A stretch of DNA of 25,498 nucleotides from positions 1 to 25,498 of the IMG/VR virus record IMGVR_UViG_3300034198_002782; one strand, written 5' to 3'. The position numbers and the translations under genes are program-made. Shown here one piece after another: positions 1 to 25,498 of the stretch; position 1 is the first letter of the stretch; the number at the start of each line of letters is the position of its first letter. The notes beneath the pieces are model-generated. The model saw nothing but the letters and a program-made list of their open reading frames with translations, had not been told where the DNA came from and did no database searches. The DNA is from a virus.

Positions 1-285
1 GAATGGAAGATCTAAAGCATGAAGATCTTTATTGTAGTCAGCCAACCAAGTAGTGTAGATATGGCTCATTTCGATAGTGCCGTTATCAACCAACTCCATT
101 AGTTGATCTTTGGTAATTTTTTTACCATCATTATACTTGTTAGTATAATCAGTTAGGGAAAGAACTTCGATGTCAAATGCACCATTAGTTTTTTCATTAA
201 CTTCAGCAGAAAATGCTTCTGCAACTTTTAAAAATAAGCCGATTGGTTCGTGGGCAATAACCCATTTTACATGCTTAGTAGTCAT
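1..285 (-). CDS. DctP-like TRAP solute-binding protein, 5' part only (runs off the window)
   Basis: The first 95 codons are visible, from ATG at 285-283 to the window edge. The translation resembles the start of a mature DctP-type substrate-binding subunit of TRAP transporters: a first strand (KHVKWVIAHEP), a helix with AEAFSAEVNEKTNGAFDIEVLS, then the helix LMELVDNGTIEMSH and a block ending LHALDLPF. This order matches the family pattern of FA..V.E.T.G...IEV, then a 'G.I.M' block and 'LDLPF'. In bacteria these proteins bind carboxylates or similar solutes in the periplasm. Here there is no signal peptide, since Met is followed directly by the mature-like part, so the protein should stay in the cytoplasm or be packed in the virion. 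A good ribosome site (AAGAGGAAAT) lies in the 14-base gap after the 96-residue gene, so it is the third gene of the radical SAM unit. The ligand cannot be predicted from this part. Confidence 0.7.
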   Translation of the reverse strand, partial: MTTKHVKWVIAHEPIGLFLKVAEAFSAEVNEKTNGAFDIEVLSLTDYTNKYNDGKKITKDQLMELVDNGTIEMSHIYTTWLADYNKDLHALDLPF

Positions 286-299
286 TCTTAATTTCCTCT

Positions 300-590
300 T
301 TATGGTCCAGTGGGTATAAAAACCCAATTCTCTCGTTTATTACTATAATCTATAACACGCTTCATAACGGGAACTTCATTATTTATAATCGTTTGCATCG
401 TGTTAATATCTGGGAGATCTTGTTTATTTAGGATAATTGAAACAGGGATAATCGTATCTTTCATAGAATATATTGGCGTATTTGAGTCATATTTAAACAC
501 AGACTGGATACGATGATATTCACCAGATTTCCCGTATCTTGGGAACCCATAAATCTCTATAATATATTCATCTAGAAAAGAATCACTCAT
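300..590 (-). CDS. Unrecognised 96-residue protein coupled to the radical SAM gene
   Basis: I do not recognise this protein. It has 96 residues, no cysteine, no membrane segment and no signal peptide. It has an acidic, aromatic start (residues 2-20), a hydrophobic middle (IIPVSIILNKQDLP, about 47-60) and a C-terminus ending VFIPTGP. Its ATG overlaps the stop of the radical SAM gene by one base (TAATG), so translation is almost certainly coupled and the two proteins probably act in the same process. It is small enough for a peptide-binding chaperone or leader-recognition protein, but I see no clear PqqD-like pattern. It could also be a substrate of the enzyme or an unrelated small virion protein. 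The next gene, DctP-like, starts 14 bases downstream. Confidence 0.75.
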   Translation of the reverse strand: MSDSFLDEYIIEIYGFPRYGKSGEYHRIQSVFKYDSNTPIYSMKDTIIPVSIILNKQDLPDINTMQTIINNEVPVMKRVIDYSNKRENWVFIPTGP

Positions 591-1978
591 TATACCGCCA
601 TAATAGGAATTACTTTTTTACCATTACGAGTTTTTTCTGGTTTACCATTCACCCACCAAAAGATATCTTTTCTATCTTCTCTTAATGGTCCATCAATATA
701 GATCGGTAGCCAGCCACCAGTCATAGTTTCAATTCCTGCAACAAAGGTAGTAATGTTATCACTGAATGCATTATTGCAAGTAGTTTCCCATAGAGGTCCA
801 TCTAAAAAGAAACACGCACCCTCACACATGTGTAAAACTGGGCATTTTGGGCATTCTAAACGATCACTCCAATGAGTCCCTGTTTTAACTTCAATATCTT
901 TTAAATTATCAATATGTCCAAGATGGTGGGATATGCCTGCTGGATTGACAGATACTGTAGATACATTCTGACATGTTAGGACATTTCCAAGAAGATCTAT
1001 AGATAAATTCTCTTTCTTATCCATACCACACTTTTGACCAAGGGTTTCTCTACGAGTTCCATTTTTAACTGAATTGATAAACTTATTAACTTTGTCATAA
1101 ATGATATTAAAATGTTTTACTTCACCAGATCTAATTTCATTGTAAGAACTTCTTCTAAATTCAATCTCAGATTCTTCACTAGTAAGAGAACTAGACAAAC
1201 CACCTTCATCATATGCGTCTACGAAAGCACCTTCACCAATTGTTAAATATTGAACATATTCAGCACCAAGATTCTTTGTTACTACATTAATAAAGAATTT
1301 TTCAATCTCAATCCTGCTTGTGTTTTTATTATTTAACATAGTGTTAAAACTAAATCTCATTTTAGGAGCAAGTTCTTTATATAATGCCCATATATGTTTA
1401 TTACGTTCTGGATCATCAAATGGATCAGGACCACGAACTGGCTGTCCTGGACCATCATGTGACATACCAATACTAAATCCATAATCAAGTAACCATTGAT
1501 TCTTTGCTTTATCAAACAATGAACCATTAGTAATAATACTAAACTTGGTGTTTGGATATTTTGCTTTAATCGCTTCTGCGAGTGGCTTCATTGTTTTCCA
1601 ATAAACAAATGGCTCACCACCCCAAAATTCAAAACGAGTTCCTTCACCAAGCCCATCTGAGCCACCTTTAAACCAGTTGGCCATATTAGAAACAAAAGGA
1701 TCTACGTCTGATGGATTAGTTTCGTCAGCGTGTGGGACGAATCTTTGATTACAATATTCACATTCATAATTGCAAGATAAACCCATAAGGATCTTGACTA
1801 CGTTTGGATCTTTGCTCTTGTCGATCTTAATCTGTTCTGGGATATGTTTCTGGACAATGGCTTCCTGAACAACCTTGGAACCATCTTCCCATAACAATTC
1901 GCTGGAAGCATTATCATATGTTATCTTCTTTTGTTCATTCGTAATTGGATGAACTACTGTCAAAATAAATTGTGTCAT
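590..1978 (-). CDS. Radical SAM/SPASM domain protein, likely peptide- or protein-modifying enzyme
   Basis: This is a 462-residue radical SAM enzyme with a SPASM extension. Counting from ATG at 1978, the iron-sulfur cluster motif is C69-x3-C73-x2-C76, inside ILMGLSCNYECEYC. The SAM-binding GGE motif is at 120-122 (FWGGEP). A complete SPASM pattern follows: C317-x13-G-x4-C336, then C376-x2-C379-x5-C385-x3-C389, and a last C401, so two auxiliary [4Fe-4S] clusters are predicted. Family members with this layout (sactipeptide, PqqE, thioether or epimerase maturases, anaerobic sulfatase activators) act on peptides or proteins. The N-terminal 60 residues are a separate small, probably beta-rich part that might bind substrate. 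The gene starts 22 bases after a late-type promoter box, downstream of a terminator, and its stop overlaps the start of the 96-residue gene. I prefer ATG 1978 over TTG 1981 because the GAGG ribosome site lies five bases from the ATG and only two from the TTG. The substrate is unknown. Confidence 0.92.
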   Translation of the reverse strand: MTQFILTVVHPITNEQKKITYDNASSELLWEDGSKVVQEAIVQKHIPEQIKIDKSKDPNVVKILMGLSCNYECEYCNQRFVPHADETNPSDVDPFVSNMANWFKGGSDGLGEGTRFEFWGGEPFVYWKTMKPLAEAIKAKYPNTKFSIITNGSLFDKAKNQWLLDYGFSIGMSHDGPGQPVRGPDPFDDPERNKHIWALYKELAPKMRFSFNTMLNNKNTSRIEIEKFFINVVTKNLGAEYVQYLTIGEGAFVDAYDEGGLSSSLTSEESEIEFRRSSYNEIRSGEVKHFNIIYDKVNKFINSVKNGTRRETLGQKCGMDKKENLSIDLLGNVLTCQNVSTVSVNPAGISHHLGHIDNLKDIEVKTGTHWSDRLECPKCPVLHMCEGACFFLDGPLWETTCNNAFSDNITTFVAGIETMTGGWLPIYIDGPLREDRKDIFWWVNGKPEKTRNGKKVIPIMAV

Positions 1979-1981
1979 CAA

Positions 1982-1990
1982 TCCCTCACT
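1982..1990 (-). promoter_or_regulatory. Ribosome binding site that decides the radical SAM start
   Basis: On the minus strand this reads AGTGAGGGA. The GAGG core (1987-1984) is five bases from ATG 1978 but only two from the in-frame TTG 1981, so the protein most likely begins MTQFIL. Confidence 0.7.
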
Positions 1991-1994
1991 TTAT

Positions 1995-2007
1995 CATAGT
2001 ATTTAGT
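1995..2007 (-). promoter_or_regulatory. T4-type late promoter for the radical SAM unit
   Basis: The minus strand reads ACTAAATACTATG. Ten consecutive bases (TAAATACTAT, 2005-1996) match the extended T4 late promoter consensus TATAAATACTATT. The box lies just after a terminator and 17 to 22 bases before the start codon. A transcript starting around 1994 would carry the GAGG ribosome site in a short leader. The T4 consensus is established knowledge; its use by this phage is inference. Confidence 0.65.
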
Positions 2008-2011
2008 AGAT

Positions 2012-2036
2012 AAAAAAAGGTGCCGAAGCACCTTTT
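2012..2036 (-). terminator. Rho-independent terminator with UUCG loop
   Basis: On the minus strand, AAAAGGTGC (2036-2028) pairs with GCACCTTTT (2023-2015) around a TTCG loop (2027-2024), and the run continues to seven T's at 2018-2012. The C(UUCG)G loop is an exceptionally stable tetraloop. It lies 15 bases after the stop of the 254-residue gene and ends the fibre-region transcript before the radical SAM unit. The A-rich side gives some possible activity on the plus strand too, but there is no plus-strand gene for it to serve. Confidence 0.92.
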
Positions 2037-2051
2037 ATTAAAGTATATCAA

Positions 2052-2816
2052 TTATAATAATTCATTTAATTCAGTCATACTATGATATGTAGCAAAACCA
2101 AGTTTAACTTTTACTTTAGTGCCAGATTCTACTGAAGAGTTTAAAACTCTAAAAGAACCAGAACCATTAGTTAAATATACACGAGATTTATCACAAATAC
2201 CATTAATTGATTCTAAATAAATTACATCAACATAATCTTCAGAAGAAACATTATACTTAGTGTAGTCAGGATCAGTATATGTTGTATCTTTAGAAACAGT
2301 AATTTTATCAACTAATTCAAGATGAGGTAAAGTATTATTTTTACCTTCAGCCTCATAATATTCAAATGTTTCAGTTGTATCAAGAATAGTATTTGGTTCA
2401 CCAAGTAGGATAATATCTTGTTGAGTAAATCCTAAATTTGGATTGCGAATAAAAATATGTATTGGTGAATTCCATGTTCGACCAACTTTAGGGGATGCTG
2501 AAAACTCGGATTTTTGCGCTTTAGTTGCTTCAGAAAGATTTACCACCTGAGTTGGTGTTAAAAATTCTTTATTAAATTTTGTTGGTGGCGCAATAATACC
2601 GATTAAAGTATTACTTTTAAAACCCATTTCATTTACTACTGACCATGGTAGTTTCCATTCATGAACAGTAACATTTTGTGTTTCATTATTTTGAATAAAT
2701 TCTGCTGTTACTCTAAATGTAATTAGTTGATCAGTAACAGTTAAATGATATGTTGGTGTCTCATCTGGGTGTGCGTATATAAGACCATACGTTGTTGAAA
2801 ATAATCTTTTTGCCAT
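2052..2816 (-). CDS. Probable virion or fibre-associated protein, paralogue B (254 residues)
   Basis: This is a 254-residue protein of unknown function, clearly paralogous to the product of the gene just upstream (2828-3676). Shared blocks are WKLPWSVV (54-61) with WTLPFSIV, IHIFIRNPN (109-117) with IQILVRNPE, DKITVSKDTTY (160-170) with DKITVTKEMTY, and LTNGSGSFRVLNSSVESG (205-222) with the matching LTNGVGYVRGLKSSVEGS. The composition, rich in Val, Thr and Asn with alternating hydrophobic residues, suggests a beta-sandwich structural protein. There is no signal peptide or membrane segment. Its start follows the paralogue's stop by 11 bases, with an AGGA ribosome site overlapping that stop. 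It is the last gene before the strong terminator at 2012-2036. A chaperone or attachment role for the neighbouring fibre is possible but not shown by the sequence. Confidence 0.85.
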   Translation of the reverse strand: MAKRLFSTTYGLIYAHPDETPTYHLTVTDQLITFRVTAEFIQNNETQNVTVHEWKLPWSVVNEMGFKSNTLIGIIAPPTKFNKEFLTPTQVVNLSEATKAQKSEFSASPKVGRTWNSPIHIFIRNPNLGFTQQDIILLGEPNTILDTTETFEYYEAEGKNNTLPHLELVDKITVSKDTTYTDPDYTKYNVSSEDYVDVIYLESINGICDKSRVYLTNGSGSFRVLNSSVESGTKVKVKLGFATYHSMTELNELL

Positions 2817-2827
2817 TTTATTTTTTC

Positions 2828-3676
2828 CTAGTTTATTGTCATTGCGTTTACATTATAATTTGGAAACACAACAGAATTCAGGCTTTGCATCAATTCGGTA
2901 TAAGAATTGGTATCATAAGTTACAAAGTTATTTGGATCAGTAAATGACACAATATTTAGATAATTTAAATGTCCAACTTTAAATGATATTTTATCGGATC
3001 CTTCAACTGAAGATTTTAATCCACGAACATATCCGACACCATTAGTTAGATTAATTCGTACTTTATCAAGAATTCCTGTTCTGGCATGAACATCAACTGA
3101 TTTAACATATGGCGCAGTGGTAATTTTATACTTAAAATATTCAGCATCATCATACGTCATTTCTTTAGTTACTGTAATTTTATCTAATAAAGGAATGACA
3201 TCACCATTCCATGAAACTTGTTCATTAGATGTTGTAAAATTATACTCATCTTTTGTGAAAACGATAACATCACAATCATCAAACGAGCCTTCAGGATTTC
3301 TTACTAATATCTGAATAGTAGCTGGTTGATCTAAAGTATATAATGAAGAAATAATAGGATTTCTAGTATTAGGAGAACGATTCAAATATGTAAGTGGTGA
3401 AATTACTATAAGATTATTTGCGCTAAGAACTTTTTTTTCTCTATCATTAGGTATTATAGAAAGCGATACCAAAGAATTTGGTACTATCGCACGCACGTCT
3501 TTTACAATTGAGAATGGTAAAGTCCAATCTGATATAACAGTAATCGCATTACCGAGAATTACTTCTAGTTTCGATGTTATAGCAGTAGGTGTAACATTAA
3601 CACTTAATCTAACTTGTTCTTCTACTGCTAAAAATTTTGATTTATTAAATTCTTTTTTTACGAGGATTTTACTCAT
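2828..3676 (-). CDS. Probable virion or fibre-associated protein, paralogue A (282 residues)
   Basis: This 282-residue protein of unknown function is the upstream member of a tandem paralogous pair. The two align through the core, at 51-58, 111-119, 155-165 and 200-217 here. Both end with a similar helix-like tail (SYTELMQSL here, SMTELNELL in the partner). This copy carries about 20 further C-terminal residues ending in FPNYNVNAMTIN and some additional internal residues. Alternating hydrophobic residues and many Thr, Val and Asn suggest an all-beta virion protein. The start has an AAAGGA ribosome site and lies 39 bases after the fibre stop, so it is probably on the same transcript as the fibre. 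I cannot assign it to a named family. Confidence 0.85.
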   Translation of the reverse strand: MSKILVKKEFNKSKFLAVEEQVRLSVNVTPTAITSKLEVILGNAITVISDWTLPFSIVKDVRAIVPNSLVSLSIIPNDREKKVLSANNLIVISPLTYLNRSPNTRNPIISSLYTLDQPATIQILVRNPEGSFDDCDVIVFTKDEYNFTTSNEQVSWNGDVIPLLDKITVTKEMTYDDAEYFKYKITTAPYVKSVDVHARTGILDKVRINLTNGVGYVRGLKSSVEGSDKISFKVGHLNYLNIVSFTDPNNFVTYDTNSYTELMQSLNSVVFPNYNVNAMTIN

Positions 3677-3715
3677 AGTATTCCTTTATTTGGTTGTAAT
3701 AGACTCATTATAGAA

Positions 3716-4858
3716 TTAGCAATTACAACGGCAATTTGGCGAGAAGTTACCATAGTTACCTAAGTTGTTGGCAAACTGAGAAAGATGTCCTGGCCAACCA
3801 GTTTGAGCATTATGCGCTTGGTGACCATATGAACTATTATGAGCATGCGGTGCAGTATTTGCGTGGGTTGAATTATTAGAATTATGAGCATGCGGTGCTG
3901 TTGCTGCATGCGAGGCATTATGTGCATTGGTTGCATTGGTTGCATGGGGCGATGCGCCAGCATGTCCACCGATGTTAGTAACAATAACTGCGCCAATCTG
4001 TCCTTGAACAGAACTAACAGGAACACTAACGATAACTGCACCAGTCTGTCCTTGAACAGAAGTAACTGAAGCATCAACAGTAATATTTCCAGCAACACCA
4101 GTACCATTGGTAATAGTAATACCACCACCAGCCACAATAGTTCTACCAGCAATAGTACCAGCTGCAGTTTTGACAACTATACCATATGATGATAAACCAG
4201 ATAATGATGTTAGTGTTGCATCTGCAGCCTGTACTTCAGTACCGATACGTAATTGAAGGAGTGCTGCAGCAGTACTATACGAAGCAGTTCCAGCCAAAGA
4301 TCTACCGAATGCTGTAAAGGCTGTAGTAGTAGCACTAGTTGTGCCATTAAAATAAGGAATAGTATCAGCAGCAGAAGTTGTTGCGCCCAAATTGCTTAGA
4401 CTTTGAGTCCACCCTTGTACATTGGTATTGATAACAAGACCAAGGTTACTACGAGCAGTGCTAGCATCAGTAGCACCAGTACCACCACCAGCGATTGCTA
4501 CAGTATAGTTCAAACTAGAAGCAATAGAAGCCGTACCAGTTAGAGCAGCAGTAATAGTACCAGCGGAGAAGTTACCAGAAGCATCACGAGCAACGATAGT
4601 GTTGGCAGTGTTAGCATTAGTAGCACTACGAGCACCAGAGTTAAAGGTCATGGTATCCGAGTTTAAACCACCAGCTTGACTATATCCAGTTAGCGAGTTT
4701 ACTTTGGATAGAACGTCTGCGGCAGTATAACTAGCTGCAGTAAGACCAGTCGCAAGGGCTGTATTAATGTTTGAGAAGTTGTTATCTACTTCTGTATTAG
4801 TAAGAGGACTACCTTTAGTCGATCTTAACGTAATAGATGCGGATGTTATATTTGCCAT
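3716..4858 (-). CDS. Tail fibre protein with His-rich region and Cys-x-Cys-x-Cys C-terminus
   Basis: This is a 380-residue tail fibre protein. The N-terminus (ITLRSTKGSPLTNTEVDNNF, residues 9-28) is a common opening of marine phage fibres and probably joins the baseplate. The shaft is rich in Thr, Ala, Gly and Asn, with a typical AGGGTGATDASTARSNLG segment (123-140) and two copies of SVQGQxGAVIV (about 267 and 283). Residues 299-358 hold twelve histidines, including two His-Ala-His pairs at 323/325 and 338/340 in a repeated TAPHAHNS. The protein then runs through a Gly/Asn segment to NCRCNC. C376, C378 and C380 are the only cysteines. In T4 gp37, His-x-His pairs bind iron inside the trimeric fibre tip, so this region may be a metal-containing needle. 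A radical SAM gene lies about 1.7 kb downstream, which makes a modified tip another possibility. The receptor is unknown. Confidence 0.85.
   Translation of the reverse strand: MANITSASITLRSTKGSPLTNTEVDNNFSNINTALATGLTAASYTAADVLSKVNSLTGYSQAGGLNSDTMTFNSGARSATNANTANTIVARDASGNFSAGTITAALTGTASIASSLNYTVAIAGGGTGATDASTARSNLGLVINTNVQGWTQSLSNLGATTSAADTIPYFNGTTSATTTAFTAFGRSLAGTASYSTAAALLQLRIGTEVQAADATLTSLSGLSSYGIVVKTAAGTIAGRTIVAGGGITITNGTGVAGNITVDASVTSVQGQTGAVIVSVPVSSVQGQIGAVIVTNIGGHAGASPHATNATNAHNASHAATAPHAHNSNNSTHANTAPHAHNSSYGHQAHNAQTGWPGHLSQFANNLGNYGNFSPNCRCNC
3833..3901 (-). repeat. Two 45-base-spaced repeats in the fibre tip coding TAPHAHNS
   Basis: A 24-base unit coding for TAPHAHNS occurs at 3901-3878 and again at 3856-3833, with near-identical bases in the core. 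The period of 45 bases equals 15 residues. It lies in the His-rich region of the fibre and could allow the number of His-x-His pairs to change by recombination. Confidence 0.75.
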
Positions 4859-4874
4859 TTAAGGTTTCCTTTGG

Positions 4875-5099
4875 TCAATCTTTTTTCAATATTTGAAGAA
4901 GCAATGATTTAATGTCCTGCAATTCATTCTTAATGTTATTTATATCTTCAGTATGTTTAGAAATTTCGGCTTCTCGCTCCTCAGCTTTACGCTGTCTAGC
5001 GATATATTCTTCATATTCAGTTCTATTAGTATTTAGGATAGCACCAGTAGTGGTATCCCTAACTAATCCTTCATGACCGAGGACTTTTAAATATTGCAT
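4875..5099 (-). CDS. Small coiled-coil virion-region protein (74 residues)
   Basis: This protein has 74 residues. The first 35 form a compact part with LVRDTTTGAILNTN (12-25), which I have the impression of meeting often in small proteins near marine phage structural genes but cannot name. Residues 36-74 are charged, heptad-like and rich in Glu, Lys, Ile and Leu (ending IKSLLLQILKKD), which indicates a coiled coil, probably an oligomerisation or docking helix. It begins one base after the stop of the 2240-residue gene with no visible Shine-Dalgarno sequence, so it is probably translated by reinitiation. The fibre gene follows after 16 bases. A linker between fibre and baseplate is plausible but unproven. 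Confidence 0.8.
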   Translation of the reverse strand: MQYLKVLGHEGLVRDTTTGAILNTNRTEYEEYIARQRKAEEREAEISKHTEDINNIKNELQDIKSLLLQILKKD

Positions 5100-5100
5100 T

Positions 5101-8100
5101 TTATGGACATGCTATAAGTCTAAAATCTCTGATAATAGGAGGAGTTGCAGTATTAGTTCCCTGCATAACAATCTTTATCTGAGCAGTATCAAAAGACGGA
5201 ATTCCTGTTAGAGTATAAGTTATATCACTAAATGCAGTATTTCCTGCATCTACTTTAACAATACTATTATCTGGTTGTAATAATGTATATTTAGTATATT
5301 GTAACTGTGTATTATCGCCTGTGCATGACTTATAATAGATTAAGACATTTGATTCATTAGGGATATTTGCTGAAATCATAACTCTTAGATAAGTTGAAGA
5401 ATTAGCAAATTTCACTGGGGTAGTTACATATTTACTTAAAGTAGAACTTCCTACTGGAGCAATTTCATCAGCAAATAATATTCTAGAAGTAACTGTAGTT
5501 CCTGTTACTGCAGCTTCTGCTGTAAATGTATTTGTAACATAAACAGTACCAGTAGTACCGTCATCTGTATATCCAGTAACTAAGAATGTTCCATTGTTTG
5601 TAGAAGTAGTTGCTGAAGCAACAGTAATATATTTACCAATTCCAAGCTGAGCCATTGCAGATTTAACTGCTGCTACTGTTGAAGTAATTATACCAGAAGA
5701 TCCAACATATAATAATGTAGCAGTCCCGTTAACTGCAGTTCCACTAGTATGGGATGGATATGCTGTTGAAGAGGAAGAAGTAGTTCCTGCAACAGTAACT
5801 TGGTAAAGATTACCAGAATAGTATAACAATGATCCAATGTTAACAGCAGTAGAAGTAGCCCATAAAGTACCAGAATTACCAAACGAGAATGCGCCAGTAG
5901 AACCAGACCAAACAGGAATAGTATCAATTGCTGCTACGTTTGTATTAGATTCAGTTGGTAGATTTAATTTATTACCAATTGCAATTAAACTAGAACGTGT
6001 CATATCAATTACTGGTGATACTGCATCATTAGTTGTTGATATTTGAGCAGAGAAAGTTACTGATTTAGAACCCGATTGATTTGTAATTTCATTAATATTT
6101 GAAGAAATCATTCTTGGAGATATAAACTTATTATTCTCTTTATTCAATACTGGAGTAAATGTAGGATCTATTTGATATGGGGATTGACCACCATCTACAG
6201 ATTTACCAGAAGTTGTTTTAATAGAGAATGATGTAGTAGTATCTGGGAAAGACTGAGTTTGGATAGATGGATTAATAATATCATATTGAATATTTCTAGA
6301 CGCTTTAATAAAAGCACCACCAGTATATCCACTTACAGTAGCATTAGCTGTTGTAGTAATTGTGTAGCAATTATTATCTACATTACTAATTACTGAAGAT
6401 TTAAAAATTTGATTAGCAGGAATACCATTAATTGGTCCAACATATTGATAGCTGGATCCAGCTGCCATTGCAGTAGTAGCATTGTTAGATAATGTTAACG
6501 AAGTGTCGCTGGCAACTGCAGTAACTGTTCCAATATAAACATCTTGAGAATTATAGATGTTAGTGCCAACAATCGCTTCTGTTGTAAACTTAGTTCCAAC
6601 GCCAGTGATAGTAGTGCTTGATATAGAAGCAGTAATAGTTCCAGTACCTGGATCATTAGCATTTACAGCAGAGATATCTACAGTAGAACCAGTACCACCA
6701 TTAATAGGCATACCGTGATCATAGTGCCATACACGAACAATATTAGAACCAGCAGTAGTTTCGAATGGGTCAACTGCTAAAGTATCATATGGAACTAAGT
6801 CGTTAACAAATTCTACATCACCAATAACTTGTGTATTAAAGACTGCGCGATTAAGTGTAAACTTAATATCAGCACTATCATCTGCTGTCCAAGTAGAGGC
6901 ATTCTGAGATTTAAACATAACACCAGCATATGGTTGCTGAGATATTGAACGTCCAGATCCTGGAATAGTATCGCCCATATAAGAGATCCAAACTTTATAA
7001 TTATTTGAATCTGAAACTAAAACGAAACAATATTCAGTATCATCTCTTACATAAACTGGGGTTTCAAAAGTAAATGTAGTTGGTGTATCGAATGTTGGGT
7101 AAGTATTACCATCTGGTAATTGAACTGTATTAGCAGAAAGAACAACATCTTTTGCTTGTTTAGTTACAACGCTGAATGGAAGAATAGATTTTCCAGGAGT
7201 ACCATTTACCATCTCACGAAGCTGTAATGTTACTGGAAGATTTGAATCTTTACTACCAAAGAAAATATCAATACTAGTTAAAAATGCACCCCCCTTCTGC
7301 TGAACTAAAAATGATTGGGCAAGAGGATCATAATAAGCATTACCACCTTTAGTAATCGTAGAGGTTTGATATAGAGTTTGATTTTCTGAGACCTGCTCTT
7401 GAACAATTTGTGCATTTCTAACTGCATTAATAGTTTGCTGAACATTAGTTAAAGTGCCTGTTGCTTCATATGCAGCAAGACCACGAGAAGAATAGTTACC
7501 ATTGTATGTATTTGAATCAACTAATTTTAATTCACGTTTGCCAGTACGGAAACGAACAGAATCTGTATTTGGAATATTAAAGATAAATTCTAGATCACCA
7601 ATACTGTTAGTTGTAAAATTAGAAGCTGGGGTTATTGAAGTTACAGTTGCTGTTGCTCCGCTGATAGATCCAGTAATAATATCACCAGTTCCATTGGCAG
7701 CAGTAGTTAATATTGTTCCAATTAAATTAACGATACTAAGACACTTATTATTGTTGGCATCAATATAAGAATTAACAACAACAGCAGAAGCACCAGAAGC
7801 AGTTGTAATTACGTCACCAGTATTTAAACATACTTGTGAGTCAGTACCAATTCTTCTCTGAACTGAAGTAGATTGAGAACCTACATTAGTCTTAAAATCA
7901 AAAGATCCATTAAGATTAGTATAGATTAATTTCTGAGCAATTGAACAGTAAGGTGTAATATCAACACTATCAAAGTATGGATAGAATTGAGTATTTGGTT
8001 TTAATTTATGTGCCTGAACAAGAATATTTCTTGAACGGATATATGGAATAATTGCAGTAGAAACTACTCTATCGCCCTGACTTTCATAATCAGTTTTTAA

Positions 8101-11100
8101 AGCAAGACTACTATTAACACCAGTTCTAGACTGACCAACCTGAGTTGCTTGTGTAGTATTTACAGTATAAGAACCAGCATAGATACTAAATCCGTGTAGG
8201 TTTGTATTTGTTCCAACACCAGCATTCAAACTAAAAATACCACCATTAGTTAAACCAAGTGCTTGGGCTTGAGCACCATACTGTCCACCAAAAGTAGTTG
8301 TAGTAGTAGTTGCACCAACCCACTCAGTCTGCCATGCATTCCAAACTGTTCCTAATGCGCCAGACAATTGAGCCATCGCAGCAATGGTGTTATAGTTGCC
8401 TTCAACTTGTTGAACAATATCAGGTAATCTATTTGTCTCAAACCAATCATCAGATGGTGGATTCATTTGAACATCACCAAGGAATGTGAATATTGCAAAT
8501 GGGTTAATATTTTCTAAACGAGAAGCATATTGTTGAGTAATTAATGGTGTAGTAGTATAAGGCAGAGTAATAATATCGCCTGTTACTTGATAGTTTGCTG
8601 CTGCTCTTTGAGAAATACTATATTTTTCAATAAGATTAGAATTATACATTGTATAGAATGGGCGTAATTGATTATTTTCCATATCAATTGCGCAGTAGTA
8701 ATCTTGGCTTGTATTATTTGCTAATGTACTACCAGTAAAATTATCAACAACGAAACCATTCTTCATTCTATCAAGACCACTACTGTCTTGAATCTTAAGA
8801 GAAGATGTTTGTTGTTCTAATAATGAAAGAGAAGTATAGTATTCAAGATTATTAATTCTATTTTCTAATTTACCAATATCGCGCATTGTGTAACGCTTAT
8901 TGTCTATTTTCTTTACAGCTACACTATTACTAGTTGTTGAGAATGTATATGGTTCTAGAGCAAGGGTATACAATACCATTGCAGCAGTTGGATCAGGTGG
9001 TAGACCTGCATTTATCGCAGAGATACCAGTAACATCTAAAATATTACCATTAGTATCTAAAGCAATTTTATCTTTTCTTGCTAGGTAATAACTAAAATCT
9101 GTTGTAATTGATTCACCACGCTTTGGGCAGGCAGAGATAGAACCACCTGTTTGGGTGAAATTCTTAAATGCCATAAAGTAGTTACCACCATTAGAACCAG
9201 CAGAAGCAACTGCATAAGATCTATCAGCAACACGTGGACGGAAATCAATTGCATCTCTTAATGGAGGTGGAATTTGTTTGTAGTCAATTCCACTATAAGA
9301 GTTAACATCAAAATAGTCTCCAGTACCATGCGCAAAATATTGATATGTTACTTTAATTGGATTTGCTGGTAGATCAAAAGATTGGCTTAGAATTAAAGAT
9401 CCCCAATCATAATGAGAAACTCTTTGACCATTATCTAAAGTATATCTATCAGTAATATCAGTAGTATAAGCAGATGCAGCTGGAGTAGTTCCAAACGCAG
9501 CACCAGATGCTGTTGTTACACTGATTAAATTAAATATATCAGCTTTATCCAAATAAAGAACTGCTTGTTGGGCAGCAGCTGCAGTTGTAAAAGTTTCAGA
9601 TGCTGTTATTAAAGTTTTATTTTTTTCTGAACCAGAACCAGATTTTTGAACAACTGCAATTAAAGTAATTGAATTTGAACCAATAGCTGATCCAGATAAC
9701 TGAACAGTATTTCCAGTTGGTGTTATAGTTAAAGTACTTCCTGGAGGTATTACAGCTCCAGTAGTATTATTGAACACCGTATAATGTGTACTATCAGCAA
9801 TAGAAGAGAATGTTCCACCTGAAGTTGTACTAAACGTAATAGAACTACCAGAAGCAGTTCCAGTAAATTTCTGATATGAATTATATGTTAAGTTATTATA
9901 ACCACCACTACCTGCAGTTCTTAAACTTCTAATTGCATATTGTGGCAATGGGAATATTAAACCTAAATTTTGTGGTTCTAAAAGTTGAGTAGAACAACGT
10001 GCAATGGTAGCACCAGTAACGGTAATACTACTATCAACAGTTATAGTTCCCTGAGCACTAACTGCTGTAACTCTACGGTAACTACCAGTTGTTACTCCAC
10101 CGATAAGAATTAAATCACCAACTCTTAAATCTGTTAAGAATGATGTTCCTGTACCAGTAATAGTTGTGCTTGATGCAGTGGCTGAACCAATAATTGGAGT
10201 TACTACTGGACTAATGTCTGCAGTGAAAGAAGTTGCAGGAGTACCGCCACTATAATAGAAAGATTTTACATCAGTACTAAACTTATAATTTGGATTCATT
10301 TGAACATCAAATAAACCAAGTTTATAAATTGTTGCAGTACTGAAAGGTAATCCGCTATGATATTCAAATAATCTAGCACGTGCCGTACCTACAATTGTTC
10401 CACCAGCTGGAGCAGAGCCTGCGCTAGCATTAACATAATTATATAAATTTATATTAAGGAATGTATCAACTGGTGGAAGATTATTTACGTTGGTAACTAA
10501 TACATAATTACCTGGAGTTCCAGTAATTGCTGAGTTAACAGCTTGAGCATAATCTCTTGCTTTATTTACTGGAATATATGTAACTGCAGTTTTTTCTATT
10601 TCTGCTCCGTGAACATATGCTTTACCAGCTTCAATACCTATCGCTAATTGATTTTCATTGCCATCTAAATTAATACCACGATTATAAAATGGATTTACTG
10701 TATATTGCCAATTAATACCAGTATTACTTGAACCATCATATGCAGATCCACTAGTATGTGTTGGAGGAGTAGTTACTGAAGTTGTTGAATTTAAAGCAGT
10801 ATATGTGTTTCCATTATATGAAACAACATCACCAATTATGTATGCTGTATTTTGTGTCCATGTTCCACGATTATTATTTCTGTGTTCGCGAACATCTATA
10901 TCCCAACCCATAACAGTATAATCACCATTGGTGTCATACGTTCTTCTTTGCATTTCACCTTCAATTTGATTGTAAATAATGTTGTAATTTGTGTCTTGAA
11001 CAATAGTATTAATAACACCATTTGTTACACGAATTACTTCTACAAAGTTTGAATCTGCTGTTGAGATAATGCCAATCTTAGTTAATGCTAAATCGATCAT

Positions 11101-11823
11101 ATAACGATGCGCTCCTGGAGCAGCATAATTATATGAGTTTTGTGCATTGTCTAATAATGTTTCATCGCTTTCTGGTGTAACGATAGATTCAGTATATGTT
11201 AAACCAACTCTATATGTTGGTGTGGCAGTATATTTGTCAAGAACGATAGTTTGAGATGGACATAGAACAAAATATCCATTAATATAATATACACCAGTTT
11301 GAATACTTGCTAAAGAACCTTTACCAATACAATCTGATGTAGATCCAACTTGGAATGAATATGTTCCATCTGATGTTTTTATAACTTCATTTGTAGCAAA
11401 AGTTTTATATACACCATTACCAGCAGTGTAATTTAAATATAAAGTAGTTGGGTCAGTATTTTCTGCGCTTTGGCAATAAGAAACAGTTGCAGTTACACCT
11501 GTAGTTTGGCCAATAACAGTTATTCCTAATAACGATCCTAAAAATGTTTCTACAGCTACGTTATTATAAACTGAGATTAATTTAATATAATCTGCGCCCT
11601 TACCTGGAGTATTTACAGTCTGTAAAGATGCTTGTCCAGGAATAACCATGGCACCATTTTTAAAGATGTTGTCGCCATGAGTTTTAATTTGATTCTGCAG
11701 AATACTCTGCATTTGAGTAAGTTCTCGAGCCTGAACAGCAAACGATGGACGATACAAAATTCTGTAAAATTGTTTCGCAGGATCGTAATTATCATTATAC
11801 GGTTCGGTATTAAAGTCTAGCAT
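5101..11823 (-). CDS. Very large DUF4815-type virion structural protein (2240 residues)
   Basis: The N-terminus (YDPAKQFYRILYRPSFAVQA, residues 13-32, followed by RELTQMQSILQNQIKTHGDNIF) is typical of DUF4815 proteins, long baseplate or fibre-base proteins of marine T4-like phages, sometimes annotated as gp10-like. Further blocks typical of this group are an NPFAIFTFLGDVQMNP stretch with the following DWFETNRLPDIV (about 1105-1140) and a DPLAQSF block with SIDIFFGSKD and a later YCFVLVSDSNNYKVWISYMG (about 1500-1620). Several small modules are inserted. Two resemble carbohydrate-binding modules with the pattern W..n.aY..Gd.v.YnGn.Y (about 312-368 and 1985-2035). Others have GTGTxF...VGD barrels (about 535-605 and a second copy near 1750). 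It is probably exposed on the baseplate. It is preceded by a late-promoter-like box and followed after one base by the coiled-coil gene. The exact role is not known. Confidence 0.88.
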   Translation of the reverse strand: MLDFNTEPYNDNYDPAKQFYRILYRPSFAVQARELTQMQSILQNQIKTHGDNIFKNGAMVIPGQASLQTVNTPGKGADYIKLISVYNNVAVETFLGSLLGITVIGQTTGVTATVSYCQSAENTDPTTLYLNYTAGNGVYKTFATNEVIKTSDGTYSFQVGSTSDCIGKGSLASIQTGVYYINGYFVLCPSQTIVLDKYTATPTYRVGLTYTESIVTPESDETLLDNAQNSYNYAAPGAHRYMIDLALTKIGIISTADSNFVEVIRVTNGVINTIVQDTNYNIIYNQIEGEMQRRTYDTNGDYTVMGWDIDVREHRNNNRGTWTQNTAYIIGDVVSYNGNTYTALNSTTSVTTPPTHTSGSAYDGSSNTGINWQYTVNPFYNRGINLDGNENQLAIGIEAGKAYVHGAEIEKTAVTYIPVNKARDYAQAVNSAITGTPGNYVLVTNVNNLPPVDTFLNINLYNYVNASAGSAPAGGTIVGTARARLFEYHSGLPFSTATIYKLGLFDVQMNPNYKFSTDVKSFYYSGGTPATSFTADISPVVTPIIGSATASSTTITGTGTSFLTDLRVGDLILIGGVTTGSYRRVTAVSAQGTITVDSSITVTGATIARCSTQLLEPQNLGLIFPLPQYAIRSLRTAGSGGYNNLTYNSYQKFTGTASGSSITFSTTSGGTFSSIADSTHYTVFNNTTGAVIPPGSTLTITPTGNTVQLSGSAIGSNSITLIAVVQKSGSGSEKNKTLITASETFTTAAAAQQAVLYLDKADIFNLISVTTASGAAFGTTPAASAYTTDITDRYTLDNGQRVSHYDWGSLILSQSFDLPANPIKVTYQYFAHGTGDYFDVNSYSGIDYKQIPPPLRDAIDFRPRVADRSYAVASAGSNGGNYFMAFKNFTQTGGSISACPKRGESITTDFSYYLARKDKIALDTNGNILDVTGISAINAGLPPDPTAAMVLYTLALEPYTFSTTSNSVAVKKIDNKRYTMRDIGKLENRINNLEYYTSLSLLEQQTSSLKIQDSSGLDRMKNGFVVDNFTGSTLANNTSQDYYCAIDMENNQLRPFYTMYNSNLIEKYSISQRAAANYQVTGDIITLPYTTTPLITQQYASRLENINPFAIFTFLGDVQMNPPSDDWFETNRLPDIVQQVEGNYNTIAAMAQLSGALGTVWNAWQTEWVGATTTTTTFGGQYGAQAQALGLTNGGIFSLNAGVGTNTNLHGFSIYAGSYTVNTTQATQVGQSRTGVNSSLALKTDYESQGDRVVSTAIIPYIRSRNILVQAHKLKPNTQFYPYFDSVDITPYCSIAQKLIYTNLNGSFDFKTNVGSQSTSVQRRIGTDSQVCLNTGDVITTASGASAVVVNSYIDANNNKCLSIVNLIGTILTTAANGTGDIITGSISGATATVTSITPASNFTTNSIGDLEFIFNIPNTDSVRFRTGKRELKLVDSNTYNGNYSSRGLAAYEATGTLTNVQQTINAVRNAQIVQEQVSENQTLYQTSTITKGGNAYYDPLAQSFLVQQKGGAFLTSIDIFFGSKDSNLPVTLQLREMVNGTPGKSILPFSVVTKQAKDVVLSANTVQLPDGNTYPTFDTPTTFTFETPVYVRDDTEYCFVLVSDSNNYKVWISYMGDTIPGSGRSISQQPYAGVMFKSQNASTWTADDSADIKFTLNRAVFNTQVIGDVEFVNDLVPYDTLAVDPFETTAGSNIVRVWHYDHGMPINGGTGSTVDISAVNANDPGTGTITASISSTTITGVGTKFTTEAIVGTNIYNSQDVYIGTVTAVASDTSLTLSNNATTAMAAGSSYQYVGPINGIPANQIFKSSVISNVDNNCYTITTTANATVSGYTGGAFIKASRNIQYDIINPSIQTQSFPDTTTSFSIKTTSGKSVDGGQSPYQIDPTFTPVLNKENNKFISPRMISSNINEITNQSGSKSVTFSAQISTTNDAVSPVIDMTRSSLIAIGNKLNLPTESNTNVAAIDTIPVWSGSTGAFSFGNSGTLWATSTAVNIGSLLYYSGNLYQVTVAGTTSSSSTAYPSHTSGTAVNGTATLLYVGSSGIITSTVAAVKSAMAQLGIGKYITVASATTSTNNGTFLVTGYTDDGTTGTVYVTNTFTAEAAVTGTTVTSRILFADEIAPVGSSTLSKYVTTPVKFANSSTYLRVMISANIPNESNVLIYYKSCTGDNTQLQYTKYTLLQPDNSIVKVDAGNTAFSDITYTLTGIPSFDTAQIKIVMQGTNTATPPIIRDFRLIACP

Positions 11824-11849
11824 TCTTTTTACTCTTTATGTTATTCGTT

Positions 11850-11857
11850 TATTTATT
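11850..11857 (-). promoter_or_regulatory. Late-promoter-like box before the DUF4815 gene
   Basis: The minus strand reads AATAAATA, seven of eight bases of the T4 late core TATAAATA. It overlaps the gp8 stop codon and lies 27 bases before the start codon, leaving room for a leader with an AAAGAG ribosome site. In AT-rich DNA such a match can occur by chance. Confidence 0.4.
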
Positions 11858-14699
11858 AGAAGTGTACAACTGTTCTAAGCGTCACGTTCTGATCAGAAGT
11901 TGGCGTAAATGCCTGTTTGTTATCAATAAACAATATATTACCAGAATATTTATCTGCTGTTGGAGGGGTTACTCCTGAAGCAGTAAAAGTATTTCCTGCT
12001 ATATTGATAAACACAGAACCAATTTGAGGAACTGCATTATCAATAGACTGTAGTAATGCACCAGTGCTGGTAACTGCTACAAGTCTAAATACTGGTCCAG
12101 TAGAAGTTCCAAGGGTTAATGTCTGGTCAGCAACAAAGTTTGTAGTATCAATAAATCCTGTTACTAGATAGCATGCTGATGCTAAAGAAGTAGCCAAATT
12201 ACCAAACGCACCAAACTGACGAGGGTTTTTGATAATACCCAATTGTCTAAAGTCATTATTTACAGCATACCCCTGATTAGTATCTTTAGATACGTTTGTG
12301 TAAAACATTAAAGTTTTTGCAGCCATTCCAGTAATAGGATCTTTACCATGACCACCATATGGAGCCATAATTCCACGAGCAACAGCACCAAAACCAGCAC
12401 CTTGGTCAAATGATACCTTACACCAACGATATCCTAAACCATAATTAGTAACAGTAATTTTGGTTATTGCACCATTAGTAACAATAGCAGTTGCTGAAGC
12501 GCCAGTACCATCACCAGTAATTGTTACAGGAAAATTAGAACCATATCCGTATCCACCAGAAATAACTGGATATGCCATAATACGACCATCAGGAGTTAAT
12601 AACTCAGTATTCGCTTGAAGAGTATTTAGGTCTCCAGGAGATAAGTCTGCTGTTAATTGAGCAGTATTTGGATTTGTTCCACCACCATTACCATCGCCAG
12701 TAACTGATAAGTTGGCATAGGTATATCCTGTTCCACCATCATCAATTTGAACTGAACTAATAGCGCCATTTGTTATAATCGGAATTAATTTTGCTTTAGA
12801 TGGCGGAGCAATAAAGTATGCAGTTGCACCACCGCCACCAGAAACAGGACTAATTGAAACTCCTGGTGCAACTTTGTAACCAGCACCATAACGTAAATTT
12901 ATAGTACCAGTTGCTGTAACACCAGCGTATCGTAAAGTTGCAGTCCCATTAGTTGCAGTCTGTAAAGTTGCTGCGCCAGCTACGGCACCTGTACCAACAG
13001 TTGCTGTAATAGTTACAGTTGGTGGATTAATATAACCAGAACCACCTGCAGTAACTGTTAGTGCAGTTATTTGACCAGAAACAATAACTGGAGTTGCAAT
13101 CGCTTGAGTTCCACCTGAAACATCAGGAGCGGAAATAGTAATTACTGGTGGAGTCACAGAACTATATCCAGATCCCGATGAGGTCATTGCGATTGAAGTG
13201 ATAGCACCATTAATTGTTGGTGTACTAGAAGCATGAGTAGTACCAGCAACAATTACAGTATAAAGTCTATTTGAATAATAAATTTGTTGTCCAACAGTAA
13301 CAGCAGTAGAAGCTGTCCATGGAGTTCCAATAACTAAAGTTGGTACTGAAGTATAATTATATCCAGGGTCTAAAATCTGGATTCTACCAACAGATGTTCC
13401 ACTCATAACAGATTGAATAACAGCGCCAGAACCACCACCACCAGATAATGTAGCTATTGGTGCTGATGAATATCCAAGCCCACCACTAGTCATGGTAACA
13501 TCATATAAATTTCCATTTAATGTATAACCAGTCACTACTCCACTAGAAATAGTTAATGTTCCTGTTGCACGAGTACCGACATATTTTAATGCAGCAGTGC
13601 CATTTGCAACAATACCAACTCTATGAGAGGGTCCAGGACTGGCCAAAATACCAGTCACTGTTGCTGTATAAAGATTATTATTATATTCTACTGACTGACC
13701 AAGTAAAACTTGCACACCATTAGTCCAAGTATTTGCTCCACTAATTGGTGGGTCAATAGTCATTGTAGCACCACTAGTATACCCAGTGCCACCATTTGAA
13801 ATAACCATATTCGAAATTAATGCTGGATCTGATGCTCTATAGCCATCTCCTGATACAGTAATATTAGCAAATGTATAATTCTGCCCTTGGTTGTCAATTC
13901 TTATATTTAAAATTTCGCCACCAGAATAAAATTGTGAACGAATAGAATTGACAACTGGCATATATACGTCAGTTAAGAATTTATTACGTAGAGCGATTGG
14001 AATACTGTATAAGTATTTCCACATATAACCATCTGGCATAATAACAGGATCTACAACAGTACCAACAGGTTTGTAAGTAGAAATAGAATTATTATTATTG
14101 TCAAGACATTTATATACATTGAAGTCATCAGTTAATGCATAGCATTTAGCATCTTCTAAACGCTGAGTACCCGATGGCGCAATAGTAACACGAGCAGTAG
14201 CAACAGCATTAGTACCGCCACCACCAGAAATTGTTACAGTTGGAATAGATGTATATCCAATACCCTTACTAGTTAAAGTAATTGCTGAAACTACACCTGA
14301 ATTTAAAGTTGCTACTGCTGTTGCTCCAGAACCACCACCGCCAGAAATTGTTACAGTTGGGGTTGATGAATATCCATATCCACCAGCAATTAAATTGATA
14401 CCCTGAACTTCAGTAGAATATTGATCATCATACATATCCCAGATGGTTCCAGTTACCCAATCAAAACGTGGGATAACGAAAGCCACATCAGTAGACTTAA
14501 CTTCTTTCAGTGTAATAATTTCGTTACGTGTTTTTAATTCATAGTCACAACTATCAACTGGCAATGGTGGAGCTGTGTCTACTGGCCATGTTAAAGTTTT
14601 TCCTAAGAAATAATAATAACGAGCACTACGATTCTGAATTTCATTATATACTGCGTTAGCGATTGATAAATCTAACGGAGATTTTAGTAATGATGACAT
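11856..14699 (-). CDS. 8: Baseplate wedge protein gp8, expanded by Gly-rich repeats
   Basis: This is a gp8-type baseplate wedge protein of 947 residues, against about 334 in T4. The recognisable gp8 parts are the N-terminus (ANAVYNEIQNRSARYYYFLG with WPVDTAPP), the middle block LTDDFNVYKCLDNNNNS followed by DGYMWKYLYSIP (about 190-235), and a C-terminal block with FYTNVSKDTNQ and NNDFRQLGIIKNP (about 800-830). Between and inside these are many units of the type GGxGYxxxPTVTISGGGGSGAxA, probably ten or more, plus at least two modules (about 320-375 and 457-580) with the W..n..v..Gq.v.Yn..lYt pattern also found in the DUF4815 protein. The family joins the baseplate wedge and contacts gp7, gp10 and gp6 equivalents. 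The repeats probably form beta-structured decorations on the outside of the baseplate. The start follows the upstream stop by 13 bases. Confidence 0.85.
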   Translation of the reverse strand: MSSLLKSPLDLSIANAVYNEIQNRSARYYYFLGKTLTWPVDTAPPLPVDSCDYELKTRNEIITLKEVKSTDVAFVIPRFDWVTGTIWDMYDDQYSTEVQGINLIAGGYGYSSTPTVTISGGGGSGATAVATLNSGVVSAITLTSKGIGYTSIPTVTISGGGGTNAVATARVTIAPSGTQRLEDAKCYALTDDFNVYKCLDNNNNSISTYKPVGTVVDPVIMPDGYMWKYLYSIPIALRNKFLTDVYMPVVNSIRSQFYSGGEILNIRIDNQGQNYTFANITVSGDGYRASDPALISNMVISNGGTGYTSGATMTIDPPISGANTWTNGVQVLLGQSVEYNNNLYTATVTGILASPGPSHRVGIVANGTAALKYVGTRATGTLTISSGVVTGYTLNGNLYDVTMTSGGLGYSSAPIATLSGGGGSGAVIQSVMSGTSVGRIQILDPGYNYTSVPTLVIGTPWTASTAVTVGQQIYYSNRLYTVIVAGTTHASSTPTINGAITSIAMTSSGSGYSSVTPPVITISAPDVSGGTQAIATPVIVSGQITALTVTAGGSGYINPPTVTITATVGTGAVAGAATLQTATNGTATLRYAGVTATGTINLRYGAGYKVAPGVSISPVSGGGGATAYFIAPPSKAKLIPIITNGAISSVQIDDGGTGYTYANLSVTGDGNGGGTNPNTAQLTADLSPGDLNTLQANTELLTPDGRIMAYPVISGGYGYGSNFPVTITGDGTGASATAIVTNGAITKITVTNYGLGYRWCKVSFDQGAGFGAVARGIMAPYGGHGKDPITGMAAKTLMFYTNVSKDTNQGYAVNNDFRQLGIIKNPRQFGAFGNLATSLASACYLVTGFIDTTNFVADQTLTLGTSTGPVFRLVAVTSTGALLQSIDNAVPQIGSVFINIAGNTFTASGVTPPTADKYSGNILFIDNKQAFTPTSDQNVTLRTVVHF
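12400..14400 (-). repeat. Degenerate GxGY...PTVTISGGGGSGA repeats inside gp8
   Basis: Plus-strand copies of ccaccaccgccagaaattgt-type sequence recur, for example near 12830, 13430, 14215 and 14335. They code for Gly-rich turns between short beta strands. The copies at 14215-14255 and 14330-14370 are the closest to each other. Limits are approximate, since the copies grade into unique sequence. Confidence 0.7.
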
Positions 14700-14712
14700 G
14701 TATTTTACCTAA

Positions 14713-15165
14713 TTAAGATACTGTAACTACCCATGTAACAGCAATAGAGTCACCAGCTGCTTTGTTAACAACTGGAAATGTAGTGCGGCAAAGCATAGTG
14801 CCTGATGAGCTTGCATTAAGAATAGCTGCTTCTGTAATAGCACCAGTACCAGTTCCCGCTGGGAATGTAGCAGTGGCAGTAACTTGAGCAGCAGAAGCAG
14901 TAAATGATGCTAAAGCAACACGCCCAGCTTCAGTACCCAATTGTGTATTACCAACAGCAGGAGTACCAGTACCAGTACCAATTGCCATATATCCCATAAC
15001 AGTTGCAACAGAAGTGCCCTGCATACGATTAGCAATATATCCTTTTCCAGCTGTAACTACTAAGTTTTTAACTTTTCGTTCTTCTTTGATGTTACCATTT
15101 AAATCTAGTAATTGAATTAATACTTGGCCAGTTGCCAGTAAGTCGTCTTGTTGTTTAATTTGCAT
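14713..15165 (-). CDS. Small virion structural protein (150 residues)
   Basis: This 150-residue protein has a polar N-terminus (QLLDLNGNIKEERKVKNLVV, about 19-38), then an Ala/Thr/Gly-rich body with VMGYMAIGTGTGTPA (about 56-70) and a regular beta pattern ending VTWVVTVS. Proteins with the same KNLVVTAGKGYIANRM and YMAIGTGT features are common near tail fibre and baseplate genes of many tailed phages. They look like small beta-sandwich appendage proteins, but I know no firm function. It has the best ribosome site of the region (AAGGAGC, eight bases before the ATG), which fits a protein needed in many copies. It sits between the gp7-like and gp8 genes, a place with no counterpart in T4. Confidence 0.78.
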   Translation of the reverse strand: MQIKQQDDLLATGQVLIQLLDLNGNIKEERKVKNLVVTAGKGYIANRMQGTSVATVMGYMAIGTGTGTPAVGNTQLGTEAGRVALASFTASAAQVTATATFPAGTGTGAITEAAILNASSSGTMLCRTTFPVVNKAAGDSIAVTWVVTVS

Positions 15166-15180
15166 AAAAAGCTCCTTATT

Positions 15181-17637
15181 TTATCCAGTAAAGGTTATTG
15201 GTAGTCCTACGTATAAGCCTGAATCATTTAAGAAATAACCAGCTTCAACATATGGGTTAAAATCTAAAATACCACCAGAATCTACGGTAGTAGTTGTATC
15301 ATTATCAAGCGTTGTTCCGTCATTTAAAACGTGGGTTAGACTACCATTAGTTGAATCCCATGCCCTTAATGTCAAAGCAAACGCAGGTGTCGTTCTATTT
15401 AGGTCAGTAGAACTTGAAGCATCTGTATCACTTGCGCTAAATGTATCACTATCTGCTGTCGAACCATCGTTAAGATAATGAACAAAAGATGTAGAATCTA
15501 TTGTTTTAGTAACAGCATATGTAGAAATACCGAATCGTGAACTTGATCCATCAGCATTAAGATATGCTGGTTCATCAGCTATTGCATTTTCTGTATCTAC
15601 TGTTATACCATTATTAATTGTATGAGTGCCATCAAGCAATTTCATAAATCCAGCAGTAGAACCAGTTAATAATGTCCCATTCGCCGCAATTAATGCTGGA
15701 TTAGTTCTAGCAGATGTTTGGTCATCACCACCATCAGTTGGTGTTACATTTTCAGTATCAATAGTGGTGCCATCATTTAATTTATGAGAAGAATCAAGGA
15801 ATTTCATAAATCCAGCATCAGATCCAGAAAGTAATGTTCCAGTAGTTGCTAAGAATTGTGGATTAGTCCTAGTAGATGTTTGATTATCACCACCATCAGT
15901 TGGTGTTACATAAAATGTATCAACAGTTGCGCCATCATTTAATATATTATTACCAGTATCATCAATTGGTTTATTTAAAACAATATATGGCATAGTTCTA
16001 GCTGAATCTAGAGTAAGCCCAATTTCTTGCATTATTACTGTTTGAGAATCTGTAGTAAAAGTATCATTTAGTAAATTAGTTTCATCAAATACTTTTAATA
16101 TACCAGCGGTAGAATTAGATAATAAAGTTCCTGATAGTGCAGTAAAATTAGGATTTACCCTAGTCAAATCATTATTATCAATACCAGAATCTGTTATAAC
16201 ACCATCATTTAACGTGAGAGAAAGAATCTTTATTAATGACTCTAATGTTGTATTAATTGTAAATTCATTTCGAATATCATATTCACCAAATATCTGAGTA
16301 CCAGCTGGGTGAATTAAATTCTTAACAATTGTTTTATAGGAATTTAATGCTTGGTCAATTTTAATAACATATGAGAATGCTTGATAAAATTTACTATCTT
16401 GAATGTAAATAGCATCATCTAAGAATCCATCATTATTAACATAGTAACCTGGATATTTTGCAAGCGGTCCAAGTCCAACTTTGATAATAGCAGGATTAGT
16501 ATTAGTCACTTGGGAATCAATATTAGTAATACCAAATTCACGCAATGTTATACCAGCATAAGCACCATCGAAGAAATTGCCCCTTACAACACCATATGTT
16601 GCAATATCAACTGCTTTCTCAGCATCACTTTCTAAGTTATAGTCAGCAGTATTAATAGATCCAGATTCAGCAAAACCATTTAAAGATTCTGTGATTGTTA
16701 AGTTAACAGTTTTATTAGCTGGCGCTAGAAAAGTATCAACACGTTGGATAACAGTTCCTGCAGTACCACCAAGATCTTGTCCAGAAGTAGAAGAAATTGT
16801 TGTTGTAAAATCTGTTGTATAGCCAGTGCCGTATTTAATAAACTGGCCAAGAGCAATACCACCAGTAGGAGTAACAGCAGAAACTTTCATAATGGATCCA
16901 TATCCATTAAAGTTATTAATGTTGTATAAATCTCCTACTTTAAATCCAGAGCCAGGTGTTTCAATTTTAAGTGAAGATGTAGTTGGTAAAATTAAACCAT
17001 TAAAAATTAATGTCTGAGTTAATGGATCAATATAACGTAAAGTATCACCAACTGAAATAGTTCCAAAGAAACGTCTATCTAAAATTAATTCATAAAGTGT
17101 ATCTGATACTCTAATTGCTCGATCAACTTCAACTTCAACGTATTGACGGCGATCAACAAGGACACGAATAACCTTTGTTTGTGTTACTACATCGACTAGT
17201 TTTCCAACGATATCTTGTGGGTGGCCAACAAGAACTTGAACAAAAACTGAAACGTCTTGATTCCATTTGCCATCAGAAGCACGAAGCATCTGTGTAGCAG
17301 GATAATCTATTTCAATAGATTTATTAAAAAGAATCCTAAACAAAAGTTTAAATGATGCTTCACTACCTTTTGCTAGATATAAATCTTTAATTCTTCCTAA
17401 AAGAAATCGCTGATCAACTGTTGAATATGGCAAACTTGTTGCAAGTTCGCTCTTAAAATATGTGATAAAAGAATCAAGGGTAGTATCAAGATCTCTTAAT
17501 TCTACTGGATCTTGTTGAGTTGTTTCTAAAAACTCATAATATGCTTTTAAAAACTCAACGAATGTTTGATAGTCGTCCCTGATGAATTCAGGTAGCTGTG
17601 ATGCTACTATCGATGAAACTTTAGGTCTTGTAAGCAT
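15181..17637 (-). CDS. Baseplate wedge structural protein, probable gp7 counterpart, with C-terminal repeats
   Basis: This is an 818-residue protein. Residues 1-200 are the conserved part, with ASQLPEFIRDDYQTFVEFLK then a YYEFLE block, LRDLDTTLDSFITYFKSELA, and LGRIKDLYLAKGSEASFKLL. This N-terminus is usual for the protein encoded after gp6 in marine T4-like phages. I place it as the gp7 wedge counterpart by position, not by residue-level similarity to T4 gp7. Residues 200-470 are beta-rich with GSGFKVGDLYNI-type turns. From about 472 to 795 there are repeats of about 54 residues of the type TNPxFxAxxGTLLxGSxAGFMKxLD...LNDGxTxDTEN. The start codon overlaps the gp6 stop by one base (TAATG), so the wedge proteins are translationally coupled. 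The alternative is a marine-phage-specific wedge or fibre-attachment protein. Confidence 0.7.
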   Translation of the reverse strand: MLTRPKVSSIVASQLPEFIRDDYQTFVEFLKAYYEFLETTQQDPVELRDLDTTLDSFITYFKSELATSLPYSTVDQRFLLGRIKDLYLAKGSEASFKLLFRILFNKSIEIDYPATQMLRASDGKWNQDVSVFVQVLVGHPQDIVGKLVDVVTQTKVIRVLVDRRQYVEVEVDRAIRVSDTLYELILDRRFFGTISVGDTLRYIDPLTQTLIFNGLILPTTSSLKIETPGSGFKVGDLYNINNFNGYGSIMKVSAVTPTGGIALGQFIKYGTGYTTDFTTTISSTSGQDLGGTAGTVIQRVDTFLAPANKTVNLTITESLNGFAESGSINTADYNLESDAEKAVDIATYGVVRGNFFDGAYAGITLREFGITNIDSQVTNTNPAIIKVGLGPLAKYPGYYVNNDGFLDDAIYIQDSKFYQAFSYVIKIDQALNSYKTIVKNLIHPAGTQIFGEYDIRNEFTINTTLESLIKILSLTLNDGVITDSGIDNNDLTRVNPNFTALSGTLLSNSTAGILKVFDETNLLNDTFTTDSQTVIMQEIGLTLDSARTMPYIVLNKPIDDTGNNILNDGATVDTFYVTPTDGGDNQTSTRTNPQFLATTGTLLSGSDAGFMKFLDSSHKLNDGTTIDTENVTPTDGGDDQTSARTNPALIAANGTLLTGSTAGFMKLLDGTHTINNGITVDTENAIADEPAYLNADGSSSRFGISTYAVTKTIDSTSFVHYLNDGSTADSDTFSASDTDASSSTDLNRTTPAFALTLRAWDSTNGSLTHVLNDGTTLDNDTTTTVDSGGILDFNPYVEAGYFLNDSGLYVGLPITFTG
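15590..16220 (-). repeat. 54-residue (162-base) tandem repeats in the gp7-like gene
   Basis: The clearest pair shares plus-strand atcaccaccatcagttggtg starting at 15724 and 15886, exactly 162 bases apart. A third, degenerate unit lies towards 16200, and shorter LNDGxTxD pieces continue to about 15290. The period is 54 codons, so changes in copy number keep the frame. Confidence 0.75.
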
Positions 17638-19472
17638 TATGAACGACTAGAAGTAAATGTATAGTTATAACCACCACGAAGATCACCAGAAGCAGTTGGG
17701 TCAGGGATTGCTGTTACCTTTAGATGCTCTGGAGGGATATGTGCGATTTGGGTCAGGGCTGATACTACGTCATTAGATAATGGACGAATTGAAATTTCTA
17801 AATCTAAGTTAGCAAGAGCAGTAATATGTAGGTTTCTAATATCAATAATACCCTTTGCGTAATCAATAGTCCCAATATTTGAATTAACTACTACTTTAAC
17901 ACCATTGGGTCCATATTTAAATAAACGAACATACTGAACACCATCATCATCGAGATAATGAATTTCATCACTTCCTAAGATATAAAAACCAGTGCTCTTA
18001 AATGATTCTTCTGGTTGACCAGAATTCCAAATTGGATTAATCATATTAAGAAGATATTGCGCAGAGGTATTATAGCGAACAATTAATTGTCTACGCAATA
18101 AGATTGTAGTAATGTTATTTGTGATTGATGGATCGCTTGCGTCAATTAATCTACTTAATTTAGAATATCTAAATACGCCATCAAAACGATCAAGTTCATT
18201 GACATCATATGCGTTAATTGTATTTGTTACAAGAGAAGCAATATCAGAAGCAGTTTTTGTAGTTGCTTGTTCATTATAATATACAGTTGAAGTAATAGCA
18301 ATATTAATATACTCTGGATCAACAATAATTGGAATTACTGAAACCACATTTCTTGATTGTAGAATTGTAGATATAAGAGCAGTTTTCTGTGTTGTGGTAA
18401 GTTTATTTGCAGTTTTTGGTTTTACGCAAATATAAACTTTTCCATAAACTGGTGGATTATTGTCTTCGCCACCCCAACAAGTCACTGAAGCTGCATCAGA
18501 GAATAATGAATATACAATTGCTTTATAATCATCTGGAGTAACTGCACGATTTTGTGAAGCATACATTCTTGGAGCATTAAAACGAATAGAATCGATATCT
18601 TCTGGTGCTGCGCCATTTCCAGCAATTCCAGATGTTACTACACTAACAGTTGAACCAGCGCCTAAAGTAGCACCAGAATAAGAAAATACACGTGCACCAT
18701 TTGGCGCAGCTAAACTAGAAGAAAAATAATTTAAACGAACCACATTACCTATTGCTAACGACTGACCAAGGTTATTATCCCCAAAAGTTAGTTCATACAA
18801 TCCTTCATCAATTTCCTTTACCCAATATACTTTACTAGTAGGTTCCACATGGATCAATGTATCTGCTTGGTAATAAGTATCAAACATTGATGATGATTGA
18901 TTTTCTTGAACTCGCACAGTAAGAGTATTTAAATCTATAGTTGGATTTGGAATGATAAAACGAGTACCAGCTTCAACTGTGTAATTGTAATTTAATGGAG
19001 TACCTTCAGTAATCACAACATTTTGGAATGTAAATATTCCTGTAGTACTTGATGCTGCAATAGAACCAGTGTTAAAGAAGGTATAGTTAACACCATCTAC
19101 TGTTGTATTAAATTGACTATATGCTGGTAATATTAATGTTGTTGCTGTTGTATTATTTGTATTAACAGTAACTGTTACCGTTGCTTGTGCGCATGTTGCT
19201 GATCTTGGGGAATACCCAAGCATTTTAGAAAGAGAAACTACACTATTACGTTTTCTTGCTGAATCTAAGAACATCTCGTTAATAGAGAGGTTATTATAAA
19301 GAGCATTGTAATGAGTATTATATGCCAGAACATCTAATAAAACTGACATAGCAGAACCTTCAAAATCATAATCTTGAAATTCTGTCTGACCACTTAGGTA
19401 AGTTTTTAAGTTTGTTTTTATCTGATCAAAATCTAGATCAGTAACATTAATTTTTTTATTAGAGGTTGCCAT
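17637..19472 (-). CDS. 6: Baseplate wedge protein gp6
   Basis: This is a gp6 baseplate wedge protein of 611 residues (T4 gp6 has 660). The N-terminus carries the classic gp6 pattern: DLDFDQIKTNLKTYLSGQTE, FEGSAMSVLLDVLAYNTHYN and ALYNNLSINEMFLDSARKRN, followed by SVVSLSKMLGYSPRSATCA (about 13-95). A central baseplate J-like part follows, with LTFGDNNLGQSLAIGNVVRL and a conserved APEDIDSIRFNAPRMYASQN then RAVTPDDYKAIV. Gp6 forms the inner ring that holds neighbouring wedges together and changes shape at tail contraction. The gene begins one base after the gp25 stop and its own stop overlaps the next start, placing it in a tightly coupled wedge block. Partners are gp25 and the gp7 counterpart next door. 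Confidence 0.95.
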   Translation of the reverse strand: MATSNKKINVTDLDFDQIKTNLKTYLSGQTEFQDYDFEGSAMSVLLDVLAYNTHYNALYNNLSINEMFLDSARKRNSVVSLSKMLGYSPRSATCAQATVTVTVNTNNTTATTLILPAYSQFNTTVDGVNYTFFNTGSIAASSTTGIFTFQNVVITEGTPLNYNYTVEAGTRFIIPNPTIDLNTLTVRVQENQSSSMFDTYYQADTLIHVEPTSKVYWVKEIDEGLYELTFGDNNLGQSLAIGNVVRLNYFSSSLAAPNGARVFSYSGATLGAGSTVSVVTSGIAGNGAAPEDIDSIRFNAPRMYASQNRAVTPDDYKAIVYSLFSDAASVTCWGGEDNNPPVYGKVYICVKPKTANKLTTTQKTALISTILQSRNVVSVIPIIVDPEYINIAITSTVYYNEQATTKTASDIASLVTNTINAYDVNELDRFDGVFRYSKLSRLIDASDPSITNNITTILLRRQLIVRYNTSAQYLLNMINPIWNSGQPEESFKSTGFYILGSDEIHYLDDDGVQYVRLFKYGPNGVKVVVNSNIGTIDYAKGIIDIRNLHITALANLDLEISIRPLSNDVVSALTQIAHIPPEHLKVTAIPDPTASGDLRGGYNYTFTSSRS

Positions 19473-19473
19473 C

Positions 19474-19866
19474 TTATCTTGTTCTCTGTAGAGTTATATC
19501 TAGTGTTACTGGAGTAGTAGTGTTAAGTATAGTAAATTCAATAGAAACATCTATTGAATAGCTGTCTGGGTTTGTAACTACCATAATATCTCTGACATTT
19601 ACTCGAGGTTCAAAACTAGTAATAGTGTCTAAAATAGCACGTTTTAACATTGCGCCAAGCATTGGAGTAGCTGGTTCAAATAGTAATTTTTTAATTGGGC
19701 TACCAATTTCACTATGAAAAGGTCTTTCAAAATTCCCAGTAAGAATAAGATTCTTTAATGATGACTTTATAGCGTCCTCATCATATCTACGTGTCACATC
19801 ATGTGTTACGGGATTTAACGTGAAGTTAAAGTCTAAATCCGAAAAAATTCTAGTATTCTTTGCCAT
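19474..19866 (-). CDS. 25: Baseplate wedge protein gp25
   Basis: This is a gp25 baseplate wedge protein of 130 residues, the normal size for the family. The diagnostic E86-P87-R88 motif is present in ITSFEPRVNVRDI. The N-terminus has SDLDFNFTLNPVTHDVTRRY and the middle FERPFHSEIGSPIKKLLFEP, both typical of the gp25/lysozyme-like (GPW) family, which in spite of the name has no lysozyme activity. In the T4 wedge it binds gp6 and gp53 and starts sheath assembly. I see no Shine-Dalgarno sequence before the ATG. The 14-base gap after the PAAR stop reads CCTAAATAAACTT, so translation may depend on ribosomes coming from the PAAR gene. Gp6 begins one base after its stop. Confidence 0.95.
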   Translation of the reverse strand: MAKNTRIFSDLDFNFTLNPVTHDVTRRYDEDAIKSSLKNLILTGNFERPFHSEIGSPIKKLLFEPATPMLGAMLKRAILDTITSFEPRVNVRDIMVVTNPDSYSIDVSIEFTILNTTTPVTLDITLQRTR

Positions 19867-19880
19867 AAGTTTATTTAGGT

Positions 19881-20186
19881 TTATTCTATAAAGGAATTTG
19901 CAGAACCTTCAGCTATTGCATCTCCATCATTTAATGGGTCTCCAATTCTTGCTGCTTTTTTACCTTCAATATAGGTTTTAGATGCACCAGAAGATGGATA
20001 TCTAGTATTGGCTGGATGTACTTGATTTACAGGTGCAGTATGATCAGCAAATTGACATTGCAAATCAACAACACCAGCCAATATACCATTAAAATAAGTT
20101 TTTATTACTGGAGTTGAAATCATAGCTGTTGGTGGCCATGCTCCATGGCCAGTCGACATTTTACCTTTTTGACTTACTGCTGGCAT
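19881..20186 (-). CDS. 5.4: PAAR-repeat spike tip protein (gp5.4-like)
   Basis: This is a 101-residue PAAR protein. The N-terminus MPAVSQKGKMSTGHGAWPPT and the C-terminal GKKAARIGDPLNDGDAIAEG are both typical. H14, C44, H49 and H57 include the likely metal ligands, but which of them bind cannot be decided by eye. PAAR proteins form a small cone on the end of the gp5 needle and sharpen the tail spike that pierces the outer membrane. The gene starts inside the preceding gene, overlapping it by 26 bases in another frame, so the two are probably translated together. I prefer the first Met because MPAVS is the usual PAAR opening, although a second Met lies at residue 10. Confidence 0.92.
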   Translation of the reverse strand: MPAVSQKGKMSTGHGAWPPTAMISTPVIKTYFNGILAGVVDLQCQFADHTAPVNQVHPANTRYPSSGASKTYIEGKKAARIGDPLNDGDAIAEGSANSFIE

Positions 20187-20724
20187 ATGACACCAATTCC
20201 TTTAGATTATTTAGCCCTGGAGTCCAATTTTTATCTTCTGCTTTTATAGTATATATTTGTGAAATAATAACTTGATTATATGTTGGACTTCCTACCATAG
20301 TATCGATTGCCTCTGCCAAATATGAAAATGTTTTACTTCTAACGGTATCTGCTTTAAATGATATTACCTCATATACTTTATCTCTATTTACTGCATTAAA
20401 AACACCAGCTCCCGAACCTAAAGTTGTAACAGTAGTAAAAGACCCATCTTTCGCTCTTGTTGTAAGGGTATCGTTAAAAATACCTTTATAATACCCAGAA
20501 ATAATTCCTGGATCTAGTGGGGTTGGATAAGTACAACTAACTGTGCTCTGATTTGAATCTAATGCAGTTATTCTAATTTTATAATAAAAATCTACCCCTG
20601 CTTCAACAGGAGGAGTGGCAGTAGGGTCAGCTGTAGTTCCAGGAACATAGTATTGAATTGAATGTGAGAATGTTTCTAACTCTCCATGAGTTCCTAATAA
20701 AGTTGCTGATGGAACCCATGGCAT
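20161..20724 (-). CDS. Unrecognised spike-region protein (187 residues)
   Basis: I do not recognise this 187-residue protein. It starts MPWVPSATLLGTHGELETFS and contains a beta-rich body with FYYKIRITALDSNQSTVSCT (about 46-65), which looks like one half of an Ig-like or fibronectin-like fold. The C-terminal part (about 120-160) has FKADTVRSKTFSYLAEAIDT and IISQIYTIKAEDKNW. There is no signal peptide or membrane segment. It lies between the gp5 spike gene (three-base gap) and the PAAR tip gene (26-base overlap), so it is most likely part of the spike or a chaperone for its assembly. The overlap with PAAR suggests similar amounts of the two proteins. Confidence 0.85.
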   Translation of the reverse strand: MPWVPSATLLGTHGELETFSHSIQYYVPGTTADPTATPPVEAGVDFYYKIRITALDSNQSTVSCTYPTPLDPGIISGYYKGIFNDTLTTRAKDGSFTTVTTLGSGAGVFNAVNRDKVYEVISFKADTVRSKTFSYLAEAIDTMVGSPTYNQVIISQIYTIKAEDKNWTPGLNNLKELVSYASSKSKR

Positions 20725-20726
20725 AG

Positions 20727-23700
20727 TTATACCTTTTTCGCTTGTGGCGGTGCGCCACCATCTACTAATACAAATCCAGTAGGATATCCTTTAGCATCTC
20801 TCTGATAAACTTTATCATTTACCATAGTGAATCCCATTTTTCTATTTCCCTTAGATGTATATCCAGTATGAATCCAACATTGACCATTAAATCTATATTC
20901 TAAAATTAATTGATCATAATTAACTAATTTATCCATCTTCTGAACTAAATCATATGTTTTATTATATTTGTCTGGCAGTAGTAAAGCAATATCTACAGCT
21001 TGCCCCTTACAATGAGAAGAAGTTGGGCTTTCTTGGGCTAGAACACCTTTCAATCTATATCCTGATGTAATAGTCCATTGTTTTGTGTAGCCACCAATTC
21101 CACCTGGAAGAATACCTGCGTCAAGATATACTTCTAATACATTTGTGCACACATTTGCTAAATTACAAACAATTTCTTGTACAGTATAAACCCTATCTGG
21201 TCCTTTGTCTGTATCTTTTAATATCTGATCTACCAATTTATGATCTGGACTACAAATCAGCATACCAAGAGTAAAGTTCTTTGACAATCTATAATCTTTT
21301 GGGAAGTTAGTTGTATTATAGATTATTTTGCAATCTGCAGGAACCTGCTCATTTTTACCACCAGTTGGGGCTGCTGGTGGTTCTGTAACAACTGCTGGTG
21401 GTGGATTGGGAACTCCAGTTGTCTGCGCTTGATCATTACTAAATTTACGTCCTTCTGGAGTAGCATAATCCTCTGGGGTTTCAACTGATTGTGCTTGCTC
21501 AGTTTGACGATCAGGTGGTTGTAATGCAGGCATAATAGCATTAACTGGATTACCAGCTGGAGGAGGAGCTAAATCAAAATCAGCGACATCTTGACCACCT
21601 GACGCACCATTACCGAACTGACCTTCTGCATAATCAGCATGGAGTGTACCCCCTGCTTTAATATCCATACTAGCAGTGGATTCCAATTGAAGCGCATTTG
21701 ATTTTATACTAGCACCCTGTCCTGCTTGGAATAGTAAATTATTTGCAGATTTAGTAGTCATATTATCAGCAGCAATATGTAAACTTCCTACTGCTTTAAT
21801 TTGCATATTTCCACCGACTGCAATATCTAAATCGTTTGCTGCGCCGATAGAAAGGTTATTACCAACAGTAACAGTGGCATCTTGTTCTACTTGGATATTA
21901 GCATCGCTTCTAGCATATATGTTTGTATTACCATCAACAGTAATATTACAGTCACCACCTACATGGATGTAACCATTACGTTCCATTAGAATAAAATTCT
22001 CTCCAATTATGTAGTTTATCTGACTACCAGTTGGATCTATTTCAGTATATGTTCCTGCTCTATGATACGTATGAATACGTTCTTGTCCTGGAGTGTCATC
22101 AAATTCTTGGACATGTCCAGATTCAGTTTCCATAACTTTATTGTATGGATATTTTGCGCCATAAGCAGATAATGGTTGATCCCAAGAACCTGAATCATTG
22201 GCAGTTGGAACCCCAGATCTTCTATTAGCATCTTTCTTTTCTACAATAGTTCCCTCGAGGATACCACGAGCAAGACGATTTGTATCTGGTTCATTAATAT
22301 AATCTTTTAATGGGTACTTATTATTTGGATCTCTAAATCCAGTATTGTCTGTTCCGCTCTTTACGCTTTCAGGAGATGGTCCAGGTGTTACTGGAGCATC
22401 ATCTTTTGGTGGCGCTGGTGCTGGTGTATCTGCGCTTTTATCAACAGAACCAGTTGCTTGTGAACCATAAAAATACTCATAATATTTTAATTTACGAGCA
22501 GCAATATCTGGTGAGTTTACACCAACTGCTTTTTTTGCCGCATAGAAATATCCAGGGTGGTCAGTTTCTCGTGTTCCTTTTGGAACTCTGTCTTTAATAT
22601 AAAGAGCAGCAACTAAAGCTGATACATTAATATCATTATCAAGTGAATCAGGATTATTAATTAGATCTAAATTAAGACCCATTTTATTTGCCATATCCTG
22701 ATATTTTTTATAGTTCCCTTTACCAGTCAATTGGATAAAACCACGTCCATAATATTTACCACCATCAGCATCTGTTTGATTTCCTAAAAATCCTTTACCA
22801 CGAGTTGATGGTCCATATACCCATGAGAAAAATTGTTCTCTAGTGACACCTTTCTTTGGTGCTTCAGCATATTGTTTGGCAGTAGCATCAGTTGCAAAAG
22901 AGAATATCTGTTTTAAACGAGATTCGCTATAATTATATCCTTCTCGTTGAGGAATCCATGTAGTTTCACCACCAGCAATCGCAAGCAATGAACATTTTTG
23001 TTCTTTAGTTGTCAACCCTACTTTATCACAAGCAGCAATTAATGCTTTAATACCTTCAGATGCTTTACTTGCATTAGAAGATTCTTTTGGTGGTGGCACT
23101 GTTGGTATTGAAGTATTTGTATTTGTTTGAGCGATTGGGGCAGGGGTTGTTGGAGTAGCTTCTGGTTGTGCTGTTTTTACTGGTTGCCCTGAACCATCTA
23201 CTACAGGTTGACCAGAAGATGTTGTTACAACACCCTCAACTTTACTCTGATTTACTGCGTCTAAATTGGTCGGAGGATCTTTAAATGTTATAATGTTTTC
23301 GCCATAACCAATAACTGATTCACTAATTGTTATTTGTGTACCAGAATCTATTGTAACAATTGTACAACTATCAGATAACCCAAAACCAACAACTTTCATA
23401 TTGGCTCTAAGGGGTGTTGTTAAATTAGTGCGACCATTTTCTTCATCAACAAATGTTAATTGTTTTCCAGAAACTGGACCAACAATAGTTCTTAAAACAA
23501 TATCTTTTGTTCTATATTCTTGAATTGCGGTTGCGCTGTCATCATCTGTAATAGCAACTGGCGCAGAAGAGATTCCACCAATAGTACCAAATATCAATGG
23601 CTGTTGCATTGATTCATCAGCAAACATAATAATAACAGTAGTACCTTCAACTGGACCAACAGGAGTTGATCCAATACCATTCATTGCTGCAGAACCAATT

Positions 23701-23840
23701 GACTGGATTGGTGTTGCCCAAGGAAGCTGATCAGTTGGTAGCTGATTTTTGTCGTGGGTGTGTAATCCAACAATTCGAACTTGGCATCGACCAAGTTTTA
23801 ATGGATCTGAACGACTTTCAACTATACCAGTATAAAACAT
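20727..23840 (-). CDS. 5: gp5-type tail spike with GH19-like and M15-like peptidoglycan hydrolase domains
   Basis: This is a 1037-residue spike protein, against 575 in T4 gp5. Residues 1-95 are the gp5 OB fold (VESRSDPLKLGRCQVRIVGL; PVEGTTVIIMFADESMQQPL). Residues 262-459 form a GH19 chitinase/endolysin-like domain in the place where T4 has its lysozyme: AIAGGETTW with likely catalytic E292, NYSESRL (303-309) and YGRGFIQLTGKGNY (364-377). Residues 612-740 are the beta-helix needle of octapeptide-like repeats. After a Pro-rich linker, residues 835-1037 resemble peptidase M15 (D,D- or L,D-cleaving): SGYR (926-929), zinc ligands H943 and D950 in SSHCKGQAVDI, and ILEY...WIHTGY with likely catalytic E981 and third ligand H991. 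So both glycan strands and peptide stems may be cut during entry. Pro-rich linkers (about 220-255, 470-490, 755-830) separate the domains. The start overlaps the hub gene stop (TAATG). Confidence 0.93.
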   Translation of the reverse strand: MFYTGIVESRSDPLKLGRCQVRIVGLHTHDKNQLPTDQLPWATPIQSIGSAAMNGIGSTPVGPVEGTTVIIMFADESMQQPLIFGTIGGISSAPVAITDDDSATAIQEYRTKDIVLRTIVGPVSGKQLTFVDEENGRTNLTTPLRANMKVVGFGLSDSCTIVTIDSGTQITISESVIGYGENIITFKDPPTNLDAVNQSKVEGVVTTSSGQPVVDGSGQPVKTAQPEATPTTPAPIAQTNTNTSIPTVPPPKESSNASKASEGIKALIAACDKVGLTTKEQKCSLLAIAGGETTWIPQREGYNYSESRLKQIFSFATDATAKQYAEAPKKGVTREQFFSWVYGPSTRGKGFLGNQTDADGGKYYGRGFIQLTGKGNYKKYQDMANKMGLNLDLINNPDSLDNDINVSALVAALYIKDRVPKGTRETDHPGYFYAAKKAVGVNSPDIAARKLKYYEYFYGSQATGSVDKSADTPAPAPPKDDAPVTPGPSPESVKSGTDNTGFRDPNNKYPLKDYINEPDTNRLARGILEGTIVEKKDANRRSGVPTANDSGSWDQPLSAYGAKYPYNKVMETESGHVQEFDDTPGQERIHTYHRAGTYTEIDPTGSQINYIIGENFILMERNGYIHVGGDCNITVDGNTNIYARSDANIQVEQDATVTVGNNLSIGAANDLDIAVGGNMQIKAVGSLHIAADNMTTKSANNLLFQAGQGASIKSNALQLESTASMDIKAGGTLHADYAEGQFGNGASGGQDVADFDLAPPPAGNPVNAIMPALQPPDRQTEQAQSVETPEDYATPEGRKFSNDQAQTTGVPNPPPAVVTEPPAAPTGGKNEQVPADCKIIYNTTNFPKDYRLSKNFTLGMLICSPDHKLVDQILKDTDKGPDRVYTVQEIVCNLANVCTNVLEVYLDAGILPGGIGGYTKQWTITSGYRLKGVLAQESPTSSHCKGQAVDIALLLPDKYNKTYDLVQKMDKLVNYDQLILEYRFNGQCWIHTGYTSKGNRKMGFTMVNDKVYQRDAKGYPTGFVLVDGGAPPQAKKV

Positions 23841-25138
23841 TATTTCTTCCTATCAATATTCATTTGTAAAGAATCTTTAATTAATTCCATATTACATTCA
23901 TGACGTTCACGAGTAATATAATGATTAACTGCAGAAACTAGATAAAAACCAGAAAACATTTTATCAATTAAATCTTCATCATTATCTTTTTCACTAGCTG
24001 GTTCAATTTTATTAAGTGTAACAGAAACTTTTTGTCCAGCTGTATAATCTGCTCTTCCTGGAACAACAATTTCTATTTTATTGGCTTCTGCCATTTTCAT
24101 TAAAGAAATTCTTTTCTGCAAATTTTTAAAATTTGTTGCGTCTCCAAACCCACTAAAATTCGCATTATCTCTTGGATAATTTATTAATAATGAGTTAGAT
24201 CTAAAAATAGCATTGTCTCCAATAACAGAATTTTTATTAAGATGATTTAATTTGTCAAAATCAGATTTTGAATCGTAATTTTTTACATTATAGAGTTTTC
24301 TATTTAAATCAAAAGAAGTAACTTTTGAAGAAAACATACCACTTCTTAATCTATCAATATAATCAAATCCAGTTGGAATTGTAATAGTATTAATTCTTCT
24401 ATAATCTTCATCAACATTTCTTACATCACTACTAGTTGGTCCAGAACCAACTTTATCCCTAGTATATTTGTCATATGTAAACTGTTGATATACACCATTT
24501 GTGTATAATGTATCTAAACTAATAAAATAAAATCCATATCTATTTTCAAAAAATACATAATTTGGAGAGTCATTTTTATTAATAGCATATTGAGTTGCGA
24601 AATTAATTGCTTTAACTGGTGACCAAAAATTAGAAATAAATTTTATATCTTTTTTGGTTGGCTCAACATTAATTTCTTTTTTACTTTGTAATCCATTAAA
24701 TGTATCTGTTACCAAAGATTTAATTATATCTGTCGGTGCGCCTGTATATACTTTACTAATCTTTTTATTTAAATCAATAATTGCTTCAATTGATATAAAA
24801 TGTAATTGATATACTATATTCTTGTCACCAACTAATTCTCTATCAGTTAATTTGTAAATATAAAATTTACCTTTAATATTTTTCTTTTCATCTAATGTTG
24901 GAGTATTAACTTCAATCTCAATCATTTCCTCACCAACAAAAGGAAATAAATTGACAAGATCAAATGATTCTTTAAGGATTAATGATCCAGTTATAAATGG
25001 AGAGAATAGATCTTCATAAAGTGAAATAGCAATAACCTGAGCAGCGATATCTTGTTTTACACCACCACTAGTAGTTATATCACATTTATCAATGCTGACG
25101 TCACCAGCAAATCTTAATACTTTATCTGCTGATTGCAT
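23840..25138 (-). CDS. 27: Baseplate hub protein, gp27-like
   Basis: This is a 432-residue protein, compared with 391 for T4 gp27. The N-terminus has IAAQVIAISLYEDLFSPFIT followed by GSLILKESFDLVNLFPFVGE and EMIEIEVNTP, a pattern of hub proteins of contractile tails in which two barrel domains form a ring. The middle part has an IKFISNFWSPVKAINFATQY block (about 165-185), and the C-terminus has SGFYLVSAVNHYITRERHEC then NMELIKDS, also usual for these hubs. In T4, three gp27 copies form a cup that holds the gp5 spike, and here the gp5 gene follows directly with a one-base overlap of stop and start. That neighbourhood supports the name more than any single motif. The alternative is another tail hub protein of the gpD type. 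It also overlaps the upstream gp53 gene by one base. Confidence 0.72.
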   Translation of the reverse strand: MQSADKVLRFAGDVSIDKCDITTSGGVKQDIAAQVIAISLYEDLFSPFITGSLILKESFDLVNLFPFVGEEMIEIEVNTPTLDEKKNIKGKFYIYKLTDRELVGDKNIVYQLHFISIEAIIDLNKKISKVYTGAPTDIIKSLVTDTFNGLQSKKEINVEPTKKDIKFISNFWSPVKAINFATQYAINKNDSPNYVFFENRYGFYFISLDTLYTNGVYQQFTYDKYTRDKVGSGPTSSDVRNVDEDYRRINTITIPTGFDYIDRLRSGMFSSKVTSFDLNRKLYNVKNYDSKSDFDKLNHLNKNSVIGDNAIFRSNSLLINYPRDNANFSGFGDATNFKNLQKRISLMKMAEANKIEIVVPGRADYTAGQKVSVTLNKIEPASEKDNDEDLIDKMFSGFYLVSAVNHYITRERHECNMELIKDSLQMNIDRKK

Positions 25139-25498
25139 TATAGTTCATCTTTAAAATTCTTTATGATTGTAGAAATTAATTCTCTAGAGATAATTTTAAT
25201 TTTTCTTTTTGATTCATTTACTGTATTTTCGTATTCTTTATTTGTAACTGAAATTGCTCCAGGGACATCTCCGCTTACTATAAATCCTTTATAATTAACA
25301 TAATGATGTATACCCTCAGAATTATCTCCATATTTGTCAACAATAAACTTTTGAAGAGCATTATATGATAATGGCCATTCTGATAGGTAATCGTATCTAT
25401 CATTGGCAAGCATTATAATCCAGTGATATTCTGGATTACCATAAATTTTCTCAGCAACAATTTCTGGAGTTTCTCCATCAATGATAGTGTAGTAATCA
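25138..25498 (-). CDS. 53: Baseplate wedge protein gp53, 3' part only (start outside the window)
   Basis: The reading frame is open from the window edge (first full codon at 25497) and gives 119 residues. An internal ATG at 25413 is not the true start, because the 28 residues before it are the most typical part. DGETPEIVAEKIYGNPEYHW (7-26), followed by IIMLAN, is the LysM-like gp53 signature of T4-type phages, and EWPLSYNALQKFIVDKYG follows. The end (YENTVNESKRKIKIISREL) is also usual for gp53. T4 gp53 has 196 residues, so some 75 residues are probably missing. Gp53 binds gp25 and gp6 and clamps adjacent wedges when the baseplate closes. The stop overlaps the start of the hub gene (TAATG). 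Confidence 0.92.
   Translation of the reverse strand, partial: DYYTIIDGETPEIVAEKIYGNPEYHWIIMLANDRYDYLSEWPLSYNALQKFIVDKYGDNSEGIHHYVNYKGFIVSGDVPGAISVTNKEYENTVNESKRKIKIISRELISTIIKNFKDEL

Follow-up and report, generated by a model that had tools for sequence, protein, structure and literature searches.

A gene at one end of the virus record IMGVR_UViG_3300034198_002782 encodes a member of the DctP family, as established by sequence, fold and a conserved Arg, from which the export signal that is a feature of working TRAP binding subunits is absent. Bacteria normally export DctP proteins, which catch small acids for import. The phage protein probably binds its ligand in the cytosol. We infer for it a cytosolic site, a carboxylate ligand and a partnership with an AsnB-like amide-forming ligase, a combination to which we give somewhat less than an even chance.

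The sequence analysed, referred to here as the window, is the whole record, positions 1–25,498 (25,498 bases). The features discussed are:

1–285, minus strand: signal-less DctP-type solute-binding protein, first 95 codons (Pfam DctP 28.7 bits; 96% identity to L001)
286–339, minus strand: leader of the DctP gene, with an AGAGGA ribosome-binding site and an in-frame TAA (339–337), from direct reading of the sequence
300–590, minus strand: small conserved protein of 96 amino acids (family cl2), encoded directly before DctP in cassettes of the tail type (cluster found in 47 of the first loci)
590–1981, minus strand: radical SAM/SPASM protein with peptide maturases as its closest match, a neighbour that we do not regard as working with DctP (49 of 56 radical SAM loci lack DctP)

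Beyond the DctP gene, the record is occupied by a T4-like baseplate and tail-fibre cluster. It includes a large baseplate-hub-like protein (20727–23840, minus strand) in which inspection by eye suggested embedded lysozyme-like and C-terminal peptidase-like domains.

A DctP-type protein by sequence, fold and carboxylate-binding Arg

The window holds the 5′ end of the gene (285..1, minus strand), which runs off the end of the contig after 95 codons and encodes MTTKHVKWVIAHEP...ALDLPF (95 amino acids). Pfam DctP matches residues 20–95 of this fragment with 28.7 bits (cut-off 23.4). A relative with 96% identity over these 95 amino acids, L001, has a complete gene of 315 amino acids that matches Pfam DctP (PF03480) with 138.6 bits (E 3e-40, residues 20–301, cut-off 23.4) and NCBIfam TRAP_S1 with 104 bits (cut-off 50); against TIGR00787, whose cut-off of 175 is stricter, it remains below the threshold at 104.7. 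The identification of the fragment as a DctP-like solute-binding protein, first made from the letters of the window, thus holds at full length. The protein begins at the mature first strand of the TRAP solute-binding pattern, and its annotated start is correct because the N-termini align across all relatives.

The AlphaFold2 model of DctP is confident (pLDDT 95) and displays the two-lobed fold of TRAP solute-binding proteins, with a TM of about 0.85 to many solved examples. A Foldseek search of the PDB placed TRAP binding proteins at the top of 681 matches at E≤0.001; the 50 matches listed are all TRAP solute-binding proteins, with a TM to the query of about 0.75–0.87. In alignments with the four best PDB solute-binding proteins, R157 falls on their conserved Arg. 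Both R157 and R137 are kept in 64 of 65 distinct proteins, and E197 and H220 in all 65. The position of R157 in the window copy lies beyond the contig end, and the evidence for the carboxylate-binding Arg comes from its relatives. R157 is equated with Arg-147 of SiaP through a motif shared in the PDB-hit alignments rather than by direct superposition; Arg-147, which occurs in 96.8% of DctP solute-binding proteins, acts as the selectivity filter for carboxylates (PMC4646407). The full-length match, the fold and this Arg are all shared with DctP-type TRAP solute-binding proteins (PF03480; SiaP, IseP, DctP). The phage protein differs from them in having no signal peptide and, in nearly all loci, no adjoining DctQM, and a conserved GESTY motif stands at the position where G-x-E-N predominates in the aligned PDB relatives. 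At one locus (L059, 6992–8011), a second, diverged DctP is located directly behind the first and appears to be without the carboxylate-binding Arg motif.

Scanning IMG/VR with the first 95 amino acids yielded 63 loci, and a profile scan yielded 297 relatives, of which the best 80 were kept. Complete relatives are mostly 313–315 amino acids long, with the stop codon at the expected place. Judged from codon comparison, the family is under purifying selection, the median dN/dS over 1,075 DctP pairs being 0.15, a rough figure with dS near saturation. This selection and the intact pocket rule out a decayed host copy. Because the fold and the carboxylate-binding Arg are intact and under purifying selection, DctP should still close around a small carboxylate. 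The median distance among DctP proteins is 0.18, compared to 0.5–0.7 for cl2, the ligase and the radical SAM protein; such stronger conservation, by far, than that of the neighbours fits recent spread, a constrained ligand, or both.

A tblastn search of 50,697 phage records with DctP returned only remote DctPs of ~25% identity, and no cultured phage with the gene. The belief voiced in the sequence-only reading that phage proteins with similar annotations exist is borne out by BFVD, where two fragments of 159 and 162 amino acids carry the automatic transporter name ‘TRAP transporter solute receptor DctP/TeaA [uncultured Caudovirales phage]’. These phage fragments (A0A6J7WI33 and A0A6J7WKL0) have 48% and 38% identity to the protein, respectively, and the same fold. 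The open-access literature on DctP, TRAP or TTT in phages yielded a SUP05 virus contig with a tctA domain hit and nothing else (PMC4164917). No paper describing a signal-less phage DctP or the genes around it was found in that open-access literature, which is part of the whole literature.

Loss of the export signal

The window copy has its in-frame stop, TAA (339–337), 17 codons before the ATG, and the stretch between the two, TRELGFYTHWTIKRKLR, has no hydrophobic core. An in-frame stop lies 0–18 codons upstream of the DctP start in all 63 of the first loci. Since the frame is closed so near the start in the window and in every one of these loci, no signal peptide is possible, as had been claimed for the window, and a missed upstream start hiding a signal is ruled out; the judgement is based on frame limits and hydrophobicity. 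The maximum N-terminal hydrophobicity of DctP is 1.62, compared to a median of 2.46 for 13 TctC-like solute-binding proteins of the same phages. These TctC-like proteins and the DctPQM set at L042/L043, in which the DctP accompanying DctQM has a signal-like N-terminus, are good internal controls for signal loss. The signal peptide is missing throughout a branch of about 300 viral contigs, and the protein is therefore not an ordinary TRAP subunit.

Cellular relatives are few. A scan of 84,980 species genomes found 23 loci. Signal-less relatives amid ordinary chromosomal genes were identified in two Bacteriovoracaceae (L065, L073) and one Gammaproteobacteria MAG (L066), and a further one (L068) on a short, phage-like contig of a Methylococcaceae MAG. 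Relatives with signal-like N-termini also occur in Bdellovibrionota. Phylogenetically, the phage proteins and the four signal-less cellular ones form one branch (support 97/96) beside the signal-bearing Bdellovibrionota proteins; because the branch is single, one loss of the signal explains all of them. Another signal-less, phage-like protein, L071, forms a long branch in a different part of the tree, where the signal may have been lost independently. Within the order of the Bacteriovoracaceae relatives are carried by 8 of 129 genomes, and within that of the Methylococcaceae by the starting genome alone among 301; the signal-less family is therefore mainly viral.

The three chromosomal proteins share the branch and the missing signal peptide with the phage proteins, at 44–47% identity. 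Instead of an AsnB-like ligase, their genes have beside them a gene for an MFS carrier of the oxalate/formate type and one that is oxygenase-like. The carrier, which the cellular relatives follow, scores above the oxalate/formate antiporter cut-off. The oxygenase-like protein, which also precedes them, has no Pfam hit and shows an HxD..H..R pattern like that of 2OG oxygenases. These neighbours agree with an intracellular role on a small acid.

The AsnB-like neighbour and the proposed role of DctP in the infected cell

Gene neighbours were counted in 53 dereplicated DctP loci with flanks of at least 1.8 kb. An AsnB-like gene is present in 47 of them, no more than two genes away from DctP in 44, and none is found nearby in the other 6. 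In all 18 long records (81–345 kb), but for ties of rank, the distance between DctP and the strongest AsnB-like match is 50 bases to 1.9 kb; the profile used was built partly from DctP neighbours, which favours finding neighbours. Some DctP phages carry several AsnB-like genes, so part of the adjacency could be background. The neighbours occur in differing gene arrangements and belong to differing AsnB-like subfamilies. In a mirror-tree test, distances among DctP proteins showed almost no correlation with those among its neighbours (rho 0.21 for the AsnB-like protein), and strict co-evolution is therefore not seen.

The AsnB-like protein has a nearly invariant SGGxDS (PP-loop) motif, and the folds closest to its model are those of asparagine, carbapenam and beta-lactam synthetases, in a weak Foldseek match (E 2e-4, TM about 0.3–0.4). 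It scores under the Pfam Asn_synthase cut-off (e.g., L001 7011–8072) and is too short for an additional glutaminase domain. Outside tail clusters, a second common arrangement consists of cl17, the AsnB-like gene, a TctC-like solute-binding protein, DctP and DUF2061, with members sometimes missing. At L012 (3–2108) and L039 (6981–10071), an AMP-ligase, a short-chain dehydrogenase and a beta-keto acid cleavage enzyme (BKACE) lie beside the AsnB-like/DctP pair.

According to the reading we prefer, a complete DctP-type (PF03480) protein whose export signal has been permanently lost would act in the cytoplasm of the infected cell, where its intact fold and Arg would allow closing around a small carboxylate. 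DctP would capture this acid in the cytosol, as a carrier or substrate buffer for the adjacent AsnB-like PP-loop enzyme. The acid would be the substrate or the product of that enzyme, a putative synthetase-only ligase expected to use ATP to activate a carboxylate for amide formation. The DctP gene would travel as phage cargo, which in T4-like phages is often inserted between tail-fibre genes.

Known phage sponge proteins sequester cyclic nucleotides. DctP could, with a low but real probability, serve a comparable purpose: in the cytosol it would sequester a host carboxylate, be it a signal, a defence messenger or a regulatory metabolite, and thereby blunt a host response. It would then resemble the second-messenger sponges of phages as a cytosolic, stand-alone small-molecule binder, although their folds and ligands differ from those of DctP. 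A stand-alone binder whose pocket hardly varies and whose sequence is strongly conserved in diverse phages, next to neighbours that diverge much faster, is consistent with such a role. However, PADLOC assigned no defence family to DctP, cl2, cl17 or the AsnB-like protein, relatives are also found on chromosomes beside a carboxylate carrier, and we know of no counterpart defence system.

TRAP solute-binding proteins close upon ligand binding, and partners can recognise the closed forms. A slightly less probable role is therefore that of a cytosolic sensor or regulator, in which ligand-bound DctP would bind a phage protein (e.g., cl2, cl17 or the AsnB-like protein) and report the level of a metabolite. 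A ligand sensor was already among the suggestions of the sequence-only reading. The cl2 gene, whose product (590..300) had no match in a Pfam search, directly precedes DctP in two different contexts, that is, in the tail-type cassette and outside it (L060, L234–L242), yet no output domain was recognised in DctP or its neighbours.

It is unlikely that DctP is a transport helper that enters the periplasm in some unknown way and supplies a TRAP transporter of the host or the phage. The same phages do carry TctC-like solute-binding proteins and TctA, and a whole DctPQM set is present at L042/L043. Against this stand the closed reading frame, which leaves no possible signal peptide, and the other exported components of the same genomes, which keep signal-like N-termini. 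DctQ/DctM partner genes are moreover absent beside the signal-less DctP in all loci read except L042/L043. A transporter operon was rejected, as at these two contigs DctQM comes with a separate DctP that has a signal-like N-terminus. The complete TRAP set there (3058–5940; DctQ, DctM and the signal-like DctP) adjoins the signal-less DctP and three AsnB-like genes. On the viral contig L061 (1909–5959), the surroundings of a signal-less DctP include a gene for a TctA membrane subunit and two SBP-like genes whose products have signal-like N-termini.

The tail-type cassette and the radical SAM gene

The tail-type cassette has the order fibre, cl11 or cl14/cl12, radical SAM, cl2, DctP, AsnB-like, tail fibres. 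In the window and about 40 relatives, DctP is thus found between the tail-fibre genes of a T4-like late cluster, a position that could suggest a virion or tail component reusing the DctP fold. We consider this as improbable as the transport role, because many relatives are located outside any tail cluster, beside metabolic genes, and phages with the same tail cassette exist without DctP. The sequence-only reading had proposed work inside the cell or in the particle; the intracellular half is the best reading of the present data, and the particle half is weakened.

The same reading placed DctP behind the radical SAM gene and proposed that it binds the product of that enzyme. The two genes are close together at 43 of the first 63 loci as well as in the window, but in the window DctP is not directly behind, as the 96-amino-acid gene (590..300) intervenes. 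Their distributions are separate. DctP is present in 7 of 56 radical SAM loci and absent from 49 (some of these loci are cut short); conversely, the radical SAM gene is found in 30 of 53 DctP loci and missing from 23, so that DctP homologues do not always adjoin it. In L106–L108 and L110–L112, an empty gap of 68 bases separates the radical SAM gene from a tail gene; with the DctP segment in place, that tail gene is at a distance of ~2.4 kb. The separate distributions and this empty site speak against a functional partnership, which we reject. In L010/L105 and L118 the order is reversed, the DctP segment coming first, and the enzyme resembles peptide maturases, not small-molecule enzymes; binding of its product by DctP is largely refuted and highly improbable.

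The radical SAM protein matches the viperin models of PADLOC weakly. A tail-fibre-like protein of the window (3716–4858, minus strand) has a C-terminal His-rich repeat region and ends in ...SPNCRCNC, and in its relatives the final residues are NCNCACNC or CNCNCNC. Fibres with such ends accompany the radical SAM/SPASM gene also in phages without DctP. In one phage branch, a protein of 122–128 amino acids very rich in NCNC/CAC repeats is encoded between the fibre and the radical SAM gene (L019 2607–2993, L022 2781–3161, L028 2667–3035 and 14 more). The radical SAM/SPASM protein (590–1981) looks like a peptide-modifying enzyme acting on the Cys-rich fibre end. Relatives of ~40% identity occur in the cultured Achromobacter phages 2-1 (L102, 6004–7362) and JWF, where their annotation reads radical SAM protein or sulfatase maturase; these phages offer a laboratory system for the fibre-modification question.

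Annotation pipelines would take the DctP gene of the window for part of a transporter and list it among the nutrient-uptake genes of phages. If cytosolic carboxylate binding beside an amide-forming enzyme is true, the gene points to a small-molecule function carried by phages, of which the literature searched offered no description, and the binding protein would be a direct handle for finding the molecule. More tentatively, the signal-less proteins may represent a largely viral family of cytosolic binders, derived from a transporter subunit minus its export signal, that during infection either makes or controls a small amide together with the AsnB-like ligase or sequesters a host carboxylate signal, which would constitute a new class of phage small-molecule-handling system.

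Follow-up and report, generated by a model that had tools for sequence, protein, structure and literature searches.

Introduction

Among described systems, those closest to the enzyme analysed here are the ranthipeptide maturases CteB and PapB (SCIFF and freyrasin maturases), whose Cys-rich substrate is encoded beside the enzyme. Auxiliary cluster I of CteB has an open site that is bound by a Cys of the substrate, and the seven Cys in AlbA prompted the same open-site proposal (PMC6231123). Known thioether acceptors include Asn, Asp and Ala, as documented for thurincin H, thuricin Z and ruminococcin C1, and PapB rejects Asn in place of Asp (PMC8172795). QhpD, a radical SAM/SPASM enzyme, forms several Cys-to-Asp/Glu thioethers in a structural subunit from the same operon (PMC7876137), and anSME also acts on a protein. 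Radical SAM genes in phages have been mentioned (PMC7029224, PMC5332604), and one phage protein family of this kind, PHROG 1802, is annotated by domain only, with no function or substrate assigned.

The window (the whole stretch of 25,498 nucleotides of viral DNA analysed here) encodes a radical SAM/SPASM enzyme of the PHROG 1802 family that has in common with CteB and PapB the SPASM fold, the C..C spacing, the seven-Cys logic and a Cys-rich putative substrate encoded next to it, but scores far under the NCBIfam cut-offs for PapB (45.7 versus 340 bits) and SCIFF (20.2 versus 425). Ranthipeptide and sactipeptide systems have a small precursor with a leader and usually a protease or exporter, whereas here the Cys are carried by fibres or minor tail proteins, and no protease or exporter family was recurrent among the neighbours of the enzyme. 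The N-terminal ~50 residues of the enzyme are predicted to form strands, without helices like those of an RRE (the winged-helix domain that binds leaders). The acceptors in ruminococcin C, thurincin H and thuricin Z include Asn, Ala and Asp, which are the residues found between Cys here, but those products are peptide antibiotics, small and secreted, whose crosslinks form hairpins, and the RumMC score is 19.3 versus 720 bits. The match to QhpD is full-length but weak (TIGR03906, 32.7 versus a cut-off of 453 bits), and what QhpD modifies is a non-virion protein whose leader is cleaved off and whose crosslinks are spaced apart. As for anSME, the name under which the homologue in Achromobacter phage JWF had been annotated, the folds are similar (Z 19.8), but the score is low (TIGR03942, 41 versus a cut-off of 349.45 bits), there are seven SPASM Cys versus eight, and neither a sulfatase nor its motif is present.

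Results

A radical SAM/SPASM enzyme under strong constraint

The enzyme (462 aa; 590..1978, minus strand) is read from an ATG at 1978–1976 to a stop codon at 592–590, and contains C69/C73/C76, GGE at 120–122 and SPASM Cys at 317, 336, 376, 379, 385, 389 and 401. All ten Cys, and likewise GGE, are invariant both in 101 full-length relatives and in a 37-row alignment, and the complete Cys pattern occurs in 202 of 207 full-length family members; since the ten Cys do not vary across relatives, the enzyme must be strongly constrained. The general family models are matched just below their cut-offs (Radical_SAM PF04055, 1.2e-6, 29.2 versus 29.5 bits; SPASM TIGR04085, 6.7e-6, 26.5 versus 27 bits), and PHROG 1802 (‘radical SAM domain-containing protein’), to which gp30 of JWF belongs, is matched at 1.5e-57. 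With CxxxCxxC and GGE in a radical SAM domain the protein meets the criteria for the radical SAM superfamily, and with seven Cys in SPASM order that align with the SPASM domains of anSME and CteB it meets those for the SPASM subfamily. The best NCBIfam E-value was for viperin-like antiviral nucleotide synthases (NF038283), an assignment we rejected given 53.7 versus a cut-off of 180 bits and the presence of a SPASM domain.

The solved structure closest to an AlphaFold2 model of the enzyme (pLDDT 92) is CteB (5why; Z 23.7, rmsd 4.2, 354 residues), followed by ChlB (Z 20.1), anSME (4k36, at the Z given above) and TigE (Z 18.2); anSME was the top Foldseek match, and the epimerase EpeE matched more weakly (Z 13.6), with mainly the radical SAM domain covered. 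In sequence alignment the first SPASM segment is C-x18-C with no Cys between, like CteB and unlike anSME. Judged by Cys count and spacing, with no cluster seen, the seven SPASM Cys could leave an open site on auxiliary cluster I, and a non-Cys ligand there is also possible. At the N-terminus, strands are predicted at residues 3–9, 16–22 and 27–30 with no helix in 1–60, and the alignment to CteB begins at residue 1 (this domain was not modelled alone).

Gene order in the window and the Cys-ending fibre

The minus-strand order is baseplate/tail genes, fibre, two copies of a protein that we call X, a hairpin, the enzyme, a 96-aa protein and a gene for a DctP-like solute-binding protein (1–285, minus), which extends past the window edge. 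The fibre (380 aa; 3716..4858, minus) matches PHROG tail fibre families and is the proposed substrate of the enzyme, itself the proposed fibre-tip maturase. It ends in SPNCRCNC (codons at 3719..3742, minus), the proposed modification site, with its sole Cys at 376, 378 and 380. Close relatives of the window (L003, L004, L057) keep this SPNCRCNC tail though the sequence preceding it varies. A search of named phages with the window fibre sequence gave no match. The distal part of this fibre is His-rich, with HxH motifs at residues 323 and 338; the tip of T4 gp37 binds iron, and these motifs resemble that tip.

Copies 1 (282 aa; 2828..3676, minus) and 2 (254 aa; 2052..2816, minus) of X follow the fibre, and between X and the enzyme gene lies a hairpin resembling an intrinsic terminator (AAAAGGTGC-TTCG-GCACCTTTT; 2012..2036, minus; sequence only). 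Upstream of the fibre gene is TATAAATA, an exact T4-late-type −10 element (4937..4944, minus; a consensus match only). By exact matching on the minus strand TATAAATA occurs only there (4944–4937) and before the DctP-like gene (387–380), and it was not found just upstream of the enzyme gene, directly 5′ of which are the hairpin and a loose CTACTAAATA; a late promoter immediately before the enzyme gene is rejected, as no TATAAATA occurs at that place. Of what the initial annotation had read from the window, the intact radical SAM/SPASM motifs held, and are conserved in relatives as well, as did the fibre with a CxCxC end beside the enzyme; its statement that the enzyme follows a T4-late-type promoter is weak, with the exact sites preceding the fibre and DctP-like genes instead.

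Enzyme and tail co-occur in both search directions

We searched IMG/VR with the enzyme, bacterial and archaeal genomes with the family alignment, and named phages; IMG/VR, bacterial genomes and two Achromobacter phages together yielded about 200 family members. Full-length matches among named phages were confined to Achromobacter phages 2-1 and JWF. For the enzyme-seeded count, loci were reduced at 90% identity and at least 5 kb of upstream sequence was required. A same-strand ORF whose product closes with an alternating (N/D/A)-Cys run was present within 5 kb upstream in 28 of 31 viral and 38 of 49 genomic loci (66/80), compared to none downstream on the same strand (0/18 viral, 0/45 genomic, 0/63 together; Fisher 3e-27 versus upstream). 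Opposite-strand controls gave 2/31 viral and 0/49 genomic loci upstream and 1/63 downstream, and chance Cys tails are thus rejected, the opposite-strand and downstream controls totalling only three matches.

Of the three viral misses, two carry the tail a little beyond the 5-kb limit, and the tail of the third is degenerate (NCNCDRNCGC). The 11 of 49 genomic members without a recognised tail are mostly distant (Variovorax, Ramlibacter, Bacteriovorax and some Magnetospirillum), and some are modified tails (L269); it is possible that distant bacterial members lacking a recognised tail have other substrates. We observed neither a recognised xCxC tail nor clear phage genes near the members from Variovorax, Ramlibacter and Bacteriovorax (L311, L313, L315, L307, L314, L317).

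In the reverse direction, IMG/VR was scanned with the tail DNA alone, keeping only those tails that close, in frame, an ORF of at least 80 aa with at least 4 kb of contig downstream. The enzyme was present for 60 of 60 in-frame tails, compared to 4 of 34 other motif matches. The scan also returned small proteins beginning MTKKCKNCNCDCHC, which were set aside as a separate zinc-knuckle-like class, with the enzyme in 0 of 40; such Cys-rich proteins of 40–60 aa were seen on many viral contigs (L130, L140, L151, L157 and about 36 others).

As a control we fetched fibres with the N-terminal/repeat part of one carrier, again requiring enough downstream sequence. Tail and enzyme were both present in 18, the tail only in none, the enzyme only in one and neither in 36, so that the enzyme was absent in 36 of 37 fibres without the tail; after de-duplication at 80% the counts were 5/0/1/32 (p = 1e-5). 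Locus L399 has the enzyme and no tail within its 14 kb. These controls are similar fibres and not strict orthologues, because the first ~20 have the whole N-terminal domain in common, the others mainly the fibre repeat. When X was the query, all 25 new loci retrieved had both the enzyme and the tail. Raw counts overstate independence, because many of the loci are related. The co-occurrence of homologues with CxCxC fibres, a check that the initial annotation had proposed, is thus strongly positive in both directions, and as far as sequence can show it the pairing of enzyme and tail is near-obligatory and well supported.

Side by side with this family we noted divergent radical SAM genes in L132, L145, L162 and L188 (two each in L132 and L162) beside Cys-rich proteins, with sequences such as KCQTCQGCQKCQYYMTxNCNCDC and tails ending NCNCDCSDDSGGG. 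They are perhaps a second lineage of the same system.

Tails on dissimilar carriers and a possible second route to a C-terminal run

The residues between Cys in the tails are N (273), D (54), A (49) and few others; Cys is the final residue in 75 of 103 tails, and the runs have from three Cys, as in the window, up to nine. With their last 25 residues trimmed off, the carrier proteins (about 80–600 aa) cluster by sequence into eight groups, of which one is very large; they include long fibres, arrays of three ~90-aa proteins (L102, L105, L107, L112, L114) and, on several large contigs, small tail proteins immediately before the enzyme gene.

In JWF a Hint domain (PF05203, 3e-12) begins right behind the Cys run. 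A run followed immediately by a Hint start (CFPAGT, CFPLDT or CFAPGT) is found in JWF, 2-1, L037, L050, L191, L267 (Burkholderia paludis) and the Rhodospirillaceae-type loci L312, L316, L319 and L320; a Hint (intein-like) fusion directly after the fibre run was noted in the same L-numbered loci and in L001 and L002. Hint domains cleave the peptide bond at that Cys. Such cleavage would make the run the mature C-terminus, as it is in the window, and with the same end state reached by two routes the C-terminal position of the run appears to matter.

Protein X, oxygenase-like proteins and other neighbours

The X family lies between fibre and enzyme in 100 of 137 loci. It is poorly conserved (17% mean column identity) with no invariant reactive residue, and each copy in the window has one Cys. 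Copy 2 is predicted to be all-beta with an Ig-like C-terminal domain (pLDDT 85.7); a fold search of X matched only unnamed phage proteins in BFVD and no related solved structure. We infer that X is probably a structural partner associated with the tip, or an assembly factor.

A 215-aa family resembling 2OG-Fe(II) oxygenases (PF13759, 1e-4; PHROG 81, 5e-13) lies between X and the enzyme gene in about 62 of 137 loci and may act on the same fibre. Oxygenase-like genes were noted at L112:4221–4868, L299:6289–7032, L299:7306–7953, L037:9372–9998 and L252:7234–7818. L252 has a different oxygenase that matches FlmC, a name that in NCBIfam pairs an oxygenase family with the radical SAM/SPASM maturase FlmE.

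The 96-aa protein (300..590, minus), whose start codon overlaps the enzyme stop (TAATG), was set aside as probably not the substrate: it has no Cys and was found in only 12 of 137 loci. A phage DctP-like TRAP transporter solute-binding gene is near the enzyme in 13 loci; a full copy (L005:7958–8902; PF03480, 1.7e-40) starts MTKHVKWVIAHEP and has no obvious signal peptide, and a similar gene is near a Bacteriovoracaceae family member (L307:2994–4001). About 14 loci have near the enzyme a protein of 250–346 aa (L009:5969–7009, L015:30–782) that by eye resembles a PP-loop ATPase (WSGGIDSTY in L015), with no confident family match.

Discussion

We consider the C-terminal (N/D/A)-Cys fibre tail the likely substrate of the enzyme, because the two co-occur in both search directions and the enzyme is missing beside control fibres that have no tail; this is an inference with good support but without biochemical data. 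It is likely, too, that the enzyme modifies this tail of the neighbouring fibre post-translationally during virion assembly, although no experiment bears on the modification. As to the chemistry, the logic of the enzyme family leads us to favour, by a modest margin, a thioether between Cys and the neighbouring Asn, Asp or Ala. The enzyme would bind the tail of the neighbouring fibre, auxiliary cluster I may be ligated at its open site by a tail Cys, the 5′-deoxyadenosyl radical would abstract a hydrogen from an Asn, Asp or Ala residue, and the Cys sulfur would then be bonded to that carbon as a thioether. Repeated along the run, within one chain or among the three chains of the fibre trimer, crosslinking would yield a thioether-stapled, redox-resistant tip for receptor contact. 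It is speculative that the chains of the trimer are crosslinked to one another, or that the tip serves receptor contact or stabilises the particle. Against this reading overall, 11 of 49 genomic members and L399 have no recognised tail, and the window fibre has only three Cys. Against a thioether in particular, donor and acceptor in known thioether peptides are usually several residues apart, whereas here Cys and acceptors alternate, and PapB, as noted, rejects Asn in place of Asp.

The same tail might instead undergo another radical reaction: Cys could be oxidised to formylglycine, which is what anSME does, every other residue could be epimerised to the D form, or C–C crosslinks could be made. 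In favour of this, anSME is nearly as close structurally as CteB and heads the Foldseek matches, and a reaction at every second residue would fit a run that alternates so strictly; but the seven-Cys SPASM domain lacks one cluster ligand of anSME and has the CteB spacing, there is no CxPxR sulfatase-like motif, and the match to EpeE is limited mainly to the radical SAM domain. We regard such reactions as unlikely, though formylglycine formation and epimerisation are possibilities not excluded. Less probable still is that the xCxC tail is merely a docking or recognition tag, with the enzyme acting elsewhere on the fibre or on X. X is indeed as tightly linked as the tail, given its presence in 100/137 loci and the 25/25 loci of the X-seeded search, but its poor conservation and single Cys per window copy speak against it as the target, and the tail is the common element of otherwise unrelated carriers.

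That the tail is a knob that binds metal or Fe–S or is disulfide-bonded, the enzyme being only indirectly linked, we hold to be all but ruled out. Closely spaced Cys are good metal binders and the window fibre has its two HxH motifs, but neither the near-absolute two-way pairing with a radical SAM enzyme nor the absence of the enzyme from tail-less fibres would be explained. A host peptide as target is rejected, as virion genes accompany the enzyme in phages that are unrelated to each other, and no gene directed at the host is recurrent. Accordingly, of the readings offered by the initial annotation, modification of a virion protein at assembly is supported by the pairing, with the modification itself not shown; the alternative of a modified host peptide failed, and that of the 96-residue partner as a second candidate substrate is not supported. 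Its remark that no such phage system was known stands in so far as no published description, and no link of a radical SAM enzyme to fibre tails, was found in the open-access literature searched (bioRxiv and subscription papers were outside scope).

Returning to tail modification as the preferred reading, a bolder version of it is one that we can neither press nor dismiss. The system would be general among viruses: the radical SAM enzyme, together with its dedicated X and in many cases a 2OG-Fe(II) oxygenase, would rebuild a repetitive (N/D/A)-Cys fibre tip covalently, possibly stapling the trimer chains, and some phages would use a Hint domain to first expose or esterify the tip. The question is directly testable, because isolated Achromobacter phages (JWF, 2-1) and cultured prophage hosts (Limnohabitans, Burkholderia paludis, Thalassobacter) carry the system.

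If true, this would be the first known virion maturation by radical chemistry and a new class of protein modification, in unrelated phages of several bacterial groups. Modification of the tip would annotate PHROG 1802, a large phage family now named by domain only, and natural enzymes for C-terminal tags of folded proteins would be on offer. Explanations of how phages attach to the host usually invoke only the fold and sequence of the fibre; an enzyme that rewrites the tip would add a chemical layer, one that would concern both host recognition and particle stability.

Follow-up and report, generated by a model that had tools for sequence, protein, structure and literature searches.

The systems closest to the one described here are the thioether-forming SPASM maturases (CteB/SCIFF, PapB/freyrasin, and NxxcB), the ranthipeptide and sactipeptide systems, and the anaerobic sulfatase maturases, among them anSMEcpe, which acts on protein cysteines and whose Asp277 is the proposed catalytic base. 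On the side of the virion, phage fibres with a Hint, or intein-like, domain (Pfam Hom_end_hint) are autoprocessed, and iron is bound through histidines in T4 gp37 (PMC6957217). The bond in NxxcA is a beta-thioether between Cys23 and Asn20 (PMC8326336). Radical SAM genes of phages have been reported as metabolic extras or as cassettes without explanation (PMC2853527; PMC7029224).

Here, we analyzed a complete virus record of 25,498 bases (hereafter the window), in which a tail fibre ending in alternating Cys is encoded upstream of a radical SAM/SPASM enzyme. The pair resembles the thioether maturases in the CX3CX2C core, the seven-Cys SPASM domain, and the overall fold of the enzyme, as well as in the presence of a Cys-rich putative substrate nearby, but in place of a small leader peptide the enzyme would modify the terminus of a large virion fibre. 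It differs likewise from the ranthipeptide and sactipeptide systems, having no small leader-bearing precursor but a fibre of 380 residues. We consider it somewhat more probable than otherwise that the receptor-binding tip is modified at its Cys tract by this phage maturase, with thioether cross-links as the most likely outcome.

Fibre locus of the window

The window carries a T4-like baseplate and tail module, including baseplate wedge subunits, a hub with lysozyme, and tail proteins. The hub protein (20727-23840) has an endolysin-like domain (phrog_430 and phrog_181) and a second endolysin-like part at its C-terminus (phrog_894). The fibre ORF matched PHROG tail fibre and virion structural families weakly, and a similarity search of the fibre against a phage collection gave no match. 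Downstream of it, on the same strand, lie two partner proteins, the radical SAM enzyme, and a 96-aa protein, in that order (Table 1).

Table 1 Features of the fibre locus, with positions in the window.
Feature	Position	Strand	Remark
96-aa protein	300-590	minus	Follows the enzyme; 22 of 195 loci have a relative close to the enzyme
Radical SAM/SPASM enzyme, 463 aa, putative fibre maturase	590-1981	minus	TTG start, ATG adjacent
Partner protein, 254 aa	2052-2816	minus	Same family as the 282-aa partner
Partner protein, 282 aa	2828-3676	minus	29% identical to the 254-aa partner (E 1e-26)
Tail fibre, 380 aa, putative substrate	3716-4858	minus	ORF; shaft common to relatives
His-rich linker, residues 299-358	3785-3964	minus	All 12 His of the fibre
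LSQFANNLGNYGNF module, residues 359-372	3743-3784	minus	LGNYG-type motif, directly before the Cys tract
Terminal Cys tract NCRCNC, residues 375-380, proposed modification site	3719-3736	minus	Alternating Cys

Translation of the fibre ORF reproduced exactly the composition given in a preliminary description of this DNA, namely twelve His in residues 299-358, two copies of TAPHAHNS, and Cys (376, 378, and 380) only in the C-terminal NCRCNC. The His occupy positions 299, 305, 313, 317, 323, 325, 332, 338, 340, 346, 349, and 358, that is, 12 of 12 within one 60-residue stretch (hypergeometric, 9e-11). Residues 299-380 correspond to coordinates 3719-3964. The radical SAM/SPASM gene downstream of the fibre was absent from that description.

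Radical SAM/SPASM enzyme and neighboring genes

The radical SAM cysteines of the enzyme (C70, C74, and C77, forming CX3CX2C) and those of its SPASM domain (C318, C337, C377, C380, C386, C390, and C402) were invariant in all 65 aligned family members. Scores against the general models were slightly under the cut-offs (29.2 versus 29.5 bits for Pfam Radical_SAM and 26.5 versus 27 bits for the NCBIfam SPASM model). Unlike the thioether SPASM maturases, the enzyme reached the cut-off of none of the NCBIfam maturase families (e.g., PapB, 45.7 versus 340 bits). PHROG 1802 was matched strongly, and many peptide-maturase profiles were matched weakly. A curated family assignment was dropped, since the matches were sub-threshold only.

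The structure of the enzyme was predicted with a mean pLDDT of 93.7, and the model displays a radical SAM fold together with a SPASM fold. The best solved match in VIA-align 2 was CteB (Z 23.2, 364 residues, 4.0 A), followed by ChlB (20.8) and anSMEcpe (19.8), while the top match in Foldseek was anSMEcpe (1.2e-13). At the N-terminus, the model contains only a short three-strand beta element, and the VIA alignment with CteB starts at residue 1; no clear leader-binding domain was seen in the predicted structure. Fold similarity alone does not fix the reaction of the enzyme. Between the window and its nearest relative, L001, the enzyme gene has 103 synonymous versus 17 non-synonymous codon differences; judged by its codons, the enzyme is under purifying selection.

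Of 195 loci, 140 have a member of the partner-protein family close to the enzyme; the 254-aa partner had no match in Pfam, NCBIfam, or PHROG. A 2OG-Fe(II) oxygenase-like gene occurred near the enzyme in 81 of the 195 loci, directly beside the radical SAM gene (e.g., L100:5990-6628, L017:5160-5834, and L043:7399-8004), and perhaps provides a second modification. No oxygenase-like gene was found in the window, where the partner proteins are present. Two further arrangements were observed. In L040 (6546-9365), two radical SAM/SPASM genes stand in tandem after a fibre ending in NCNCNCDCNCMG. In L257, from the gut bacterium Parasutterella muris, a tandem array of three Cys-rich proteins containing CxxC and CTTVNC repeats is encoded 2.4-3.2 kb upstream of a divergent radical SAM enzyme.

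Association of the enzyme with the Cys tract

Three independent searches, starting from the enzyme, the motif, and the fibre, tie the enzyme to the tract in T4-like phages, siphophages, and prophages. For the enzyme-first search, 59 loci from viral contigs and 80 from bacterial genomes were sampled, and the enzyme HMM used for locus and tract counts was built on a cleaned alignment from which two Hint fibres (L035 and L048) had been removed. Most loci with enough sequence have, no more than about 5 kb upstream, a same-strand ORF with an alternating-Cys end such as NCNCNC, NCNCACNC, or NCNCNCDCCC. Of the 1441 same-strand ORFs located up to 5 kb upstream, 98 had such an end, near-identical loci included, versus 17 of the 6238 ORFs at all other positions and strands in these loci. 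The link persists in prophages (Limnohabitans, Burkholderia, Thalassobacter, Magnetospirillum, and others) to approximately 35-45% enzyme identity, and down to about a third. The exceptions are divergent enzymes outside phage contexts (e.g., Bacteriovorax MAGs), loci with short flanks, and a few other loci, e.g., L038 and L189.

For the motif-first search, viral contigs were scanned for a DNA pattern encoding NCNCNC followed by a stop, which gave at least 120 stretches. Among the matches listed, 94 were in-frame ORFs. In 61 of these, a same-strand enzyme gene follows at a distance of up to 6 kb, and 2 overlap the enzyme; judged by eye, 22 more are fibre-like, with no more than 1.5 kb of downstream sequence, and 9 are apparently unrelated proteins without fibre character. 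Several NCNCNC-ending proteins that are not fibre-like, of 202 aa (L075, L105, L124, L140, and L158) or 184-190 aa (L072, L119, and L132), had no radical SAM gene in the available flank.

The fibre-first search gathered relatives of the window fibre's shaft independently and yielded a small set. The enzyme is present in all tract-bearing shaft relatives whose flank is long enough. In L278 and L285, the shaft ends in a chaperone-like domain, which we take to be like the S74 intramolecular chaperone, and neither tract nor enzyme is present; L279 and L286 have the same type of end and no tract, with no enzyme within a flank of only 2-2.5 kb. L282 and L284 have, behind the fibre, a small tract protein encoded separately, and here the enzyme is present. 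Within this small set, enzyme and tract are, on the evidence of gene content, gained and lost together. The sequences themselves show the tract, an enzyme that is intact, and a tight link between the two in phages of diverse kinds.

Conserved and variable parts of the tip

We compared 143 distinct enzyme-linked fibre ends, among which are a few chance ORFs (e.g., GCRCRC in L021), so that the counts are approximate. The tracts contain 3-8 Cys, with strict xC alternation in 107 of the 143, and range in relatives from NCNCNC to (NC)7. Of 683 tract Cys, 487 have Asn at -1 and 419 have it at -3. The -3 position has the i to i+3 spacing of NxxcA, which suggests that the tract bond may be the same Cys-Asn bond. 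Since Asn is missing from some tract positions, the acceptor may differ between tracts, and no single fixed acceptor rule fits all of them. A universal recognition motif upstream of the tract was considered and rejected (LGNYG in 49 of 143 ends, YGxL in 33, and neither in 61). The alternating-Cys C-terminus is the conserved part of the tip.

Tip proteins of 90-170 aa occur in some relatives. In L100 (4251-5182), L083, L107, L123, L131, L149, L155, and L156, up to three of approximately 90-120 aa stand in tandem, each ending in NCNCNCNC or similar and with a LSQFTNDLGNYG module in common. Such proteins possibly form a heterotrimeric tip.

The fibres of Achromobacter phages JWF and 2-1, Burkholderia paludis, and several Rhodospirillaceae prophages do not stop at the tract, which is followed by CFPAGT..., where a Hint autoprocessing domain begins (Pfam Hom_end_hint, 3e-12, from residue 308 of the JWF fibre). 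Fibres with a Hint domain immediately behind the tract were observed in L180 (6856-8298), L181 (6844-8295), L035 (5013-6437), L048 (5099-6496), L209, L241, L243, L246, and L247. From this arrangement, we infer that Hint cleavage would occur after the tract and leave it as the mature C-terminus. These relatives resemble Hint-processed phage fibres, whereas the window fibre has no Hint domain and ends at the tract.

The histidines followed a different pattern. The nearest relative, L001, keeps both features, with 11 His and the same C-terminal end, but in relatives whose radical SAM enzyme is 60-80% identical, the Cys tract is kept and the His are mostly not. His-rich ends were found in about 10 of 143 related tips, at two unrelated positions. 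The type seen in the window occurs there and in its nearest relative, and another group has a different His-rich segment, HLDTNHHFDPHHHH, before the tract, with relatives there bearing Tyr at similar places. By this comparison, the His-rich linker is a separate local variant, belonging to the variable part of the tip outside the conserved core. The window tip resembles the T4 gp37 iron needle in being a distal fibre end with His-x-His pairs, but its His are not conserved in relatives, it has no Pfam match to gp37, and its terminal Cys tract is linked to an enzyme; we know of no T4 counterpart of that enzyme.

The interpretation in the preliminary description therefore fared unevenly. Its enzyme-made cross-link at the terminal Cys gained support, as a SPASM radical SAM gene 1.7 kb downstream tracks the tract across diverse phages, and in the comparison of related C-termini that it had proposed, the Cys end proved conserved. 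A His-metal needle was rejected as the main feature and found no support as a general one, since close relatives conserve the His positions poorly, an outcome that it had named as speaking against the idea. Metal binding in the window lineage is possible, by analogy with T4, as a matter separate from the Cys tract.

Proposed maturation of the tip and alternatives

The fibre and the radical SAM enzyme would form a substrate-enzyme pair. Before virion assembly, the maturase would act on the free, probably flexible, alternating-Cys C-terminus. Its radical core would most likely take a hydrogen from a neighboring residue, usually Asn, and link the carbon of that residue to the sulfur of a Cys bound at the auxiliary Fe-S clusters. 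The product, one small thioether ring or several, would cap and stiffen the tip and display to the host the variable residues that lie directly upstream. That the Cys tract is the enzyme's substrate is, given the co-occurrence, highly probable; that the chemistry is thioether formation is favored to a lesser degree, by analogy with known maturases; and a direct role of the tip in host contact is likely on similar grounds. A model of a mini-fibre tip (pLDDT 60) was set aside.

Several features of the enzyme would also suit oxidation of the tract Cys to formylglycine, as in anaerobic sulfatase maturases, giving an aldehyde tip that could react with host amines: anSMEcpe, which acts on protein Cys, is the closest solved fold by Foldseek, the sequence alignment spans most of anSMEcpe, and the JWF enzyme carries a sulfatase-maturase annotation. 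However, the position of Asp277 in anSMEcpe is Gln338 in the window enzyme and Gln in 64 of 65 members, which makes formylglycine less likely, and the tracts, including NCRCNC, have many alternating Cys instead of a CxPxR-type sulfatase signature. Once this position had been aligned, anSME-type formylglycine was ranked low, and we regard it as unlikely. Somewhat less doubtful is another radical SAM chemistry on the tip (epimerisation, C-C or ether links), with the tract as a docking tag or cofactor ligand. SPASM enzymes catalyze many reactions, and some tips have extra internal Cys, Asn, and Tyr, but it is the tract itself, and not the upstream part, that is common to all fibres. Given the partner proteins and the oxygenase-like genes near the enzyme, other chemistry may be involved as well.

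The tract might instead bind a metal or Fe-S cluster or form inter-chain disulfides, with the enzyme acting elsewhere; nine Cys would meet in a trimer, and some tips are His-rich. We consider this very improbable, as simple sites need no dedicated radical enzyme and the enzyme comes and goes with the tract. Genetic hitch-hiking, by which both genes would co-travel in a variable fibre region with no direct functional link, hardly deserves credence. Fibre regions are hot spots of gene exchange, and radical SAM cassettes have been described in the host-recognition region of pelagiphages with no fibre link drawn (PMC7029224), but the association is seen in siphophage as well as T4-like tails and persists until enzyme identity has fallen to about a third, and tract and enzyme disappear together.

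Implications

In a literature search with little coverage of subscription journals and preprints, no publication was found that connects radical SAM enzymes with fibre tips or mentions an NCNCNC tract. The enzyme superfamily is known, and its use on a virion receptor-binding tip is apparently new as far as the search reaches. The best explanation is maturation of a virion fibre in the manner of RiPPs. In our judgment, the chances are evenly balanced that these loci represent a widespread, unrecognized route of adhesin building, in which dedicated radical SAM enzymes make a multiply cross-linked, host-contacting tip from an alternating Asn-Cys tail, sometimes with 2OG-Fe(II) oxygenases and Hint autoprocessing. 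The pair is present in cultured phages (Achromobacter JWF and 2-1) and in several cultured prophage-bearing bacteria, which makes the proposal directly testable. If true, the enzyme would act on the end of a large folded protein, and otherwise unassigned radical SAM genes beside tail genes would be accounted for. In the usual view, fibre tips are brought to their final form by folding, chaperones, and metal; through a dedicated radical enzyme, host recognition would come to involve a chemical step as well, and the chemistry of ribosomal-peptide natural products would serve virus attachment.
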